64,000 nucleotides of DNA. It comes from Actinoplanes sp. NBC_00393. GTDB taxonomy: Bacteria; Actinomycetota; Actinomycetes; Mycobacteriales; Micromonosporaceae. Shown piece by piece: positions 1-64,000 of the stretch; the stretch's first letter is position 1, and the number at the start of each line of letters is the position of its first letter. The DNA is taken from contig NZ_CP107942.1 in the NCBI RefSeq assembly GCF_036053395.1, positions 1,268,501-1,332,500 on the forward strand, given 5' to 3'. Under the pieces are notes generated by a model. That model saw only the letters and a program-made list of their open reading frames with translations. It had not been told where the DNA came from and ran no database searches. The translations under genes were made by a program, and so were the position numbers.

Positions 1-1
1 G

Positions 2-1852
2 AGCACTCCGCCGCCGCCGCAGCCGCCGGACAACAGCCCGAACTGCCGCGACGTGAACTTCAGCGGCCGTTACAACGTGATGAGCGACGACTCGTGCGGG
101 ACGGACCCGGAGACCGATGTGATCGGCGACCCGCAGGTGGCGGACCTGGCCCACGACGGCGGCCATACCGCCACCCATGCGCTCACCGCGACCAGCCCGG
201 CCCGTAACGCGATCCCGGCCGATTCCCCGTTGTGCGGCGGCACCGACCAGCGTGGCGCCATCCGGCTGTTCCTCTACGCCACGACCTGCGACATCGGCGC
301 CTACCAGTACACCGAGCCCGCGCCGAAGCTGACGCTGGAACCCGCCGACGGTATCCCGTTCGGCGAGCAGAACCTCGGCTCGACCACCACCCGCACCCTG
401 ACCGTGCGCAACACCGGCGGGCGGCCGCTGGGCCTGGCCCAGATCAGCGTGGCCGGCGCCGGCTATGCGGTGGCCGCGACCACCTGTCAGAAGGACGGAG
501 CGGCCGCGCCGGTGCCGCCCGGCGGAGACTGCGCGATCGACGTCTCGTTCACCCCGGCCTCGGCCGGGAACCTACCGGGCACGTTGACGCTGGCCGCCAA
601 CGACGGTGACACCCAGGACCCGGCCGGCGTCACCAGGACCGTGCCGCTGACCGGCGCCGGATCGGGTGCCGTCCCGGTGGTCGCCGCACCGCCGAGCATC
701 GCCGGGACCGCCGCGGTCGGTGCGACGCTGACCGCGCAGCCGGGCAGCTGGAACGGCCAGCCGATGTCGTACACGTACGCCTACCAGTGGCAGCGGTGCA
801 CGGCCCAGGGCGCCGACTGTGCCGACATCGGCGGGGCCACCGACGCCACCTACCAGGTCACCGGTGCGGACGCCGGGTCACGGCTGCGGGTGCAGGTCAC
901 CGCGAGCAACACCACCGGCGCCGGGACCCCGGCCGCCTCGGAGCCCACCGCTGTAGTGGTCGAGCCGCCCACCGGCCCGGTCAACAGCGCCCTGCCCACC
1001 GTCACCGGGCCGGCCACGGTCGGTGGGACGCTGACCGCGCGACCCGGCACCTGGACCGGCACGGCCCCGATCCAGTACGCGTATCAGTGGCAGCGGTGCA
1101 CCACCGCATGTGCTCCGATCGACGGCGCCACCGACGCCACCTACCGGCCCACCGCCGCGGACACCGGCGCCCGGCTGCGGGTCCAGGTCACCGCGACCAA
1201 CGCCGCCGGCCCGGGCGCCCCGGCGATCTCCGAGGTCACCGCCGAGGTGACGCAGCCGTCCCGCCCGGTCAACCGTGGCGTGCCCACCGTCACGGGGCAG
1301 GCCACGGTCGGGAAGGTGCTGACCGCCCAGCCGGGCACCTGGACCGGCACGGCCCCGATCCAGTACGGCTTCCAGTGGATGCGCTGCGCTGCCAACGGCA
1401 ACGGCTGCGCCCCGATCAAGGGCGCCACCAAAGCGACGTACCGCCCGGTCGTCGCCGACGTGGGCCGCAGGCTGCGGATCCGGGTCGCCGCGACCAACCC
1501 GGTCGGTACCGGGACGCCCGCCATCTCAGCGGCGACCGTGGCCATCCAGGCCGTCCGCCCGGCCAACCACAGCCGGCCCACCATCACCGGCTCCACCAAG
1601 ATGGGCAAGGTGCTCACCGCCAAGCCCGGCACCTGGACCGGCACCGCCCCGATCCGCTACACCTTCCAATGGCTGCGCTGCACCGACACCGGTAAGAGCT
1701 GCGTCGTGGTCCGTGGCGCCACCGCCAAGACCTACCGGCAGACACTGCGCGACGTGGGTAAACGGCTGCAGGTCCGGGTCACGGCCGGCAACACCGGCGG
1801 GACCGGCACCGTGACGTCACGCCCCGCGGGAGTCACCCGGCTCACCCGCTGA
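2..1852 (+). CDS. C-terminal part of a secreted beta-helix / Ig-like repeat protein (5' end outside window)
   Basis: The frame is open from base 2, so this is the last 616 residues of a larger protein. About residues 15-115 match the end of a choice-of-anchor (CSLREA/polymorphic outer-membrane-like) beta-helix module: an Asn-Cys/Ser-Asp-Ser-Cys-Gly region, then a TDQRG motif and a closing CDIGAYQY. About residues 115-215 look like an ASH/HYDIN-type beta-sandwich (NTGG...DVSFTP). Four repeats of about 95 residues follow (bases about 680-966, 970-1256, 1261-1557, 1561-1849), each with PTxTGxAxVGxxLTAxPGTW, YQWxRC and a second Cys. They are Ig-like and probably disulphide-bonded. It is probably an extracellular surface or adhesive protein. 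No sorting signal is seen at the C-terminus. Confidence 0.8.
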   Translation, partial: STPPPPQPPDNSPNCRDVNFSGRYNVMSDDSCGTDPETDVIGDPQVADLAHDGGHTATHALTATSPARNAIPADSPLCGGTDQRGAIRLFLYATTCDIGAYQYTEPAPKLTLEPADGIPFGEQNLGSTTTRTLTVRNTGGRPLGLAQISVAGAGYAVAATTCQKDGAAAPVPPGGDCAIDVSFTPASAGNLPGTLTLAANDGDTQDPAGVTRTVPLTGAGSGAVPVVAAPPSIAGTAAVGATLTAQPGSWNGQPMSYTYAYQWQRCTAQGADCADIGGATDATYQVTGADAGSRLRVQVTASNTTGAGTPAASEPTAVVVEPPTGPVNSALPTVTGPATVGGTLTARPGTWTGTAPIQYAYQWQRCTTACAPIDGATDATYRPTAADTGARLRVQVTATNAAGPGAPAISEVTAEVTQPSRPVNRGVPTVTGQATVGKVLTAQPGTWTGTAPIQYGFQWMRCAANGNGCAPIKGATKATYRPVVADVGRRLRIRVAATNPVGTGTPAISAATVAIQAVRPANHSRPTITGSTKMGKVLTAKPGTWTGTAPIRYTFQWLRCTDTGKSCVVVRGATAKTYRQTLRDVGKRLQVRVTAGNTGGTGTVTSRPAGVTRLTR

Positions 1853-1858
1853 CACCAA

Positions 1859-1910
1859 CCCGGGTGTGGGGAGTCGCGGGCGCACCAGCCAGCGCGTCTC
1901 CCCACACCGG
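1859..1910 (+). terminator. Inverted repeat after the Ig-repeat gene
   Basis: A GTGTGGGGAG arm (from about 1864) and its complement CTCCCCACAC (1898-1907) flank a 24-nt GC-rich spacer just after the stop at 1852. There is no clear T-run, so this is a GC-type terminator or mRNA-stabilising hairpin. Confidence 0.5.
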
Positions 1911-1950
1911 CTCGGGGGATGGCCGTCGTCCCGGCGCGGGACCTCAAGGC

Positions 1951-2211
1951 TTACAGACCGGCGACGGCGGTCTCGATCTTCTTTGCACGTGACGGCTTGA
2001 CGTTGCCTGAGACCAGACCAACACCGTGCCGTCCGCGGTCAGGTACCCAGGTCGGCAGCCTTGAGCTGAGCGAGAACGGCTCCCGCGTCCAGCGGTGCGA
2101 TCGTCCCCTCGACCGGTGCCGCGGCCGAAGCAGTCGCGCTGGGCGCCGCCGGCGTACTGGCGGCGGTAGGCGGGGATTCTGCGCCTGAGGAGCACCGTGA
2201 TGCGGGATCCA
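1951..2211 (-). pseudogene. Decayed lipoprotein-like gene fragment
   Basis: Three reading frames on the minus strand together resemble an actinobacterial lipoprotein. One frame gives a Cys-Ser-Ser-Gly start, an Ala/Pro/Thr/Ser-rich linker and VLAQLKAADLGT before a stop at 2039. A shifted frame then gives ADGTVLV, and another gives VSGNVKPSRAKKIETAVAGL ending at 1951. The last segment looks like the usual C-terminal end of such lipoproteins. No signal peptide lies upstream, and the middle domain is missing. I read it as a 5'-truncated, internally deleted and frameshifted remnant. Homology is by recollection only. Confidence 0.4.
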
Positions 2212-2275
2212 ACGAGGCCACCCGACGCGGACCCGGAAAGACGTCTGTGACGGCGGATACGCAAGGATTGTCCAC

Positions 2276-2623
2276 GTGGATGCACGAGATGACTTGGTGA
2301 CGCTGCACATGCCAGCGCGGATCTGGGCCGGCATCGACGCGGGAGTCGACAATGCCAACTCCTTGGCGGCCGACCACGGCGACGAGGCAACGGCCGAGGT
2401 GGGTAAGCGGATCCGCCAGGCTGGCTGGGATCAAGTGCCTTGGGTCAACGGTGCCTGGCCTGCTCTGGACCAGGTGATCTCGATCCGGCTGACCGAGGCC
2501 GAATGGATGTTCGCTGCCGATGAGGCCCGCCACAGTATCCCGATATACCAGGAACTCGGGGACGATGAGTCGGCCCAGTTGGCGCGAGTTGCCCTCGCCG
2601 TGATCGAGGGCATGAGCCGATAG
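2276..2623 (+). CDS. Hypothetical protein, 115 aa
   Basis: GTG start at 2276 with an AAGGA ribosome-binding site about 9 nt upstream. The product is acidic (DARDDLVTLHMPARIWAGIDAGVDNA...). It has no signal peptide, membrane segment or catalytic motif that I recognise. The hydrophobic pattern suggests a small alpha-helical soluble protein of the kind often found singly in actinomycete genomes. It runs away from the lipoprotein remnant. No function can be assigned. Confidence 0.6.
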   Translation: MDARDDLVTLHMPARIWAGIDAGVDNANSLAADHGDEATAEVGKRIRQAGWDQVPWVNGAWPALDQVISIRLTEAEWMFAADEARHSIPIYQELGDDESAQLARVALAVIEGMSR

Positions 2624-2822
2624 ACCTCTGCAGCCTTGCGGGACTGGGCCGGTGCCGGCCCACGAAGACTTGACCGCCTATCCGCTTCACGGCACGAGCG
2701 AGTACCGCCGGACCACGCGTTCTGGTCACGGTCGACCGGCCTCCGCGCCGGTCGTACAGAGCGTGACGGCTGTGCTGAGCGCCGCGCGCGACTGGCGGCA
2801 GACCCGTGCACCCGGTCACGAC

Positions 2823-3302
2823 CTACATGGCTGTGAAGATCACCGCTCGTCCTGCGGCGGCGGCCCGTTGATAGAAGGCCCGCACATTGACGAAGTTCGA
2901 CCAGGTGTATTCGAAGTCAGTGTCGTCGTGGGCACCCGCATAGTCCGGGTCGTTGATCGCGTCGAAGCGGCGACGCAGCCAGCCGCGATCGACGGCGAGT
3001 AGCGCGGCTGCGACATCCCTGGTCTCGGCCTCGCTGACGTACACGACGTGGAACTCGTCATGCATGTGCCGTCCACCGAGCACCGCGTGCGACAGTGGGT
3101 AGCCGGCGCCATCCGGGTCGAGGGTGCCGTCGCCCAGGCAGCGGTGAATGGCGTCCCAGGCCTTGTCGGTATCGACACTCAGCTCGTCGTCCGACCATGT
3201 TTCTTCCAGGTCCCCGACGTACTCACCTACCCCGCCGCCGCGATCAGCGGCGAGCAGCGCGCGTTCCTGCTTCGCCGTAACGGCGTAGTGAACCCCCAGC
3301 AC
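2823..3302 (-). CDS. DUF1877 (YfbM-like) family protein
   Basis: About 159 aa from a GTG at 3302, which gives the family-like N-terminus LGVHYAVT. The frame also stays open to a TTG at 3335. Family hallmarks are the DTDKAWDAIHRCL block, YPLSHAVLGGRHMH, the FHVVYVSEAETRDVA block and the terminal FEYTWSNFVNVRAFYQRAAAAGRAV. DUF1877 proteins are small cytoplasmic proteins of unknown biochemical role, often scattered near polymorphic toxin or mobile regions. There is no obvious partner: the nearest gene upstream is the regulator at 3517, 215 bp away. The family call is firm; the exact start is not. Confidence 0.8.
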   Translation of the reverse strand: MLGVHYAVTAKQERALLAADRGGGVGEYVGDLEETWSDDELSVDTDKAWDAIHRCLGDGTLDPDGAGYPLSHAVLGGRHMHDEFHVVYVSEAETRDVAAALLAVDRGWLRRRFDAINDPDYAGAHDDTDFEYTWSNFVNVRAFYQRAAAAGRAVIFTAM

Positions 3303-3516
3303 GTCAAGATCGTAGAAGTAGGCGCCGGTTTCCAACAGTGTTGTGTGCTGCGCACTGTGACGTCAGACCTTGGAACAGTTGCATAGTCACGCGTCACGCC
3401 TTCCTGAGGAATCGTCAGCGTGGCTGTCCACGGTGGGGGCGCCGCGCGATCGGCGGCTAGAAGAGGACGTTCGACGCAGCGCCGGCATGCTAGGCGGACG
3501 TCGGGATGAAACCATG

Positions 3517-3819
3517 CTAGTCCAATGAAGGAGCCGTCGTAGCGTTGACGATTTCCTGGAGTGCGGCGACATGCCCCTGGTATGCCTTGCGTCCCTGGCG
3601 CGTCATCGACAGCCACACCCGCCGGGTATCCGAGCCGAGACGTTCCTGTTTTACGTAGCCCGCGTCGACGAGGGCAGCGACCTGCTTGCTCAGTGCCGAC
3701 GGGCTCAGATCCAGATGCTCCTTGATAACCGACAGCTCCAGAGTGCTGCCGGCGACCAGCATCGCGCAGATCCGCAGCCGGTGCGTCGGGTGGATGATCG
3801 GATCGAGTTGCGCGGTCAC
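3517..3819 (-). CDS. Winged-helix transcriptional regulator (MarR/ArsR-like, HTH_34 type)
   Basis: 100 aa from a GTG at 3819, whose GTGA overlaps the stop of the upstream membrane-protein gene, so the two are translationally coupled. The start IIHPTHRLRICAMLV, the helix-turn-helix LDLSPSALSKQVAALVDAGYVKQE and the wing with DTRRVWLSMTRQGRKAYQGHVAAL are typical of the short regulators paired with an integral membrane protein in actinomycetes. Dimeric DNA binding is expected. A likely target is the promoter at 4244-4315, which contains GGAAA/TTTCC elements. The inducer is unknown. Confidence 0.85.
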   Translation of the reverse strand: MTAQLDPIIHPTHRLRICAMLVAGSTLELSVIKEHLDLSPSALSKQVAALVDAGYVKQERLGSDTRRVWLSMTRQGRKAYQGHVAALQEIVNATTAPSLD

Positions 3820-4250
3820 CGGGGCGCCCCTGTCGACCGCCGGTGCACCACGCCGGCGGCCAGGTAGAGAACCGTCGCCGCGACGGCAAGCACGACGATC
3901 GGCCATCGCTGCGCGGTGAGCTCGGTGACGATGAACGCCGCGAGCAGGCACCCGATCGAGGCGAAGGCCAGGGTGAGGAAGACACGACTGGTGGGCAGGG
4001 TGAATGGCGTACCCATCCGGTAGCCGGCGAGCATGTTGATCGCGAACAGCACGGCGCCGCCGGCGAGGAAGAAGACGAAGCCGTCGTCGCCCAGCGCGAA
4101 GGTCAGTGTCATGGCGCCCAGCAGAAGGGCGTTGACGGGGTAGATCCATGCGGGCCACGGTGTGTCCCGCACGGCGCGCTGGGCGGTGTCGATGTTCGCC
4201 AGCGCCTCGCGGGCCTCGGCGGGGTCCGGGACGTGCACGTTGTTTTCCAT
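3816..4250 (-). CDS. Four-helix integral membrane protein paired with the regulator
   Basis: 144 aa from the ATG at 4250 (MENNVHVPD). A soluble N-terminal helix of about 35 residues (EAREALANIDTAQRAVRDT) precedes four hydrophobic segments at roughly 40-60, 68-85, 98-115 and 122-140. It ends in a basic tail. This organisation, an N-terminal amphipathic helix plus four membrane helices followed by a coupled HTH_34 regulator, is a recurrent actinobacterial pair of unknown role. The stop overlaps the regulator start by 4 nt. Confidence 0.75.
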   Translation of the reverse strand: MENNVHVPDPAEAREALANIDTAQRAVRDTPWPAWIYPVNALLLGAMTLTFALGDDGFVFFLAGGAVLFAINMLAGYRMGTPFTLPTSRVFLTLAFASIGCLLAAFIVTELTAQRWPIVVLAVAATVLYLAAGVVHRRSTGAPR

Positions 4251-4315
4251 GTCGGAAACTATCGCAGATGTTTTCCACCATGGCAACTTTCAACCACTCG
4301 GAAAATATGTGGTGC
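4244..4315 (-). promoter_or_regulatory. Promoter/operator region of the membrane protein-regulator pair
   Basis: TTTCC-N5-GGAAA lies over the start codon (about 4244-4257). Further GTTTTCC, CCACTCGGAAAA and AATATGTGG elements lie up to 4315. Repeated GGAAA/TTTCC half-sites suggest autoregulation by the coupled regulator. No footprint can be inferred. Confidence 0.35.
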
Positions 4316-4580
4316 GCCCGGCGATGGCGTTCCGGCGTAGGTGTTGAGCGATGCGTCTCCGGGTCACTCCGATCCCGGCGCTGGCCCATCCGGCCCGACC
4401 CGGTCAGTGCCAACGTTCAGCTGAGCATCCGGGGCAGCCTGTCCGCACCGCGGCGAGCCAGCAGTGGCAACGCGCTCTCATCGGCATTTTCAGGGGCGTC
4501 GATTTGCCCCACAGGCAAGCACCTGGCGCAACCTCGGGGCCGCCGTCGTGCCCGCTTGGGCGATCGGACATGATCTTGGC

Positions 4581-5612
4581 GTGTCGACGGCAGATGATTA
4601 CCGGTGGTTCCAGCGCGATGGCAACGAGTTCGTGCTGGGTTTCTGTCTGTCGTTCGTCAAAGGGCTTCCGGCCAGGGAGGTGATTCGTCGGCTCGGTCGC
4701 GTCGAGCTTGTGGACACCACCGTGACCGAGGTTCCCGGCGGAACGCTGATGCTGGAGAAGAACGGCGGGCTGGGGATCCGGGCGAGGATCAACAAAAGGT
4801 TGTCGGCCGGCACCGACGTGGTCGTGGTCTACGACAGCGAGCACAGCGACGCGGAATTGCACTGGCTGCGTGACGGGGACGCCCGGCTGGTGTGCGACCC
4901 CTACGCGGTCAACTGGCGTTACGGCAGTGATCCCGATGCGCTGCTCGGTCCGATGCGGCGGCTCGGATTCAACTTCAGCGCGGCCGAGGCCGACGACCCA
5001 GCCTGGGTCTACGACGACGACGCGCCGCTGCGGGCGTTCGCCCTCGCCGAGCACGTGACCGGGATCCGGTTCCCGGAGGAACTGGTGCCCGTCGAGGCCG
5101 CGGTCGACGACGCGGAGGATCTCTGGGCCGGCGTCGACGGGGCTGACGAGCGGATCCGGGCCGCCGGCCCCGGTGGCGCGTACCTGGCCCGGACCGACCT
5201 GCCTCTGTTGCTCGCACTGTCCCGGGCCGGGGACCCGGCATGCCGGGAGGTCCTCCGGTGGGCCCGCGAGTGGGCCTTCGCCAAGGCCGAGGTGGCCGGC
5301 CGGCCGGACGCCGACGAGGTCCTCGGCGCGCTGCGTTCCGGCGCTACCGTGCCGGACCTGCTCGCCCACCGGTTCTCCGAGCAACTGGATCCGCCGCCGA
5401 TGGCGCCGGACCGCCAGGCCGACGGCAGGCTCGACCGCGGTAGCCGGCAGATGCTGTTCCGGGAGATGATGCTGAACCCGGTCGCCGCTCATCCGCTCGC
5501 CGCGGCCTGCGACGCGCTGGTCGCGGCCGCTGCCCTGGACACCAGGCGCGACCAGCGGCTGCACACCGATTTGCGCCGCGCCTTCCCACAGCTCGACGCT
5601 CTCGGCCACTAA
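4581..5612 (+). CDS. DUF6461-like hypothetical protein
   Basis: 343 aa from a GTG at 4581; the frame is open further upstream but loses family-like character. The N-terminal half (YRWFQRDGNEFVLGFCLSFVKGL, then AREVIRRLG, VVVVYDSEHSDAELHWLRDG and YAVNWRYGSDPDALL) resembles the DUF6461 sensor-like domain common in actinomycetes. The C-terminal half is alpha-helical (ALAEHVTGIRFPEEL; LLLALSRAGDPACREVLRWAREWAF). A TGATCT box just before the GTG would fit a leaderless transcript. The function is unknown and no operon partner is seen. Confidence 0.6.
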   Translation: MSTADDYRWFQRDGNEFVLGFCLSFVKGLPAREVIRRLGRVELVDTTVTEVPGGTLMLEKNGGLGIRARINKRLSAGTDVVVVYDSEHSDAELHWLRDGDARLVCDPYAVNWRYGSDPDALLGPMRRLGFNFSAAEADDPAWVYDDDAPLRAFALAEHVTGIRFPEELVPVEAAVDDAEDLWAGVDGADERIRAAGPGGAYLARTDLPLLLALSRAGDPACREVLRWAREWAFAKAEVAGRPDADEVLGALRSGATVPDLLAHRFSEQLDPPPMAPDRQADGRLDRGSRQMLFREMMLNPVAAHPLAAACDALVAAAALDTRRDQRLHTDLRRAFPQLDALGH

Positions 5613-5699
5613 CGCTCACGCCACCGGCTCGCTGCCCCTCACTGACAATGAACTGTGATCAAACCCGGCGCGGCTGCGCGGCATGAGAATGCGCTGCGA

Positions 5700-6281
5700 T
5701 TACGTACTCGGATTCACACCGCAAGCTGACGTGTCGACGATGCAGTCGGCACGTTCGCGTGTTCCGTCTGCGCTGAAGAACTCGTCCTCTTCACGCATCC
5801 ACCGTTTCCACAGATCCTCCTTGCCGGGGAAGTGGGTGTCCCTGGCCAGGCCGCGGGCCAGCCTCAGTTCCGCAGGAGCCTCGACCCAGATCGCGTACGC
5901 CAGACGCCCGATGGTGTCTCGACGAGTGCACGTGACGCCCTCGATGATCACTGTGGGCGACCATGGTTGCGTCTTCCAAGCGCCGAGCGTCGATCCGTAC
6001 CAGTCACCACTCCAGTCCCTGGCCTGGTACGTCGCGTCGCGGCCGGCCAGGAGGGGCGACAGGACCTGTTCATCGAAGCGCGGCCACCATCCCGCGAAGC
6101 AATCCCACGAAACGAAGTCGTCGATCTCGATGATGGGTGCCGCCAGGAGGCTCGACAGGCGCGACGCAAGGAAACTCTTGCCCGACCCGCTGGGGCCATC
6201 GACGCCGATGACCCGGATGCCGTTGACCGGCGCCCGTTCGGTAACGGAGGCGGCGATCCGCTCACCGAGTTCGAAGCCCAC
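5700..6281 (-). CDS. P-loop uridine-kinase-like NTPase
   Basis: 193 aa with a clear Walker A (GPSGSGKS, residues about 29-36), an IIEIDDFVSWDCF segment equivalent to the substrate-site DD of uridine kinases, TVIIEGV and a lid-like Arg-rich region (RLARGLARDTHFPGKEDLWKRWMREEDEFF). Small proteins of this type are annotated as uridine kinase or AAA_17 ATPase in actinomycetes, but the true substrate is unknown. The IS701 element at 6322 inserted 36 bp upstream of the start, so the native promoter may have been displaced. Confidence 0.7.
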   Translation of the reverse strand: MGFELGERIAASVTERAPVNGIRVIGVDGPSGSGKSFLASRLSSLLAAPIIEIDDFVSWDCFAGWWPRFDEQVLSPLLAGRDATYQARDWSGDWYGSTLGAWKTQPWSPTVIIEGVTCTRRDTIGRLAYAIWVEAPAELRLARGLARDTHFPGKEDLWKRWMREEDEFFSADGTRERADCIVDTSACGVNPST

Positions 6282-6317
6282 CTGTCACTCCCAACATCGC
6301 CGGCGACGAGCACCACT

Positions 6318-6321
6318 CTAG
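6318..6321. repeat. Left target-site duplication CTAG of the IS701-family element
   Basis: CTAG at 6318-6321 is repeated at 7768-7771, directly outside the two terminal inverted repeats. IS701-family elements are known to target 5'-YTAR-3' and duplicate 4 bp, which this fits. Confidence 0.85.
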
Positions 6322-7767
6322 TACGGCAGCCGCCGTTCGTGATCATGGCTGGAGCTGCTGGGAACAGGGCGGCCACCGCGTGATCTTGAGTATGTTGTGG
6401 ACAAACTTTCAGATCTTGCGGTGGCCGCAGGCCACAGCGTAGACCCCGATCGGTGGCAGCAGGTCAGTGACAAGGTGATCGGATCGTTCGCGGGCCGGTT
6501 CGCCCGGGTGGAACCGCGGCAGGCTGCGGCCGGGTTCATCACCGGGCTGCTCGCGGGCCTGGAGATCAAGACGAGCTGGCAGCTGGCCGAGCAGGCGGGG
6601 CATACCCGTCCGGACGCGATGCAACGGCTGCTCTATCGGGCGAAATGGGATGCTGACACGGTGCGCGACGACGTGCGCCAGGTCGTTGCGGACTCCCTCG
6701 GTGACTCCGATGGTGTCCTCGTGGTCGACGAGACCGGCGACCTGAAGAAGGGAAAGCACACCGTCGGGGTCCAGCGCCAGTACACCGGAACCGCGGGCCG
6801 GATCGAGAACGCCCAGGTCGGAGTGTTTCTGACCTATGCGAGTCGGCACGGGCACACCCTGATCGACCGCCGCGTGTATCTGCCCGAGTCCTGGACCAGC
6901 GACCGTGAACGGTGCGAGCAGGCCGGCGTCCCGGGCGACATCGCGTTCGCCACCCGCTCGCAACTGGCCGAGAACATGATCACCGCGGCGGTCGCCGCGC
7001 ACGTCCCGGCCCGATGGGCCGCCGCGGACGAGGCTTACGGCAACAATCGTCACCTGCGTTCCGAGCTGCGCAAACTGCGTCTGGGTTACGTCCTGGCCGT
7101 CTCCCGCGATCACCTGCTGCCGCTCGACGGCGGCAAGACCCGCCGCCGCGCCGACCTCGTCGTCGCCGATCTACCGGCCACGGCGTGGACCCGGCGCAGC
7201 GCCGGCGATGGATCGAAAGGGCCCCGCTACTACGACTGGGCCTGGCTCGCTGACGTCGGCGCTGACGGCGACCCGGACGACGACGGCCGGCACAGCGTAC
7301 TGATCCGCCGTAACAACACGACCGATGAGCTGGCCTTCTACCGCTGCTGGGCGCCCGGCCCGGTCACGCTGGCACACCTTGTGCGCATCGCAGGAATTCG
7401 ATGGACGGTAGAGGAGGGTTTCCAAGCTGGAAAGGGGCAGGTGGGGCTGGACCAGCATCAGGTCCGGCGATGGAATTCCTGGCACCGGTTCACCACGCTC
7501 GCGCTGGCCGCCCTCGCTATCCTCGCGATCTGCGCCGCCGAAGCCACCAACACCGAACAGGCCGAAGACCCCGACATGATCCCGCTGACCGTCAACGAGA
7601 TCCGCCGTCTGATCAACGTCTTCCGCGACCAGCCAACACGCAGCACCAACTACCGTTTGCACTGGTCAGGATGGCGACGCCGACACCAAGCCCAAGCCAG
7701 ACGAGCCCACTACACCCGCCGCCTCAACCTCGAGTTTCAGTCATGATCTCGAATGGCGGCTGCCGTA
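6322..7767 (+). mobile_element. Complete IS701-family insertion sequence, about 1.45 kb
   Basis: The element runs between two CTAG duplications. The left inverted repeat (6322-6346) begins TACGGCAGCCGCC. The right one (7743-7767) is its complement with two mismatches in 25 bp. A single intact transposase ORF fills the element and its stop codon lies inside the right repeat. Intact ends, duplications and ORF imply a recent, possibly active insertion. It sits between the P-loop kinase start and a degenerate gene fragment. Confidence 0.9.
6397..7746 (+). CDS. IS701-family DDE transposase
   Basis: 449 aa from a GTG at 6397. It has the family motif VLVVDETGDLKKGKHTVGVQRQY with the first catalytic Asp at about 111, WAAADEAYGNN with the second at about 211, and RWTVEEGFQAGKGQVGLDQ with the catalytic Glu at about 339-340. 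A Trp/Arg-rich C-terminal segment follows (HWSGWRRRHQAQARRAHY). It would cut and paste the element and duplicate CTAG. Length and motifs are complete, with no frameshift. Confidence 0.93.
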   Translation: MDKLSDLAVAAGHSVDPDRWQQVSDKVIGSFAGRFARVEPRQAAAGFITGLLAGLEIKTSWQLAEQAGHTRPDAMQRLLYRAKWDADTVRDDVRQVVADSLGDSDGVLVVDETGDLKKGKHTVGVQRQYTGTAGRIENAQVGVFLTYASRHGHTLIDRRVYLPESWTSDRERCEQAGVPGDIAFATRSQLAENMITAAVAAHVPARWAAADEAYGNNRHLRSELRKLRLGYVLAVSRDHLLPLDGGKTRRRADLVVADLPATAWTRRSAGDGSKGPRYYDWAWLADVGADGDPDDDGRHSVLIRRNNTTDELAFYRCWAPGPVTLAHLVRIAGIRWTVEEGFQAGKGQVGLDQHQVRRWNSWHRFTTLALAALAILAICAAEATNTEQAEDPDMIPLTVNEIRRLINVFRDQPTRSTNYRLHWSGWRRRHQAQARRAHYTRRLNLEFQS

Positions 7768-7771
7768 CTAG
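7768..7771. repeat. Right target-site duplication CTAG
   Basis: Copy of the CTAG at 6318-6321, immediately outside the right inverted repeat. Confidence 0.85.
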
Positions 7772-7929
7772 GCGCGTTGATCGGGCGACGCAGAAGACCA
7801 GATTGATTGCATCGGTGACGAATGGGTAGCCTGCACAGCCTCGGGTGGCCGGAAACTCAGGAACACCAAGTTCGTCCGCCGCGGGCCGGCGCTGATGGTC
7901 AGCGACACTCGGTGCGTTGACCTCGATAA

Positions 7930-8102
7930 GGGTTGAGGTTTTACGATCCCGACGACGCGTGCCGGGTGTGGTCCGTTTCGACTGGGGCGCGAAGGCCTAT
8001 GACAAGTTCCTCGCGGACCGTGAGATCCCGGCCATCGCACGAGAGCTCGGTATCCAGGCGCCGCCCGTGCACGCTGTCGCCGCAGCCGTGCTCGACGCCT
8101 GA
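7930..8102 (+). pseudogene. Frameshifted remnant of a small ferredoxin-fold-like protein
   Basis: One frame gives RFYDPDDACRVW (from about 7933). The neighbouring frame continues with VRFDWGAKAYDKFLADREIPAIARELG, ending at the stop at 8102. Joined, they resemble small monooxygenase-like proteins of the form DPDDxxRVWVxFDWD...F..D.E.PAI. The frameshift and lack of an upstream start suggest a dead gene. The stretch 7772-7929 holds nothing I can identify. Confidence 0.35.
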
Positions 8103-8128
8103 GCACCAATGGGGAGGGAGATTTCGGC

Positions 8129-8470
8129 ATGGATGTCACGCCCATGCGGGTCCGCAAATTCGGCTCGGCGATCGGCGACGACGCCATCCGCTTCGGCGAC
8201 GGGATCCTCATCGCACCCGCCTTCGGCAAAGAGGCGAACGCGTCGATGAGCGCTTACACGTCGTTCTTCCACGCCGGCGCGCGGGCCGACCTGCCGGCCT
8301 CCTACGCGGAGGTCTGGGTGGTGCTCAGCGGAGCGCTGCGAGTGGGCGCCGGGAGCGGCGCCGTAACGGTGGGCGCCGGCGACTTCGTGCACGTTCCGGA
8401 GCAGGCGCCCGGGGTCGTCGAGGCCCTCGAGGACACAGTCATGGTCTGCGTGTCGGTGCCCGCTCATTGA
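8129..8470 (+). CDS. Small cupin-domain protein
   Basis: 113 aa, ATG at 8129 with a GGGGAGGGAG ribosome-binding site 9-10 nt upstream. The single beta-barrel has the glycine-rich cupin pattern (HAGARADLPASYAEVWVVLSGALRVGAGSGAVTVGAGDFVHVPEQAPGVVEAL...), and one motif retains His and Glu as possible metal ligands. It resembles EutQ-like or ethanolamine-type single-domain cupins. The substrate is unknown. It stands alone, with DUF4760 67 bp downstream under its own leaderless promoter. Confidence 0.75.
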   Translation: MDVTPMRVRKFGSAIGDDAIRFGDGILIAPAFGKEANASMSAYTSFFHAGARADLPASYAEVWVVLSGALRVGAGSGAVTVGAGDFVHVPEQAPGVVEALEDTVMVCVSVPAH

Positions 8471-8524
8471 CGGGAACGAGCCATCGCTGGAGTCTGCGCG
8501 CTCACCGAACCCAGGCCAATCGAT

Positions 8525-8530
8525 TACCTT
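8525..8530 (+). promoter_or_regulatory. -10 box (TACCTT) of a leaderless promoter
   Basis: TACCTT ends 6 nt before the GTG at 8537, and no ribosome-binding site precedes that GTG. This is the usual layout of a leaderless actinobacterial transcript. Confidence 0.45.
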
Positions 8531-8536
8531 GGATGC

Positions 8537-9118
8537 GTGGACGTCAGGACAGCGATCTCCCTCATCTCTATCGCCATCTCCGTCGTCTCGCTGATCGTCT
8601 CCGGGACGCTCGCGCTCCGTCAGACGCGGACCACGATGGACGGCTACGCCCTGCCAGTCGTGCTCCAGGTCTTCAGCCGGTTCCGAACTCAGGAGTTCTT
8701 CGACGCTCAACAGTTCATCTTCGACGAACTTCCCCAGCAACCGGTCCAGCCGTACACGGACCTGTCGTTGGAGGTCCGGTCCCAGTTGCGCTTGGTGGGC
8801 GGTCTCTACGACGACCTCGGCAAGCTCGTCGCGCACGGCATCGTCAAGGAGGAGCTGATCATCGGCTCGAATGGCCCCCAGGCCCGACGCATCTGGGAGG
8901 CGATCGAGCCCTTCGTGCGCGCTGAACGCGACAAGCGCAACAGCAACCTGTGGATTTATCTGGAGGACCTGGCGTACCGCACGACCCGGAAACCGCCGGC
9001 CGCCATCCACGAGAAGCTCAAACTGCACCCGTACGTCGGACCAACGCGCACGCCTCCTCCAGCGTCGCCCGAGTCCTCTGCGACGCCACGACCTCGCACG
9101 GAGCAGCAGCCGAACTAA
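8537..9118 (+). CDS. DUF4760-like single-pass membrane protein
   Basis: 193 aa from GTG 8537. One N-terminal hydrophobic helix (AISLISIAISVVSLIVSGTLAL, residues about 6-27) is followed by a cytosolic helical domain (LQVFSRFRTQEFFDAQQFIFDEL; VRSQLRLVGGLYDDLGKLVAHGIVKEELI; ARRIWEAIEPFVRAERDKRN) and a Pro/Ser/Thr-rich tail. This is the DUF4760 layout: a membrane anchor plus an all-alpha domain of unknown role. Such proteins turn up in accessory and defence-rich regions, but no defence partner is visible here. Confidence 0.65.
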   Translation: MDVRTAISLISIAISVVSLIVSGTLALRQTRTTMDGYALPVVLQVFSRFRTQEFFDAQQFIFDELPQQPVQPYTDLSLEVRSQLRLVGGLYDDLGKLVAHGIVKEELIIGSNGPQARRIWEAIEPFVRAERDKRNSNLWIYLEDLAYRTTRKPPAAIHEKLKLHPYVGPTRTPPPASPESSATPRPRTEQQPN

Positions 9119-9195
9119 CGGCGGGAGCGCGGACGAGGGCGGCCCGGCGGAACCGAAACACTCTGCTCGGCGTGCGCGTTATATGCGGCTCAATG

Positions 9196-9612
9196 TCATT
9201 TCAGCCAGGGCGCGATATCTGCTACCGGATCGTTGAGCGCATCCGCACTCGCGTGGACCTGGGTAGGTGAGGCGGACTTGCTCTTCTTTCTGCCGAGGAA
9301 GGCGGAAAGCTGCGGCCAGCGGCGGCGTGCACCTTGGCGCGTCATGCCGATCGCCCGACCGATGTCCGGGTAGTCGGCCCCGTACTCGGCCGCACGGCTC
9401 GCGGCAGTCGCGGTCAGCTCAGTGATCTCGGCCTGAATGGCGTTCAACCCGGACAACGTCGCCAGCCAGGCCCTGCGCCGTTGTTCGTGAGTCAGCCCAT
9501 GCTCATAGGGGGAGGCGACATCCATTCGCTGGTCGCCGGGAGGCTGATTCCGCGCCCAGGCCCACGCCAACTCCTGGATGGAGCCTGCCAGCGTTTCTTT
9601 CTCGTCCGCCAC
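9196..9612 (-). CDS. Small helical, HTH-containing protein behind twin operators
   Basis: 138 aa from a GTG at 9612 with an AGGGGGA ribosome-binding site. Helical throughout: ETLAGSIQELAWAWARNQ; LTHEQRRRAWLATLSGLNAIQAEITELTATAASRAAEYGADY; then DIGRAIGMTRQGARRRWPQL, which looks like the recognition helices of a helix-turn-helix. A Lys/Ser-rich tail follows. Its promoter contains two TTGACAAC-N4-GTTGTCA palindromes, so autoregulation is likely. Family unknown; similar short proteins with a TRQGARRRWP-type motif occur in streptomycetes. Confidence 0.6.
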   Translation of the reverse strand: MADEKETLAGSIQELAWAWARNQPPGDQRMDVASPYEHGLTHEQRRRAWLATLSGLNAIQAEITELTATAASRAAEYGADYPDIGRAIGMTRQGARRRWPQLSAFLGRKKSKSASPTQVHASADALNDPVADIAPWLK

Positions 9613-9621
9613 GAATCCCCC

Positions 9622-9671
9622 TTGACAACAAACGTTGTCACCAGGATCTACTTGACAACATCCGTTGTCAA
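9622..9671 (-). promoter_or_regulatory. Twin palindromic operators overlapping a promoter
   Basis: Two near-identical palindromes, TTGACAAC-N4-GTTGTCA at 9622-9640 and TTGACAAC-N4-GTTGTCAA at 9652-9671, have centres 30 bp apart (about three helical turns). On the minus strand TTGACA at the distal edge can serve as a -35 for the 9612 gene. The spacing suggests cooperative binding of two dimers. Confidence 0.7.
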
Positions 9672-9910
9672 TGGACTTCAGTCTCCGAGACGCTCAACTC
9701 GGCATGTCGAGTGCGCTCATCTCGGTAGAAGTGCGCACGTGATCATGGGCGGCGAGCCGTGGGCGATGGTCCGGCCTCCTGCATGGAGAAGGGTTTTCTG
9801 TCTCCTGGACGCGGGCACGACCGGATCCGCTGCGCCGTTCGACGATAAGCATCGGCGAGGAGGACGCCGAGGACTGCACCGACTCGTGGTTGGTTGGCGA
9901 TGTTGGACGA
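9672..9910. other. Intergenic, no gene seen
   Basis: Between the twin operators and the SARP gene I see no convincing ORF, RNA gene or repeat. The nearby minus-strand frames lack coding character. It may be the lost 3' part of the SARP gene. Confidence 0.4.
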
Positions 9911-11377
9911 TCAGCGAACGGCGATCCGTGCGGCGTGGCCGGCGAGTGCGGCGAGCGGCAGAGCCGGATGCAGGACCGCCTGAGCGGCGACGGCGTTCAG
10001 GGCCGGCGGATGCATCCCGCACCTGGCGACGATGGCGCGTACCGCCTCGGGTTCGGCGGTGACCCGCTGCGGGCCGAGCCGGACCGTCAGGAGCCGCACC
10101 GCCTCCTGCGGGGTGAGGACGTCCAGCTCGAGCGGCCGCGCCCCGTCGTAAGCGACCAGGTCCGCGAGCGAGTCACGGCTGGTGACGACGACCATGCAGC
10201 CTCCGGCACCGGGCAGCAACGGGCGGATCTGATGCGAGTCGTGGGCGTCGTCGAGGACGAGGAGGATCCGCTTGCCCGCCATCAGGGTGCGGTAGAGACC
10301 AGCCCGGGCGTCGAGGTCCACCGGGATGCGGTGTGCGGCCACCCCGAGCGGTTCCAGGCAGCGCCGGATCGCCTCGGCGGGCGGAAGCGGGTCGGAGCCG
10401 CGCAGGTTCACGTACAGCTGCCCGTCGGGGAAGTGGCCGATCACCCGATGAGCCCAGCGCACGGCCAGTGCGGTCTTGCCGGCGCCGGCCACGCCGGTGA
10501 TCGCCACGGTCACCGGCGCCGCATCTCCCGACGCCGGCAGGGACGCGTCCAGGCGGGCGAGAGCGCCCGCGCGACCGATGAAGTGGCTGACGGTGGCCGG
10601 CAGTTGCCGCGGCGCCGGCAACCGCGGATCGCCTTCACCATCAAGTATCCGGCGGTGCAGTTCACGCAGCGGCCGGCTCGGCTCGATCCCCAGTTCCGCG
10701 GCGAGCAGGCGGTACAACCGCTGATAGGCCTCCAGCGCCTCGGCCCGCCGGCCCGCGTGTGCCAGCGCGGTCATCAGATGACCCCAGTACTGCTCCCGCA
10801 GTGGATAGCCGGCAGTCAGCTCCTCGATCTCGGCGACCAGGCCGTCGGTGCGCCGGGCCGCCAGGTCGAGCTCGATCCGCCGTTCCAGCGCGGCCAGCCG
10901 CCGAGCCGACAGGTACGGGGCCTGCACACCTTCGAGCCACGCGGACTGCACACCGTCGAACGGCTCACCCCGCCACAGGGCCAGCGCCTCCACCAGGGCC
11001 GCCCGCTCGACCGTCGGATCCTCGGCCCGTGCTGCGGCGTCGAGCAGCCGGCCGAACCGGACGGCGTCGACCAGCTCCGGCTTCGTCGCCAGAACGTATC
11101 CGCCGGGAACCGTGCGGATCTGCTCGCCGCCGAGCAACTGCCGCAGCCGGGTGACGTGCAGCTGAAGCGCGCGGCGGGCGTCCTTCGGCTGGTCATCGCC
11201 CCATACCGCGGTCGCCAGCCGGTCGTAGAGCACCGGCTCGCCGGCCGAGAGGGCCAGCACCGCCAGGAACGTGCGCAGCTTCGGCGACCAGAGCGGCACG
11301 GTGTGCCCGTCGAGCGAGACCACCAGCGGACCGAGGACCCCGACCTGTAGCCGCAAGCTGCAGCCCTCGGTGACCAC
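9911..11377 (-). CDS. SARP/AfsR-type regulator lacking the TPR region
   Basis: 488 aa from a GTG at 11377, 2 nt after the upstream DUF899 stop. An OmpR-type winged helix (residues about 5-95: LGPLVVSLDG...PKLRTFLAVLAL...VWGDDQPKDARRALQLHVTRLRQLL) and a bacterial transcriptional activator domain (about 100-245, with YRLLAAELGIEPSRPLRELHRRIL) are intact. An NB-ARC ATPase follows with P-loop GVAGAGKTALA, Walker B RILLVLDDA and VVVTSRDSL. The protein stops within the ARC2 region (LAALAGHAARIAVR), so the C-terminal TPR domain of AfsR homologues is absent. It may act as a specialised-metabolism activator, but no cluster is adjacent. Confidence 0.85.
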   Translation of the reverse strand: MVTEGCSLRLQVGVLGPLVVSLDGHTVPLWSPKLRTFLAVLALSAGEPVLYDRLATAVWGDDQPKDARRALQLHVTRLRQLLGGEQIRTVPGGYVLATKPELVDAVRFGRLLDAAARAEDPTVERAALVEALALWRGEPFDGVQSAWLEGVQAPYLSARRLAALERRIELDLAARRTDGLVAEIEELTAGYPLREQYWGHLMTALAHAGRRAEALEAYQRLYRLLAAELGIEPSRPLRELHRRILDGEGDPRLPAPRQLPATVSHFIGRAGALARLDASLPASGDAAPVTVAITGVAGAGKTALAVRWAHRVIGHFPDGQLYVNLRGSDPLPPAEAIRRCLEPLGVAAHRIPVDLDARAGLYRTLMAGKRILLVLDDAHDSHQIRPLLPGAGGCMVVVTSRDSLADLVAYDGARPLELDVLTPQEAVRLLTVRLGPQRVTAEPEAVRAIVARCGMHPPALNAVAAQAVLHPALPLAALAGHAARIAVR

Positions 11378-11379
11378 GC

Positions 11380-12153
11380 TCAGGTCCCGTACTCGTCGGG
11401 CAGGCGCATGTTGGGGCCGCCGACCTGCAGACCGAGGGGTTCCGCGCGGCCTTTCGGTTCCTCCCACTGCTCCTGCCGGCCCAGGACGGTCAGATCGAGG
11501 TACGGGTAGCCGTGGTGGAACTGCTGGATGCCCCGCCCGTAGGTGGAGTACGTGTGGAACACTTCGTCGCCGACGCGCAGGAACGCGCTGATGCCCGGCA
11601 TCTCCGTGCCGCGCATGTCGGGCGTCCACGGCTCTCCGCGCGCGGCGAGTTCCGCCTCGGTGTGGAAGTCCATCAGCACCGGTTCGACCCGGTCGTCGAG
11701 CGTGGCGTGGTAGTCGTAGTTGAAGTCGCTGTCGTACGACGAGTACCACGGGAAGGTCCAGCCCATCCGGTCGCGATAGGCGGCGATCTTCGGGTACGGG
11801 GCGCGGGACACAGCTACCAGCGTGGTGTTGCGCACGTGCAGCTGTCGCGGGTTGCCGATCCCGTCGGCCGCGGACGAGCAGCTCGGGCAGGCGGTGTCCC
11901 AGTCCGGCCCGAACATGAAGTGGTGCACCACCAGCTGTGGCCGGCCCTCGAAAAGGTCGGCCAGGCTCACCTTCCCGTCCGGCCCCTCGAAGACGTACGC
12001 CTTGTCGACCCGGACCATCGGCAGCCGCCGGCGTTCGGCGTTGATCCGGTCACCGGCGTGGGTGTGCTCCTTCTCCTTGTTCAGCAGCTCCATGCGGGCG
12101 GCGCGCCACTGCTCGCGGGACACCACCGTGGGCAGGTTGTTCATCATTGTCAT
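11380..12153 (-). CDS. DUF899 thioredoxin-fold protein
   Basis: 257 aa from an ATG at 12153 with an AGGGA ribosome-binding site. It shows the family features VVSREQWRAARMELLNKEKEHT, LPMVRVDKAYVFEGPDGKVSLADLFEGR, QLVVHHFMFGPDWDTACPSCS (a CxxC-like Cys-Pro-Ser-Cys at about residues 90-93), MGWTFPWYSSYDSDFNYDY and FHTYSTYGRG. DUF899 proteins are cytoplasmic thioredoxin-like oxidoreductases of unsettled function. The 2-nt gap to the SARP gene suggests co-transcription, and the SARP may control it. Confidence 0.9.
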   Translation of the reverse strand: MTMMNNLPTVVSREQWRAARMELLNKEKEHTHAGDRINAERRRLPMVRVDKAYVFEGPDGKVSLADLFEGRPQLVVHHFMFGPDWDTACPSCSSAADGIGNPRQLHVRNTTLVAVSRAPYPKIAAYRDRMGWTFPWYSSYDSDFNYDYHATLDDRVEPVLMDFHTEAELAARGEPWTPDMRGTEMPGISAFLRVGDEVFHTYSTYGRGIQQFHHGYPYLDLTVLGRQEQWEEPKGRAEPLGLQVGGPNMRLPDEYGT

Positions 12154-12238
12154 CTCGGCTTCCCTCCGTTACAGCGATGCTCGCGAGCGGGCCGGGCACG
12201 TGTCGAGGAGGTCATTGCAGGATGTCCGGATCTGTGGG

Positions 12239-12470
12239 CTACCGGTCCGTCGTGGCCCGGGAGGCCCGGTACCGCGACGGCGAGACCCCGTAGCGTTCGG
12301 CGAAGGCGCGCCGCAGCGTTTCCGACGAACCCAGCCCGCACCGCTGGGCCAGCTGCGCCAGCGGAAGGCGGGTGGACAGCAGCAGGTTCGCGGCGGCCTC
12401 GGTACGGGCCCGGCGGACGTAGCGGCCCGGCGACTGACCGGTACGGCGGACGAATCTCCAGCAGTTCGGC
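12239..12470 (-). pseudogene. AraC-family C-terminal DNA-binding fragment
   Basis: On the minus strand one frame reads WRFVRRTGQSPGRYVRRAR, then EAAANLLLSTRLPLAQLAQRCGLGSSETLRRAFAERYGVSPSRYRASR and a stop at 12239. This is the second half of an AraC HTH_18 domain with the expected recognition-helix signature. There is no start codon, first helix-turn-helix or sensor domain upstream; the frame is bounded by a different gene ending at 12512. I read it as a truncated regulator. Confidence 0.6.
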
Positions 12471-12511
12471 GCGGTCGTACGCCACCACGACGACCCGCGG
12501 CACGTGCCGGG

Positions 12512-14266
12512 TCAATGTGGCGTCCGGTCGGTTTCCGGCCGCCGGGTCCGGCGAAGTGCGGACCGCAGCGCGACGGCGGCCCCGACGCCGAGCAACCCGT
12601 ACAGCACCGGCAGCAACGTCGCTCCCCACGGCCAGCCCGGGCCGTGCAGGTCGAGCGCCGTGGGCGGGTATTCCAGCGTCTTGGCACGCCATCGCGCCGT
12701 CGGCACGTCCACGGTGCGGGCCATGTCCTCCAGCACGAGCTCGAAAGCGAAGTCCGGCTCACGGTGCACATATTCGGGGCGTACGCCGGCCGCGTCCGGC
12801 ACCGGATTGCGCCGCGCGACCTGCGCCCCGGGCACCACGAACCGGTCCAGGCCGGACGCCTCGGCAAGCGTGCCGCGCGGCACGAAGGTCAATCCGTGAC
12901 GGGTCCGCACCGGTGCCACCGAGCCGTTGCCGAGCGTGGACGTCCGCGCAACGTAACTCACGTCGCTGTAGGCGATGAAGACCGAAGCGAGCTCGATCTC
13001 CCCGACCCCGTCGGTGAGCAGCACACCGATGTCCTGATGCGGCCGGAAACTCAGATTCACCCCCGTGATCATCTCGCGCGGTCCGAACGTCCAGTGCGGC
13101 AACGGCGCGGGCTTGCCGGGGGAGTAGAACTTCCAGCCGACCGCGGACGCGGCGTCTCTGGCCGCCGGGATGCCCAGCCGGCGCTCGACGTAGCGCAACG
13201 TCCCGTCGATACCGGAGAGCACGCCACCGGTGCTGATCACATCACCGTCATCGACGTACCGTGTCTCCCGCTGCCAGCGCACGGCCGGATGCCGCTTCTC
13301 CAGCCCATTGATGCGGAACCAGTGCGTGGTCGCGCCGTGTCCGTCGAGCACCCCGGCCGCGGCGACCACGGCGGCGCCCTCACAGACGCTGATCACCGTG
13401 GCGCCGTTGTCGTGCATCCGTCCCAGCCAGCCGCGCAGGGCAGCGGAGGTGGGTTCGGTCGCGTCCGGCAGGGCCGGCACGACGATCACCTCCGGTGCCG
13501 CCGCGCCGAGCCGCTGGTCGAGTTCCGCGAAGCTGAGGTCCGGCACCAGGTCCAGACCTCCGGTCAGCGTGACGAGCCGTCGTTGCGGAGCGACCGTGTA
13601 CAGGTTGAACGCCCCGGTTGCCGCCAGCGTCTCGTACGGCGCCAGCGAGTCACCCGCATTGGCGCCCTCGTTGCCCAGCAGAACCACCGCGGTCGGCCGG
13701 GACGGATCATGCACCGGCCGTGCCTGCCCCAGCAGGGCGGGCACGGCGCTGTCGGCCGGTGGTTCGTAGACCCCGTTCAGATACGTCACCGCCCGCACGG
13801 TGCCGACCACGGCCGGCGGCACCGCGAACGCGAGGACCAGCGCACCCACCCACAGGAAACGCCGCCGGCCGTCCCGGCGCCAGGAGCTGGTGTACTCGGA
13901 ACGCCGCCACAGCATCACCATGATGATCGCCGGAACCAGGAGCACGTGCCCGACGAGCATCAGCGTGCCGACCGAGACGGCACCCGCCCAGAACAGCGGC
14001 AGCAGGATCAGGAACGGGACGTACACGGCGACGCACATCTCCAGGATCCGGGCCCAGGAACGGCCCCGGATCACCATCCACAGCGCCATCCCGAGGGCCA
14101 TGTCGGTCGCCATGACGACGGTATAGACGTCCACCCGGCTACCGACGGCCGGCAGGATCGCCGCCCACAGCACGTCGAGCGCGAACATGCCGACCGCCAT
14201 GGCGACCGCCAGTTCCAGGAAATGGACGACGAAACGAAGAGATCTGGAATCCACGTGAGCCTCCAC
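12512..14266 (-). CDS. Membrane-anchored DJ-1/PfpI-like protein
   Basis: 584 aa. Four to five membrane helices at residues about 14-35, 48-66, 73-95, 97-115 and 138-160 are followed by a DJ-1/PfpI-type domain (about 190-380) with PEVIVVPALPD and nucleophile elbow VISVCEGAAVVAAAGVLDGHGATTHW, including the conserved Cys. A second, nucleophile-less DJ-1-like segment follows (GVLLTDGVGEIELASVFIAYS; LTFVPRGTL; FVVPG), then a C-terminal hydrophobic helix. It could be a membrane-bound amidotransferase-like or chaperone-like enzyme, possibly acting outside the cell. It lies 39 bp downstream of the haloperoxidase-like gene on the same strand. Confidence 0.75.
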   Translation of the reverse strand: MEAHVDSRSLRFVVHFLELAVAMAVGMFALDVLWAAILPAVGSRVDVYTVVMATDMALGMALWMVIRGRSWARILEMCVAVYVPFLILLPLFWAGAVSVGTLMLVGHVLLVPAIIMVMLWRRSEYTSSWRRDGRRRFLWVGALVLAFAVPPAVVGTVRAVTYLNGVYEPPADSAVPALLGQARPVHDPSRPTAVVLLGNEGANAGDSLAPYETLAATGAFNLYTVAPQRRLVTLTGGLDLVPDLSFAELDQRLGAAAPEVIVVPALPDATEPTSAALRGWLGRMHDNGATVISVCEGAAVVAAAGVLDGHGATTHWFRINGLEKRHPAVRWQRETRYVDDGDVISTGGVLSGIDGTLRYVERRLGIPAARDAASAVGWKFYSPGKPAPLPHWTFGPREMITGVNLSFRPHQDIGVLLTDGVGEIELASVFIAYSDVSYVARTSTLGNGSVAPVRTRHGLTFVPRGTLAEASGLDRFVVPGAQVARRNPVPDAAGVRPEYVHREPDFAFELVLEDMARTVDVPTARWRAKTLEYPPTALDLHGPGWPWGATLLPVLYGLLGVGAAVALRSALRRTRRPETDRTPH

Positions 14267-14305
14267 CGGGCCGACTCTCAGACAAAAGAAATGCCGGGGT
14301 ACGGG

Positions 14306-15580
14306 TCAGCGGCGCCCGAACTGCCGGGAAAGCACGTCGCGGGCGACGGTCGTGCCGAGCTGCTCGCCGTGGTCGACGGCGGTGCGGTAGTGCACCCCGG
14401 CCCAGATCCTGGCCAGCTTCAACTCGGCCGTGGCGGCGGTGAGACTGCGGTAGTGGCGTACCGTGCCGGAGTCCGCGCTGTAGGCGCTGAACGCGATGTC
14501 GTCACGGCCGAAGAACGCCCGCAGCGCGGTCATCGTCGACGACGTGAAACAGGCGTGCCCCGACGGGTACTCGGTGGACGGTGCCGTCACTTTCAGCGGC
14601 GTCCAGCCGGGGTCGGGTGAGGTGGCCGGGTTGCCGTCCGTACCGGCCAGCGGGATCGCGGTCACCGGCCGCCAGAAGCTCCAGTGCTTCTTCTCCCGGT
14701 AGCAGGCGATCATGGTGTCGACGGCGGCCAGGTCGGCCATCGCGAACATCCGGGCGGCCTGCAGCGTGCCCAGCCGCTGAGTCGTGGCCACGTCGCGCAG
14801 GATCGCCCACTCCACCAACCGCTGGTCGTCCCACCAGATCGCCGCCTCCGTCTGATCCGGCGTGCGTACCGTGCTGGTGGCCGAGCCGACCGCCTTCACC
14901 TCGTTGTGGTCGCGAGCCCAGGCCGCGCTGGTCAGCGCCGGCGGGCCCGGCGTGCGGAACCGGCCCGGGTCCGGCACGACGAATGGCCGGAGGGTGGCGA
15001 ACCACGCGCCGACCTGCAGGAAGTCGGGCGGGGTCGGCCGCCACTGACCCGGTTCCGTGCCGACCCGCCAGGTCGCGTCGGAGAACGCGCCGTCGTTCAC
15101 CCGGGAGGCGATCATGGCCGCGGCCGCGGCTTCGCCGACGGCGATGCCACCCTTCTTGGAACGGCCGTCAGGAATCGCGGCGAGCGCCTCGTCATACCGG
15201 TCACGCAGGGCGTCGGCCTGGGCCGGAAAGAGCGACAGCAGTACGCCGTGAGCGGCCGCAGCGACGGCAGCAGGCACCGAATCGCCGGGCCGGGCCGGCG
15301 GCGCCACGAGATACGGCCGGTACGGTGCGCCGGCCACCGCGTTCACCGCGTCATAGACGGCGCCCTGCACCATCGCGAAACTACGCGCCGTGGTGGTCGG
15401 CGACTGCCGCGCCACCTCATAGATGGCCGTCTGGGCGTACGAGTTCCAGGTGACCACCGGATTCACCGCGCCGGCCGGCCCCGCCTGCGCTGCACCGGAC
15501 GCGAACACCGCCGGTGAGAGCAGCACAAACGCCGCCGTCACCGCCGCCATGCGCAGCCTGCCACATAGGATCGTTCTCAT
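14306..15580 (-). CDS. Secreted vanadium-dependent haloperoxidase / PAP2-type phosphatase
   Basis: 424 aa with a Sec signal peptide (hydrophobic core about residues 10-30, AQA-type cleavage site). The vanadate/phosphate pocket of the haloperoxidase-PAP2 family is complete: KKHWSFWRP (Lys about 298, Arg about 304), EYPSGHACF (Ser about 340, His about 342), and RIWAGVHYRTAVDHG (Arg about 391, His about 397 and 404). The spacing fits bacterial vanadium haloperoxidase-like proteins. Halogenation is not proven, because the same residues serve acid phosphatases. Probably co-transcribed with the DJ-1-like gene. Confidence 0.85.
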   Translation of the reverse strand: MRTILCGRLRMAAVTAAFVLLSPAVFASGAAQAGPAGAVNPVVTWNSYAQTAIYEVARQSPTTTARSFAMVQGAVYDAVNAVAGAPYRPYLVAPPARPGDSVPAAVAAAAHGVLLSLFPAQADALRDRYDEALAAIPDGRSKKGGIAVGEAAAAAMIASRVNDGAFSDATWRVGTEPGQWRPTPPDFLQVGAWFATLRPFVVPDPGRFRTPGPPALTSAAWARDHNEVKAVGSATSTVRTPDQTEAAIWWDDQRLVEWAILRDVATTQRLGTLQAARMFAMADLAAVDTMIACYREKKHWSFWRPVTAIPLAGTDGNPATSPDPGWTPLKVTAPSTEYPSGHACFTSSTMTALRAFFGRDDIAFSAYSADSGTVRHYRSLTAATAELKLARIWAGVHYRTAVDHGEQLGTTVARDVLSRQFGRR

Positions 15581-15718
15581 CGCTGGTTCCTCCCCGTGCT
15601 CTCTGGGCTCAGATCACGGGGATCGTGTCAACTGTGGACTTCGGATCGCTTTCAAGCCCGGCCGGTTCTCCTGCAGACGTGCAGCCGCGTGGTTCACCAG
15701 CCGCCCTAGACTGTGCTG

Positions 15719-16240
15719 GTGAATGGCCGTGAGACGCGTTCTGCCCGTGCGGGGTTCTTGCTGGTGGTCGTGTTGGCCGGCGCCGTGGTCGTCGTCGACC
15801 AGTTGACCAAGCTGTGGGCGGTGTCGGCGCTCGGCGGGCGGGCGCCCGTCGCCGTCGTCGGTGAGCTGATCCAGTTACGCCTGACCTACAACGCCGGTGC
15901 CGCGTTCTCCTTCGCCGAGCGGTTCACCTGGGTTCTCACCGTCATCACCGCCGCTGTGGTGGTCACCATCAGCATCGTCGCGGTCCGGGTCAGATCGCGC
16001 GCTTGGATGGTGTCGTTGGGCTTGGTCCTCGGTGGAGCGGCCACACATCTGCTCGACCGCATGTTCCGTGAGCCCGGGCTGGCACGTGGGCATGTCGTCG
16101 ACTTCATCGACTACTTCGGCTTCTTCGTCGGCAACGTCGCGGACATCGCACTCGTAGTCGGTGTCAGCCTGGCCGTGCTGCTGAACCTGCGCGGAGTGCT
16201 CCTGTCCGGTCCCGCCGAGCCCGCGAGGGTGGGTCGATGA
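15719..16240 (+). CDS. lspA: Lipoprotein signal peptidase II (LspA)
   Basis: 173 aa from GTG 15719, chosen because TAGACT (15707-15712) lies 6 nt before it as a leaderless -10 box; a GTG at 15713 is in frame. Four membrane helices are visible. Signatures are VVVVDQLTKLWA, LRLTYNAGAAFSF (family N-x-G-x-A-F), ATHLLDRMF and FFVGNVADIAL, which carry the two catalytic aspartates. LspA cleaves diacylglyceryl-modified prolipoproteins at the membrane. The first Asp motif reads HLLDR instead of the usual GNxxDR. It may be a second paralogue rather than the housekeeping copy. Confidence 0.88.
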   Translation: MNGRETRSARAGFLLVVVLAGAVVVVDQLTKLWAVSALGGRAPVAVVGELIQLRLTYNAGAAFSFAERFTWVLTVITAAVVVTISIVAVRVRSRAWMVSLGLVLGGAATHLLDRMFREPGLARGHVVDFIDYFGFFVGNVADIALVVGVSLAVLLNLRGVLLSGPAEPARVGR

Positions 16241-16351
16241 CCTGCCTGTCCGCAGGTCATCGCCTTGGGCCTCGACCAACACGGCAGCGCGCCACAGTGT
16301 GGCCGAGGCGGATCTGGAAGGGGTTGGATCAAGCGGTTCGTCGGCGGAAGG

Positions 16352-17074
16352 TCACCAGGGGACGACGCCGTCGTCGTTGAAGAATGCGCCGGTCGGGCCG
16401 CCGTCAGGGAGCGTTGCGAGCCGGATCGCGGTTGCTGCGGCTTCGTGCGGGGGCCGGCCCACGAAGCCGGTGAAGTCGGTTGCGACCAGGCCCGGGCAGG
16501 CGGCGTTGATGAGGATGTTCGTGCCGGCGAGCTGGCGGGCGTAGTGCACGGTGACGGCGTTGAGGTACGACTTCGTCGGTGAGTAGGCCGCCATGATCGG
16601 GCCGACTTCGATGTTCGGGTCTGTTTGCCAGGTCAGCGATGCGACGCTGCTGGAGATGTTGACGATGCGCGGCGACGCCGAGCGCCGGAGTAGGGGCAGC
16701 ATCGCGTTGGTCACCCGGATTACGCCGTAGACGTTGGTGTCCACGACCGTACGGACGACGTCGAGGTCGAGCGTGGTGGGATCCTGCGCCCATCCCGGGC
16801 CGGTTTCTCCGGAGATGCCGGCGTTGTTGACGAGCACGTCCAGGTGGTCGATCGTTGCCGCGGCCTCGGTGACGCTGCGGTCGCTGGTGACATCGAGGGT
16901 GATCGGAAGCGCGTCGACTCCGGCGGCCTGCAGCGTCTTCGCGGCTGCCTCGCCCCGGGCGCTGTCGCGCGCTGCCACCAGCACGCGGTAACCCTGTGCG
17001 CCCAGACCGGCCGCGATCTCGTACCCGAGTCCCTTGTTCGCGCCGGTGACCAGCGCGGTCTTCTTGTCGCTCAT
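16352..17074 (-). CDS. Short-chain dehydrogenase/reductase
   Basis: 240 aa from ATG 17074 (MSDKKTALVTGANKGLG). Classical SDR: cofactor motif TGANKGLG, NNAG (about residue 85), active-site SSSVASL and YSPTK as the catalytic Tyr-x-x-x-Lys, then PGLVATDF. Ala-Ala-Arg at the end of beta-2 suggests NADP preference. It is transcribed divergently from a LysR regulator with a palindrome between them, so the regulator probably controls it. The substrate is unknown; carbonyl or aldehyde reduction is likely. Confidence 0.88.
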   Translation of the reverse strand: MSDKKTALVTGANKGLGYEIAAGLGAQGYRVLVAARDSARGEAAAKTLQAAGVDALPITLDVTSDRSVTEAAATIDHLDVLVNNAGISGETGPGWAQDPTTLDLDVVRTVVDTNVYGVIRVTNAMLPLLRRSASPRIVNISSSVASLTWQTDPNIEVGPIMAAYSPTKSYLNAVTVHYARQLAGTNILINAACPGLVATDFTGFVGRPPHEAAATAIRLATLPDGGPTGAFFNDDGVVPW

Positions 17075-17131
17075 GAGGCCGATGGTGGCTCGGCGACCGG
17101 TGATGTCGTTACACCGGTTAGGTGCGCTGTC

Positions 17132-17146
17132 ATACCGGGCCGGTAT
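17132..17146. promoter_or_regulatory. LysR-type operator between SDR and LysR genes
   Basis: ATACC-N5-GGTAT is a near-perfect dyad in the 92-bp divergent promoter region. Its T-N11-A spacing is the classical LysR-box form. Confidence 0.55.
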
Positions 17147-17166
17147 CACCGCGTTATCGTCGGCCG

Positions 17167-18015
17167 GTGGACGCGCTGGAGACCCGTGAGCTCAGGTATT
17201 TCGTCACCGTCGCCGAGGAACTGCACTTCAGCCGGGCGGCGGAGCGCCTCGGCATCGCTCAGCCGCCCCTGTCCCGGGCGATTCAGCAGCTCGAGCGACG
17301 CCTCGGGGTCACCCTGCTCGAACGCAACCGGCGCGGGGTCGCGCTCACCGACGCGGGTCAGGTGCTGCTCGGCGAGGCCCGCGTCATCCTCGACGGGACC
17401 GCTGCGGCCGTCCGCCGTACCCGTCGCGCTGCAACCTCCACGAATCGGCTGACGCTGGCGACCAAAGCCGGCGCGAACCACGAGCTGTTGCGCAAGCTTC
17501 TCGACGCCCACGCCGCCGAGCCGGACGCGGCCGAGATCGATGTGCTGCTGTGCGGCATGGGGGACCAGGCGCGAATGTTGCGGGACGGCCGTGCCGATGC
17601 GGCGCTCATGCAGCGGCCTTTCGACGACCTTGCCGGCTTCGACACCGAGGACCTGCTGACGGAGCAACAGGTGGCCATCGTTCCGGGCGGGCATCCGCTT
17701 GCCGCGCGTACGTCTCTGACCATGGCTGACCTCAGCGACGTGCCGGACCTGCCCGTCGCCCGCTGGCCCCGCCAGGACGGCACCTACGAGCCCGGCCCGG
17801 GCCCGGAGATCCACGACCTGTCGCAGCTGGCCCAGCTGATCGCCCTCGGGCACACGCTGGCCGTCCTCTGCGCCTCCTCCCGATCATGGTTGTGGAGCGC
17901 GCACGCAGCCATTCCGCTGATCGACGCGCCGCACGTCACCACCGTTCTCGCCTGGCCCGCGCACAGCCGCTCCCGAGCCGTCGCGGGCCTCGTCCGCACC
18001 GCTGCCCAGCTGTAA
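17167..18015 (+). CDS. LysR-family transcriptional regulator
   Basis: 282 aa from GTG 17167. N-terminal winged helix: LETRELRYFVTVAEELHFSRAAERLGIAQPPLSRAIQQLERRLGVTLLERNRRGVALTDAGQ, the canonical LysR sequence. The effector domain follows (about 90-282). The frame upstream of 17167 has no family character. It is divergent from the SDR gene, its probable target, with the operator at 17132-17146. The inducer is unknown. Confidence 0.9.
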   Translation: MDALETRELRYFVTVAEELHFSRAAERLGIAQPPLSRAIQQLERRLGVTLLERNRRGVALTDAGQVLLGEARVILDGTAAAVRRTRRAATSTNRLTLATKAGANHELLRKLLDAHAAEPDAAEIDVLLCGMGDQARMLRDGRADAALMQRPFDDLAGFDTEDLLTEQQVAIVPGGHPLAARTSLTMADLSDVPDLPVARWPRQDGTYEPGPGPEIHDLSQLAQLIALGHTLAVLCASSRSWLWSAHAAIPLIDAPHVTTVLAWPAHSRSRAVAGLVRTAAQL

Positions 18016-18025
18016 CGGGCCGCTC

Positions 18026-18196
18026 ATGACTGTCGATCAGCTGTGGGCGCTCGTCGAGCAGGGCCGGACACAGGCGCACGACCCGTCCGACGCCGAGGAA
18101 GTGGCCGAGCGGACCCGGCAAGTGCTGACCGCGCTACCGGTGGCTGAGGTCGCAGGGTTGAACCAGCCCTTGCACGACCTGATGGCGGCGTCCTAG
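18026..18196 (+). pseudogene. Truncated DUF4240 protein (N-terminal 56 aa)
   Basis: ATG 18026 to TAG 18194-18196 encodes MTVDQLWALVEQGRTQAHD..., then ALPVAEVAGLNQPLHDLMAAS. This matches the first third of DUF4240 proteins, which continue with a W-D-L-W-A-A-A-Y-L-I-N-G-G-type segment that is absent here. Probably a 3'-truncated gene, although a short ORF could still be translated. Confidence 0.45.
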
Positions 18197-18380
18197 CTGC
18201 AGGCTGTCCTTCAGCTCCAGGTGGAAGCAGCCTCGCGGGACTCGAAGTCGCGCAGCACGTTCGGCTCGCCAAACCCCTCCGGCGGCCGAGCTCGTTGAGG
18301 GTGACCGCGGCCACGGGCATTTCATCGAGCATCGCCGTGACGTCGAGGCGGGCGCGGGCGTCGACGGACGCTCGACGATA
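18197..18380 (-). pseudogene. Degraded minus-strand ORF
   Basis: One minus-strand frame reads YRRASVDARARLDVTAMLDEM, then PVAAVTLNELGRR. After a shift another reads GFGEPNVLRDFESREAAS followed by a stop. The two pieces look like parts of one frameshifted coding sequence that I cannot name. The rest of the gap to 18492 holds only the LacI promoter. Confidence 0.25.
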
Positions 18381-18466
18381 GTCCTCAGCTGATCAGGTTT
18401 TCCCGGTCGATCCCGAATCGGCGCTGCCCCGGTCGGTGACGCGGTAGTCTCCGTCGTGCCGGATCG

Positions 18467-18476
18467 TCAACGTTGA
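18467..18476. promoter_or_regulatory. LacI-type operator
   Basis: TCAACGTTGA is a perfect 10-bp palindrome with a central CG, extended by GATC on both sides, 17 bp before the LacI-family start. LacI-family regulators bind such CG-centred dyads, so autoregulation is likely. Confidence 0.5.
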
Positions 18477-18492
18477 TCGATGGAGGCCTGGA

Positions 18493-19512
18493 TTGAGCCG
18501 ACCGCCTGCCAAGCGGACAACGCTGGCGACCATAGCCCGGGCGGCCGGAGTCTCCGTGCCGACCGTGTCGCGGGTGCTGAACGGCGACGATCAGGTCGCT
18601 GAAGACACCCGGGCACGGATCGAGCAACTGCTGGAGGAGTACGAATATCGCGCACCGCGCAAGCGATCAGCGGTGTCGGCCGAGACGGTCCACGTTATCT
18701 ATCCGCGCCTCGACAGCTCCTGGCAGTTGGAGCACATCCGTGGCATGGAAGCGGTGATGCGCGAGGCCGGCGTGGGGCTGGTCGTCTCCGCCCTGGACCG
18801 TGGCGTCGAGGGCAGGGAGGGCCTGCTGCGGCGTGCCCGGTCCGGGCAGACGGCCGGGGCGATCCTGGCGGGCGCGAGTGGGGAGACGCCGCTCGGCAGC
18901 GTGCTGGACCACTTGAACGTTCCGGTGATCAGTCTCGACCCGGGGCTGAGGGCGGCGGCGAAGTTGCCCACCATCGGCGCCACGGACTGGCTGGGGGCGC
19001 ATGCCGCGACCGACCACCTCATCGGGCTCGGCCACCGGCGGATCGGCATGATCACGGGGTCGAGAGGCGGGCTGTTGTGCAGTCGTGCAAGGCTCGACGG
19101 CTATCGGGCCGCCCTGGAGGACGCGGGGATCGCCGAAGATCTGAGCCTGGTCGAGCACGGTGAATTCGAGTACCGCTCGGGCATCACCGCGGCCCAGCGA
19201 CTCCTCGATCATGAGGATCCGCCGACGGCGATCTTCGCCTCCAGCGACCACATCGCGTTGGGTGTCTACGAGGCGGCGCGGATCCGAGGGCTGTGGATCC
19301 CTGACGACCTCAGCGTTGTCGGCTTCGATGACCTTCCCCTCGCGCGCTGGGCTGCGCCGCCGCTGACGACGGTGCGGCAGCCGCTGGAGGAGATGGGCGG
19401 GCTCGCCGCCCGCACGATCCTCAGCCTGGCACGCCGCAAGAGGCTCGACTCGCCCCGCATGGAGCTGGGCACGCGACTGGTCGTACGGGCGAGCACTGCT
19501 CCTCCGCGCTGA
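18493..19512 (+). CDS. LacI-family transcriptional regulator
   Basis: 339 aa from a TTG start with GGAGG 5-10 nt upstream. N-terminal HTH and hinge: TTLATIARAAGVSVPTVSRVLNGDDQVAEDTRARIEQLLEEY. The periplasmic-binding-protein-like effector domain follows, with IFASSDHIALGVYEAARIRGLWIPDDLSVVGFDDLPLARWAAPPLTTVRQPLEEMG, the usual family C-terminal signature. It is expected to bind sugars or related ligands. No sugar-use genes are adjacent, so the target is unclear apart from the operator at 18467. Confidence 0.92.
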   Translation: MSRPPAKRTTLATIARAAGVSVPTVSRVLNGDDQVAEDTRARIEQLLEEYEYRAPRKRSAVSAETVHVIYPRLDSSWQLEHIRGMEAVMREAGVGLVVSALDRGVEGREGLLRRARSGQTAGAILAGASGETPLGSVLDHLNVPVISLDPGLRAAAKLPTIGATDWLGAHAATDHLIGLGHRRIGMITGSRGGLLCSRARLDGYRAALEDAGIAEDLSLVEHGEFEYRSGITAAQRLLDHEDPPTAIFASSDHIALGVYEAARIRGLWIPDDLSVVGFDDLPLARWAAPPLTTVRQPLEEMGGLAARTILSLARRKRLDSPRMELGTRLVVRASTAPPR

Positions 19513-19515
19513 CGC

Positions 19516-20829
19516 TCAGATTTCCAGGGCGCCCGGTGTGCTCAGGCGGCCGGCTCCGCAGCTGGTCAGGGCGAGCACACCGCGGCCGGTGACGGTGACG
19601 TCCGGGCCGAGCGCGCCAGGGTTGACGGAGAGCCGGGCGGCGACGTCGGTGGCGTGCGCACGTTCCGGGATGTCGTGCCGGCTACGAGCCGGTTGGCTGC
19701 CGGGTGCCTGGAAGCCGTCGAGGTGTAGCTGTTCGTAGTGTGCGGCCGGGCGAGCGGCGGTCGGCACGAAGTCGTCGTAGTAACGGATCGCCGAATCGTC
19801 GGGAACAGGAGATTCCTCGGGCGGCTCGGATTCGAAGATGTCGTAGAAGTCAGTGACCGTTCCATCCTCGGCCAGGCACCAGGCGGTCCAGCCGTCGCCG
19901 CAGCTGGCCCCGTACCAGTGGGCGACGCCGAACCGGCTGCTCAGCCGGGCGCAGTGGGCCCGCACCGCTTCCCCGAACGCCGCCTCGCTGTCGGTGTGCG
20001 CCACCGCCGGCACGGTGCCGAAGACCAGCGTCCAAGCGTTCAGTGCCGGTGTCACGTACATGCGCGAGCAGGAGCGGTGGTCCCCGTTGTGGTGGTCGCT
20101 GTTCCACGCGGAGGCGCCGAGCCGCATCGTCACCGGCCGCGCCTCGGTCAGCTCGAACGCGTCCAGCACCGCCTGCTGGCCGGCCGCCGCGGGTACGGCG
20201 TATCAGGAGCCGCACAGGTGCATCGGCGCCGGTGTCTCGCCCAGCGCCTTGACCTCGATGAGCCGGGTCACCGCGTGCTGGTCGGCGGCTTCCAGGGCTG
20301 CCCAGCCCCCGATGTCCGCCAAGGTGGTCAGCGCTGCCCGGCGTCGCCGTCCAGGACCACGCCGCACCGCGCGTAACGCCGGGATCGCCGCCGGGCCGAT
20401 CACCGCGCAGGCCCAGACGGCACGCTGGCGTACGTCGGGGTCCGGGTCGTCGAGAAGCTCGATCAGGTCGGGCAGGAACGGCTCGGCCTGCAGCGCGCTG
20501 GCTGCTGCGGCGCGGACCGCGGGACTGCGATGGCGCAGAGCCGACCGGTAGATCGCCTTGTCGGGCACGTCCAGGTGGATGAAGGCGGCACTGCAGCGCC
20601 GGGCCACCTCAGCCGTCGGCGCCGCGGCCAGCGCCGTGGCCAGCGGGCCGAACGCGGCCTCGCCCATCCGCTGCAGCACGGCAGTGAGCCGATACCAGGG
20701 GATGGGCGAGGCTTCGTCACACAACGTCTGCAGGACCGGACCGACGGCCGGCGCACCGGCCGCGATCAGCGCTTGCCCAGCGGCAGGGTCATCGGCCGCG
20801 ACCCGGTCCAGCAGTACGTCGAAATTCAC
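19516..20829 (-). pseudogene. HEAT-repeat protein gene interrupted by a single in-frame TGA
   Basis: Two adjacent open stretches share exactly one frame. The first (20829 to the TGA at 20203-20205, 208 aa) is a HEAT-repeat protein (LLDRVAADDPAAGQALIAAG; PEVARR-like helices; FLPDLIELLDDPDPDVRQRAVWACAVIGPAAIPALRAV) ending PAPMHLCGS. Directly after the TGA the frame continues YAVPAAAGQQAVLDAFELTEARPVTMRLGASAW to the stop at 19516, with a GWTAWCLAEDG-type C-terminal domain. TGA most simply replaces a Trp TGG (CGS-W-YAV). Either a recent nonsense mutation or readthrough; otherwise the 437-residue gene is intact. Confidence 0.75.
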
Positions 20830-20857
20830 ACCACATGATCTCTGATCGACGGACCGA

Positions 20858-21769
20858 TCAGTCGGCGACCGTGACGGCGAACGAGGCGACGTTGGCGTTG
20901 TCGGCCTGTGCGGCCCCGTCGGTGACGAGGTTCACCTGCGTCGTCCCGGTACCGAGCGGTCCGGCCGGGGTGCCGGCCGGCGCGGTCAGCAACCACTCGA
21001 AGGAGCGTTCCTGGCCCTCGGCAAGCTGCCCGCCGTCCACCGAGCAGATGGTGCCGAGGCCGTCCTCAATCGGGAAGCAACCTTCGCTCGGTTCGATGTT
21101 CGACAAGGGGTCGACGCCCGCAGGGGACCGCAGTTCCGCCCCCAGGCCCCGGTGCGCAGCGTCGCCGTTGTTGCGCACCGTGACCGGCACGCGGCCGGCG
21201 AAGGTGCCGTCCTCCTGCCGGGTCAGGGTCACATCGCCGGCGGCCACGCTCAGCGCCGGCGTGGTGTCCTGCACGTACGGCCGCGGGTTGCGCAGCGAAC
21301 CCGTGGTGGAGCGGAACAGCGCGGAGAACTCGGTGGTGACCCCACCGATCTCGATGCTGCCGTTGGTCGGCGCGATCTGGGCGAACGGCTGCGGCTTGCT
21401 CGGCGAACGGAACTGGACCGTGACCACGCCGCTGCGGCCCGGCTCGATGACGTAGTCCATCCCGCAGTAGGAGATGGTGCGGTTGTCCGGCGTCTTGTCC
21501 AGCATGCAGCCGGAGGCGCCTTCAGTCTTCGTGGTGGTGTACGGCAGCGGCTCGGTGATGGTGACACCGCCGCTGAACGGCTCGCTCGTCCGGTTGCGGA
21601 TGACGATGCGGATGCTGCCGGTGTGGCCGTACTCCGCAGGCTGCAGGACCAGGCGATTCAGCGTGAATGTCACGTTGTCGGCCGGAGCCGCCTGAGCGGC
21701 GACGCCGCCGCCGAGCACGACAGAGCTGGCCGCGAGCGCGATGGCGCCCGCGCGCATGAGCGTACGCAA
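20858..21769 (-). CDS. Secreted protein with beta-sandwich repeats
   Basis: 303 aa with a Sec signal peptide (MRTLMRAGAIALAASSVVLG...AQA, cleavage near residue 28). The mature part appears to be two beta-rich domains: VTFTLNRLVLQPAEYGHTGSIRIVIRNRTSEPFSGG... and LSVAAGDVTLTRQEDGTFAGRVPVTVRNNGDAAHRGLG. Each has DUF11/CARDB-like NxG patterns and a few conserved Cys. There is no sorting signal or membrane tail, so it is probably released or cell-wall associated. It resembles the N-terminal region of the LPXTG-like protein at 23748-25232 in style. Confidence 0.7.
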   Translation of the reverse strand: MRTLMRAGAIALAASSVVLGGGVAAQAAPADNVTFTLNRLVLQPAEYGHTGSIRIVIRNRTSEPFSGGVTITEPLPYTTTKTEGASGCMLDKTPDNRTISYCGMDYVIEPGRSGVVTVQFRSPSKPQPFAQIAPTNGSIEIGGVTTEFSALFRSTTGSLRNPRPYVQDTTPALSVAAGDVTLTRQEDGTFAGRVPVTVRNNGDAAHRGLGAELRSPAGVDPLSNIEPSEGCFPIEDGLGTICSVDGGQLAEGQERSFEWLLTAPAGTPAGPLGTGTTQVNLVTDGAAQADNANVASFAVTVAD

Positions 21770-21952
21770 GGGTGGTTTCTCCTCTACATCGATTCCCCGT
21801 ACCGGGCGGTGGGGCCCGGTTATCGACTCGGAACAACCTTAGTGGAGATCGACTCATCTCGCTGCCCTGGTAAGGCTGGCCCTACCAGGCAAGTGCATGG
21901 GCCGCCGTATGCCGCCGCGGCGCCGGACTGACGACGCTGAGATCCATGCGAG

Positions 21953-22082
21953 ATGCTCAAGGACCGGGTGACCAATTTGGACGGGTTCCTGGACGCGGTG
22001 GAGCGGGTGGCCGCCGGTGGCACCGCGATGGACCCCGAGGTGGTGCGGCAGCTGTTCACCCGCAGCACCCGGCGGCTGCCCG
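21953..22082 (+). pseudogene. Fragment of a NarL/LuxR-type response regulator
   Basis: The plus frame reads MLKDRVTNLDGFLDAVERVAAGGTAMDPEVVRQLFTR followed by STRRLPG. This is the stretch between the receiver domain (after the conserved Lys of the LLKD motif) and the LuxR HTH domain of NarL-type regulators. Neither flanking domain is present: the fragment starts after an unrelated 180-bp spacer and ends at the 3' end of the oppositely oriented murJ-like gene. Confidence 0.6.
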
Positions 22083-22083
22083 G

Positions 22084-23751
22084 TCACCAGGTGCGGATGC
22101 CGGGCAGCGCTGCGTTCAGCAGGTGCCGCAGCTCGGCCACGTGCAGCAGCCGGCCGGCCGCGAGATAGCCGACCCCGCCGGCCAGCGCCGCCACCGCAGC
22201 GGTGAGCAGGGCACCGCCCCAGCCCGAGGAATCCACCGCGGCCGCCAGCGCCCACAGCGCGAGCACGGCGCACACCGCGCCGCTGAGGACGGCGATCAAA
22301 ACCCGCAGATGGGTACGCACGAGGCGCTTACCGTCGATGTGGCCGAGACGGCGGCGCAGCACCACGGCGGTCAGGGCCAGCCCGGTGGTGTAGGCGGCGG
22401 CGTACGCGATCGGAATGCCGATCACGATGTCCTCGGCCGGCAGCAGCCACCCGGCCGCCGCGCAGCCCGCCACCCCGACCCCGGCGACGACCGCGGTGAT
22501 CAGCGCAGCCGTCTTCGTGTCCTGCAGGGCGTACAGACCCCGCTGCAGGATCATGTAGCTCGTGAAGGGCACCAGCGTCAGGCCGTAGGCGGCCAGGACC
22601 AGCCCGAGCACCCGTACGGTCGCGGCGTTGCTGTTGCCGTGATCGAACAGCACGGTCGCGATCTGCGGGCCGAGCAGCACGAACGCCGTCGCGATCGGCG
22701 CCATGACGACCAGCGCGGTACGCACCGCCCGCGACAACCCGGTGACGACCCGCTGATGTTCGCTGCGGGCCGCGTACTGGCTCAGCCGCGGCAGCATCGC
22801 GGTCATGACGGACACCGCGATGACAGCGAACGGCACGTGGTAGATCGCGTTCGCGTTCTGGAAGGCGGTGATGCCGCCCGGTCCGCTCCACGATGCTGTC
22901 CGGGTCGCCGCCGCCACCAGGATCTGGGTGGTGACGACCGACAGCAGCACCCAGATGCCGAGCCGGCCGATCCGCCGGATCGCGATACCGCGCGGATCCA
23001 GATGCAGCCGTAGCGCGAACCCGGTGCGGCGCAACGCCCACACGACCAGCGTCATCTGCGCGAACACCCCGGCCGTGGTGCCGACCGAGAGCAGCAGCAG
23101 GTGGCCGGTGTCCAGGGTCGTCGTGGTGCTGCCGCCGACGGCCGCGTAGGTCAGCCCGACCGCGATCACGATGACGCTGTTGCACAGCGGCGCCCAGGCA
23201 GGCGCGCCGAAGCGGCCGCGGCTGTTCAGGGCCGCGGCCGCGGTGGCGCTGATGCCATAGAAGAGGATCTGCGGGAAGAAGTAGCGGCTGAACACGATCG
23301 CCAGCTCGCGTTGTTCGCTGGTGAAGCCGGGCGCGTACAGGTCGATCAGCAGCGGCGCGGCGACGATGGCGAGCACGGTGACGGCGGACAGGACGTAGAC
23401 GATCAGGGAGAGCAGCCGCTGCGCGTACAGCACACCGCCGTCCGGTTCGGTCAGGGCGGCCCGGGTGAGCAGCGGCACGACGATGCTGGCCATGGTCCCG
23501 CCGACGATCAGCTCGTAGACGGCGTTCGGCAGGGTGTTGGCGATGTTGTAGGTGTCCAGCAGCCGGGTGCCCAGACCGAGCGCGGCGGAGAGCACCACGA
23601 TGCGCACGAATCCGGCGATCCGCGACGCGAGCGTGGCGACGGCCAGGCTGCGCCCGGCCTGCCTGATCGACGAGCCCTCCGTCACGGGGACCTGTCTACC
23701 CGTCGGCGTCGGAGCTTCGGCATCGGCCCCGACGCCGGCGGGCCGGGTCAC
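22084..23751 (-). CDS. MurJ/MviN-family lipid flippase
   Basis: 555 aa from GTG 23751, which overlaps the stop of the upstream LPXTG-like gene (GTGA), so the two are coupled. About 14 membrane helices. Family motifs are ASRIAGFVRIVVLSAALGLG near the N-terminus, ANTLPNAVYELIVGGTMASIVVPLL, FSRYFFPQILFYGISATAAAALNSRGRFGAPAWAPLCNSVIVI and LQRGLYALQDTKTAAL. MurJ exports lipid II. Actinomycetes carry several paralogues, and the coupling to a cell-wall surface protein may point to a dedicated envelope role, so murJ itself is not claimed. Confidence 0.85.
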   Translation of the reverse strand: MTRPAGVGADAEAPTPTGRQVPVTEGSSIRQAGRSLAVATLASRIAGFVRIVVLSAALGLGTRLLDTYNIANTLPNAVYELIVGGTMASIVVPLLTRAALTEPDGGVLYAQRLLSLIVYVLSAVTVLAIVAAPLLIDLYAPGFTSEQRELAIVFSRYFFPQILFYGISATAAAALNSRGRFGAPAWAPLCNSVIVIAVGLTYAAVGGSTTTTLDTGHLLLLSVGTTAGVFAQMTLVVWALRRTGFALRLHLDPRGIAIRRIGRLGIWVLLSVVTTQILVAAATRTASWSGPGGITAFQNANAIYHVPFAVIAVSVMTAMLPRLSQYAARSEHQRVVTGLSRAVRTALVVMAPIATAFVLLGPQIATVLFDHGNSNAATVRVLGLVLAAYGLTLVPFTSYMILQRGLYALQDTKTAALITAVVAGVGVAGCAAAGWLLPAEDIVIGIPIAYAAAYTTGLALTAVVLRRRLGHIDGKRLVRTHLRVLIAVLSGAVCAVLALWALAAAVDSSGWGGALLTAAVAALAGGVGYLAAGRLLHVAELRHLLNAALPGIRTW

Positions 23752-25232
23752 GCGGTGAACTTCGCCCGGCGACGGCGGCCGATCACGTACGCGGCCGCGC
23801 CGCCCGCGAGCAGCAGCACGCCCACGCCGGTGACCAGCGCGATCGGGGCGCCGGTGATCGGCAGCGTCCCGCCACCACCGGAACCGCCGTCGCCGGGGCC
23901 GTTGAGGACGATCTCGGCGGTGTCGTTGCCGGTGGGCTGCGCCACCGACTGGTTCACCGCGACCGCCACCGTGCCGGTCAGCGTGCCCGCCTTGTCGATG
24001 CGCACCGGGAACGGCCAAGTCGTCGAGGTGCCGGCCCGGTACACGTCGTCTTCGACGACGCAGACGTAGCGGAGCTTGTTCTTGGCGTCGGCGGTGCAGC
24101 CCTGCGGGGTATCGAGGGCCGTGGTGCCTTCGGGCAGGGTGACGGTGGCTCGCGGGTCCGAACCGGGACCGTAGACCGCGGCCGGGCCACTGTTCTCGAT
24201 GCCGACCTCCACCTCCACGGTGGAGCCGACGTCGCCCTGCACCTCGGCGCCGATCGCGGTGATGTCGGCGCTCTGCTTGCCGCCGACCCGCACGACGACG
24301 GTCTGGTGGGCCTCGTGGTACTCCGTGTCGCTCGGCGCGCCCTGCGCCGTCAACGTCAGCGTGCCGCCGGTGCCCCGCTTCGGGTTCTGCGCGCGGACCT
24401 TCTGGATGCCCGGGCCGCTCAGGGCGTGAACGACCCAGCCGAAACCATGCTCGAGCTGGAGCGGAGCCGGCAGGTCGGCCGGCACGGTGGCGGTCAGGGC
24501 GCCGGCGAGCGCGTAGACCGTACCCGGCTGCAGTTTCGTGTCGAAGTGGCAGTAGCCGAGGGTGGTGCCGTACTCGCAGTTGGTGTACAGCCGGGCCGGC
24601 TGGAACTCCGGGGTGATGCCGAAGGTGAGAACGACGCCGTCGACGACCTTCTCGCCCTCGTTGCGCACGCCGTCCAACGGCACCCGGAACGTGCCGCCCG
24701 GCTTCGTCTCGACCACGGTGAATTCGCCGCCGACGGCGAGCGCTGATTCCACCTTCTCCTCGACCGAGATCGTGGCGGTCTGCACCACGGTGCCCTGTTC
24801 CCGGCTCGTCATGGTGATCTTGACCTGGCCTTGCGCGCCGGCCGCTCCGACCGGTGTGAAGGAGAGGTCCGTCAGCAGGATGCTCGCGGTCATATCGCCG
24901 ATCCGGGGCCGCAGGATGTCATCCTGGCAGGTGTAGACCGGCCCGGTGGTCGTGCACGTGGCGACGTGATTCAGCAGTTTCACGGTTGCCACACCGGCCA
25001 GGCCGGTGGTGTCGATCGTGACGTCGACGTCGTGCAGCGTCAGTTCCGCGTTGACCGGATTCGGCGACACCCAGATGAACTGCGACTTCGCCGGACCACC
25101 CGGTTCCAGCGTCATGTCTTCGAGATGCAGCGTCGGCTTGGCAGCCGCGGCGGCCGGCATCGCAGTCGCGGCGAGCAATCCGAGGACCGCGGCGAGTCCG
25201 GCGCCGTACCGGCGGACACGGTGGGACCTCAC
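23748..25232 (-). CDS. Secreted surface protein with LPXTG-like C-terminal anchor
   Basis: 494 aa. Signal peptide at residues 1-31 (GAGLAAVLGLLAATAMPAAAAA). A long beta-rich extracellular part has paired Cys (CTTTGPVYTC; CEYGTTLGYC; GCTADAKNKLRYVC) and a CARDB/DUF11-like domain near 340-430 (TVEVEVGIENSGPAAVYG). A Gly-rich spacer precedes LPITG, a hydrophobic helix (LVTGVGVLLLAGGAAAYVI) and basic tail RRRRAKFTA. LPITG plus helix plus Arg tail fits sortase attachment to peptidoglycan. Its stop overlaps the start of the MurJ-like gene. Confidence 0.82.
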   Translation of the reverse strand: MRSHRVRRYGAGLAAVLGLLAATAMPAAAAAKPTLHLEDMTLEPGGPAKSQFIWVSPNPVNAELTLHDVDVTIDTTGLAGVATVKLLNHVATCTTTGPVYTCQDDILRPRIGDMTASILLTDLSFTPVGAAGAQGQVKITMTSREQGTVVQTATISVEEKVESALAVGGEFTVVETKPGGTFRVPLDGVRNEGEKVVDGVVLTFGITPEFQPARLYTNCEYGTTLGYCHFDTKLQPGTVYALAGALTATVPADLPAPLQLEHGFGWVVHALSGPGIQKVRAQNPKRGTGGTLTLTAQGAPSDTEYHEAHQTVVVRVGGKQSADITAIGAEVQGDVGSTVEVEVGIENSGPAAVYGPGSDPRATVTLPEGTTALDTPQGCTADAKNKLRYVCVVEDDVYRAGTSTTWPFPVRIDKAGTLTGTVAVAVNQSVAQPTGNDTAEIVLNGPGDGGSGGGGTLPITGAPIALVTGVGVLLLAGGAAAYVIGRRRRAKFTA

Positions 25233-25338
25233 GACATTCCTCCCCGTACGTCATGCGCCGAGCCCCCGCCTGGCGCGCCGCCGCAGTGTACAGAGATCAT
25301 CGATCCCTGTCCGGCCCGCCTAGCCACCGAACGTCTGC

Positions 25339-25522
25339 TACCGTTGCCGCCGTGGGCACTCTGATCCGCTAGTACGGGACACCGCGTCGAGGCTTCTCCG
25401 CGGTGGGTCCTATGCGCGTCGTGCAGGCATGTGTCGCCGGCCGCGCGAGGTTCCCCGTACGTTCTCGCGCTCTTCGAGGCGCGGATTCCGCGACGCTGCC
25501 GCGTCGTGGGGAGGAGCCCCCA
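25339..25522 (+). promoter_or_regulatory. Promoter and structured leader of the ABC-F gene
   Basis: TACCGT (25339-25344) lies 7 nt before a GTG that opens a six-codon ORF, a leaderless start. Hairpins downstream include CACCGCG/CGCGGTG (about 25380-25407), CGCGCTC/GAG-GCGCG (about 25467-25485) and GCGACG/CGTCG (about 25492-25507). The ribosome-binding site GGAGGAG sits between GGGG and CCCC, so it could be sequestered. ABC-F resistance genes are known to be controlled by ribosome stalling in such leaders; that this one is, is inference. Confidence 0.5.
25352..25372 (+). CDS. Six-codon leader ORF upstream of the ABC-F gene
   Basis: GTG-GGC-ACT-CTG-ATC-CGC-TAG (M-G-T-L-I-R). It begins 7 nt after a TACCGT -10 box, so the transcript probably starts at the GTG itself. 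Drug-induced stalling on such a peptide could expose the ABC-F ribosome-binding site or prevent termination. Too short for similarity evidence. Confidence 0.45.
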   Translation: MGTLIR

Positions 25523-27289
25523 ATGATCGCCATTCGAGGCGGAGCTGTCCGATTCGCCGAACGCACCGTGCTGGCCGGCATCGACCTGATCGTCGGCCCC
25601 GCCGAGCGGATCGCGGTGGTCGGCGACAACGGCGCCGGCAAGTCGACGCTTCTGCGAGCGCTCGCCGGAACGGTACGGCTGACGGCCGGCGACCGTGACG
25701 TCGAACTGCCCGGCGGTGTCGCGTTCGCCGAACAACAGCCACGGTTCCGGCCCGGCGCCACGGTCGCGGACGCACTCGACGACCTGCTCGCCGACGTCCG
25801 CGGCCTCGAGGCCGAGATCCAGCGGACCGCTGAGCGGCTGGAACACGTCGGCGCCGACGAGCAGGCCGGGCTGCTCGCATGTTTGAGCGCCGCCATGGAC
25901 CGGTTCGAGGCCCGCGACGGTTATCAAGTCGATCAGCGTGTGCACGCCGGGCTCGACCGGCTCGGGCTGGGCGGTCTCGACCAGTCCCGGCTGGTGAGCA
26001 CGCTGTCCGGCGGCGAGAAGGCGAGGCTGGCGCTGGCGGCGGCCCTGTCGTCGCAGGCGGAGTTGCTGCTGCTCGACGAGCCGACCAACGACCTCGACGA
26101 CGCCGGTATCGGTTGGCTGGAGGAGCGCCTGGCCGCGCACCGCGGCGCGCTGATCGTGGTGACCCACGATCGTGCGCTGCTGGATCGGTTCGCGACCGAC
26201 ATCGTGCATGTCGAAGGTGGTTCGCTGCGCCGATACGGCAACGGATACGCCGGCTACCTGACCGCACGCGCGGCTGAACGGCGGCGGCTGCTGACCGAGT
26301 ACGAGGCGTGGCGGCACGACCTCGCCCGTCAGGAGGCGCTCGTCGCCGCCAACGCCTTCCGGCTCGACGCGATCCCGCGCAAGCTGGGCCGCTCGCTGTT
26401 CGGCCATGCCGCCTTCCGGGCCCGCGGCCGCGACCACGGTGCGATGGGACGCATTCGGATGGCGAAGGAGCGGGTGAACCGGCTGCGCGCGGATCCCGCG
26501 CCGCGGCCTGCCGATCCGTTGCGGTTCACACCTGACTTCGCCGGGCCGGCGCCCGCCGATCCGGGTGCCCTGATCAGTGCGGACGGTGTCCGGCTGGGAG
26601 TGGACGGGCCGGCGCCGAGGCTTGAGCTGGAGTCGCTCGCGGTGTCGGCCGGTGACCGGCTGCTGATCTCCGGACCCAACGGGTCGGGCAAGACCACGCT
26701 GCTGCGCGTGCTGGCGGGCGAGCTCGCACCGCAGCACGGCACGGTCTGGCACCGTCCCGGCCTTCGTGTCGCATGGTTGCGGCAGGACATCACGACCGGT
26801 TCGGCTGCGACGCTGCTCCAGGTCTTCGCCGTGGCCACCGCCGCCTACGAGCAGGACGCCGCGGACGCGCTGCTGCGGCTCGGGCTGTTTCATCCCGACG
26901 ACCTGGGCCGGCCGGTGGCGCACCTGTCGGTCGGGCAGCGCCGGCGCCTGGAGGTCGCCCTCGCCGTCACCCGCCCCAGCGACCTGCTGCTGCTCGACGA
27001 GCCGACGAACCACCTGGCTCCCGAACTGCTCGAGCAACTGGAGCAGGCGCTGCTTACGTACCCCGGCGCTGTTCTGACCGTCACCCACGACCGGCGGTGG
27101 CGCGAGCGAGCGCAAGCCGCGGCCCCGGCACGGCAGATCCAGGTGGCGCCCGGAGGCATCGTCAGCGAACAGTGCCTACCTGGATCGGGTAGCCGACAGC
27201 AGACACCCGTGCGGGCCGCCGTTGCGCCAGGATCGGCCCGCGACGCGTTGACGCAGGCTGATCGATCGGGGGTCACCGATGACTGCTGA
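25523..27289 (+). CDS. ABC-F family ATPase (probable antibiotic ribosome-protection protein)
   Basis: 588 aa from ATG 25523 behind GGAGGAG. Two ABC domains without membrane helices. The first has Walker A GDNGAGKST (about 35), LSGGEKARLALA and LLLLDEPTNDLD. An interdomain linker (about 250-320, GYLTARAAERRRLLTEYEAWRHDLARQEALVAANAFR...MGRIRMAKERVNRL) follows. The second has GPNGSGKTT, LSVGQRRRLEVALA and LLLLDEPTNHL. This matches antibiotic-resistance ABC-F proteins of antibiotic producers, which displace ribosome-bound drugs. The last 40 residues look unstructured. It overlaps the next gene by 11 nt. Confidence 0.85.
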   Translation: MIAIRGGAVRFAERTVLAGIDLIVGPAERIAVVGDNGAGKSTLLRALAGTVRLTAGDRDVELPGGVAFAEQQPRFRPGATVADALDDLLADVRGLEAEIQRTAERLEHVGADEQAGLLACLSAAMDRFEARDGYQVDQRVHAGLDRLGLGGLDQSRLVSTLSGGEKARLALAAALSSQAELLLLDEPTNDLDDAGIGWLEERLAAHRGALIVVTHDRALLDRFATDIVHVEGGSLRRYGNGYAGYLTARAAERRRLLTEYEAWRHDLARQEALVAANAFRLDAIPRKLGRSLFGHAAFRARGRDHGAMGRIRMAKERVNRLRADPAPRPADPLRFTPDFAGPAPADPGALISADGVRLGVDGPAPRLELESLAVSAGDRLLISGPNGSGKTTLLRVLAGELAPQHGTVWHRPGLRVAWLRQDITTGSAATLLQVFAVATAAYEQDAADALLRLGLFHPDDLGRPVAHLSVGQRRRLEVALAVTRPSDLLLLDEPTNHLAPELLEQLEQALLTYPGAVLTVTHDRRWRERAQAAAPARQIQVAPGGIVSEQCLPGSGSRQQTPVRAAVAPGSARDALTQADRSGVTDDC

Positions 27290-30098
27290 GGACCGGACCA
27301 CCCACCGCACGAGGCTGTGGTCGGAGACTTACCTGGGCGGCTCGCCCGAGGCCGAACGGCGGCTATTCGAGGGGTTCGCGGTCAAGATCATGCAAACCCA
27401 GCTGCGGAATCGCAAGGCTTCCGGCGGCGGGCCGATCACCGCGGGCTTCCAGGCCAAAAGCATTTTCGGTACGCGCGACGCAGTGTTGCGGTTTCTCGAA
27501 GTGCCGGCCGAGTTGCGGGTCGGCTTCGCCCAGCCGGGCGCGGTCTATCGCACGGCGGTGCGGTTCAGCAACGCCGAAGGCCGCATCCTGTCCGACCAGG
27601 AGGCCGACCTGCGGGGCGCGGCGCTGCGGGTCACCGTGGACGCCGGCGGCGAGCAGCACGACCTGCTGATGACCAACGCGCCGGTGTCGCACGCCCGCGA
27701 CGCCCGCCAGTTCGCCGAGGTCGCCGTGGCCACGGCCGGCGGCGGGTGGCGGCGCTACGCCGGGCTGGTACGGCTGGTGTTCGTGCTCGGCCCCGGCGAG
27801 ACGGTCCGCATCGTGCGCAACCTGACCGCCGGGCGCACCCGCATCACCAGCGTCGCGACCGAGACGTTCTGGAGCCGCATCCCGATCGCCTGGGGCGACA
27901 CCGCGGTGCAGTACTTGCTGCGGCCCGCGCCCGGCACACCGGCAGCGGGCGCGCCGCCGGCCGGTGACCCCGACTTCCTCGGCCACGAGTTGGCGGACCG
28001 GCTGGCGCGCGGCGACGTGAGTTTCGAGCTGTGTGTGCAGCGGTTCCGTGACTCGGAGTCGACGCCGATCGAGGACGCCGCCGTCGACTGGCGCTCACGT
28101 GATGACCCGCCCGAGCCGATCGCGGTGCTGACCATTCCCGCCGGATCCTCCGACGACCCGGCGGTGCACGCGCTGCGGTTCAACCCGTGGAACACCACCG
28201 ACGAATTCCGGCCGCTCGGCAATCTCAACCGGGTGCGCAAGGCCGCCTACGACGCCAGCGCCGCGCACCGCGACCGGCAACGCTGGCTCACCGACGTGCC
28301 GCTGCGCAACCACGTGGCCGGCGCCGCGATGCGGACGATCTTCGGCGTGGTCAACCGGTTCCGGCCCTGGCACCGCCTGCCGACGTCGCTGGCCCTGCTC
28401 AACCTGGCGGCCCTGCGGGACGTGCTGCGCCGGGAGAACCTGATGGACACCGAGGTGCGCGAAGCCCCGCCGCGCGCCCGGCAGGCGCCGGCAGCTCCGG
28501 CCGAGGATGAGCGCGTCTTCCGTACCCATGACGGCCGTTTGAATGATCTTTCTGAGCCTGCCATGGGTTCCGTGGATGCGGCGTTCGGCCGCAACGTGCC
28601 CGCGGTGCACCGGCCTGACCTGCATGATGAGCCGAACCCGATCGTGGTCAGTCGCGAACTGCTGCACCGCGAGCAGTTCCGGCCGGCGACCTCGCTGAAC
28701 ATCCTGGCCGCCGCCTGGATCCAGTTCCAGGTGCACGACTGGGTGGTTCACGCCCGGCATCCGCTCGGCGTCGACGACGTTCAGGTGCCGCTGCCGGCCG
28801 ACATGCCCGGCTGGGTGAACACGGTCGGCGGGCCGCTCGAGTCGTGGATGCGCATCGGTGGGAACATCAGCCGCGGCACCGGCGCGGACGGCGTCGAAAA
28901 GCTGTTCGGCAACGTCGTGTCGCACTGGTGGGACGGCTCCGAGGTGTACGGCTCGGACGCCGCGAAGGCCGCCGAACTGCGCGACGGCGCGAAACTGCGG
29001 ATGACCCCGGACGGCTACCTGCCGGTGGACGTGCGCGGCGCGGAGATCACCGGGTTCAACGAGGCGTGGTGGCTCGGGCTCAGCAGCATGCACACGCTGT
29101 TCGCCCGGGAACACAACGTGCTCTGCGACGAGCTGCGCCAACGCAACCCGGGCTGGAGTGACGTGCGGGTCTACGAGACCGCCCGGCTGATCGTGTCCGC
29201 TCTGATCGCGAAGATCCACACGGTGGAGTGGACGCCGGCGATCCTGGCGACCGAGGTGCTGCGCCGGGGCATGAACGTCAACTGGCACGGCGTCCCGGCC
29301 AACGACCTGCTCAGCCGGATCGGGCTGTGGCTGACCGACGCGAACGCGCTGCACGGCATCCCGAAGACGACACCCGACCACCACGGCACACCGTTCTCCC
29401 TCACCGAGGACTTCGTCACCGTCTACCGCATGCACCCGCTCATCCCCGACGACTACACGTTCCACGACGCCGCGACCGGCGGCCTGCTGCGCGACGCCGC
29501 CTTCAATCAGCTGCGCGGCGACCTGGCCGACGACGTGCTGCGCGAACTCGGGCTGACCAACGTGCTCTACTCGTTCGGCACCGCCCACCCCGGCGCCATC
29601 ACCCTGCACAACTACCCTCAGGCACTGCTCAACGTGGAACGCGAGGGCGAACTGATCGATCTGTCCGTGGTCGACCTGGTCCGCACCCGCCGCCGCGGCG
29701 TACCCCGCTACAACGACTTCCGCGCCGCCCTGCACCTGCCCCGCATCACGCGCTGGGAGGACCTGAACAGCGACCCGCAAACGGTGGAGCGACTGCGCAC
29801 CGTCTACCGCAGCATCGACGAGGTCGACACCATGGTCGGCCTGTTCGCCGAAACCCCGCCGGACGGCTTCGGGTTCTCCGACACCGCGTTCCGCGTCTTC
29901 ATCCTGATGGCGTCACGGCGGCTGCAGAGCGACCGGTTCCTCACCGCCGACTACCGGCCCGAGATCTACACCCAGTTCGGCCTGGACTGGATCGCGCAGA
30001 CCTCGATGACCAGCCTGATCCACCGGCACTGCCCAGCCTTGGCGGCGCTGCTGCCCGCCGACGCGAACGCCTTCGCGCCCTGGCCCACCCGTCGATGA
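27279..30098 (+). CDS. Fused catalase-like / cyclooxygenase-like (animal haem peroxidase family) oxygenase
   Basis: 939 aa from ATG 27279, overlapping the ABC-F gene. Residues about 1-390 are catalase-superfamily-like: AVYRTAVRFSNAEG, DLRGAALRVTVD, SFELCVQRF, LRFNPWNTTDEFRPLGNLNRVRKAAYDA. I do not see the canonical distal His there. Residues about 420-939 are an animal-peroxidase/COX/alpha-dioxygenase domain: distal-His region IQFQVHDW (His about 486), WWDGSEVYGSD, LFAREHNVLCDEL (Arg about 610) and EDFVTVYRMHPLIPDDY. The last has proximal His about 719 and, three residues earlier, Tyr about 716 in the position of the COX radical Tyr. Likely a fatty-acid dioxygenase fused to a hydroperoxide-processing-like domain. 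Confidence 0.85.
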   Translation: MTAEDRTTHRTRLWSETYLGGSPEAERRLFEGFAVKIMQTQLRNRKASGGGPITAGFQAKSIFGTRDAVLRFLEVPAELRVGFAQPGAVYRTAVRFSNAEGRILSDQEADLRGAALRVTVDAGGEQHDLLMTNAPVSHARDARQFAEVAVATAGGGWRRYAGLVRLVFVLGPGETVRIVRNLTAGRTRITSVATETFWSRIPIAWGDTAVQYLLRPAPGTPAAGAPPAGDPDFLGHELADRLARGDVSFELCVQRFRDSESTPIEDAAVDWRSRDDPPEPIAVLTIPAGSSDDPAVHALRFNPWNTTDEFRPLGNLNRVRKAAYDASAAHRDRQRWLTDVPLRNHVAGAAMRTIFGVVNRFRPWHRLPTSLALLNLAALRDVLRRENLMDTEVREAPPRARQAPAAPAEDERVFRTHDGRLNDLSEPAMGSVDAAFGRNVPAVHRPDLHDEPNPIVVSRELLHREQFRPATSLNILAAAWIQFQVHDWVVHARHPLGVDDVQVPLPADMPGWVNTVGGPLESWMRIGGNISRGTGADGVEKLFGNVVSHWWDGSEVYGSDAAKAAELRDGAKLRMTPDGYLPVDVRGAEITGFNEAWWLGLSSMHTLFAREHNVLCDELRQRNPGWSDVRVYETARLIVSALIAKIHTVEWTPAILATEVLRRGMNVNWHGVPANDLLSRIGLWLTDANALHGIPKTTPDHHGTPFSLTEDFVTVYRMHPLIPDDYTFHDAATGGLLRDAAFNQLRGDLADDVLRELGLTNVLYSFGTAHPGAITLHNYPQALLNVEREGELIDLSVVDLVRTRRRGVPRYNDFRAALHLPRITRWEDLNSDPQTVERLRTVYRSIDEVDTMVGLFAETPPDGFGFSDTAFRVFILMASRRLQSDRFLTADYRPEIYTQFGLDWIAQTSMTSLIHRHCPALAALLPADANAFAPWPTRR

Positions 30099-30388
30099 CA
30101 GGACGCCGCCACCACACCCGCGTGGTCGGTCACGCCGACGGTGACCACATCCGGGTACGGCCCCGGCGGCAGATTCACCGTCGCGCAGCCGGGCCCGCTG
30201 TTGCCGGCCGAGGCGACCACGAACGTCCCGGCGGCCGCGAACGCGGCGGTGGCCGGGACGAACGTGGCCAGGTCACAACCTTCGACCGCCGGGCGGTTCC
30301 ACGAGTTGGTCAGCACCTGCGGACCACGGTCAGGCCGCCCGTCCGCGATCGGCACGCCAGCCGTAACCGCGATCACGGCCGTCCCCAC
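30099..30388 (-). pseudogene. Subtilase (peptidase S8) internal fragment
   Basis: The minus frame gives QVLTNSWNRPAVEGCDLATF, then PATAAFAAAGTFVVASAGNSGPGC and YPDVVTVGVTDHAGVVAAS. It matches the central part of S8 peptidases around the oxyanion Asn (AGNSGPGC). The catalytic Asp and His regions upstream and the GTSMAAP Ser region downstream are missing, and the frame runs into the end of the peroxidase gene. Truncated at both ends. Confidence 0.6.
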
Positions 30389-30427
30389 CCCGGCGACCGC
30401 GGCTCAGCAGACGGCCGCTGCGGCGGC

Positions 30428-30612
30428 TCGACCCCTTGACGTCGGGCTCCAGCGCGAACGCATTCCCGCCGTCGGGCGTCGCGTACCCGGCCAGCGCGGC
30501 CAGCACCCCGTCGCGGTCACCGCCGCCGCTCAGATACGCCAGCCGGCGTGGGTCGAGCACCCGGTCAACCAGACGAAGGCGGCGGCGCGCCGCATCAGGA
30601 ACTCGGGTCATG
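30428..30612 (-). pseudogene. N-terminal fragment of a prenyltransferase/squalene-cyclase-repeat-like protein
   Basis: From ATG 30612: TRVPDAARRRLRLVDRVLDPRRLAYLSGG, then GVLAALAGYATPDGGNAFALEPDVKG. This resembles the start of actinomycete proteins with a DPxAVLAALRAYRNPDGGFGHALEPD motif. After DVKG family similarity ends and the subtilase fragment begins within about 50 bp, so two dead genes abut here. Low identity evidence. Confidence 0.45.
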
Positions 30613-30621
30613 CCTCCCACG

Positions 30622-31431
30622 CTAGGGAGGGCCGGACTTGTCGGCTTGAACGAAACGGTCGAAGTAGGCGGCGCTCTCGGCGTCGGCCGGGTAGTAGGAC
30701 TCGATGGCGATCTCGTCGATGGTGATGTCCATCGGCGTGCCGAACGTGGTGAACGTGGAGAACAGCCGCAGCTCCCGCCCGTCGATGCGCAGCACCATCG
30801 GAATCACCACGTCGGTGCCGGCCTGCGGCTGCGGCGGTTCGCCGGGCTCATCAGCGAGCAGTTCCTCGTACAGGGCGGTCAGCTCGGGATCGGGATTGGT
30901 GGCGAGCTGCCGGGAGATCCGGGAGCGGAACACCGCACGTACGTCGTCGCGGTTGACGACCAGGTGGGCCAGGCCGCGCGGGTCCAGGCCCAGACGGATC
31001 AGATTGACCGGCGGGCGCAGCAGGTCAGGGGAGACCTGGGCGAGGAACGGCTCGAACGCCCGGTTGGCCATCACGATGTTCCAGCGACGATCAAAGACAA
31101 TGGCCGGGTACGGTTCATGCGCGCGCAGAACCCGCCGGATAGCGTCGTGGGCGGCGGTGAGGGCGCTGTCGTCCAGAGACCGCTCGGGGTAGCGGGGCGC
31201 GTAACCACCGGCCAGCAGTAGGTGGTTACGGTCGCGCAGTGGCACATGAAGCTGGTCGGCCAGCCGCAGGATCATGTCGGGGCTCGGCTGGGACTTGCCG
31301 GTCTCGACCAGGCTGACATGCCGGGCGGAGACGTCCGCGGCGATGGACAGGTCCAGCTGGCTCAGACCACGACGATGCCGCCATTGCCGCAGCAGTTCCC
31401 CGACGGTGTGCACGATCGAGAGCGTACGCAT
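30622..31431 (-). CDS. XRE-type regulator with MmyB-like ligand-binding domain
   Basis: 269 aa from ATG 31431; GTG 31413 is an alternative. N-terminal XRE helix-turn-helix: VGELLRQWRHRRGLSQLDLSIAADVSARHVSLVETGKSQPSPDMILRLADQLHVPLRDRNHLLLAGGYAP. The C-terminal MmyB-like PAS-type domain (about 105-260) includes PAIVFDRRWNIVMANRAFEPFL and LVIPMVLRIDGRELRLFSTFTTFGTP. These regulators commonly control a divergent enzyme gene. Here the divergent partner is the SnoaL-like gene at 31501, 69 bp away. Confidence 0.9.
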   Translation of the reverse strand: MRTLSIVHTVGELLRQWRHRRGLSQLDLSIAADVSARHVSLVETGKSQPSPDMILRLADQLHVPLRDRNHLLLAGGYAPRYPERSLDDSALTAAHDAIRRVLRAHEPYPAIVFDRRWNIVMANRAFEPFLAQVSPDLLRPPVNLIRLGLDPRGLAHLVVNRDDVRAVFRSRISRQLATNPDPELTALYEELLADEPGEPPQPQAGTDVVIPMVLRIDGRELRLFSTFTTFGTPMDITIDEIAIESYYPADAESAAYFDRFVQADKSGPP

Positions 31432-31500
31432 CCTGGCGGCGAACGCCATGAAATGCCACTTCATCGACAAGTGCCACCCGGCGCCGAAACACTTCGGGCC

Positions 31501-31875
31501 ATGACCACTGAGAACAAGAGCATCGTCCAGCGAGCACTGGCCGGACTGATCGAGACACATGACGTCGACGCGGTCGGCCGGTTCCTCAGCGACGACTTCA
31601 CCCACCGCCGGCCGGGCAACGTCACGAAAACGAAGAAGGAATGGCTCGCCGCGGTCGAGGCGGCACTGGTGCCGCTGGCCGACATGCAGGTGGAGCTCCT
31701 GCAACTGCTGTCCGACGGCGAGTACGTCGTGGTGCATTCCCGGCGCTGGCTTCCCGGCGGCCCGGAGACGGTGGTCGTGGACGTCTGCCGGCTCGAGGAC
31801 GGGCTGATCGTCGACGTGTGGGAGATCATCGAGCCGGTGGCGACAGCGGCCGAGAATCTGCGCTGGTGGGAATGA
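31501..31875 (+). CDS. SnoaL-like (NTF2-fold) protein
   Basis: 124 aa from ATG 31501 (MTTENKSIVQRALAGLIETHD). Family pattern: VDAVGRFLSDDFTHRRPG, WLAAVEAALVPLADMQVELLQLLSDGEYVVVHSRRW, DVCRLEDGLIVDVWEIIEP. SnoaL-like proteins are small alpha+beta barrels, some acting as polyketide cyclases or isomerases, but most paralogues have unknown substrates. Divergent from the XRE/MmyB regulator, which probably controls it. Confidence 0.85.
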   Translation: MTTENKSIVQRALAGLIETHDVDAVGRFLSDDFTHRRPGNVTKTKKEWLAAVEAALVPLADMQVELLQLLSDGEYVVVHSRRWLPGGPETVVVDVCRLEDGLIVDVWEIIEPVATAAENLRWWE

Positions 31876-31914
31876 GGTCTGCCCTGCCGAGGATCCGGCA
31901 GGGCAGACACCGGA

Positions 31915-32820
31915 TCAGGGGACGATCACGACGCCACCGCGGACGCCGCCTTCGGCGAGCCGGATGTGGGCGGCTGCCGCTTCGGTGAACGGGTAGACGC
32001 CGGCGACGCGCAGCGGGATGTCGCCGCTTTCGACCAGCTTGACCAGGTCGCTGAGCCGGGAGCCGTTCGGCTGCACCCCCAGGGCGTGCGTCCGGATTCC
32101 ACGTACCGGTTCCGGGCGCAGCGGGGGAGAAGCGGCGACGAAGCCACCGCCGTCGCGGACCACGTCCAGCAGCGACGAGCCGATCACCGCCAGGTCGACG
32201 ACCGCGTCGAAGCTGCCCTGCGGTTCCTCCGAGCGCGGTACGAACGTCGCGCCCAGCGATTCCACGAACTTGCGGTCGCCGGCCCCGGCGACGGCGGTGG
32301 CGTGCAGGCCGGCGTTGCGGGCCAGGGCGAGCAGGAACCCGCCGACCTGTCCTGCGCCGCCGGTGACCAGCAACGACGAGCCGGCCGGCAGGGCGAGCAG
32401 GTCGAGGGCTTGGACGGCGGTGAGGCCGTTGGTCGGCAGGGTCGCGGCTTGCGTGGCGGGAATGCCGGTGGGTGCGGCGGTCAGCCACGTCGCGTCCAGG
32501 ACGACGAACTCGGCGTGGGCGCCGTTCGTGGTCTGCAGCCACGGGGTGAAGCCGATGACCTCGTCGTCGACGGCCAGGTCGGTGACCGAGGGGCCGACCG
32601 CGTCGACCGTGCCGGCGACGTCCCAGCCAGGTATGTAGGGCAGCCCGGTCGGAAGTGGGGCCGGGAACCGGCCGGCGCGGATCATGAGGTCGACCGGGTG
32701 CAGGACGGAGGCGGCGACGCGTACCCGTACCTGTCCCGGTCCCGGCTCGGGCACCGGCAGACCCGCCGCTACCTGCAGGACCTCCGGGCCGCCGAACTCC
32801 GCATACCTGATGGCGCGCAT
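31915..32820 (-). CDS. Zinc-free alcohol dehydrogenase / quinone oxidoreductase
   Basis: 301 aa from ATG 32820. GroES-like N-terminal part (MRAIRYAEFGGPEVLQ; VLHPVDLMIRAGRF; PYIPGWDVAGTVDAVG), then a Rossmann domain with LLVTGGAGQVGGFLLALARNAG, the quinone-oxidoreductase version of the dinucleotide-binding motif. There are no zinc-binding Cys residues. It probably reduces enones or quinones with NADPH. It is transcribed divergently from an HxlR regulator with a palindrome in between, so redox- or electrophile-responsive control is likely. Confidence 0.9.
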   Translation of the reverse strand: MRAIRYAEFGGPEVLQVAAGLPVPEPGPGQVRVRVAASVLHPVDLMIRAGRFPAPLPTGLPYIPGWDVAGTVDAVGPSVTDLAVDDEVIGFTPWLQTTNGAHAEFVVLDATWLTAAPTGIPATQAATLPTNGLTAVQALDLLALPAGSSLLVTGGAGQVGGFLLALARNAGLHATAVAGAGDRKFVESLGATFVPRSEEPQGSFDAVVDLAVIGSSLLDVVRDGGGFVAASPPLRPEPVRGIRTHALGVQPNGSRLSDLVKLVESGDIPLRVAGVYPFTEAAAAHIRLAEGGVRGGVVIVP

Positions 32821-32888
32821 CGCTTTCCTCTTCCTTCGAGGTGTTGTTGACCTCTAGAAGATAGGTAGGGTTGGGCACCAGAAGTAAG

Positions 32889-32908
32889 TAGGTACCTTGA
32901 GGTGCCTA
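32889..32908. promoter_or_regulatory. HxlR-type operator between oxidoreductase and regulator
   Basis: TAGGTACC-N4-GGTGCCTA is an imperfect dyad (one mismatch per arm) in the 109-bp divergent intergenic region. It is probably bound by the HxlR regulator. Confidence 0.5.
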
Positions 32909-32929
32909 AGGTGCCAGGAGGTGGCGGGC

Positions 32930-33328
32930 ATGGCGACGACAACGGCCGGGGAGCGGCGCGAGCAGTCCAAACGTGACTACGACGCGTTCCTGGCGGGCTG
33001 CCCGACCCGCGAACTGCTGAGCACGCTCACCGACAAATGGGCGGCGCTGGTGATCGCAGCGCTCGCCGACGGCCCGCAACGCCACGGCGAGCTGGCCCGC
33101 CGCATCGCCGGCGTCAGTCAGAAGATGCTCACCCAGACGCTACGCACCCTGGAACGTGACGGCCTGCTCACCCGCACGGTCACCGCGTCAGTGCCGGTCC
33201 GTGTCGACTACGAGCTCACCCCACTCGGCAACGACCTGTTCCCGGTCATGCTCGCGATCAAGACCTGGGCCGAGGCCAACATGGACCGCGTCTTCGAGGC
33301 CCGCACCCACTTCGACGCACGACCCTGA
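32930..33328 (+). CDS. HxlR-family transcriptional regulator
   Basis: 132 aa from ATG 32930; the frame extends upstream without family similarity. Typical HxlR: a Cys near the start (FLAGCPTRELLSTLTDKWAALVIAAL), winged helix HGELARRIAGVSQKMLTQTLRTLERDGLLTRTV and VRVDYELTPLGNDLFPVM. The N-terminal Cys is the usual redox or electrophile sensor in this family. The likely target is the divergent oxidoreductase gene. Confidence 0.92.
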   Translation: MATTTAGERREQSKRDYDAFLAGCPTRELLSTLTDKWAALVIAALADGPQRHGELARRIAGVSQKMLTQTLRTLERDGLLTRTVTASVPVRVDYELTPLGNDLFPVMLAIKTWAEANMDRVFEARTHFDARP

Positions 33329-33343
33329 CGCGAACGGTCAGCC

Positions 33344-33376
33344 GCCGGATGCCGGTCAGCAGCATCGGCATCCGGC
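33344..33376. terminator. Bidirectional terminator hairpin
   Basis: GCCGGATGCC (33344-33353) pairs perfectly with GGCATCCGGC (33367-33376). It sits between two convergent genes, the HxlR regulator and the BtrH-like gene. Confidence 0.6.
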
Positions 33377-33405
33377 GAGCTCATTCACCCTGGCCGCTCG
33401 AACAT

Positions 33406-34662
33406 TTACAGCGTGCGCAGCACCTCGACCGCCTCGGTCTCCGCGGTGTGCACCGCGCGCAGCCGGTCGGCCAGCATGCCCAGATCGGGCGCCACCGGTG
33501 GCTTCCGGTCCAGCTCGGCCCGTAGCTGCCACAGCTCGGCCGCAGCCTCGGCCCGGCCGGCGGCGCCGTCGTCTCCCAGCGCCACGCCCTCGGCCACCGC
33601 CGCCACCATGTCGCGCAGGCGGGCGTACTCCGGAACATCGGCCGGCAGCGCGGCCTCAGCGAACGCATGCCAGCGGCGGCCCGCCTCGCGGAACGCCTGC
33701 GCCGCCTGCGTCGCCCGCTCGCCGAGCAGCGGTGCGGCCTCGTCGAGGAAGTCGGCGTACAGGTCGCGCAGGTGGCCGCCGCTCATGCCGACCGGCTCCA
33801 CCTCGTCCCACACCGTCAGCAGCGCGGTGGCCAGCCCGCGGCCGTCGGCGAAAACGGTCGGCCAGCCCTTCGCGTTGCGCCGGTCGGTGAGCAGCTTCGC
33901 CCACTTCTGCCAGGCCGGCAGCGCGAACGACGAAGACGTGCCGCCCAGGTGCCCGGCACACTCCCGGACCCCGTCACGAACCAGGTCTGCGAGCTTCTCC
34001 GGCGGGGTCGCGGCCTCAACCACGACAAGCTTGTTCCGGTACGAGACGACGCGTGCCCGGGCGCGGTGCAGCGCGTCGGCCGAGACGGTCAGCGGACGGG
34101 TGTTGCGGTCGTCGATGCGTACCCCCGCGCCGGTCGCCGCGTAGGCGACCACCGCATGGCCGCCGTGCGCCTCCAAGTGCGGGGGCAGGTGCCAGTAGCC
34201 GACCAGGTACCGGTCCGGGACCACGATCGCCCGCTCGCCCGCGGCCAGTGCCGCGTCCAGGGCGGCAGCCGCGCCCTTGGCGCCCGACGTGGTGTGCACC
34301 CGGTAACGGGCGCCGAGCCGGTCCAGGGTCTGGTCGGTCCAGTCGAGATAGTTCCACCGGCGCCGGAAACCCAACGTCAGGTGGGTGGTGTCGTGCGCGG
34401 CAAACTCCCAGAGGATGTATCCGGCACCGAGCCCACCGCCGATGCCGAGGACCATCGCCTCCGACAGCTCGACTCCATGGCCGGCGAGCACGTGCGCCAC
34501 CGCGGCGGTCTCGGGGTGCAGCCCACCCCGCAACGGCCAGTCGTGGTCGGTGCCGGGCCGCTCGGCGTCGCCGACCACGTGCCGGCGCGCGGCGGCGTAC
34601 CGTTCGCCGGTCCGGGCCATCCGCGCACGGATGCGGGCCTTGAGGTGTTTCTGCTCGGTCAT
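33406..34662 (-). CDS. BtrH N-terminal-like / DUF4872 protein
   Basis: 418 aa from ATG 34662. The N-terminal two thirds match the BtrH_N fold: LHPETAAVAHVLAGHGVELSEAMVLGIGGGLGAGYILWEF, VHTTSGAKGAAAALDAALAAGERAIVVPDRYLVGYWHLPPHLEAHGGHAVVAYAAT, a peptidase-C39-like arrangement. The C-terminal part (about 245-418) is helical DUF4872 (FALPAWQKWAKLLTDRRNAKGWPTVF). BtrH transfers the side chain in butirosin biosynthesis. Whether this protein acts on a carrier-bound acyl group is unknown. No biosynthetic cluster surrounds it. Confidence 0.8.
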   Translation of the reverse strand: MTEQKHLKARIRARMARTGERYAAARRHVVGDAERPGTDHDWPLRGGLHPETAAVAHVLAGHGVELSEAMVLGIGGGLGAGYILWEFAAHDTTHLTLGFRRRWNYLDWTDQTLDRLGARYRVHTTSGAKGAAAALDAALAAGERAIVVPDRYLVGYWHLPPHLEAHGGHAVVAYAATGAGVRIDDRNTRPLTVSADALHRARARVVSYRNKLVVVEAATPPEKLADLVRDGVRECAGHLGGTSSSFALPAWQKWAKLLTDRRNAKGWPTVFADGRGLATALLTVWDEVEPVGMSGGHLRDLYADFLDEAAPLLGERATQAAQAFREAGRRWHAFAEAALPADVPEYARLRDMVAAVAEGVALGDDGAAGRAEAAAELWQLRAELDRKPPVAPDLGMLADRLRAVHTAETEAVEVLRTL

Positions 34663-35012
34663 CGCTGTCCCGTCCGGTCACGCGCACGCCGCGATCCCCA
34701 CGCGGCAGCGATACGCACAACCGTCGGTGCGTCTCAGCATGGGACGGTCGCTCTCCCGAGGCCGGACACCCCTTTGCCTCCGCGGTGCCGGGTGGCGTGG
34801 GCACCCGGGAGGAGGTTCGGCACGGGAGCGTGCCGACCTCACCCTACCGCAGCACCCGTGCCACGACCGCCAGCGCCTGCTCGCCGAGCGGGTCGTGTCC
34901 CCCGTGCGAGCTACCCGCAAGTGTCCACCGCACGGTGACGATTGCTGCGGCGGAAATCCATAGGTTTCTTCCTGTCCGCGGCGCTCCGGTCGCGGTCTGC
35001 GAAGGAGTCATC

Positions 35013-35849
35013 ATGCGATTCGTCAAACAGCTTCTCGCCGTCGTCGCCGTCGCCCTCATCGGCGGGCAGGGTGCCGCCGCGGTCGAGGGCGACTTCTTCC
35101 TCACCCTGGTGATCGGCGCGGTGGCGGCGGTGCTGGGCGTGGTCGTCTACCGGTGGGTGGTGCGGCGCACCGAGCGCCGCGACCCTGCCGAGCTCGATCT
35201 CGACGGTTGGTGGGGGAAGGTGGGCCGCGGGACGCTCATCGGCTTCGCCATGTTCGCGGCCGTCATCGCCAACATCGCGTTCCTCGGCGGTTACCACGTC
35301 GAAGGCTGGGGCTCGCCGACGGGAGCGCTGGGGTTGCTCGGGTTCATGGCGGCCGCGGCCGTCACCGAGGAGCTGCTGTTCCGGGGGGTGCTGTTCCGGA
35401 TCATCGAGGAGCGTACGGGCACCTGGATCGCTCTCGCCCTGACCGGCGTGGTGTTCGGCGCGATGCACCTGGTGAACCCGGACGCCACCCTGTGGGGGGC
35501 GACCGCCATCGCGATCGAGGCCGGGTTCATGCTGGCCGCCTGCTACGCCGCCACCCGCAACCTGTGGGTCCCGATCGGTCTGCACTTCGGCTGGAACTTC
35601 GCCGCCGGCGGCATCTTCAGCGTCGCGGTCTCGGGTAACGGCGAGTCGAAGGGGCTGCTCGAGGCCTCGACGTCCGGGCCGGTCGCGCTGAGCGGGGGCG
35701 CTTTCGGGCCGGAGGGCAGCCTGTACGCGGTGCTGGCCGGCGTGGTCCTGACCGTGGTGTTCCTGTGGCTGGCCAAGCGCCGCGGGCACATCGTCCCGCT
35801 TCGCCGCCGGACGGCACAAGCCCCGGCAACCGCTACAGTCACCCGGTGA
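35013..35849 (+). CDS. CPBP-family intramembrane metalloprotease
   Basis: 278 aa from ATG 35013 with GAAGGAG upstream. Multiple membrane helices. The CPBP (CAAX protease/bacteriocin-processing) motifs are present: AVTEELLFRGVLFRIIEE (Glu-Glu-x3-Arg), GVVFGAMHLVNP (His) and LHFGWNFAAGGIFS. Members cleave or bind prenylated or membrane peptides, and some give self-immunity. It is the first gene of a three-gene unit: its TGA overlaps the histidine kinase GTG by 2-4 nt. The kinase pair may sense envelope stress related to the protease. Confidence 0.88.
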   Translation: MRFVKQLLAVVAVALIGGQGAAAVEGDFFLTLVIGAVAAVLGVVVYRWVVRRTERRDPAELDLDGWWGKVGRGTLIGFAMFAAVIANIAFLGGYHVEGWGSPTGALGLLGFMAAAAVTEELLFRGVLFRIIEERTGTWIALALTGVVFGAMHLVNPDATLWGATAIAIEAGFMLAACYAATRNLWVPIGLHFGWNFAAGGIFSVAVSGNGESKGLLEASTSGPVALSGGAFGPEGSLYAVLAGVVLTVVFLWLAKRRGHIVPLRRRTAQAPATATVTR

Positions 35850-37003
35850 TCAAGCTCCGGAGCCTCCCGGATCTGTGGCGGCAGTGGCCGGTCACGGTCC
35901 GGGATCTCCCGCTCGCCCTCGCCTTCGCCCTCGCGGCGGCGGTCCCGGCGCTGCAGCGGCACGGCACGCAGGTCGGTGACCTGCCGAACCGCCCGTACGA
36001 CGCGCTGACCATCGGTGTCGTCGCCCTGGAGTGCCTGCCGCTGGCCGTACGCCGCCGGTGGCCGGCCGTCTGCCTCGTGCTGGTGTCGCTCGGCTTCGCG
36101 ATCGACCAGCTCCGCGGCTACCACACCGTCGCGGGTACGGCACTGGCCATCGCGCTCGTCAGTGCGGGCGCCTATGTGGAACAGCGCCGTTGGCTCGTCG
36201 CGGGTCTCGCCACAGCGGCGTACGGATCCCTCGTGGTCTCCCTCGACCGGCTCGGCTCGGCTGAGGGCGTCGTCGGGTTCACCACCTTCTATCTGCTGCT
36301 GGCGCTCGCGTGGGGCATCGGGGCGTGGCTGCGCCAGAACCGGGCCGCCGAGGCGGAACGCCGCCGCCATGTCGAGGAGGCCACCCGTACGGCGGAGCGC
36401 ACCCGCATCGCCCGGGAGCTGCACGACGTCGTCACCCACCACGTGACGGCGATGGTCGTGCAGGCCGAGGCGGCACGCTACCTGACGGGCGCCCCGGACA
36501 AGCTGGAGCAGACCTTGACCGCGATCACCGGCACCGGCCGCCGGGCCGTCGGCGACCTGCGGCAACTGCTCGACCTGCTCAACCCGGATCACAGCACCGA
36601 CGACCCGCGTACGCCGTCGGTCGGCGACCTGGACACCCTCGTCGACCAGACCCGGCAGGCCGGGCAGCCGGTCGAGTTCGTCCGGGACGGCACGCCGTCG
36701 GCGGCCACCGGCAGCGCCGAGGTGGCGGCGTACCGGGTGGTGCAGGAGGCGCTGACGAACGCGCTGAAGTACGCGCACGGCAGCCCGACCAGGGTTCACG
36801 TCCACCACGGGAAAGGGGAGACGACCGTGGAGATCAGCACCGACGGCTCCGGATCCGGCAACGCTTCCCCGGGCGGCAGCGGGCGCGGCCTCGCCGGGCT
36901 CCGCGAGCGGGTCGCCGTCCTCGGCGGCGACTTCAGCGCGGGCGCGCAGGCCGGCGGCGGCTTCCTCGTGCGGGCCCGGATCCCGGCCGGAAACCCGTCG
37001 TGA
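35846..37003 (+). CDS. Two-component sensor histidine kinase (HisKA_3, NarL-type)
   Basis: 385 aa from GTG 35846, overlapping the protease stop. Four to five N-terminal membrane helices (residues about 20-165), then a DHp helix with ARELHDVVTHHVTAMVVQAEAARYL (His at about 198) and an HATPase domain with AAYRVVQEALTNALKYAHG (N box) and GRGLAGLRERVAVLGG (G box). It phosphorylates the response regulator encoded next. The lack of a large extracellular loop suggests sensing within the membrane. Confidence 0.93.
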   Translation: MIKLRSLPDLWRQWPVTVRDLPLALAFALAAAVPALQRHGTQVGDLPNRPYDALTIGVVALECLPLAVRRRWPAVCLVLVSLGFAIDQLRGYHTVAGTALAIALVSAGAYVEQRRWLVAGLATAAYGSLVVSLDRLGSAEGVVGFTTFYLLLALAWGIGAWLRQNRAAEAERRRHVEEATRTAERTRIARELHDVVTHHVTAMVVQAEAARYLTGAPDKLEQTLTAITGTGRRAVGDLRQLLDLLNPDHSTDDPRTPSVGDLDTLVDQTRQAGQPVEFVRDGTPSAATGSAEVAAYRVVQEALTNALKYAHGSPTRVHVHHGKGETTVEISTDGSGSGNASPGGSGRGLAGLRERVAVLGGDFSAGAQAGGGFLVRARIPAGNPS

Positions 37004-37659
37004 CCGCGCCGATCCGGGTGCTGGTCTGCGACGACCAGGAGCTGATCCGCGCCGGCTTCGCGACGATCATCGACGCCCAGCCCGACATGGAGATCGTCGG
37101 CGAGTGCGGCGACGGACGCGCGGCGGTCGACCTGGCCGCCCGGCTCCGGCCCGACGTGGTGGTGATGGACGTCCGGATGCCGGTGCTCGACGGCATCGAG
37201 GCGACCCGTCTGCTGGCCGGAGTCGGCGTCCCCGAGCCGGTGAAGGTCCTCGTGGTGACGACGTTCAACCTCGACGAATACGTCTACGAGGCGCTGCGCG
37301 CGGGCGCCAGCGGCTTCCTGCTCAAGGACGCCCCACCGGCGCAGCTGCTGGGCGGCATCCGCACGGTCGCGACGGGCGCCGCGCTGCTGGCCCCGGAGGT
37401 GACCCGGCAGCTGGTGGGCAGGTACGCGGCCCGCATCCGCCCGGCCGAAGGCGACCCGGACGGCGGCGCGCTGACCCCGCGCGAGCTGGAGGTGCTCCGG
37501 CTCATCGCGGAGGGCCTGTCCAACAGCGAGATCGCCGCGGCGCTGGTGCTCAGCCAGGAGACGGTCAAGACGTACGTGTCCCGCATCCTCACCAAACTGG
37601 ACCTGCGCGACCGGGTGCAGGCCGTGGTGTACGCCTACCGCCGCGGCCTGGTGACCTGA
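37000..37659 (+). CDS. NarL/FixJ-type response regulator
   Basis: 219 aa from GTG 37000, overlapping the kinase stop by 4 nt. Receiver domain with IRVLVCDDQELIRAGF, phospho-acceptor VVVMDVRMPVLDGIEA (Asp about 54), VVTTFNLDEYVYEALRAGASGFLLKDAPPAQLL, and a LuxR-type HTH: LTPRELEVLRLIAEGLSNSEIAAALVLSQETVKTYVSRILTKLDLRDRVQAVVYAYRRGLV. Complete and canonical. The probable target is the promoter of its own three-gene unit. Confidence 0.95.
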   Translation: MTAPIRVLVCDDQELIRAGFATIIDAQPDMEIVGECGDGRAAVDLAARLRPDVVVMDVRMPVLDGIEATRLLAGVGVPEPVKVLVVTTFNLDEYVYEALRAGASGFLLKDAPPAQLLGGIRTVATGAALLAPEVTRQLVGRYAARIRPAEGDPDGGALTPRELEVLRLIAEGLSNSEIAAALVLSQETVKTYVSRILTKLDLRDRVQAVVYAYRRGLVT

Positions 37660-37734
37660 GCGGCCCACTCCTGATGCGGCCGCCGGTCTGGTAGAACAGC
37701 TCGCACGCGGCATCACCAGCCGGTGAAGCATTCT

Positions 37735-37751
37735 GTACCGAATGGTACGGT
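37735..37751 (+). promoter_or_regulatory. TetR operator overlapping a leaderless -10 box
   Basis: GTACC-GAAT-GGTAC (37735-37748) is a perfect dyad. TACGGT (37746-37751) overlaps its right arm and ends 7 nt before the ATG at 37759, so the transcript is probably leaderless and autorepressed. Confidence 0.55.
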
Positions 37752-37758
37752 TGCCGCC

Positions 37759-38370
37759 ATGAGCCGTTCCCGCAGCACGGTGTTGGGTCGGCCCCGCGGC
37801 TTCGACACCGACGAGGCGCTCGAGCGCGCCATGCGGGTGTTCTGGGCGCAGGGGTACGAGGGTTCGAGTCTCGCTGATCTCACCGGTGCCATGGGAATCA
37901 CCAAGACCAGCATGTACGCGGCCTTCGGCAACAAGGAACAACTGTTCCGCAAGGTTCTGCAGCGATACACGCAGGGCCCGGCCGACTATTTCGACGCCGC
38001 CCTGGAGCAGCCGACCGCGCAGGCAGCAGCCGAGGCGCTGCTGCGCGGATCGGTCCGCACCTCGACCATGCCCGAGGGTTTCGCGGGTTGCCTGACCATC
38101 CAGGGCGCGCTGCCGGCGTGTGACGAGAACCGTCCGGTGCACGAGGCGCTCGTCCAGTTCCGCAACGACGCGGTCGAGCGGCTCGAGCAGCGTTTCGGTC
38201 GTGCTGTCGACGAGGGCGACCTGCCGGGCGACGCGGATCCGAGGCGCCTGGCCCGCTATGTCATGGCGCTGGCTTTCGGTATTCCCGTGCACGCCGCCAA
38301 CGGCCTCGGCCGCGCCGAACTCGACGAGATCGTCGACCAGGCGATGAGCTGCTGGCCGTCACGTTCCTGA
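37759..38370 (+). CDS. TetR-family transcriptional regulator
   Basis: 203 aa from ATG 37759 (MSRSRSTVLGRPRGFD). N-terminal HTH: DEALERAMRVFWAQGYEGSSLADLTGAMGITKTSMYAAFGNKEQLFRKVLQRY. The C-terminal TetR domain has SVRTSTMPEGFAGCLTIQGALPACDENRPV and a helix resembling AcrR/YcdC-like regulators. Probably autoregulated through the dyad just upstream. The expected neighbour, a transporter or oxidoreductase, is absent; only a short membrane-protein remnant follows at 38395. Confidence 0.9.
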   Translation: MSRSRSTVLGRPRGFDTDEALERAMRVFWAQGYEGSSLADLTGAMGITKTSMYAAFGNKEQLFRKVLQRYTQGPADYFDAALEQPTAQAAAEALLRGSVRTSTMPEGFAGCLTIQGALPACDENRPVHEALVQFRNDAVERLEQRFGRAVDEGDLPGDADPRRLARYVMALAFGIPVHAANGLGRAELDEIVDQAMSCWPSRS

Positions 38371-38394
38371 TCGGGCCAGTTTCGGCCGGGTCGC

Positions 38395-38499
38395 GACATA
38401 CCCGTCTATACCGCGATCGCGCTGATCATGGCCTGGCCGCTGCTGCGCCGCTTCCTGCCCTGCCCCGGCGACGACCGGCAGGTGCCCGCCGGCGTCTGA
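38395..38499 (+). pseudogene. C-terminal remnant of a membrane protein
   Basis: The plus frame gives DIPVYTAIALIMAWPLLRRFL, then PCPGDDRQVPAGV and a stop at 38497-38499. One hydrophobic helix and a short polar tail look like the end of a permease, with no start or upstream helices. It may be what is left of a transporter formerly regulated by the TetR gene. Confidence 0.3.
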
Positions 38500-38563
38500 C
38501 CCACCAGCTGCGCTCACCGCATCCGGCCGGACGAATAGCGTGCACCGCTGTTCTACCGGGTCA

Positions 38564-39259
38564 TCAACGGGCCGCCGCCCGCAGCAGGGCGAGCGTGCCC
38601 CGCAGCTCCGCCCCGAGCGCGCTCGCGGCCGCGTCGGCGTCGCCGTCGATGACCGCCTCGACCAGGGCGGTGTGCCCGTCGTCGCCCGGGGTCGGGTCGG
38701 CCGAGCGCAGCCCCAGCAGCGCGACGAGGTCGAGCAGACCCTGCTGGAGCCTGGGCGTGAACTCGGTGAACAGGCTGACGAGCAACGGGTTGTGGGTGGC
38801 GGCGACCACGGCCGCGTGCAGGGCGATGTCAATCTCGACGAACTCGGCGTCGGTGGCGCCGGCCGCCTGCCGCCGCCGGTCGAGGGCCGCGCGCAGGGCG
38901 GCCACATCGTCGTCGGTGCGGCGGGTGGCGGCCAGCCGGGCGGCCTCCACCTCGACGATCATCCGGACCTCGTAGACGTCCGTGACGGCGGCCTGCCGCA
39001 GCCGGGTGGACCAGTCGTCGCTCGGCCGGGTCGCGATCACGTACACCCCGGCGCCCTGCCGGGCGCGGACCATGCCGGCGCCGGCCAGGGCGCGCAGCGC
39101 CTCGCGGACCGTGGACCGCCCGACGCCGAGTTGATCGGCCAGGGTGACCTCGCCCGGCAGTTTCGTGCCGACCGGCCACTCGCCGCCGGTGATCTGCTCG
39201 CGGAGCCGGTCGGTGGCCTGCTGGACCAGTGAGGACGGCCGCAACGGACCCGCTGTCAT
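38564..39259 (-). CDS. GntR/FadR-family transcriptional regulator
   Basis: 231 aa from ATG 39259. GntR winged helix (PSSLVQQATDRLREQITGGEWPVGTKLPGEVTLADQLGVGRSTVREALRALAGAGMVRARQGAGVYV), then a FadR-type all-helical FCD domain (about 85-225) with EVRMIVEVEAARLAA, AEFVEIDIALHAAVVAATHNPLL and DDGHTALVEAVIDGDA, metal-ligand positions typical of FCD. The divergent region to leuA carries three ACTTGTC/GACAAGT half-sites that overlap the leuA leader promoter, so it may regulate leuA as well as itself. Confidence 0.9.
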   Translation of the reverse strand: MTAGPLRPSSLVQQATDRLREQITGGEWPVGTKLPGEVTLADQLGVGRSTVREALRALAGAGMVRARQGAGVYVIATRPSDDWSTRLRQAAVTDVYEVRMIVEVEAARLAATRRTDDDVAALRAALDRRRQAAGATDAEFVEIDIALHAAVVAATHNPLLVSLFTEFTPRLQQGLLDLVALLGLRSADPTPGDDGHTALVEAVIDGDADAAASALGAELRGTLALLRAAAR

Positions 39260-39273
39260 GGGCACGCCTTCCA

Positions 39274-39313
39274 ACTTGTCTGAGGAGTTCACTTGTCTGA
39301 GTACCTGACAAGT
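39274..39313. promoter_or_regulatory. GntR operator cluster over the leuA promoter
   Basis: ACTTGTC at about 39274 and at 39291-39297, and the inverted copy GACAAGT at 39307-39313. The pair ACTTGTC-N9-GACAAGT overlaps TTGTCT (39293-39298), a possible -35 for the -10 box TACTCT at 39317. Confidence 0.6.
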
Positions 39314-39316
39314 GCT

Positions 39317-39322
39317 TACTCT
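39317..39322 (+). promoter_or_regulatory. -10 box (TACTCT) of the leuA leader transcript
   Basis: TACTCT ends 6 nt before the ATG of the leader peptide at 39329. TTGTCT lies 18 bp upstream as a -35. The leader peptide would be translated from a leaderless mRNA. Confidence 0.5.
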
Positions 39323-39328
39323 ACACGC

Positions 39329-39376
39329 ATGCCATCGGCTGCCCTTCTCCTCCTCGGCTGCCGCTGCGGGGTCTGA
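39329..39376 (+). CDS. leuA leader peptide with four consecutive Leu codons
   Basis: ATG 39329 to TGA 39376: [15 protein letters not shown]. The run CTT-CTC-CTC-CTC lies 72 bp before leuA. Leucine-rich leader peptides before leuA in actinobacteria are established as attenuation sensors of charged tRNA-Leu. The start appears leaderless. Confidence 0.8.
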
Positions 39377-39417
39377 CACGACCGGCACCCCGCAGCGGGT
39401 GCCTCGCCGTGCCGGTC
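39361..39417 (+). promoter_or_regulatory. leuA attenuator with alternative hairpins
   Basis: CCGCTGCGGGG (39361-39371, end of the leader peptide) pairs perfectly with CCCCGCAGCGG (39388-39398). A competing hairpin pairs GACCGGCA (39380-39387) with TGCCGGTC (39410-39417), with GGCACCC/GGGTGCC inside. The two cannot coexist. Ribosome position on the Leu codons would choose between them. There is no T-run, so control may be translational or Rho-dependent. Confidence 0.6.
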
Positions 39418-39447
39418 AATCGACCGATCCGAAAAGAGACGTTCCCG

Positions 39448-41199
39448 ATGTCGTTTCCCACTCTGCGCACCCCGGCCGGCCCCGTGCCGTCGGACGCCCC
39501 GCACTGGAATCCCCAGCGCGCCAGCGCCATGCCGTACCACCGCTACCAGGCGGCCCACGACCGTGTCGCCCTGCCGCTGACCGACCGGACCTGGCCGTCG
39601 GCCCGCGTCGAACGCGCCCCGCTGTGGGTGCCGGTCGACCTGCGTGACGGCAACCAGGCACTGGCCGAGCCGATGGACACACCCCGCAAACGCCGGATGT
39701 TCGACCTGATGGTCACCATGGGCTTCAAGGAGATCGAGATCGGCTACCCGGCCGCCAGCCGGACCGACTTCGATTTCGTACGCCACCTCGCCACCAGCGG
39801 TGCGGTCCCGGACGACGTGACCGTGGTGGTGTTCACCCCGGCCCGCACCGAGCTGATCGACCAGACCGTCGCGTCGATCGCCGGCCTGCCCCGTGCCGTC
39901 GTGCACATGTACACCGCGACCGCCCCCACCTGGCGCGAGGTCGTGCTCGGCCGCTCCCGCGACGAGCTGCACGAGCTGATCCGCGACTCCGCCCGCCACC
40001 TGATGCGCGGCGCCGACCGCAGCGGCGTGGACGTCCGGTTCCAATTCGCGCCGGAGGTCTTCAACCTCACCGAACCGGACTACGCCCTGGAGATCTGCGA
40101 CAGCCTCACCCAACTGTGGGAGGCCAGCCCGGACCGGCCGGTGACCATCAACCTGCCGGCCACCGTCGAGATCGCCACCCCGAACGTGTACGCCGACCAG
40201 ATCGAATACATGCACCGCAACCTCGCCCGCCGCGACAGTGTGATCCTGTCGGCGCACCCGCACAACGACCGCGGCACCGGCGTGGCCTGCGCCGAACTCG
40301 CCGTGCTGGCCGGAGCACAACGGGTGGAGGGCTGCCTGTTCGGCAACGGGGAACGCACCGGCAACGTCGACCTGGTGACGCTGGCGCTGAACCTGTTCGC
40401 CCAGGGCGTCGACCCGATGATCGACTTCTCCGACATCGACACGATCCGCGACGTCGTCGAGCAATGCAACCGGCTGCCGGTGCACCCGCGCCACCCGTAC
40501 GGCGGAGAGCTGGTGCACACCGCCTTCTCCGGCACCCATCAGGACGCCATCGCCAAGGGATTCGCGGCGCACGCCAAGCAGGCGGCCGACCTCGGGGTGC
40601 CGGCCGAGGAGGCGCCCTGGTCGGTGCCGTACCTGCCGATCGACCCGGCCGACGTGGGCCGCACCTACGAGGCGGTCATCCGGGTCAACTCGCAGTCAGG
40701 CAAGGGCGGCATCGCGCACCTGCTGCACACCCACCGCGGGCTGGACCTGCCCGCGGCGATGCGGCCGGACTTCTCCGCGCACGTCCAACGGGTCGCCGAC
40801 GACACCGGCGAGGAACTGTCCCCGCGACGGCTGTGGGAGCTGTTCCGGGCCACCTACCTGGACCCGGCCGAAACCGGGCCGGTCACCCTGGCGTCCTGGC
40901 AGCTCACCGGCGACGACCAGTTCAGCTGCGTGGTCCGCGCCGACGGCCAGGAACACGAGTGCCGGGGCACCGGCAACGGGCCGCTGTCAGCGCTCACCGA
41001 CGCGCTGCGCCACGCCGGGATCACCGTCGACATCCTCGAGTTCAGCGAACACGCCACCGGCAACGGCGCGCAAAGCCCAGCCGCCGCCTATGTCCACTGC
41101 CAGGTCGGCGAGGTGACGGTCTGGGGAGCCGGCCTCGACACCTCGGTCCTGACCGCGTCGGTGCAAGCCGTCATGGCCGCCGTGAACCGCACCAGGTAG
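39448..41199 (+). CDS. leuA: 2-isopropylmalate synthase
   Basis: 583 aa from ATG 39448. HMGL-like TIM barrel with [18 protein letters not shown] (metal-binding Asp after the Arg-Asp-Gly-Asn motif), [63 protein letters not shown] and [22 protein letters not shown]-terminal allosteric LeuA dimerisation domain (about 440-583) is present for leucine feedback. It condenses acetyl-CoA with 2-oxoisovalerate, the first step of leucine synthesis. This is the long actinobacterial LeuA form. Expression is probably set by the leader-peptide attenuator and perhaps by the divergent GntR regulator. Confidence 0.97.
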
Positions 41200-41230
41200 C
41201 AGCCCGAACAAACCGGGCAGCCATCAGAGA

Positions 41231-41259
41231 AGCCGGGCACCGATCAACGGTGTCCGGCT
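41231..41259 (+). terminator. leuA terminator hairpin
   Basis: AGCCGGGCACCG and CGGTGTCCGGCT form a 12-bp stem with a 5-nt loop, 31 nt after the leuA stop. CTCTT follows. Confidence 0.7.
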
Positions 41260-41346
41260 CTCTTGGCATATTGCATTGACGCGCACACCCGTCTCTCCTC
41301 ACGATAGGAAAGAGCGATTGAGGTCAACTCGATCACCCTAAATTGA

Positions 41347-41375
41347 TTGCATCATCGAGACACATCCCTTAGAGT
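41347..41375 (+). promoter_or_regulatory. Candidate promoter of the tRNA-array leader
   Basis: TTGCAT (41347-41352), a 17-bp spacer and TAGAGT (41370-41375). The start site would fall near 41382, about 30 nt before the leader ORF. An alternative TTGACG lies at 41276 without a good partner. The stretch 41260-41346 is AT-richer than its surroundings. Confidence 0.45.
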
Positions 41376-41411
41376 CATCCGCAACCGCCGCACGAAGCGA
41401 GGAGCAAACCG

Positions 41412-41537
41412 ATGCGCCGCTGGCACGCCGAAACGAATCCGCAGCATCTGCTGCTGCCGGATGCGGTCGCCTGTGCCCTCGAGATGCACCAAGAGCAGGC
41501 CCTCAGCATCAAGCCCGTCCCCGGGAGGCGCACCTAG
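41412..41537 (+). CDS. 41-codon leader ORF of the tRNA array
   Basis: ATG 41412 with a strong GAGGAG ribosome-binding site (41399-41404); TAG at 41535-41537. It encodes 41 residues beginning MRRWHAETNPQHLLLPDAV and ending PVPGRRT, using 18 of the 20 amino acids (no Phe or Tyr). Every anticodon of the twelve downstream tRNAs has a cognate codon here: UGG at 4, GCC at 6/20/22/30, ACG at 8, CAG at 11/29, CUG at 13-15, GAU at 17, GCG at 18, UGU at 21, CUC at 23/31, GAG at 24/28, AUG at 1/25, AAG at 34. Codons 35-41 match none of them. The peptide is not a known domain; a sensor role is inferred. Confidence 0.7.
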   Translation: MRRWHAETNPQHLLLPDAVACALEMHQEQALSIKPVPGRRT

Positions 41538-41601
41538 CGCCCGCCGAAGCGCTACAGCGCCGAAGCCGCCTCCCGGATCGGGAAGGCGGCTTCTTTCGTT
41601 T
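41521..41601 (+). promoter_or_regulatory. Attenuator: antiterminator versus intrinsic terminator before the tRNA array
   Basis: Terminator: GAAGCCGCC (41562-41570) pairs with GGCGGCTTC (41585-41593), extended inside by TCCC/GGGA, followed by TTTCGTTT. Antiterminator: CCGGGAGGCG (41521-41530, leader codons 37-40) is perfectly complementary to CGCCTCCCGG (41567-41576), which includes part of the terminator 5' arm. The two structures exclude each other. A ribosome finishing the leader would cover 41521-41530 and allow termination; a ribosome stalled upstream would favour readthrough into the tRNAs 18 nt downstream. The pairings are seen; the mechanism is inferred by analogy with amino-acid operons. 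Confidence 0.7.
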
Positions 41602-41618
41602 CACCGACAATTCCTTAT

Positions 41619-41692
41619 AGGGGTGTGGCGCAATTCGGTAGCGCAGCGGCCTCCAAATCCGAAGGTTGCAGGTTCGAATCCTGTCACCCCTG
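41619..41692 (+). tRNA. tRNA-Trp (CCA), weak anticodon stem
   Basis: Acceptor AGGGGTG/CACCCCT pairs fully. D stem GCGC/GCGC, T arm GCAGG-TTCGAAT-CCTGT. The anticodon loop CTCCAAA has CCA for UGG. In the anticodon stem the first (G/A) and last (C/U) pairs are mismatched, leaving only three pairs. No encoded CCA; a T-run follows (GCTTTTTG). It is separated from the rest of the array by 170 nt. Confidence 0.8.
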
Positions 41693-41762
41693 CTTTTTGC
41701 GTCCCCCGCAGAACATTCTGCGGGCATGGACTCGTCGAGACCTCGGTCTCGGAATTGAGAAC

Positions 41763-41785
41763 TCCACAGTGCGAATGGCATGAGA
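41763..41785 (+). repeat. 23-nt inverted repeat, left copy
   Basis: Begins TCCACAGTGCGAATGGCA and ends GAGA. It is the reverse complement of 42818-42840 with one mismatch in 23 (at 41781). The two copies enclose all array tRNAs except Trp and Met. Confidence 0.85.
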
Positions 41786-41826
41786 AACCCGCCGCCGGCG
41801 CCAGCACGGGCCCGCCGCGGGAACCA

Positions 41827-41859
41827 CGCGCCGCCCGGGTCACGACCCCGGGCGGCGCG
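41827..41859 (+). other. 13-bp perfect GC hairpin before tRNA-Ala
   Basis: CGCGCCGCCCGGG (41827-41839) pairs perfectly with CCCGGGCGGCGCG (41847-41859) around a 7-nt loop, ending 3 nt before tRNA-Ala(GGC). There is no T-run. It could be a processing signal, a pause or terminator-like element, or a recombination site. Two smaller hairpins, CCCGCAG/CTGCGGG (about 41705-41724) and CGAGAC/GTCTCG (about 41734), lie upstream. Confidence 0.65.
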
Positions 41860-41862
41860 CCT

Positions 41863-41935
41863 GGGGCCGTAGCTCAGCAGGAAGAGCGCCGCTGTGGCAT
41901 GGCGGAGGTCGCCGGTTCGATCCCGGTCGGTTCCA
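41863..41935 (+). tRNA. tRNA-Ala (GGC)
   Basis: Acceptor GGGGCCG/CGGTTCC includes the G3-U70 pair that defines alanine identity; discriminator A. D stem GCTC/GAGC, T stem GCCGG/CCGGT. The anticodon loop is GTGGCAT: anticodon GGC for GCC, with an unusual purine (G) at position 32 and T at 38. No encoded CCA. Confidence 0.88.
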
Positions 41936-41986
41936 CACGAAGCATGCCCACCGAGTTCACACGGCAGAACACCGGTGGGCACACAT

Positions 41987-42061
41987 GGACCCGTGGAGCA
42001 GCGGAACGCTCGTCGCCCTCTCAAGGCGGAGACGCCGGTTCGATCCCGGTCGGGTCTACCA
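41987..42061 (+). tRNA. tRNA-Glu (CTC)
   Basis: Acceptor GGACCCG/CGGGTCT, D stem GAGC/GCTC, anticodon stem TCGCC/GGCGG with loop CTCTCAA (anticodon CTC for GAG), T stem GCCGG/CCGGT. Discriminator A; the CCA end is encoded (42059-42061). Confidence 0.9.
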
Positions 42062-42071
42062 CAACCAGCAG

Positions 42072-42144
42072 TCCGAGATGGTGCAACTGGCAGCACGTCC
42101 GCCTCTGGAGCGGAAGGTTGGAGGTTCGAGTCCTCCTCTCGGAG
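42072..42144 (+). tRNA. tRNA-Gln (CTG)
   Basis: Acceptor TCCGAGA/TCTCGGA, D stem GTGC/GCAC, anticodon stem TCCGC/GCGGA with loop CTCTGGA (CTG for CAG), T stem GGAGG/CCTCC. Discriminator G. No encoded CCA. Confidence 0.92.
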
Positions 42145-42160
42145 CACACACGCAAGACAC

Positions 42161-42234
42161 GTCCTCGTAGCCCAACTGGCAGAGGCGCCGTCCCGAGGAG
42201 GCGGCCAGTGCGGGTTCGACTCCCGCCGAGGACA
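42161..42234 (+). tRNA. tRNA-like gene with GAG anticodon (Leu codon CUC), C33, no long variable arm
   Basis: Acceptor GTCCTCG/CGAGGAC, T stem GCGGG/CCCGC and anticodon stem CCGTC/GGCGG are well formed. The loop is CCGAGGA: anticodon GAG, but position 33 is C instead of the nearly universal U. Leu tRNAs normally have a class-II variable arm; here it is only 5 nt. Either a non-standard Leu tRNA or a damaged one. Discriminator A. Confidence 0.7.
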
Positions 42235-42239
42235 CGCCA

Positions 42240-42315
42240 GCCGGCGAGGTTCCCGAGGGGGAGCGCCCGACTCGTAATCGGGACCCGGTCGGTTCGACTC
42301 CGACCGCCGGCTCCA
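42240..42315 (+). tRNA. tRNA-Thr (CGT)
   Basis: Acceptor GCCGGCG/CGCCGGC, D stem GTTC/GAGC, anticodon stem CCCGA/TCGGG with loop CTCGTAA (CGT for ACG), T stem GTCGG/CCGAC. Discriminator T, CCA encoded (42313-42315). Confidence 0.92.
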
Positions 42316-42333
42316 TACCGATGGAGTTCACCT

Positions 42334-42415
42334 GCGTTCGTGGCGGAAATGGCAGACGCGCCGGCCCCAGGTGCCGGTCCCGCAAGGGGTGGGGGTTCGA
42401 CTCCCTCCGGACGCA
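42334..42415 (+). tRNA. tRNA-Leu (CAG) with C33
   Basis: Acceptor GCGTTCG/CGGACGC, Leu-type D arm, anticodon stem CCGGC/GCCGG, class-II variable arm (TCCC...GGGG), T stem GGGGG/CCCTC. The loop is CCCAGGT: anticodon CAG for CUG with C at position 33 in place of U. Discriminator A as in Leu tRNAs. No encoded CCA. Confidence 0.85.
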
Positions 42416-42420
42416 CTCAT

Positions 42421-42493
42421 GGGGTCATAGCTCAGCTGGAAGAGCGTCCCGCTCGCACCGGGAAGGTCCGGAGTTCAACTCTCCGTGGCTCCA
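42421..42493 (+). tRNA. tRNA-Ala (CGC)
   Basis: Acceptor GGGGTCA/TGGCTCC with the G3-U70 identity pair, discriminator A. D stem GCTC/GAGC, anticodon stem TCCCG/CGGGA with loop CTCGCAC (CGC for GCG), T stem CGGAG/CTCCG with an unusual TTCAACT loop. No encoded CCA. Confidence 0.9.
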
Positions 42494-42520
42494 CTGCGGC
42501 CCGCATCAGCGGGCCGCCAT

Positions 42521-42592
42521 GCCGCCGTAGCTCAGAGGGAGAGCACCCGACTGTCGATCGGGGAGCCGCGGGTTCGAGTCCCGTCGGTGGCG
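42521..42592 (+). tRNA. tRNA-Asp (GTC)
   Basis: Acceptor GCCGCCG/CGGTGGC, D stem GCTC/GAGC, anticodon stem CCCGA/TCGGG with loop CTGTCGA (GTC for GAC/GAU). Discriminator G as expected for Asp. No encoded CCA. Confidence 0.9.
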
Positions 42593-42611
42593 CCGACGTC
42601 ACTTCTGCCAA

Positions 42612-42687
42612 CCGCCGTTAGCTCAGCTGGTAGAGCTACCGATTCTTAATCGGCAGGTCGCAGGTTCGATCCCTGCACGGCGGACCA
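42612..42687 (+). tRNA. tRNA-Lys (CTT)
   Basis: Acceptor CCGCCGT/ACGGCGG, D stem GCTC/GAGC, anticodon loop TTCTTAA (CTT for AAG), T stem GCAGG/CCTGC-like. The outermost anticodon-stem pair (position 27-43) is an A/C mismatch. Discriminator A, CCA encoded (42685-42687). Confidence 0.88.
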
Positions 42688-42689
42688 GG

Positions 42690-42728
42690 CCCGGATCACA
42701 GGTGCGGGTTCGACTCCCGTCGATCACC
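42690..42728 (+). pseudogene. tRNA remnant (3' half only)
   Basis: A good T arm (GCGGG-TTCGACT-CCCGT) and a 3' acceptor strand CGATCAC are present, but no complementary 5' acceptor, D arm or 5' anticodon stem. A TCACA just upstream could be the 3' part of a Val(CAC)-type anticodon loop. Probably deleted during array rearrangement. Confidence 0.55.
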
Positions 42729-42732
42729 TCAT

Positions 42733-42813
42733 GGCCTTGGTGGGTCCCGGGTGGGGCCGCCCGCCTGCAACGCGGGTCCTTCGGGCAATTCGGTTCGACT
42801 CCGACCTCGGCTT
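42733..42813 (+). tRNA. tRNA-Cys-like (GCA), degenerate acceptor
   Basis: D arm GGTC/GGCC and anticodon stem CCCGC/GCGGG are good; the loop CTGCAAC carries GCA for UGC/UGU. The acceptor stem has two internal mismatches, the T stem has four pairs and the variable region is about 12 nt, longer than in normal Cys tRNAs. It may be non-functional or highly diverged. Confidence 0.6.
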
Positions 42814-42817
42814 CGGC

Positions 42818-42840
42818 TCTCCTGCCATTCGCACTGTGGA
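42818..42840 (-). repeat. 23-nt inverted repeat, right copy
   Basis: TCTCCTGCCATTCGCACTGT and three more bases: reverse complement of 41763-41785 with a single mismatch. It lies between the Cys-like and Met tRNAs. Confidence 0.85.
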
Positions 42841-42847
42841 TCTGCTC

Positions 42848-42918
42848 GGCGGCGGGGCGTCGGTGCCCAGCCGGCCCTCATAAGGCTGGACCGCCCGGTT
42901 CGACTCCGGGCGCCGCTA
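42848..42918 (+). tRNA. tRNA-Met-like (CAT), short D arm
   Basis: Acceptor GGCGGCG/CGCCGCT, anticodon stem CGGCC/GGCTG with loop CTCATAA (CAT), T stem CCCGG/CCGGG are sound. The D arm forms only about three pairs, with extra bases before the anticodon stem. CAT could be Met or, if lysidine-modified, Ile(AUA). No encoded CCA. Confidence 0.7.
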
Positions 42919-42934
42919 CACATCCACGTGACGA

Positions 42935-45301
42935 TCAGCGGCCCCGCTCGACCACCCGGTACGCGCGCAGGTTCGGATCGGCCGCGATCTGCGCCTCGGT
43001 GTACTTGATCGTGTCCCAGCCTTTCCGGGAGTAGAGGCGCGTCTGGTCGGCGTACCAGGGTGAGTTCGGGTTCGTCGACTGCGAGTAGGCCAGGATCTGC
43101 CGGCCCGCCGGGCCGTGCGGGCCGAGCTCGACGGCCATGACGTACGACGCGCCGTGTACGACCTTCGGGTAGCCCACGCCCGGCACGAGCGGGTTGGTGA
43201 TCACGTTGAAGACGCCGGCGTCGCCCCGGCCGCCGTGCATCGGGATCCGGCGTTCGCCGCGGGTGTCGGTGTGGATGTCACCCAGCTTCGCGTCGAGCGG
43301 AATACCGGTGAGCCGCTGCACGGCGTCGGCGAGCGCGGTACGCACCCGGGGATTCGTGGTGTCGAGCCGGCGCGGGGTGCGCACCGGGTCGGTGGCGTCG
43401 AAGGTGTCGGCGAACCGGATCCCGCCGGCGAGGGCGAACTCGCTGAACAGGTGTGCCCCACGGCTGTCCAGGTCGACGCGCAGGTCGAACCGGGCCAGCG
43501 CCTCGCAGGCCGCGCTGAGATCGACGGTCGCGCCGTTCGAGGCCGTCGCGATCGGCTGCTGCCGGCAGAGGGCGACCAGGTCGTCGCGGACGAGTTCGGC
43601 GCCGTGCACCCGGTTGCCGAACATGACGTGCCAGAGCCGGTCGGTGGTGAAGCCCGTGCCGGGCAGGCCGTCTGTGCCGGCCAGGCGCTGCTGGATCTGG
43701 TCGAGCCCGAGCCGGGTACGCAGGCTGCGCTCAGTGCGTTCGTTGCCGAGGATCGGCGGGAAGCCCTCCAGCGGCGCGGCCGGGCTGGCCAGCCAGTGGC
43801 TGTCGTTGGAGTTGGTGACGTAGTCGTCGCGGAACCGCACCGGCAGGTCGGCGGGGCCGAGAATCCCCGGTACGGCGGCGTCGGGGTCGGTGCCCAGCGC
43901 GCAGTCCGACCGGGAGCCGTCCAGGACCGCCTGTCCGCTGCCGGTGTACAGCGGTTGGAACGCCGCGGGGATGCAGGCGGCCGCGAGCTCATGGGTGACT
44001 CGCGGCACGACGGAATGGTCTCCGTACAGCGCTTCGCCGCGCGCGTCCGCCGCGATCACGTTGACCCACGGAAGGAACTGGTGGCGGTCGAGCACCGCCT
44101 TGAGCTGGCGGACGTCGCGGGCCTGGCCCATCCGCAGCCACCCGTCGAAGGCGCGGTTGTTGGTCGCGTTGACGTCGGTGACGGCGTATGCGGTGGTCGC
44201 CGTCCAGTCGAAGGAACCCGGCACCACGGCCACCGGGCCGTAGCGGGTGTCGTACAGGGTCCGGCGGACCGTGCCGGCGTCGCCGGCCGGGACGGTGACC
44301 GTGCGGGCACGCATCCTCTCCGGCCGGCCGTCGACGTAGTAGGAGGTGGGGTCGCCGGGCACGAGACTCAGGCGGTGCCAGACGAACCGGCGCGCGGTGG
44401 AGACGGTGTGGCTCCAGGCGAGCGTACGGTTGTGCCCGATCTCAATGATCGGATCGCCGATCAGCGCCGCGCCCTCGACGTCGTAGCGACCGGGCACCTT
44501 GAGGTGCATCCGGTAGAAGCGTTCCGCGCCCTGCCAGGGGAAGTGCGGGTTGGCCAGCACCATCCCGTTCTTGTTCGTGGTGGCTCGCGCGCCGAGGCCG
44601 TAGGCGTTGCTGCCGATGCCGGCGCTCGCCCCGTCGAGGGCGGCGACGACCGCGGCGGCGTCCGGAGCTTGCATGGCTTGCACGGGCTCGGCGGGCACCG
44701 GGGGTGCCGCGGCGACGATGCCGTCGAGCAGGGCACGTGAGCCGGCGCGGACCATGCTGGCCCATGACGTACGCCAGATGTCGGTCTCGGTCACCGGGCG
44801 CACCCACGCCTTGCCGCGGCATGCCGGGTCGGTCAGGTTCGCCCCGCCGGTGCGGCGCAGGAAGTGGTTGTAGCCGGCGACGAAGCCGCGGATCTGGTCG
44901 CGTACGTCGTCGGACGGCGACCGCACACCGTCGCGGCGGCCTTCGAGGAGGCGCTGCACGACGCGGTCGTCGATCGCCTTGCGGTAGAACAGGTCGCTGC
45001 GCACGTTGGCGTCGTCCGGCCCGGCCGCCCCGAACCACCGGGATCGCTCACCGGCGACCGTCACCACCTTCTCCGCGATGACACAGAGGTTGTCCTCGGC
45101 CTGCACATAGCCGACGCCGAACCCGAGACCGGCGAAGTCGCCGGCGGTGATGTGCGGGACACCGTACGAGGCCCGGCGGATCAGCGCCGAGTAGCCGCGA
45201 TCACGCTCGGAGCCCGACGCGGGCGATGGTACGACCGCGCTCGCCACGACCACCCCGACGGCAACCATTGCTGCTCCGAGGCGCACGGACATCGCTGTCA
45301 T
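42935..45301 (-). CDS. aac: Secreted Ntn-hydrolase, aculeacin A acylase homologue
   Basis: 788 aa from ATG 45301, behind GAGGGGGA. The frame stays open further upstream, but that part is antisense to another gene. Signal peptide (residues 1-30, VPSPASG), then SALIRRASYGVPHITAGDFAGLGFGVGYVQAEDNLCVIAE, the acylase alpha subunit. Autocleavage is expected at GIG-SNAYGLG, making Ser about 231 the N-terminal nucleophile of the beta subunit. NPHFPWQGAERFYRMHLKVPG and the DVNATNNRAFDGWLR region follow. Size and N-terminus closely match aculeacin A acylase of Actinoplanes utahensis, which removes acyl chains from echinocandins; related enzymes degrade acyl-homoserine lactones. Confidence 0.93.
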   Translation of the reverse strand: MTAMSVRLGAAMVAVGVVVASAVVPSPASGSERDRGYSALIRRASYGVPHITAGDFAGLGFGVGYVQAEDNLCVIAEKVVTVAGERSRWFGAAGPDDANVRSDLFYRKAIDDRVVQRLLEGRRDGVRSPSDDVRDQIRGFVAGYNHFLRRTGGANLTDPACRGKAWVRPVTETDIWRTSWASMVRAGSRALLDGIVAAAPPVPAEPVQAMQAPDAAAVVAALDGASAGIGSNAYGLGARATTNKNGMVLANPHFPWQGAERFYRMHLKVPGRYDVEGAALIGDPIIEIGHNRTLAWSHTVSTARRFVWHRLSLVPGDPTSYYVDGRPERMRARTVTVPAGDAGTVRRTLYDTRYGPVAVVPGSFDWTATTAYAVTDVNATNNRAFDGWLRMGQARDVRQLKAVLDRHQFLPWVNVIAADARGEALYGDHSVVPRVTHELAAACIPAAFQPLYTGSGQAVLDGSRSDCALGTDPDAAVPGILGPADLPVRFRDDYVTNSNDSHWLASPAAPLEGFPPILGNERTERSLRTRLGLDQIQQRLAGTDGLPGTGFTTDRLWHVMFGNRVHGAELVRDDLVALCRQQPIATASNGATVDLSAACEALARFDLRVDLDSRGAHLFSEFALAGGIRFADTFDATDPVRTPRRLDTTNPRVRTALADAVQRLTGIPLDAKLGDIHTDTRGERRIPMHGGRGDAGVFNVITNPLVPGVGYPKVVHGASYVMAVELGPHGPAGRQILAYSQSTNPNSPWYADQTRLYSRKGWDTIKYTEAQIAADPNLRAYRVVERGR

Positions 45302-45599
45302 GAAGGCATCCCCCTCGATGCAATCCCCGGCGGCTCCACCGGGCCGGTGTACCTTGTGGACCATCCTGCCTGCCGGGGGCGGCGCTCGTACACCCCGCGC
45401 ACAGCCCGAGGATCCGCATGGCGAGCGGTAGCCGGAAGGCTGTCCAGCCCTGGGTACGGCATGGCCGAACAGCACATCAACCTTTCGAAGCCGGTGAGGG
45501 AGGCGCGGGGGAGGGATATCCGCGGCGGTAGGTGTCGGCGTCGCCGGAGCGGGTAGCTGACAGATGATCGGAAACGTCGATGAATGGAGGCGAATCTGC
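45302..45599. promoter_or_regulatory. Divergent promoter region between acylase and SAP-repeat genes
   Basis: 298 bp with no gene. It holds the acylase ribosome-binding site (GAGGGGGA on the minus strand), GGAGG at 45586-45590 for the plus-strand gene, and presumably two promoters that I cannot place confidently. Confidence 0.4.
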
Positions 45600-46187
45600 A
45601 TGGCAGCCACCAAGAGCCGCAACGACACGCCGAACACCCCGGACGTGAGCGAGAGCAAGATCGCCCGGATGAAGGTCGACGAGCTGCGCCGCGAGTTGAA
45701 GAGCCGCGGCGTCAAGGGCACTGAGGGCCTCAAGAAACCTGAGCTGGTGGACAAGCTGGTCAAGGCCGAGGTGCGGGCGGCGAAGGGCGGCAAGAAGAAC
45801 CCGACCAGCCGTAACGACACCCCGAACACGCCGGAGGTCAGCGAGACCGCGGTCTCGCGGATGAAGGCGTCCGATCTGCGTACGCGGCTGGCGCGGCGCG
45901 GCGTCAAGGGCACGGCCGACATGAAGAAGCCGGAGCTCGTCGAGCGGTACGTGAAGGCCGAACTGAAGTCGGCGAAGACCAGCAAGAAAAGCACGAGCGC
46001 CAAGAACCCGACCAGCCGCAACGACACTCCGAACACCCCGGAGGTCAGCGAGAGCAAGATCGCCCGGATGAAGGTCGCCGATCTGCGTACGCAGCTGGCG
46101 CGCCGCGGCGTCAAGGGCACGGCCGACCTCAAGAAGCCGGAGCTGGTCAAGAAGCTCACGCAGAGCCTGACCGGAAAGTCCCGCTGA
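45600..46187 (+). CDS. Protein of three SAP/Rho-N-like repeats
   Basis: 195 aa from ATG 45600 with GGAGG. It consists of three copies, about 55-65 residues each, of a module: SRNDTPNTPEVSE, then SKIARMKVADLRTQLARRGVKGTADLKKPELVKKL. The second part is a helix-extended-helix unit like the Rho N-terminal or SAP/HeH domains that bind nucleic acids. Lys-rich linkers (AAKGGKKNPT; KTSKKSTSAKNPT) join them. Very basic and probably cytoplasmic, DNA- or RNA-binding. The nearly identical repeats imply recent internal duplication. It is transcribed divergently from the acylase. Confidence 0.8.
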   Translation: MAATKSRNDTPNTPDVSESKIARMKVDELRRELKSRGVKGTEGLKKPELVDKLVKAEVRAAKGGKKNPTSRNDTPNTPEVSETAVSRMKASDLRTRLARRGVKGTADMKKPELVERYVKAELKSAKTSKKSTSAKNPTSRNDTPNTPEVSESKIARMKVADLRTQLARRGVKGTADLKKPELVKKLTQSLTGKSR

Positions 46188-46199
46188 CGGATTCGGTGC

Positions 46200-46241
46200 G
46201 CCCTGGCCGGTTCGCGTTCACGCGAGCGCGTCGGCCAGGGC
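46200..46241 (+). terminator. Terminator after the SAP-repeat gene
   Basis: GCCCTGGCCG (46200-46209) pairs with CGGCCAGGGC (46232-46241). The loop holds a second small hairpin, CGCG/CGCG. Located 13 nt after the stop. Confidence 0.65.
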
Positions 46242-46311
46242 CGCGTCGATCATGGCCTGGGCACTTGAGCGAACCAGGTCTGATGGTGCCGGGGCCCGTC
46301 GGCCGAGCGGC

Positions 46312-47031
46312 TCACGACGTTCTGGGTGGAGACAGAGCAGGCGTAGACGTACCGAAGTAGGCTTCGGCGACCGTGTGTCTGTCGGCGCGCAGCTCCGCAG
46401 CCTGCCCGGTCAGCACTGCCCGGCCGTGGTGCAGCACCACCGCCCGGTCGGCGATGGACAGCGCCAGGTCGATGTGCTGCTCGACGAGCAGCACCCCGAC
46501 ACCGTACTGGTCGGCCAGCGCCCGGATGGTCGGCAGCAGTGCCTGCACCGCGACCGGCGCCAACCCCATGCTCATCTCGTCGATGAGCAGCACCTTCGGC
46601 CGGCGCACCAGAGCCTTGGCGATGGCGAGCATCTGCTGTTCCCCTCCGGACAACTGCCCGCACCGGCGCGGCATCAGGTCTTTCAGCGCGGGAAACAGCT
46701 CCAACGCCTGGTCGAGGCTGCCGCGGGCGAGAGCGAGGTTCTCGCGTATCGAAAGGCTGTGGAACAAACCGCGGTTGTCGGGGACCAGAACCAGCCCGGC
46801 GCGCGCGTTCTGCTCGAGGCGTTTGTGCAGCGGCCGCCCGAACGCGGTGACCGTGCCGGAGATCGGCGCGATGACACCGGCCGCCGTCAGCAGGGTGGTG
46901 GTCTTGCCCGCCCCGTTGGGTCCCAGCATCGCCACGACCTCGCCGGACGCGACGCTCAAGTTCAGGTCGCGCACGGCCGGGATGCCGGCGTAGCCGGCCG
47001 TGACTCCCTCCAGCTTCAGCACCTCGGTCAT
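46312..47031 (-). CDS. livF: Branched-chain amino-acid-type ABC transporter ATPase (LivF)
   Basis: 239 aa from ATG 47031, which overlaps the livG stop (ATGA). Walker A GPNGAGKTTT (about 38), Q-loop region VPDNRGLFHSLSIRENL, signature LSGGEQQMLAIAKAL, Walker B VLLIDEMSMGLAP, switch His in LLVEQHID. The LivF-typical GLAPVAVQ is present. It is one of two ATPases of a five-component HAAT importer. The substrate may be an amino acid, amide or urea-like compound; it cannot be told from sequence. Confidence 0.93.
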   Translation of the reverse strand: MTEVLKLEGVTAGYAGIPAVRDLNLSVASGEVVAMLGPNGAGKTTTLLTAAGVIAPISGTVTAFGRPLHKRLEQNARAGLVLVPDNRGLFHSLSIRENLALARGSLDQALELFPALKDLMPRRCGQLSGGEQQMLAIAKALVRRPKVLLIDEMSMGLAPVAVQALLPTIRALADQYGVGVLLVEQHIDLALSIADRAVVLHHGRAVLTGQAAELRADRHTVAEAYFGTSTPALSPPRTS

Positions 47032-47774
47032 GGGACGAGCTCCGATCCGAGGTACGCGGTCCGCACCGCCGGGTCCGCGAGGACCTCAGCCGGCGTCCCG
47101 GAGGCGATGACCGCCCCGTAATCCAGCACGTACACCCGGTCGCAGATGCCGGCGACCAGGGTCATGTCGTGGTCGATGAGGAGCACTGCCAGCCCGGACG
47201 CGGCGATCGCTCGGACGTGGCCGCCGAATTCGGCGCTCTCGTCGGTGTCCAGTCCGGCAGCCGGTTCGTCGAGCAGGACCACGCGGGTGGCGCCGGCCAG
47301 CGCCCGCGCCACACCGACGACCTTCTGCCGGCCGAGGCTCAGCTCGCCGGGCCGGCGGTCCGCGACCGGCTGCAGGCCGAACGTCTCCAGCACGGTCTCG
47401 GTGTCGTGGCCGGGGTCGCGGCGGCCGATGAGGTCGTTCCACAGGTTGCGCAGCGGCCCGCGGCCGGAGGCGACCGCGATGTTCTGCCGCACCGTCAGAT
47501 CGGTGAACAGCTCACCGGCCTGCCAGGTGCGGGCCAGCCCGGCGCGGCGCCGTTCGTGCGGGGCGAGCCGGTCGACGCGCCGCCCGGCGACGGTGACGGC
47601 GCCGCCGGCTGCGGTGAAGCCGGTGACGGCGTCGACGAAGGTGGTCTTGCCGGCGCCGTTGGGGCCGATCAGCCCGACCACTTCGCCGGCGTCGACGTGC
47701 AGGGTGATGTCGGTGTTGGCCAGGACACCGCCGTACCGGACGGTCAGCTTCTCGGTGGTCAGCAGTGCGGTCAT
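47028..47774 (-). CDS. livG: Branched-chain amino-acid-type ABC transporter ATPase (LivG)
   Basis: 248 aa from ATG 47774. Walker A GPNGAGKTTFVDAVTG, LivG insertion with RRAGLARTWQAGELFTDLTVRQNIAVA, signature LSLGRQKVVGVARALA, Walker B VVLLDEPAAGLD, switch His LLIDHDM. Overlaps the permease gene (4 nt) and livF (4 nt), so the operon is tightly coupled. The signature reads LSLGRQ rather than LSLGQQ, a small deviation. Confidence 0.93.
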   Translation of the reverse strand: MTALLTTEKLTVRYGGVLANTDITLHVDAGEVVGLIGPNGAGKTTFVDAVTGFTAAGGAVTVAGRRVDRLAPHERRRAGLARTWQAGELFTDLTVRQNIAVASGRGPLRNLWNDLIGRRDPGHDTETVLETFGLQPVADRRPGELSLGRQKVVGVARALAGATRVVLLDEPAAGLDTDESAEFGGHVRAIAASGLAVLLIDHDMTLVAGICDRVYVLDYGAVIASGTPAEVLADPAVRTAYLGSELVP

Positions 47775-49699
47775 AGGGCTACCTTCCGAGGACGGTGCAG
47801 GCCGCCGGCGATGCCGACGGGGTTGAGCACCGCGGTCAGGACCAGGGCGCAGGCGGCGATCAGCGTGTAGTAGCGGCCGAGCCCGAACGTGGTGTTGAGC
47901 AGGGTGTAGAGCACACCGAGCGGGGCGATCAGCCCGGCGATGAGGGCCCCGCTGATCCGGGTGATCCCGCCGACGTACGCCATGCACAGCACGCTGAGCC
48001 CGACGATGACGTTGAACGATTCGACCGACAGCTGCGAGCGGCTGTAGCCGATGAGGCAGCCGCCGACTCCGGCGAGGAACGCCGACAGCGCGAACCCGGC
48101 GATCTTGACGCGGGCCACGTTGATGCCGACGCTGGCCGCGGCCCGCTCGTTGGAGCGCACCGCCAGGAAGGATTGGCCGGTGGAGCCGGCCAGGAACCGG
48201 ACGACGGCCATGGCGAGCACCCCGACGATGACGACGACGGTCGCCGCGAACGCCGAGGTGGTCAGGTCGGTGCCGCTGCGTACGGTCAGGTCCCAGCCGA
48301 ACAGGGTGGGCCCGTCGATCAGGTTGCCCTCGAACGGGGTGAGCGCCGGGTTGGCGAAGGCGAGTTGCTGCACGGCGACCGCCCCGGCGAGGGTGACCAC
48401 CGCCAGCTGCGCGCCGCGTACCCGCAGCGCGGGCAGGCCGACGAGCACACCGACGAGCGTCGCGGCGCCGGCCGAGACGATGATCGACAGCGGGAACGGC
48501 ACGTCCCAGGCCATCGTGGCGCGCGACAGGATGAATCCGCCGCTGCCGGCGAACGCCATCGAGGCGAGCGAGATCTGCCCGAGGTAGCCGGTGAGCACGA
48601 CCAGCGACAGGGCGATCAGCGCCATGATGATCGAGGTGACGACGCCGAACCGCCAGCTGCCCGAGGTCAGCGCGATGGCCAGGGTGGCGGCGCTGACCAG
48701 CACCGCGGCGGCCGGCCACGGCCGTACGGGCAACGCGACCGCCGGCATGCGCACGGTGCCGAGCGCGCCGCGGGCCGGGATGCGCCGCCCCAGCACGACC
48801 AGCGCGAAGATCACGATGACGAACGGGACCGCGTCCCCGAGCCCGGCCTGCGCCCAGACCGGCCAGCCGTCGATGGTGCTCAGCAGCAGCAGGATCGACT
48901 GCAGCACACCGATGCCGACACCGGCCACACACGCGATCATGATCGAGGTGAGCCGGGCCAGCAGGGCGGCGGCGAGTCCGGGCAGGACGTAGAACATGTA
49001 GCCGATCGGATCGAGACCCAGCGTCGGCGCGGCCAGAATGGCCACCAGCGACGTCGCCGCGCCGGTCAGCAGCCACATGAAACCGGCCAGCCGGTCCGGC
49101 GACAACCCGGTCAACCTGGCCGCGAGCTCGTCCTCGGCGCCGGCCCGGGTCGCCACACCCCAGCGGGTGAACCGGAAGTACGCCGACAGCGCCGCCGCCA
49201 CGGTCAGCGCCGTGGCCAGCAGGATCAGGTCGCTGACGTTGACGACCGCGCCGGCCACTGTGATCGTGCGGTCGGTGAGCAGCGCCGGCGCGAGCACTCC
49301 TTCGGTGGAGAACCGCAACGGCACCAGGGAGGCGATCGCCAGCATCAGCCCGACCGATGCCACCACCTGGGCCAGCGGCGGCGCGGTCCGCAGCGGCCGG
49401 AACACCAGCCAGTGCGCGGCGAGCGCCAGGACGGCCACGTTGAGTACCCCGAGGGCGACGGCCGGCCACGCCGGCAGCGGCTGCGCGCTGAGCGCAACCG
49501 TGCCGACGGGCAGGACGAGCGTGCCGCCCTCCCTCAGTTCGGCGACGACCCACACACCCCACAGCGCCAGGGAGCCCTGGGCGAAGTTGAGGACTCCGGT
49601 GGCGGCGTGCAGGGACACGATGGACGCGGCGATGACGGCGTAGACCGCTCCGCCGGCGAAACCGAGGGTGATGAACAGCAGGATCTGATCGGCGCTCAC
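47771..49699 (-). CDS. Fused LivH-LivM permease
   Basis: 642 aa from GTG 49699. Residues about 1-300 are LivH-like (LGFAGGAVYAVIAASIVSLHAATGVLNFAQGSLALWG; VVASVGLMLAI; RAGAEDELAARLTGLSPDRLAGFMWLLTGAATSLVAIL). Residues about 320-642 are LivM-like (LVVLTGYLGQISLASMAFAGSGGFILS; LPALRVRGAQLAVVTLAGAV; VRSNERAAASVGINVARVKIAGFALSAFLAGVGGCLIGY with the EAA-like loop). A single polypeptide with about 16 helices replaces the usual heterodimer. Fusion is known in some actinobacterial HAAT operons but is not the common form. Confidence 0.92.
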   Translation of the reverse strand: MSADQILLFITLGFAGGAVYAVIAASIVSLHAATGVLNFAQGSLALWGVWVVAELREGGTLVLPVGTVALSAQPLPAWPAVALGVLNVAVLALAAHWLVFRPLRTAPPLAQVVASVGLMLAIASLVPLRFSTEGVLAPALLTDRTITVAGAVVNVSDLILLATALTVAAALSAYFRFTRWGVATRAGAEDELAARLTGLSPDRLAGFMWLLTGAATSLVAILAAPTLGLDPIGYMFYVLPGLAAALLARLTSIMIACVAGVGIGVLQSILLLLSTIDGWPVWAQAGLGDAVPFVIVIFALVVLGRRIPARGALGTVRMPAVALPVRPWPAAAVLVSAATLAIALTSGSWRFGVVTSIIMALIALSLVVLTGYLGQISLASMAFAGSGGFILSRATMAWDVPFPLSIIVSAGAATLVGVLVGLPALRVRGAQLAVVTLAGAVAVQQLAFANPALTPFEGNLIDGPTLFGWDLTVRSGTDLTTSAFAATVVVIVGVLAMAVVRFLAGSTGQSFLAVRSNERAAASVGINVARVKIAGFALSAFLAGVGGCLIGYSRSQLSVESFNVIVGLSVLCMAYVGGITRISGALIAGLIAPLGVLYTLLNTTFGLGRYYTLIAACALVLTAVLNPVGIAGGLHRPRKVAL

Positions 49700-49702
49700 G
49701 GG

Positions 49703-50950
49703 TTATACCGCTCCGGGGATGGCGGAGAGGACCTGCGGGGCCGGGGTGATCCAGGTGTCGGTGACGGGTTTGGTCGTGCCGTCGGGCTGGACGCTGAACA
49801 GCAGCATCTGGGTGGTGCAGTTGGGTGAGGTGGCGCTGCCGCAGGTGATCTTCGGGCCGAGGAAGCTGGGGAACTCCTTGAGCCCTTTGAGGGTCTTGAG
49901 CACACCGGGGCCGGTCAGGTCCGCCTCGGTCGCCGCCGACATGGCCTTGGCGAACGTCGCGAACAGCGAGAACTCGCCGATGGCGTAGTAGCCGGGCACG
50001 GCGTTCGGGACGTCCGAGATGTACTTCTGGGCCAGCGTCAGTTCGGCCTGCGTCTCCGGCGGCGCGTACTTCGCGGCGGTGGGCAGCCAGTTCGAGGAGT
50101 ACAGCGCGCCGCCGGCGGCCTGCTCCGGGGCGCCCTTGATGTAGTCGGTGCACGCGGCGGTGAAGATCTCGCCCTGGTATTTCAGCTGCCGCAGCGACTT
50201 GACCAGCGCGGTGCAGACCGCCTCGCTGGGCGACGCGACCAGCCCGCCCACATCGGGGTTGTCCTGGGCGATGGCGGAGGCCACAGCGGTGAAGTTGGGG
50301 TTGGTGGGGGAGTAGTAGATGCCCTTGGCGTCGATGCCGAGGGCTTTCGCCAGCGCCGGAAGCAGGTTGTCGATGGTCTGGTGCGACGACGGGGTGTCGA
50401 CCAGCGCGAGGGTGACCGACTTCTTGCCCTCGGTCTGGAACGCCTGCAGCGCCCCGACCAGGAACGACGCCTGCGGCGCGGCGAAGAACACCCGGTTGTC
50501 GGCCTTGGCGCCGGTCACCGAGTCGTAGGGGATCATGCCGACCAGCGGGATCTGCGCGGCGGTCAGCGCGGGCAGGGCGGCGCTGGACGACAGGTTGTAG
50601 CCGTCCATGACGGCCACCACCTTCTTCTCGACGAACAGGTTGGCGCACGACTGCGCCTTCTCCGGCGTCGTGTCGGTGTCGCACGAGACGACCTCGATGG
50701 GATGGCCGTGGATGCCGCCGAACTCACCGTTGATGTAGGACGCTGCCGCCTTGGCGCCGGTGTCGGCGCCGGGCTGGGGGACCGGGCCGCCGGTCGGATT
50801 GAGGAAGCCGACCAGGATCGGCGCCTTGGTCAAGGTGGACGCTGCAGCGTCGGTGCGGTCGGATGCCGTGCTGTCAGCGCAGCCGGCAGCGGCCATAGAG
50901 ACGATCAAAAGCGCGGTCAGGGTACGTGGAACGACCCGATTTATATGCAT
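49703..50950 (-). CDS. Solute-binding lipoprotein of the HAAT transporter
   Basis: 415 aa from ATG 50950. Lipoprotein signal with lipobox MAAAGC (Cys about 24), so membrane-anchored after processing, possibly by LspA. Type I periplasmic-binding fold (Peripla_BP_6): KAPILVGFLNPTGGPVPQPG, YINGEFGGIHGHPIEVVSCDTDTTPEKAQSCANLFV, VGMIPYDSVTGA, GYYAIGEFSLFATF. It delivers the substrate to the LivHM fusion 3 nt downstream. The ligand is unknown. Confidence 0.93.
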   Translation of the reverse strand: MHINRVVPRTLTALLIVSMAAAGCADSTASDRTDAAASTLTKAPILVGFLNPTGGPVPQPGADTGAKAAASYINGEFGGIHGHPIEVVSCDTDTTPEKAQSCANLFVEKKVVAVMDGYNLSSSAALPALTAAQIPLVGMIPYDSVTGAKADNRVFFAAPQASFLVGALQAFQTEGKKSVTLALVDTPSSHQTIDNLLPALAKALGIDAKGIYYSPTNPNFTAVASAIAQDNPDVGGLVASPSEAVCTALVKSLRQLKYQGEIFTAACTDYIKGAPEQAAGGALYSSNWLPTAAKYAPPETQAELTLAQKYISDVPNAVPGYYAIGEFSLFATFAKAMSAATEADLTGPGVLKTLKGLKEFPSFLGPKITCGSATSPNCTTQMLLFSVQPDGTTKPVTDTWITPAPQVLSAIPGAV

Positions 50951-51320
50951 GGCTGCCTCGTTCTTCGTAGCGATGGACGCCGCGATGGCTTACCGGTGTG
51001 ACGGTCCGTCCGGCACCTGCCCAGGACGGCGCACCGCCGGACCGGTGCGTGACCGGCGGGCGGTACCAGGAGGAGCGCGAGGTTGAGCGGCCGCGACCGG
51101 AACTGCGGGCGGCCTTGCAGTGCCTGATCGCACTGTAATTCTCGATTAACTTATTGGGAAGTCCCGCGCCCCGCTTCGTGCCGTCTCGATCTCCGCTGCA
51201 GCGCTGCATTGCAGGTAAAAGCACCAGAAAGGCGCGGCAGGTCGACACGCGCCGATCGCTCTCATGATCGCGTTCGAATGAGACTTCGGCTTAACAAAAT
51301 GCCGTTTGGGCAAAAAGCAG
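50951..51320. promoter_or_regulatory. Long upstream region of the transporter operon
   Basis: 370 bp without a convincing gene. The stretch 51120-51150 (TGTAATTCTCGATTAACTTA) and 51285-51315 are AT-rich against the local GC level and probably hold the operon promoter on the minus strand. GCAGTGCCTGATCGCACTG near 51117 is a partial dyad that could be an operator. No ribosome-switch consensus recognised. Confidence 0.4.
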
Positions 51321-51350
51321 CACGGCCGGCGCTGGACAGCGCCGGCCGTG
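51321..51350 (-). terminator. Strong intrinsic terminator of the dipeptidase operon
   Basis: CACGGCCGGCGCTG and its complement form a stem of up to 13-14 bp with a tiny loop (about 51321-51350). On the minus strand it is followed by CTTTTTG, a proper U-tract, 17 nt after the stop at 51367. Confidence 0.85.
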
Positions 51351-51366
51351 CGACAGTGCGGTGCGG

Positions 51367-52704
51367 CTACCTGCGGTACCGCTGCAGGAAGAGAGCCTCA
51401 GCGTGCGCCAGGCGAGCGATCTCACCCGGATCCACACTCTCGTTCGGGGCGTGGATCAGAGCGAGCGGCTCCTCCACCCCCATCAGGATGATCTCCGCGT
51501 CCGGATAGGTGTCGGCGAACACGTTGCACAGCGGGATCGACCCACCCTGCCCCAGCGTCGTCATCTCCCGGCCGAACGCCTCCTGCATCGCCGACGCCAG
51601 CGCCTGATATGCCGGGCCACCGGTGCGCGCCTCGAACGGCTGGCCCACCGCCTCCGGCGTCACTGTGACCCGCACCCCCCACGGCGCCGCCGCATGCAGA
51701 TGCGCGATCAGCGCGTCCTGGGCCTTCAACGCGTCGGTGCCCGGCGGCACCCGCAGGTTGAGCCGGGCCCGCGAGTGCGGCTGGATGGCCGCCGCCGACC
51801 CGATCACCGGTGGGCAGTCGATGCCGAGCACGGTGACCGCCGGCCGCGCCCAGATCATGTCCGAGACCGTGCCGTCACCGAGCAGTCCCACCCCGTCGAG
51901 CAGCGCCGCATCACTGCGGAACTGCTCGGTCGGATAGGGCGCCCCGCTCCACGTCTGGCCGGACTCCAGCCCGGCGATCGTGGTGTTGCCGGCCGCGTCG
52001 CGCAGCGTCGACAGGATCTGGATCAGCGCCGCGAGGGCGTCCGGGGCGGGGCCGCCGAACATGCCGGAGTGCAGTTCGCCGGCGAGCGCCTCCACCGAGA
52101 CGACCACGTTGACCATGCCGCGCAGGGTCACCGTGGCGGCCGGTACGCCGACCGCCGCGTTCCCGGTGTCGCAGACCAGAATCGCGTCGGCCCGCAGCAG
52201 ATCCGGGTGGTGCTCGACGAAATCCTCCAGACCGCCGGTGCCCTGTTCCTCGGACCCTTCGACGATCAGTTTGAGGTTGACCGGCACATCGTCCCCGAGG
52301 GCCCGCAACGCGGTCAGGTGCATGACGATGTTGCCTTTGCAGTCGGCGGCCCCCCGGCCGTACCAGCGACCACCCGACTCGGTCAGCTGGAACGGCGGGG
52401 TGTGCCAGGCCGCCTCGTCGAGCGGGGGCTGGACGTCATAGTGGGCGTAGAGCAGAACTGTCGGCGCATCGGGGACGTTCGTCGGGCGTACCCCGTAGAC
52501 CGCTCGGCTGCCGTCGCTGGTCTCCCGAAGGCTCAGGTCGGTGAAACCGACCTCCTCGAAATGCTGGACGACCCAGTTGGCCGCCTTCGTGCACTCCTCC
52601 GGCGGATACTGGCGCGGGTCGGCGACCGACGGGATCGCCACCAGTTCGGACAGATCGGTACGGGCCTGGCCCATCAGGGCGTTGACCCGGTCAGCGAGAC
52701 TCAT
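51367..52704 (-). CDS. M20-family metallodipeptidase
   Basis: 445 aa from ATG 52704. M20 motifs: YAHYDVQPPLDEAAWHTPPF (His and Asp for metal binding), WYGRGAADCKGNIVMHL (bridging Asp), VEGSEEQGTGGLEDFV (catalytic Glu and metal Glu), CDTGNAAVG, lid-domain ELHSGMFGG and C-terminal HAPNESVD with the last His. Probably a cytosolic dipeptidase of the CNDP type that hydrolyses imported dipeptides. Last gene of a three-gene operon with a permease, overlapping its neighbour by 4 nt. Confidence 0.92.
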   Translation of the reverse strand: MSLADRVNALMGQARTDLSELVAIPSVADPRQYPPEECTKAANWVVQHFEEVGFTDLSLRETSDGSRAVYGVRPTNVPDAPTVLLYAHYDVQPPLDEAAWHTPPFQLTESGGRWYGRGAADCKGNIVMHLTALRALGDDVPVNLKLIVEGSEEQGTGGLEDFVEHHPDLLRADAILVCDTGNAAVGVPAATVTLRGMVNVVVSVEALAGELHSGMFGGPAPDALAALIQILSTLRDAAGNTTIAGLESGQTWSGAPYPTEQFRSDAALLDGVGLLGDGTVSDMIWARPAVTVLGIDCPPVIGSAAAIQPHSRARLNLRVPPGTDALKAQDALIAHLHAAAPWGVRVTVTPEAVGQPFEARTGGPAYQALASAMQEAFGREMTTLGQGGSIPLCNVFADTYPDAEIILMGVEEPLALIHAPNESVDPGEIARLAHAEALFLQRYRR

Positions 52705-53138
52705 CCGGCCACCTCATCGGACAGGTTGAGATCGTCGATGGCCTGCTGGAACTGCTGCAGGTTCTGCGGGCAGTAGACCTTCGTGATCAGCAGCTGACCC
52801 TGCACCACCTTCTCGTCGGCGATCACCGGCCGCTGCCCGGGTCCCGCCGCACCGTTGGTCAGCTGGGCGTAGAGGGTGCTGCGGCTCAGCGCCGCGTCCG
52901 GGTCGGTGCAGGTCAGGCCGCCGTCGTCGCCGAGGACGTTGGCGATCTGCTGGGTCGACGGCACCCGCATCCCGGCCGCGCTGAGTTCCTGCTGCAGCTG
53001 CTGCGCCTTCGCGGTGGCCTGCTGGCTGCTCTTCGCGTTGTCGAAGGCGACCAGCGCGATGCCGGCGAGCAGCAGGAAGGCGACGCCGAAGATGATGTAG
53101 ACGACGGTGTGACTCTTGTGCTGCACCGAGACGCTCAT
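52701..53138 (-). CDS. Small single-pass membrane protein
   Basis: 145 aa from ATG 53138. One helix (VVYIIFGVAFLLLAGIALVAF, about residues 12-32), then an extracellular coiled-coil-like stretch rich in Gln (AKSSQQATAKAQQLQQELSAAG) and a domain with two Cys (GGLTCTDPDAAL; ITKVYCPQN). It lies between permease and dipeptidase with 4-nt overlaps on both sides, so it is likely an accessory subunit of that transport system. Family unknown. Confidence 0.75.
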   Translation of the reverse strand: MSVSVQHKSHTVVYIIFGVAFLLLAGIALVAFDNAKSSQQATAKAQQLQQELSAAGMRVPSTQQIANVLGDDGGLTCTDPDAALSRSTLYAQLTNGAAGPGQRPVIADEKVVQGQLLITKVYCPQNLQQFQQAIDDLNLSDEVAG

Positions 53139-54619
53139 GCGACCGCCGCCTCCTCCGGCTCGGCCGTCTTCCAGGACGGCTTGCGGAATCTGTAGAACAG
53201 GTACGGGACGAGCAGGCCCAGCCCGAGCGCGCCACCGGCGACCACGACCAGGTACACGCCGACGCTGCCGGAGCCGAACTGCGACGGCGGGATGAAGCCG
53301 ATCAACAGGGCCGCGAGCGAGGCACAGAAGCCGACACCGCACAGGCCGGTCAGCATCGGGGCGCGGTAGCCGCGCGGGTGGTCCGGGTGGCTGCGGCGCA
53401 GCCGGACGGCGGCCACGAACATCAGCAGGTACATGATCAGATAGACCTGGGTGGTGATCACCGAGAAGATCCAGTACGCGCTGGACACGTCCGGGATGAA
53501 CGCGTACGCCAGCGCGATCAGCGTGGTGACCGCACCCTGGGTGACCAGGATGTTCTGCTGCACGCCGTGCTTGTTGAGCTTCTGCAGGAACGGCGGCAGG
53601 TAGCCCTCCTGGCGCGAGATCAGCAGCAGGCCCTTGGACGGGCCGGCCAGCCAGGTGAGCATGCCGCCGAGCGACGCGGCGACCAGCATGATGCCCAGGA
53701 TCGGGGTGAGCCACTGCGACCCGAATGCGGCGAACACCGCGTCGAAGGCCTGCATCACTCCGGCGGTCAGCGACAGCTGCTCGGCCGGCACGATCCAGCT
53801 GATCGCCAGCGCGGGCAGGATGAAGATGAGCAGCACCAAGCCACAGGCCAGGAACATCGCCCGCGGGAACTCGGAGCCGGGCTTGCGCAGCGAGGAGACG
53901 TGTACGGCGTTCATCTCCATGCCCGAGTAGGACAGGAAGTTGTTGACGATCAGCACCAGGCTGGACAGGCCGGCCCACGCGGGCAGCAGGTTGCTCGCGG
54001 TCATCGGCGCGGCCGACTCGTTGCCCTGGCCGAGGAAGGCGATGCCGAGGATGACCAGCAGCGCGCCCGGGATCAGCGTGCCGATGATCAGGCCGCCGCT
54101 GGCCAGGCCGGCGACGCCGCTGGTGCCGCGCGAGGACACCCACACACCGGTCCAGTAACAAACCATGATCACGATTGCGGTCCAGACGCCGCTGGCGGCC
54201 AGATCCGGATTGATCACGTACGCCAGCGTGCTCGCCACGAACCCGAGCAGGCTCGGGTAGTAGAAGATCGTCATCGCGAACTGGCACCAGACCGCCAGGA
54301 ACCCGGCGGGCTTGGAGATGCCCTCACTGACCCACTTGTAGACGCCACCCTCCCAGCCGGAAGCCAGCTCCGCCGAGACGAGGGCGGTCGGCAGCAGGAA
54401 GACGATCGCGGGCACCACGTACAGGAAGATGCTGGCCAGACCGTAAACGGCCATGGTCGGCGAGGGCCGCAGGCTGGCCACCGAACTCGTGGTCATCAGA
54501 GCCAGGGCAACCCAGGAGATGTACGCCACCGTGCGCGCCGTCCTGGGTTTCGCCGGGCTATCGCTGGAGGCGGCCGGCGTCGAAGCCGGCCGCTGGGCGG
54601 GTACATCCATCGCGCTCAC
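53135..54619 (-). CDS. APC-superfamily amino-acid permease
   Basis: 494 aa from ATG 54619. Twelve or so membrane helices. The family features are in the first helices (VAYISWVALALMTTSSVASL, with the unwound TM1 region; ALVSAELASGWEGGVYKWVSEGISKP, resembling glutamate/GABA antiporter-type transporters) and in SGMEMNAVHVSSLRKPGSEFPRAMFLACG. It probably exchanges or imports amino acids or small peptides. First gene of the unit permease - small membrane protein - M20 dipeptidase, which suggests uptake and hydrolysis of a peptide-like substrate. Confidence 0.9.
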   Translation of the reverse strand: MSAMDVPAQRPASTPAASSDSPAKPRTARTVAYISWVALALMTTSSVASLRPSPTMAVYGLASIFLYVVPAIVFLLPTALVSAELASGWEGGVYKWVSEGISKPAGFLAVWCQFAMTIFYYPSLLGFVASTLAYVINPDLAASGVWTAIVIMVCYWTGVWVSSRGTSGVAGLASGGLIIGTLIPGALLVILGIAFLGQGNESAAPMTASNLLPAWAGLSSLVLIVNNFLSYSGMEMNAVHVSSLRKPGSEFPRAMFLACGLVLLIFILPALAISWIVPAEQLSLTAGVMQAFDAVFAAFGSQWLTPILGIMLVAASLGGMLTWLAGPSKGLLLISRQEGYLPPFLQKLNKHGVQQNILVTQGAVTTLIALAYAFIPDVSSAYWIFSVITTQVYLIMYLLMFVAAVRLRRSHPDHPRGYRAPMLTGLCGVGFCASLAALLIGFIPPSQFGSGSVGVYLVVVAGGALGLGLLVPYLFYRFRKPSWKTAEPEEAAVA

Positions 54620-54692
54620 GCTGCCTCCCAGACAACATCGACGCGGTAGGTCTCTGCCCCCGGAACATCAGCCGATGTGGATTAGTCTCGCC

Positions 54693-55919
54693 TCATCCCT
54701 GGCGGGTTAGTCTCGGCCCGACCGCCGCGGCCGCGACCAGCATCCCGACGGCGATCGCAGTCAGCAGGCCGAGCATGTCGGCGACCCCCGCGACCCCCTG
54801 GATCTCGTGCCCGCCGATCCAGCTCTCCAGCCCGCGCAGCCCGTGCGAGCCCGGCGTGAGCACGTAGAAGGCGCCCAAATAGAGCACGTACGGCGGGGGC
54901 AGCCCGGGCCGGCGGCCGAGCAGCAGCGCCGCCGCCGTCATCACGAACGCGCCGGTGAACGTGCCGGCCGGATCACCGACCGCGCGGGTGACCAACTCGG
55001 TGACCGCCGCGGTCAGCAGGATCAGCCCGAGCGCCCAACCGAAGTCGCGCGGCGCCATCGAAAAAGTGAGCATCACCCCGAGCGCAAACAGCACCCAGCC
55101 GCCCCACACCAGCACCGGACCGAGATTGCCCGGCACGGTGACGTCGAACAGCCGGCTCTGCGGCACCTGCAGCAGCACCGTCGCGGCCAGCGCGCCGAAC
55201 GCCAGGACCAGCAGCACCACGAAGCTGTAGACCAGCCGGGTCGCGCCCGCGGTGATCCGGTTGTCGGCCAGCTCCAGCGCCGCCGCGGTGATGGCGTCAC
55301 CCGGGATGAAGTAGAACAGCGCCGGCACGATCAACTGGATCGGCCCACCGTCGATCCACCCCTGCTCGGCGAGCAGCAGCACCACCACCGTGACCAGCAG
55401 CGACGCCAGGAACGGCGAGATCAGCATCAGCCGGCGGCGCCCGGCGCCGGCGACCACCAGCAAACCCACCAGCAGCCCGGTCACCGCCGACACCAGCACC
55501 TGCTGCCAGGTCGCCTGCACCGAGATACCGAACCCGACGGTGAAGCAGACCAGACCGAGCACCTGCCACGGTTTCGACCAGCGCGCCGGCATCGCCCGGA
55601 TCTGCGCCAGCCGCCGGGTCGCGACCGGAAGTGACAACCCACCCCGGTGAATCTCGGCGACCAGCCGCTTGAACCGCGACACCTGATGCAGCGGCGGCAC
55701 CCCCGGTTCCCGGGAGAACGACAAGGTACGCCCGGCCACCGTCAGGATCGCGGCGTCGGCCAGAAACGTCACCTCGACGTCGTGGCCGTAGTGCGCGGCG
55801 ACGTCGCGCACGATCGCCTCGCAGCGCATCGTGCCCTCGAAGCTGGAGCTCAGCAGCCACTCGGTCAGCGGGCCCAGCAGTCCCAGAAGATCATCCTCGG
55901 TGACCGGTCCGGCTGTCAT
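54693..55919 (-). CDS. thrE: ThrE-type threonine/serine exporter
   Basis: 408 aa. N-terminal cytosolic part (about 1-125) with CEAIVRDVAAHYGHDVEVTFLADAAILTVAG and RLAQIRAMPARWSKPW, then about ten helices. Characteristic: FTVGFGISVQATWQQVLVSAVTGLLVG, LIVPALFYFIPGDAITAAALELADNRITAGATRLVYSF and YLGAFYVLTPGSHGLRGLE. Both the ThrE/DUF1212 and ThrE_2 halves are in one chain. It exports threonine and serine. Divergent from the MFS gene. Confidence 0.9.
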   Translation of the reverse strand: MTAGPVTEDDLLGLLGPLTEWLLSSSFEGTMRCEAIVRDVAAHYGHDVEVTFLADAAILTVAGRTLSFSREPGVPPLHQVSRFKRLVAEIHRGGLSLPVATRRLAQIRAMPARWSKPWQVLGLVCFTVGFGISVQATWQQVLVSAVTGLLVGLLVVAGAGRRRLMLISPFLASLLVTVVVLLLAEQGWIDGGPIQLIVPALFYFIPGDAITAAALELADNRITAGATRLVYSFVVLLVLAFGALAATVLLQVPQSRLFDVTVPGNLGPVLVWGGWVLFALGVMLTFSMAPRDFGWALGLILLTAAVTELVTRAVGDPAGTFTGAFVMTAAALLLGRRPGLPPPYVLYLGAFYVLTPGSHGLRGLESWIGGHEIQGVAGVADMLGLLTAIAVGMLVAAAAVGPRLTRQG

Positions 55920-56005
55920 GCCGCGACCGTAAGTGCCGCATCACCGGCCGCAATCATCCTTTGCGAGTGATGCCGCACCGCCACCCCGAAACCGACCCTG
56001 TACGC

Positions 56006-57508
56006 ATGACGGACACCCGCGAGTCGAAAGCCGCCGGACTGGGCGTACTCCTGGCCGCCTGCGTGTCCGCGCTGGTGGTCAACGCCAACACCTCGGCCGT
56101 GACCATCCTGCTCCCCGCGATCAGCGAAGACCTCGGCACCTCACTGGACGTCCTGCAATGGGCCGTCACCGGCTACATGCTGGTCGGCGCCGCGGTGATC
56201 GTCACCTCCGGCGCGCTCGGCGACGTCTTCGGCCGCCGTAAGGTCTTCCTCATCGGCCTGATCCTGTTCGTCGCCTCCTGCGCCCTGATCGCGCTGGCCG
56301 GCAACGGCGGCGGCGTCATCGCCGGCCGGATGATCCAGGGCGCGGCCGGGTCGACGATCCTGGCCTGCGGCATGAGCCTGCTCTCGGTCGACGCGTCCGG
56401 CGCCGGGCAGATGAAGGCGATCACCCTGTGGGGCGCCGCCTCCGCGGTCGGCGCCGCGGCCGGACCGCTGATCGGCGGCGTGCTGGTCGACCTCACCGGC
56501 TGGCAGGGCCTGTTCTGGATCGACGCGATCATCGCGGCCGCCTGCATCCCGCTGACCCTGATGACCGTCAAGGAGTCCCGCGACCCGAACCGGTCCCGCT
56601 CGATCGACGTGCTCGGCACCATCCTGGTCGCGGTCGCCCTGGTGCCGCTGGTTCTGGCGCTGAGCATGAGCGGCGACTGGGGCTGGTTCTCGCTGCCGAC
56701 CATCGCCTGCCTGGTGATCGCGGCGTTGGGCGCCTGGGGCTTCGTCGTCGCCGAACGCCGCGCCACCGCACCTCTGGTAGACCTGCGCCTGCTGCGCAAC
56801 CGGGTCCTGGTCGGCGCCACCATCGCCATCCTGCTGGTGGCCGGCGCCATCAACGCGCTGATGTACCTGCTCAGCCTCTACTTCCAGGACCCGGCCACGT
56901 TCGGCATGACCCCGCTCGAGGCCGGCCTGGCCACCCTGCCCGCGGCTGCCGCGATGATCGCCGTCACCCCGCTGATCACCCCGCTCGCTCAGCGCATCGG
57001 CAGCCGCTACGCCGTCGCCATCGGGTTCGGGCTGGCCGTCGCCGGTTCGCTCGCCCTGGTCTTCGTGACCGCCTCCTGGACGTACGCCGCGTTCGTGCTG
57101 CCGCTGATCGCGATCGCTGTCGGCCTCGGCTTCGCCAACGGGCCGGCCTCCTCCGCGTCGACCGCCGCCGTCGACGCCGACGAGGTCGGGCAGGCCTCCG
57201 GCATCTCCAACATGGCCCGCTACGTCGGCGGCTCGCTCGCGGTGGCCGCCGCCGCCACCGTCTCCACCGGCGTCACCGTGTCCGCCGAGGACGCCGGCGA
57301 CTCGGCCGCGGACGCCCTCGCGGCCGGGTTCGCCGGCGCTTCGGTCTTCCTGACCGTCCTGTCCGCCCTCGGCATCGCCCTGGTCCTGCTGATGGGCCGC
57401 CACCGCGGCGACAAGGTCGAGGCCGTGCACCGCTCAGCGGCGGCCGCGGCCACGACCCACACCATCCCGACCCGGCCCACCCCGGTGCCCGCATCCGCCG
57501 ACCGCTGA
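56006..57508 (+). CDS. MFS drug/proton antiporter, DHA2 (14-helix) type
   Basis: 500 aa from ATG 56006. Fourteen helices, motif A GALGDVFGRRKVFLIGLILF, motif B region GRMIQGAAGSTILACGMSLL and motif C-like AASAVGAAAGPLIGGVLVDLTGWQGLFWIDA. The C-terminal tail is Ala/Thr/Pro-rich. It probably exports antibiotics or other hydrophobic compounds with proton uptake, as in EmrB/QacA relatives. No regulator is adjacent. Confidence 0.93.
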   Translation: MTDTRESKAAGLGVLLAACVSALVVNANTSAVTILLPAISEDLGTSLDVLQWAVTGYMLVGAAVIVTSGALGDVFGRRKVFLIGLILFVASCALIALAGNGGGVIAGRMIQGAAGSTILACGMSLLSVDASGAGQMKAITLWGAASAVGAAAGPLIGGVLVDLTGWQGLFWIDAIIAAACIPLTLMTVKESRDPNRSRSIDVLGTILVAVALVPLVLALSMSGDWGWFSLPTIACLVIAALGAWGFVVAERRATAPLVDLRLLRNRVLVGATIAILLVAGAINALMYLLSLYFQDPATFGMTPLEAGLATLPAAAAMIAVTPLITPLAQRIGSRYAVAIGFGLAVAGSLALVFVTASWTYAAFVLPLIAIAVGLGFANGPASSASTAAVDADEVGQASGISNMARYVGGSLAVAAAATVSTGVTVSAEDAGDSAADALAAGFAGASVFLTVLSALGIALVLLMGRHRGDKVEAVHRSAAAAATTHTIPTRPTPVPASADR

Positions 57509-57515
57509 AGCAGGG

Positions 57516-58346
57516 CTATGCCGGTTGATCGCGCAGCATCGCCCACACCACTTTCCCGGTTCCGGTCGGCAGGGCGCCCCACGCCTGAGCCGCCGCATCG
57601 ACGATGCGCAGACCCTGCCCGCGCACATCGGCCGGTATTCCCGGCGCGGTGTACACGGGCGCGAGCAGCACCGGGGTCCGCGGATCCCGGTCGTAGACCG
57701 CCAGATGCAGGTAGGACCACTGGTGGGTGCCGGTCCGGTGGGCCGGTCCGCGATGGGAGACGACCACGTCGATCGCCGTGCCGGCATGTTCGACGGCGTT
57801 GCCCACCAGCTCGGAGATGACCAGCCGGGCCCGGTCGGCAACCGCCGGCATGCCCCACTCGGTGCAAGCGGAGGAGACCACCCGCCGGGCGGCCGCCGCG
57901 GCAGTCGACACCGGCGACAGCCGCAGGCGCGCCTGATCGGTCAGCGGCCGGCGGTCGGCCAGCGCCGATCGGGCCGCGGGCGCCGTGGCGAACACCGGCA
58001 TCCGGCGGCGTGCTCCCAGCCGATCCAGCTTGGCGGCCAGCGTCGTCGCCGCATCCAGGCAGGCCACCACGGTGACCGGCGGCTGCAGGTGGGCGCCGTG
58101 CAACGCACCGGTCAACCACAGCGGGGCACTGTCCGCCGCCGGATCGTCCAGACCGCGCAGATCCAGCAGTAACCCCGCCGGGTGCTCCGCCAGGCACTTG
58201 GTCAGCATCCGGTAGGCCGGTATCCAGACGTCGCGGCCCCAGCTGCCGCGAACCGTCATATCGATGGTTCCCGAAACGCTGTCCATGACTGCGGTGGCCG
58301 GTTGATCCGGGTCGTTCCATCCCGGGCGCGGCACGAACCTGTCCAA
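57516..58346 (-). CDS. STAS-like/anti-sigma-factor ATPase fusion
   Basis: 276 aa (TTG at 58346). N-terminal part (about 25-125) has STAS-like alternation (TIDMTVRGSWGRDVWIPAYRMLTKCLAEHPAGLLLDLRGLDDPAADSAPLWLTGAL). The C-terminal half is an RsbW/SpoIIAB-type HATPase: RARLVISELVGNAVEHAGTAIDVVVSHRG (N box) and GIPADVRGQGLRIVDAAAQAWG (G box). Serine kinase and anti-anti-sigma elements in one chain suggest a partner-switching sensor. No sigma factor is adjacent. Confidence 0.82.
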   Translation of the reverse strand: MDRFVPRPGWNDPDQPATAVMDSVSGTIDMTVRGSWGRDVWIPAYRMLTKCLAEHPAGLLLDLRGLDDPAADSAPLWLTGALHGAHLQPPVTVVACLDAATTLAAKLDRLGARRRMPVFATAPAARSALADRRPLTDQARLRLSPVSTAAAAARRVVSSACTEWGMPAVADRARLVISELVGNAVEHAGTAIDVVVSHRGPAHRTGTHQWSYLHLAVYDRDPRTPVLLAPVYTAPGIPADVRGQGLRIVDAAAQAWGALPTGTGKVVWAMLRDQPA

Positions 58347-58489
58347 CGGCGTGCCACCCCTTCGCCCGCGACGACCAATCGATAGTCGGCAATGCTGTCG
58401 CTATCGGGCATATCGCACGCGGGACCCGGCGGCAAGCCCCGGACCGGTTCTCGGCACGGGGTGCGTAATGATGCGCCCGGCCGTAGCGG

Positions 58490-60454
58490 TCACCAGATCC
58501 GGATGCGGCTCCCGCCGGACCCGAGACCCGCGAGCGGCCCTGCCGGGAACTGTCCACCCGGCTGCCTGGCCTCGCCGGTCAGGTCCACGTCGAAGGCCGC
58601 CGGGGAGCCGTCCGGCTCCTCGAAGTCGGCGTCGGCGAAGCGGACCCGCGGCAGGTCTTGGCCGGTGACCGGCCCGAGACGATGCCCGGCGAACTCCGGC
58701 GGCAGGTCGCTCACCAGGTAGACGGCGTCGCCGTCCTCGACGATCTGCACCGGGGCGGCGGGCACGACGACCGGCTCCGGTTCGCCGGCGAACGGGGCCG
58801 CGCCGCCGGTGTAGACGTTGTCCCGCGCGTACACCGGCTGCAGGACACCGGCGAACCGCCGATGGTCGCCCTGCCGCTGGTTGACGCGTTCCAGGTACTG
58901 CTCGAACGAGGCCGGGTGGGCGTCGTAGCCGGCCGTGCCCACGACCGCCGGGCCCTCACCCTCGGCGTCCGGGCCGTAGGCGGCTGCCGGGTCACCGCCG
59001 GTGAACAGGTTGCCGATCCAGCGGTCGTCGCCGCCGACGATCACCGCGTACCCGGCGACCTGGGTGCTGTGCGGCCGGTGGTACGGCGTGGCCCGGTCCA
59101 GCACCGGCTCCAGCCGGACCGTGCCGGCGATCAGGTTGTGCACGAACGCGCCACCCTGGCTGAACAGCTCCAGCGCGGCCGGCGACGCGAGGACGTTGTG
59201 ATCCACGACGTACGGGCCGTGGCTGACCTCGATGAACAGGTCCCGGCTGTTGTCGTGCAACACGTTGCGCGAGATCCGGGTGCCCTGCGTCTGCCAGTCC
59301 AGCCAGGTGCCGAGCGAGCAGTGGTGGATGTGGTTGTGCCGGATCGTCACGTCGATCGCCGCGTGCAGCTTGATGCCGCCGATCTCGTAGCCGTAGAACT
59401 CGCGCTTGAGCGCGATGTCATGGATGTGGTTGTCCTCGATCGTGGAGAACACGCAGCCCAGGTGCCCGACGATGCCGGTCTGCCCGCAGTCGGAGATGTG
59501 GTTGCGGCGGATCACGTGCGAGCCGATGTGCTCCTTGTCCCAGCCGATCTGGCGGGCGGCGAACACGGACTCGAGCTGGTACTGGTAGCCGGGCTTGTCG
59601 CCGCGCTCGGTGGCGTAGTTGTGGCCGGTGGAGGCCTCTTTGCCGATCGAGATCGCCGAGCATTTCGCGTCGTGGATGACGTTGTCCTCGATGATCCAGC
59701 CCTTGGCCCAGTTCGGGCCGATCAGGCCGGGCTGATCCGCGGTCGGCGGCGCCCACGGGGTGGCCGCCTGGGCCAGCTCGAACCCGCGGACCGTGATGTA
59801 GTCCAGATGGTGCGCGTCGGGGTAGAACACCGAGCGGCGTACGTTGATCTCGGTCAGTTCGGTGTTCGGGTCGGCGCCCTGGAAGTTCGCCCAGATCGTG
59901 GTCGTCTCGTCGCCCACCTCGGCGTACCAGACATGCCGGGTCTGCTCGGGGTTGCCGACCGCGACCGTGGTGCCGGTCCAGTCGTCGAGCACCTCGGTGC
60001 GCAACGGCGGATCATCCAGCTCCGCGCGGGAAGCGACCTCGTAGAAGCTCAGGCCGTTGAGGTAGACGTCGCCCAGATGTTTGTGCGGCGCGCCCTCGCG
60101 GTAGACGATCCAGTCCCCGGCGACCTCCTCGGCAAACGGGTTGAACTCGCCGAACAGGCCGTTCGGCACGGACGCCACCCACACCGTCCCGCCGTCCGGC
60201 CGCCAGCCGTCGATCCGCTCCGAACCTTTGATCACGACGTGCTCGCCCGGCGCCGCCTGGTAGGTGATGCGACGGTTGTCGCTCAGCCCGCCGTAGCGCG
60301 GCTTCACCCACTCCCGGTACTCCCCGGCATGCACCAGAACCGTGTCACCGGCCCGCGCCACCGCGGCAGCCCGGTTGATCGTGCGGAACGGCCGGTCCGC
60401 CGAACCGTCAGCGGTGTCCGAGCCGGCCGGCGCCACATGGAACACAGACGTCAT
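58490..60454 (-). CDS. Right-handed beta-helix protein, probable carbohydrate-active enzyme
   Basis: 654 aa from ATG 60454. Start MTSVFHVAPAGSDTADGSADRPFRTINRAAAVARAGDTVLVHAGEYRE is the DUF1565 entry to a parallel beta-helix. Many rungs follow with NHIHHC, DNHIHDIAL, RRNHISDCGQTGI and EDNVIHDAKCSAISIG, as in pectate-lyase-fold glycosidases. A C-terminal beta-rich part follows. No signal peptide is seen, so it may be intracellular or exported by an unusual route. It could be a glycoside hydrolase of a GH141-like type; unproven. Confidence 0.8.
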   Translation of the reverse strand: MTSVFHVAPAGSDTADGSADRPFRTINRAAAVARAGDTVLVHAGEYREWVKPRYGGLSDNRRITYQAAPGEHVVIKGSERIDGWRPDGGTVWVASVPNGLFGEFNPFAEEVAGDWIVYREGAPHKHLGDVYLNGLSFYEVASRAELDDPPLRTEVLDDWTGTTVAVGNPEQTRHVWYAEVGDETTTIWANFQGADPNTELTEINVRRSVFYPDAHHLDYITVRGFELAQAATPWAPPTADQPGLIGPNWAKGWIIEDNVIHDAKCSAISIGKEASTGHNYATERGDKPGYQYQLESVFAARQIGWDKEHIGSHVIRRNHISDCGQTGIVGHLGCVFSTIEDNHIHDIALKREFYGYEIGGIKLHAAIDVTIRHNHIHHCSLGTWLDWQTQGTRISRNVLHDNSRDLFIEVSHGPYVVDHNVLASPAALELFSQGGAFVHNLIAGTVRLEPVLDRATPYHRPHSTQVAGYAVIVGGDDRWIGNLFTGGDPAAAYGPDAEGEGPAVVGTAGYDAHPASFEQYLERVNQRQGDHRRFAGVLQPVYARDNVYTGGAAPFAGEPEPVVVPAAPVQIVEDGDAVYLVSDLPPEFAGHRLGPVTGQDLPRVRFADADFEEPDGSPAAFDVDLTGEARQPGGQFPAGPLAGLGSGGSRIRIW

Positions 60455-60579
60455 GATCTTCGCCTCCCCACCAGCACGATAGCCCCAGCCGTGGCTGAGT
60501 GACTGGCACTGCGATCGCGGTTTACCGCCTCCGCGCGGCGGGTAGCCGATCGCACCCTCGCCCGGACGGCGGTACCGCT

Positions 60580-61977
60580 GTGACGAACTCCGACCTCGAC
60601 CCACGGCCGACCTCGACCCCGCACGCCGATCGGGTGGTGTGCGCCGACAGCGTCGGCCGCGCCCTGCTCGCCATGGCCGTGCCACCCGACCAGCGCCGCG
60701 GCGACATCCTGCGGCACATCCCGGTGCTCGGCCGGCACGGCGGCATCCCCGAGCCGCGGCGCCGGGAACTGCTCGCGGCCGACGCCGCCGACCAGGCCGT
60801 ACCGCTGGCACAGATCGACCACATCGACGCCGACGCGATCGCGGCGTGGATCGTCGATCATCACCGTGCTTCGGCGTACCCCGCAGTGGTTGTGGGGTCT
60901 GCGCACGGCGCCGCCGTGCATCTCGCGGCGGCCATCGGCGCCGCCTGGCTGCCCACCTCGTTCACCGTCACCGCGCCCTGGCCCGGCGGCGACGCCGGAG
61001 ACTGGATCTCCGCGATGCTGTGGGGCAGCCACCTCGCCGAGCGCATCCTGGCCCGCAACCCCGCAGTTTCGGTACGCCAGACGCACGACCCGGTCCTGCG
61101 GGGCCCGCTGTGCGGCGCCACCGTCACGCTGAACGTGCGATGGCGTGCGGTGCCCACGGCGTACCAGACGTTCCTGGCCTCCCGGCTGACCCCGGGCGGC
61201 AGCACCGTGATGGTTCGCGACCTGCGCCCCTGGCCCGCCCTCAACGGCCTGCCCGGATACAGCTTCCAGCTCGGCAGCCCGACCAGCGGCTGGGCCGCCG
61301 CCGACCACACTCTGCAGAACCGCGCCTTCCGGCGGCTGCTGAACGGCGTCGGCGCCGTCGACTGGCCGGTCTCCGGCCTGGCGCTGCGCCGCCAGTACGC
61401 CGAGACCAGCGGCGACCCGGCGTTCGAACCGGAACTGCGCCGCCTCGCCACCGGCCTCGGCTCACCGGCCCACCGCGTCGTCTACACCGACGCCCAGGCC
61501 CTGAGCGCGATCGTCGCCGACCTGTACCGCGCGTGGCTGCCGGCGCCGAGCAGCGGACGGCACTGCGCCGTCGTCACCGGCCGGCTGACCGACCCGTGGG
61601 CCGTGCTCGACGCCGGGATGGTGCCCTACTGGTGCGAATCGTCGTCACGATCGGTCACCGAAGCCGCCGAGTTGTGGCTGGCCGGCAGCGAACCGTTCGA
61701 CAGCATCAGCGTCCTGCCGGACCCACCCGGCATCGCCAACGACGCCACCGCGTCCACCCGGCACTGGCGCGGAGTCGGCGCGTTCGCCCACCGCAAGGCA
61801 CAGATGGACGACCTCATCGCCCGCCACTACCCGCTGCTGCCGCCCGCGGCCGGCCACGCCACCCGCCACCTCGACGAGGCCACCGGCGAGCGGATCCAGC
61901 CGGCGAAGTTGCCCGCCGCCGAGGCGGTGATGCGGCTCAAGGAGTGCAGCGGCGCTCCCGGACTGCTCGTGGTCTGA
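60580..61977 (+). CDS. Conserved hypothetical protein, alpha/beta-hydrolase-like hints
   Basis: 465 aa from GTG 60580, preceded by a TACCGC-like -10, possibly leaderless. It contains AIAAWIVDHHRASAYPAVVVGSAHGAAVHLAAAIGAAWLPTSFTVTAPWPGG, in which Gly-Ser-Ala-His-Gly-Ala resembles a degenerate nucleophile elbow, and ARHCAVVTGRLTDPWAVLDAGMVPYWCESSS near the C-terminus. I do not recognise the family. Its end is 83 nt before the M24 peptidase gene on the same strand. Confidence 0.55.
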   Translation: MTNSDLDPRPTSTPHADRVVCADSVGRALLAMAVPPDQRRGDILRHIPVLGRHGGIPEPRRRELLAADAADQAVPLAQIDHIDADAIAAWIVDHHRASAYPAVVVGSAHGAAVHLAAAIGAAWLPTSFTVTAPWPGGDAGDWISAMLWGSHLAERILARNPAVSVRQTHDPVLRGPLCGATVTLNVRWRAVPTAYQTFLASRLTPGGSTVMVRDLRPWPALNGLPGYSFQLGSPTSGWAAADHTLQNRAFRRLLNGVGAVDWPVSGLALRRQYAETSGDPAFEPELRRLATGLGSPAHRVVYTDAQALSAIVADLYRAWLPAPSSGRHCAVVTGRLTDPWAVLDAGMVPYWCESSSRSVTEAAELWLAGSEPFDSISVLPDPPGIANDATASTRHWRGVGAFAHRKAQMDDLIARHYPLLPPAAGHATRHLDEATGERIQPAKLPAAEAVMRLKECSGAPGLLVV

Positions 61978-62059
61978 CGCATCACCCGCGGCGGACGATG
62001 TGCGGCGCTCCCATGCGGTGCGAGCATCGGAACGCTGACGTATCCGCGGAGGGACTCTG

Positions 62060-63178
62060 ATGACCGTGCAGCCGTTCACCACCAAGGACTTCACCCGCCG
62101 GATGGAGAACGCGATCTCCCAGGCCGCGGCCGCCGGGCTCACCGGGATCCTGGTCACGCCCGGGCCCGACCTGGTCTACTTCACCGGCTACCAGCCCACC
62201 GCGATCACCGAGCGGATCACCATGCTGGTGCTCGACGCCGACCACGACCCGCACCTGATCGTTCCCGTCCTGGAACGCCCGGATGCGGAAGCAGCGCCCG
62301 GCGCGCCGGCCGTGACGATCACCGACTGGGCCGACGGCGCGGACCCGTACGCGGCCACCGCCCGCCTGCTCGACGCCGGCGGCCGGTACGCGGTCTCCGA
62401 CTCGGCGTGGGCCTTGCACCTGCTCGGCCTGCAGGAAGCCCTGCCCGGCTCCCGCTACACCTCGATGACCGGCACCCTGCCGATGCTGCGCGCCGTCAAG
62501 GACGCCGACGAGATCGAGCGCCTGGCCGCTGCCGGGGCAGCCGCCGACGCGGCCTACGAACAGATCATCGGGGTACGCTTCGCCGGCCGCCGGGAACGCG
62601 ACATCGGCAACGACCTCGCCGACCTGCTGCGCGCGCACGGCCACGAGCAGGTCGACTTCACCGTCGTCGGCTCCGGGCCCAACGGCGCCAACCCGCACCA
62701 CGAGATGGGCGAGCGGGTGATCCAGGACGGCGACATGGTGGTCCTCGACTTCGGCGGCCTCAAGAACGGCTACGGCTCCGACACCACCCGCACGGTGCAC
62801 GTCGGCGAACCGACGGCCGAGGAACGCGAGGTGTTCGAGATCGTCCGGCAGGCCCAGCAGACCGCGTTCGAGGCGGTCCAGCCCGGCATCGCCTGCGAGG
62901 AGATCGACCGCGCCGCCCGCAAGGTCATCGACGACGCCGGGTGCGGCCAGTACTTCATCCACCGCACCGGTCACGGCATCGGGCTGACGACCCACGAGCC
63001 GCCGTACATGGTGGTGGGGGAGCGGCGTCCGCTCGTACCCGGAATGTGTTTCTCGATCGAACCCGGCATCTACCTGCCCGGCCGTTTCGGCGTCCGCATC
63101 GAGGACATCGTCACCGTGACCGAGAACGCCGGCCGCCGCCTCAACAACACCGACCACGCCCTGCAGGTGGTCAGCTGA
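62060..63178 (+). CDS. M24-family Xaa-Pro aminopeptidase
   Basis: 372 aa from ATG 62060 with GGAGGGA upstream. N-terminal creatinase-like domain (ITERITMLVLDADHDPHLIVPVLE), then the pita-bread catalytic domain. All five metal ligands are visible: VVLDFGGLKNGYGSDTTRT (two Asp), HRTGHGIGLTTHEPPY (His), CFSIEPGIYLP (Glu) and VRIEDIVTVT (Glu). It removes N-terminal residues preceding proline, in the cytoplasm. Standard length for PepQ/PepP-like proteins in actinobacteria. Confidence 0.93.
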   Translation: MTVQPFTTKDFTRRMENAISQAAAAGLTGILVTPGPDLVYFTGYQPTAITERITMLVLDADHDPHLIVPVLERPDAEAAPGAPAVTITDWADGADPYAATARLLDAGGRYAVSDSAWALHLLGLQEALPGSRYTSMTGTLPMLRAVKDADEIERLAAAGAAADAAYEQIIGVRFAGRRERDIGNDLADLLRAHGHEQVDFTVVGSGPNGANPHHEMGERVIQDGDMVVLDFGGLKNGYGSDTTRTVHVGEPTAEEREVFEIVRQAQQTAFEAVQPGIACEEIDRAARKVIDDAGCGQYFIHRTGHGIGLTTHEPPYMVVGERRPLVPGMCFSIEPGIYLPGRFGVRIEDIVTVTENAGRRLNNTDHALQVVS

Positions 63179-63234
63179 CCGCGACCCAGCGCGACCGTTA
63201 GTTGATGTTGCCGGGCTGTGTCAGGATGTCCGGC

Positions 63235-63561
63235 GTGAGCAGGGAACTTCGCGTCACCGCATCGGTGTTCGGGCGCACGCTGTGGGTGGTTGCGGCAGCG
63301 ATCCCGTTCTTCTACCTGGCCGCGGCCACCGAGAACGAGTGGATGGAGAGCCTGAGCGCCGACGGCGTCGGAAGTCTCTATGCGACCGCCGGGACCTGGG
63401 CGTTCTTCCTGCTCGCCTTCCTGCCGGTCATGCTGTGGCGTTTCCCGCGCGCCCGGCTCGCGGCGACCGCAGGCTGGGCACTGAGCCTGCTGCCGGCGGC
63501 CGGTCTGTACGCCTGGGGCCACAGCCTGCTCTACTGCCAGGCCTGCTCCGTAGCCGGCTGA
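63235..63561 (+). CDS. Small three-helix membrane protein
   Basis: 108 aa from GTG 63235 (ATG 63226 is possible). CAGGAT, ending 7 nt before the GTG, fits a leaderless -10. Three hydrophobic segments (VVAAAIPFFYLAAA; FFLLAFLPVMLW; AGWALSLLPAAGLYAW) and two C-terminal Cys (LLYCQACSVAG). No family recognised; possibly a small membrane stress or maturation factor. Confidence 0.55.
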   Translation: MSRELRVTASVFGRTLWVVAAAIPFFYLAAATENEWMESLSADGVGSLYATAGTWAFFLLAFLPVMLWRFPRARLAATAGWALSLLPAAGLYAWGHSLLYCQACSVAG

Positions 63562-63617
63562 ACCTGTGCGGATGTTCCGCAGCGTTGACATCGCGATCTG
63601 AAGCGGGCAGCGCCTGA

Positions 63618-64000
63618 TCAGCCGACCTTGCGCAGTTGCAGCAGCTCGGCCAGGCGTGCGGTGACCGTACGCGCCTCCAGATGCAGCCGTGCGATGTTGA
63701 GCCCACCGTCACCCAGCACCGCCAGCAGCGCCAGCTCGCCGATCGCATAGACCGCGAGATAACCGCTCTGGTTGTGGATGGTCACCTCGGTGAACCCGCC
63801 CTGCTGGAGCACCGCCCCAGCAGTGCGGCTGATCCCGTGCGCGCCGGCCGCGAGCGCTGCCACGTCGTGCGGCTCGGTGCCGGTGCTGGTGTCGTGCAGG
63901 ACGAGGAGGCCGTCGACGCCGGCCACCACGCAGCCGAGCACGCCCGGCACCTGGTAGCGCAGTGCGGCCAGTTCCGCGTACACGGCCTGATGGTTGTCGG
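63618..64000 (-). CDS. Roadblock/LC7-domain protein (5' end outside window)
   Basis: The frame is open to the window edge, so the start lies beyond 64000; a GTG at 63983 is an internal candidate. Roadblock pattern: YAELAALRYQVPGVLGCVVAGVDGLLVLHD, DVAALAAGAHGISRTAGAVL, VTIHNQSGYLAVYAIGELALLAVLG, NIARLHLEARTVTARLAELL. In actinomycetes such proteins (Mgl-like or CvnB-like) partner small GTPases in conservon operons. The partner genes would be upstream, outside the window. Confidence 0.85.
   Translation of the reverse strand, partial: DNHQAVYAELAALRYQVPGVLGCVVAGVDGLLVLHDTSTGTEPHDVAALAAGAHGISRTAGAVLQQGGFTEVTIHNQSGYLAVYAIGELALLAVLGDGGLNIARLHLEARTVTARLAELLQLRKVG

What the first reader, a model, noticed from the sequence alone, without database searches (positions are those of the whole stretch)
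41412..41618. Ribosome-controlled attenuator placed before a tRNA gene array
Seen: a 41-codon ORF with a strong ribosome-binding site; an intrinsic terminator (9-bp stem plus inner pairs, U-tract) 24 nt after its stop and 18 nt before the first tRNA; and a 10-bp perfect complement between the last leader codons (41521-41530) and 41567-41576, overlapping the terminator 5' arm. This is the geometry of amino-acid operon attenuators, where stalling in the leader allows readthrough. Here the controlled product is not a biosynthetic enzyme but tRNAs. I know of no described system with attenuated tRNA arrays of this kind.
Basis: partly seen in the sequence, partly recalled or inferred. Interest (0 to 1): 0.95.

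Follow-up and report, generated by a model that had tools for sequence, protein, structure and literature searches.

The report
tRNA cluster switched by matching leader
In Actinoplanes and related soil bacteria a tiny open reading frame just before a cluster of tRNA genes contains codons that those very tRNAs read, and together with two alternative RNA hairpins predicted after it, it would likely let the cluster be transcribed mainly when one of those tRNAs runs short.

Summary
A 41-codon leader ORF, an alternative antiterminator helix and an intrinsic terminator precede an 11-tRNA array. The same layout precedes tRNA arrays elsewhere in the genus (Actinoplanes), at three more sites in this genome (two small arrays, one single tRNA), in other genera of the family and in one further family.

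Here all 11 tRNAs have a readable codon in the ORF. Over 46 leader/array pairs, 96% of an array's amino acids occur in its own leader, against 63% after shuffling the pairs (0 of 20,000). In 33 pairs from other genera it is 97% against 83% (0 of 20,000). The match is confined to the ORF's reading frame, and related leaders and arrays tend to gain or lose amino acids together.

Best reading: a self-sensing attenuator. Shortage of any tRNA of the array stalls the leader ribosome, the antiterminator forms, and the array is transcribed. Layout and codon match are shown. The switching is inferred: no RNA data were available, and it must be kinetic, because the complete free transcript favours the terminator. 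I found no published case in an open-access library.

The parts
41347..41375 (+). Predicted promoter: TTGCAT (41347-41352), 17-nt spacer, TAGAGT (41370-41375), ending 36 nt before the leader ATG
   Evidence: Pattern TTGnnn-N16-19-TAnnnT found upstream of 41 of 46 leaders, against a mean of 0.84 (at most 5) in 500 mononucleotide shuffles
41400..41404 (+). Ribosome-binding site AGGAG of the leader ORF
   Evidence: Sequence; spacing 7 nt
41412..41537 (+). Leader ORF, 41 codons, MRRWHAETNPQHLLLPDAVACALEMHQEQALSIKPVPGRRT; holds a readable codon for each of the 11 array tRNAs (10 of 11 by exact Watson-Crick codon)
   Evidence: reading-frame control over all leaders
41521..41530 (+). Antiterminator, first strand (last sense codons of the leader)
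   Evidence: Exact complement of 41567-41576; duplex dG -25.5
41567..41576 (+). Antiterminator, second strand; overlaps the terminator 5' arm
41562..41602 (+). Intrinsic terminator: hairpin 41562-41593 and T-rich tail 41594-41602
   Evidence: dG -25.5; covariation in relatives
41619..42919 (+). tRNA array: Trp(cca) Ala(ggc) Glu(ctc) Gln(ctg) Leu(gag) Thr(cgt) Leu(cag) Ala(cgc) Asp(gtc) Lys(ctt) Met(cat)
   Evidence: ARAGORN; Rfam tRNA at gathering score for 9 of these 11
41755..41785 (+). rRNA-leader-like element TTGAGAACTCCACAG (41755-41769) running into the 5' arm (41763-41785) of a long-range stem
   Evidence: likeness to an rRNA leader rests partly on recall
42818..42840 (+). 3' arm of the long-range stem: 23 nt, 96% complementary, 1032 nt between the arms; lies before the last tRNA (Met)

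Best explanation
The 41-codon ORF at 41412-41537 and the hairpins predicted behind it are likely a ribosome-controlled transcription attenuator for the tRNA array at 41619-42919, whose 11 tRNAs all have a readable codon in the ORF, so that a ribosome stalled for want of any one of these tRNAs would let RNA polymerase read into the array. Steps: (1) RNA polymerase starts about 30 nt before the ORF (predicted promoter). (2) A ribosome translates the leader behind it. (3) If all codons are read quickly, the ribosome reaches the stop codon and covers the last codons, which form the first strand of the antiterminator; the terminator then folds and transcription ends before the first tRNA (inferred from geometry and from folding with that stretch masked). 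(4) If the ribosome stalls upstream because a tRNA is missing or uncharged, the last codons are free, the antiterminator forms before the 3' arm of the terminator is made, and the array is transcribed (inferred; the choice must be kinetic). (5) The array then supplies the missing tRNA, which restores termination: a feedback loop with an OR gate over the tRNAs of the array (inferred). Shown directly: the layout, its recurrence before other arrays, the codon match, its confinement to one reading frame, and joint gain and loss of amino acids in leader and array. An rRNA-leader-like element and a long-range stem behind the terminator would help transcription and processing of the untranslated array (inferred).
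For: Window: 11 of 11 array tRNAs have a readable leader codon, 10 of 11 exact. 46 pairs (45 of the genus, 1 of another family): coverage 0.964 vs 0.632 shuffled, sd 0.025, 0 of 20,000; the 38 leaders chosen by rule alone 0.966 vs 0.633, 0 of 20,000; one representative per leader cluster, arrays of at most 10 amino-acid types, 10-12 pairs per draw: 0 of 4,000 in each of 10 draws. 33 pairs from other genera: 0.971 vs 0.831, 0 of 20,000. Length-matched random leaders: 0 of 5,000 in both sets; the other frames of the same DNA cover 0.56 and 0.52 (0.64 and 0.63 in other genera). Amino acids with a tRNA in the array occur in the leader in 345 of 362 cases, those without in 188 of 558 (other genera 297 of 306 and 205 of 354). 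Codon level: 403 of 453 array tRNA species have a readable codon; given the amino acid, 0.794 vs 0.710 (0 of 3,000). Joint gain/loss in 14 disjoint related pairs: 31 same direction, 3 opposite, 41 no change (sign p 4e-7); other genera, 8 pairs: 8, 0, 30. Examples: MITTRRVTVVPTPRPHTIPVIRPTGRWRG before Pro Thr Ile Arg Pro Val His, 22 of 22 tested residues in the set; own genome MNRQLSLSRGSLLTLRWRD before Arg Leu Ser. Terminator in 46 of 46, 9-28 nt after the stop. With a ribosome footprint on the stop codon the terminator forms in 45 of 46 and no leader pairs its end with the terminator arm (0 of 46 with 5 or more pairs); with a footprint a third of the way in, 41 of 46 do (transcript cut at the terminator loop).
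Against: No transcript, ribosome or 3'-end data. Masking the stop region removes the antiterminator by construction, so these foldings show consistency only. In the complete transcript without a ribosome the terminator wins at equilibrium in 32 of 46 leaders, in this window with probability 0.95, so the switch must work by order of synthesis. 10 of 46 free cut transcripts have fewer than 5 such pairs. Antiterminator covariation is weak on alignments and modest by energy within types (210 and 25 of 20,000). Leaders hold many amino acids with no tRNA in the array (188 of 558; in this window 8 types: R, H, N, P, V, C, S, I), explained here by lost tRNAs but also compatible with a general sensor. 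50 of 453 array tRNA species lack a readable codon, mostly Val(cac) 13, Ala(cgc) 8 and Met 6. Four of 50 regions with tRNAs gave no leader.
Confidence: 0.82

Rival explanations
1. A general translation-stress attenuator: any slowing of the leader ribosome (antibiotics, starvation) opens the array, and the codon content of the leader has no specific role.
For: Same anatomy; actinobacterial whiB7 is described as having a uORF that answers to several ribosome-targeting antibiotics and to amino-acid starvation (passages of PMC12121999); the Anabaena tRNA array is activated by antibiotics that target translation (abstract and one section of PMC10272220); leaders also hold codons without a tRNA in the array.
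Against: It does not predict the match between leader codons and array tRNAs, nor its limitation to one reading frame, nor joint gain and loss.
Confidence: 0.12
2. The leader encodes a small functional peptide with its own terminator, and the tRNAs are transcribed from elsewhere.
For: An ORF with a good ribosome-binding site; 57% identity to one further database protein of 43 aa.
Against: Peptides vary widely apart from the end that forms the antiterminator; the match to the array would be unexplained; in 22 of 46 cases the first tRNA follows the terminator stem within 25 nt, too close for a separate promoter; promoter-like hexamers lie before the leader.
Confidence: 0.03
3. A tryptophan-only attenuator (one Trp codon near the start, first tRNA is Trp), of the trp-operon kind.
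For: The window leader has Trp at codon 4 and tRNA-Trp comes first.
Against: Some arrays and leaders lack Trp altogether, for example Arg-Leu-Ser and Glu-Thr-Ser; the match extends to many amino acids.
Confidence: 0.02

Closest known systems
Ribosome-mediated transcription attenuators of amino-acid operons (trp, his, leu, ilv leaders; recalled)
   Same: Short leader ORF, terminator, competing antiterminator overlapping the end of the ORF, codons that sense the product's lack
   Different: The product is a set of tRNAs, not biosynthetic enzymes; the leader samples many amino acids at once and its codon set follows the tRNA set; no general sign of a protector hairpin that would keep the operon shut when the leader is untranslated (36 of 46 free cut transcripts pair the leader end with the terminator arm)
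whiB7 uORF attenuator of actinobacteria (passages of PMC12121999; details recalled)
   Same: uORF-dependent control that answers to translation stress, in the same phylum
   Different: Controls a transcription factor gene; no tRNA array and no codon matching known to me
Anabaena trn operon (abstract and one section of PMC10272220) and Mycobacterium tRNA arrays (passages of PMC5966550)
   Same: Supernumerary tRNA array; in Anabaena repressed normally and activated by translation stress
   Different: In Anabaena the control is a repressor (TrcR) on the promoter; here a leader ORF and terminator
T-box riboswitches (recalled)
   Same: Sense tRNA state and decide between terminator and antiterminator
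   Different: No T-box match in Rfam; sensing here would be by a translating ribosome

Membership tests
Ribosome-mediated transcription attenuator | Short leader ORF with ribosome-binding site | tested here: met
   reading-frame-specific signal; translation itself not measured
Ribosome-mediated transcription attenuator | Intrinsic terminator between leader stop and first product gene | tested here: met
   46 of 46; covariation 0 of 500 shuffles
Ribosome-mediated transcription attenuator | Alternative helix that excludes the terminator and whose first strand a ribosome at the stop codon would cover | tested here: met
   Found in 46 of 46, matched vs mismatched strands 0 of 20,000, but selected for, weakly covarying on alignments, and outcompeted by the terminator at equilibrium in 32 of 46 complete transcripts
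Ribosome-mediated transcription attenuator | Leader codons correspond to the regulated product | tested here: met
Ribosome-mediated transcription attenuator | Stalling raises readthrough in vivo | not testable with these tools
   No expression data available
Amino-acid biosynthesis operon attenuator | Controlled genes are biosynthetic enzymes or transporters | tested here: not met
   tRNA genes follow; leuA lies upstream, a penicillin amidase gene downstream on the other strand
T-box riboswitch | Match to the T-box covariance model | tested here: not met
   No T-box among Rfam matches at gathering score or at E up to 1
Long tRNA array (L-array) | Many tRNA genes in tandem, diverged from the housekeeping set | tested here: met
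   11 tRNAs; those of this genome's arrays with a same-anticodon housekeeping gene among the loci examined have alignment scores of 0.53-0.84 per base with it
Long tRNA array (L-array) | Silent normally, induced by translation stress | not testable with these tools
   No expression data

The most novel reading that the evidence does not exclude
A self-auditing tRNA operon: the leader ORF is a checklist of the codons read by the operon's own tRNAs, each codon being a separate sensor, so that loss of any one tRNA (for example by a tRNA-cutting toxin) opens transcription of a spare set; sensor and spare set shrink and grow together in evolution. It would be the first codon-specific attenuator whose controlled products are the tRNAs it senses.
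Probability: 0.74. Interest if true: 0.95.

Novelty: new variant of a known kind. Interest (0 to 1): 0.92.

Why it matters
Supernumerary tRNA arrays occur in several phyla and what they are for is mostly open. A leader that lists the tRNAs of its array says what the array is for: replacing particular tRNAs when they run out. It gives a direct, codon-by-codon test of that idea, a natural series of dozens of codon sensors for tRNA shortage, and a clear example of a regulator and its products co-evolving. It would extend ribosome-mediated attenuation from enzymes to the decoding machinery itself.

Tried and rejected
Rfam: nothing but tRNAs at gathering score. At E up to 1 the leader region has a match to BcKCsr2 (24.6 bits, gathering 40, E 0.0017) and weaker ones to epsC and SNORD48; all are below the curated score and I did not pursue them.

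Mobile origin: the type-B pattern is absent from viral contigs (the type-A pattern was not tried there). Plasmid and phage BLAST hits of the leader-plus-tRNA query cover only the tRNA-Trp part in the five rows listed of each (15 and 230 records).

Wider spread: model R2 matches 211 of 300 genomes of the family at E <= 0.01 (65 of them of the genus; 26 of 44 genera), 54 of 397 of the order at E <= 0.001 (7 of them in other families) and 3 of 394 of the class at E <= 0.0001 (this genome and two of the same family). These tallies were not checked for tRNAs genome by genome. Of 11 regions fetched from other families, five carry arrays of 5 or more tRNAs and a sixth one tRNA at a contig end, all in family f13; the remaining five have no array beside the match.

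rRNA leader comparison: the SSU rRNA model found nothing in this genome. A pattern search gave six matches, one of them exact; that one looks like an rRNA leader by recall and is followed by a masked stretch, so the likeness is not proven.

Dropped before the counts: ten of 60 regions without tRNAs; six tRNA clusters (four regions) without a leader; one single-tRNA cluster (L138). Nine downstream clusters were merged into five arrays.

Selection: the 60 regions are 54 around model R1 matches (covering the 52 strongest of 82 listed and four weaker ones, three of which one search had shown beside tRNAs) and six around tRNA clusters. 46 of 60 gave a pair. Eight leaders were picked by hand; without them the result is the same. 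The 40 regions come from the other-genus rows, almost strictly strongest first for the first twenty, then for spread over genera: 33 have two or more tRNAs, 4 have one, 3 have none.

Full report
What is there. The leader ORF at 41412-41537 has 41 codons and AGGAG 7 nt before its ATG. Its last sense codons (41521-41530) are exactly complementary to 41567-41576, which overlap the 5' arm of a strong hairpin (41562-41593) followed by TTTCGTTTC. tRNA-Trp starts at 41619 and opens an array of 11 tRNAs found by ARAGORN. Upstream is leuA, downstream on the other strand a penicillin amidase gene. Promoter-like hexamers (TTGCAT, 17 nt, TAGAGT) end 36 nt before the ATG; such hexamers occur before 41 of 46 leaders, against a mean of 0.84 in shuffles.

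It recurs. A DNA search of 40 genomes including this one found the leader region in four others of the genus, each before tRNA-Trp and a differing array. A covariance model from six such sites (R1) matched 52 of 67 genomes of the genus at E <= 0.1; weak matches need not be real. I fetched 60 regions. Fifty hold tRNAs and 46 give a leader ORF and an array, 45 of them from the genus. This genome itself has three more such sites: G000:C1:1078988 (MSFYPSYEPGRWRC, before Pro Ser Met Tyr), 2300153 (MQWQASFVRPRWCVG, before a single Gln tRNA 322 nt after the terminator) and 5513847 (MNRQLSLSRGSLLTLRWRD, before Arg Leu Ser). The other two records, a Halomonas and a Halothece assembly, were not examined.

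The codon match. For each pair I asked which fraction of the amino acids of the array's tRNAs occurs in the leader, leaving out the start codon and the last six codons, which are bound by the antiterminator. The mean is 0.964; after shuffling which leader goes with which array it is 0.632 (sd 0.025; 0 of 20,000 reach the observed value). With only the 38 leaders chosen by rule it is 0.966 against 0.633. With one leader per similarity cluster (10-12 small arrays per draw) each of ten draws gives 0 of 4,000. Random leaders of the same lengths give 0.667 (0 of 5,000), and the other two frames of the same DNA give 0.56 and 0.52. In codons, 403 of 453 array tRNA species have a codon they can read in the leader; given the amino acid, 79.4% of leader codons are read by the own array against 71.0% for arrays swapped within the amino acid (0 of 3,000; relatedness was not controlled in that test). 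In the window all 11 tRNAs have a readable codon, 10 by an exact Watson-Crick match, Asp by wobble. 33 of 46 arrays are covered completely, and 24 of 33 in the second set.

An independent set. A second model (R2, from 24 leaders of a second subtype) was used on other genera of the family. Of 40 fetched regions 33 have two or more tRNAs; there the coverage is 0.971 against 0.831 (0 of 20,000), with frame controls 0.64 and 0.63. The most telling case is a leader MITTRRVTVVPTPRPHTIPVIRPTGRWRG before tRNAs for Pro, Thr, Ile, Arg, Pro, Val and His: all 22 tested residues belong to that set.

Joint gain and loss. In 14 disjoint pairs of related leaders, an amino acid whose tRNA is in one array only differs between the leaders in the same direction 31 times, in the opposite direction 3 times, and not at all 41 times; in other genera, 8 pairs, it is 8, 0 and 30. 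Asp is lost from both leader and array in L097 compared with L096, Thr in L122 compared with L110; Cys is in leader and array of L111 and in neither of L112. Some of the pairs are short or distant, so the number of independent events is smaller than the counts. tRNA order agrees with the majority order in 2405 of 2465 pairwise comparisons, so the arrays look like remnants of one ancestral array.

The two helices. All 46 have a terminator (dG -16.7 to -25.5) starting 9-28 nt after the stop. Matched terminator arms pair better than mismatched ones (-22.3 vs -19.5 kcal/mol) and so do antiterminator strands (-26.7 vs -24.2), 0 of 20,000 each. Within the two subtypes the antiterminator signal is smaller (210 and 25 of 20,000). 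On alignments the terminator covaries (17 double changes, 0 of 500), while the antiterminator core is nearly invariant and shows little covariation. Because the rule for choosing leaders asked for a complement of at least 7 nt, the existence of this helix is partly built in.

Folding. With the transcript cut at the terminator loop, the leader end pairs with the terminator arm (5 or more expected pairs) in 36 of 46 free transcripts, in 41, 40 and 38 of 46 with a ribosome footprint one third, half and two thirds of the way in, and in 0 of 46 with the footprint on the stop codon; the terminator forms in 45 of 46 in that last state. The masked state removes the helix by construction. In the complete transcript without a ribosome the terminator wins at equilibrium in 32 of 46, in the window with probability 0.95. 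So the helix is plausible as an early, kinetic product and not as the final state.

How it would work. Complete translation hides the first antiterminator strand and lets the terminator form; stalling upstream frees it and lets polymerase into the array. As the codons are those of the array's own tRNAs, the array answers to a shortage of what it makes. Spare tRNAs would help most when tRNAs are destroyed or inactivated, less under amino-acid starvation; that the trigger is tRNA damage is my inference. The array tRNAs are not recent copies of housekeeping ones: where a same-anticodon gene was among the loci examined the alignment score is 0.53-0.84 per base.

Behind the terminator. An element such as TTGAGAACTCCACAG in the window, TTCTTTGACAACTCCACAG in L140, resembles an rRNA operon leader by recall and by one exact pattern match in this genome. 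It runs into an arm whose complement lies near the array's end: 23 nt, 96% in the window. In the 35 of 46 arrays where a loose pattern gave a candidate (some of them chance matches inside tRNAs; for the window the script looked beyond the last tRNA and missed its arm) the longest complementary run averages 12.9 in matched and 10.2 in shuffled pairs (0 of 20,000). This is probably a processing stem round the array.

Literature. Nine searches in an open-access library listed no paper that by title or start of abstract describes an attenuator before tRNA arrays. Seen: abstract and one section of PMC10272220 (Anabaena array repressed by TrcR and activated by translation stress); passages of PMC5966550 and PMC6582537 (mycobacterial arrays; terminator, leader and attenuat- have no occurrence in either), PMC10950094 (E. 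coli glyVXY terminator/attenuator, lying after the tRNAs), PMC3364876 (Actinoplanes SE50/110, 99 tRNAs) and PMC12121999 (uORF sensing). The 2021 paper on the cryptic Anabaena tRNA operon was not held and is known to me only by recall. Most subscription papers are outside this library, so a prior description cannot be excluded.

Noticed in passing
L104 and L108 (genomes G078, G055): Two leader/terminator units in tandem before one array; passing both terminators would need both to be relieved.
   Followed up: no
window 42700-42815: Between tRNA-Lys and tRNA-Met the sequence resembles a decayed tRNA-Cys by eye; the leader still has one Cys codon.
   Followed up: partly
L252 and L258 (Curtobacterium plasmids): In another order, a 43-44 codon ORF and a long hairpin precede a tRNA array that starts with tRNA-Trp; all 10 and 9 amino acids of the array parts seen occur in the ORF, but my terminator rule found none there. 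Possibly an independent or distant case.
   Followed up: partly
L254 (Mycolicibacterium plasmid): An rRNA-leader-like element (CTTTGAGAACTTCACAG) stands just before the first tRNA of an array for which no leader ORF was found by my rule.
   Followed up: no
L255 (Rossellomorea plasmid): A terminator-like hairpin starts 60 nt before the first tRNA of an array in a Bacillota plasmid.
   Followed up: no
window 41763-41785 and 42818-42840: Long-range inverted repeat enclosing nine of the eleven tRNAs (Ala to Lys), as in rRNA operon processing stems.
   Followed up: yes
window 41619-41693: The anticodon stem of the array tRNA-Trp has apparent mismatches compared with the housekeeping tRNA-Trp; the relatives L002, L004 and L005 keep the same stem.
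   Followed up: no
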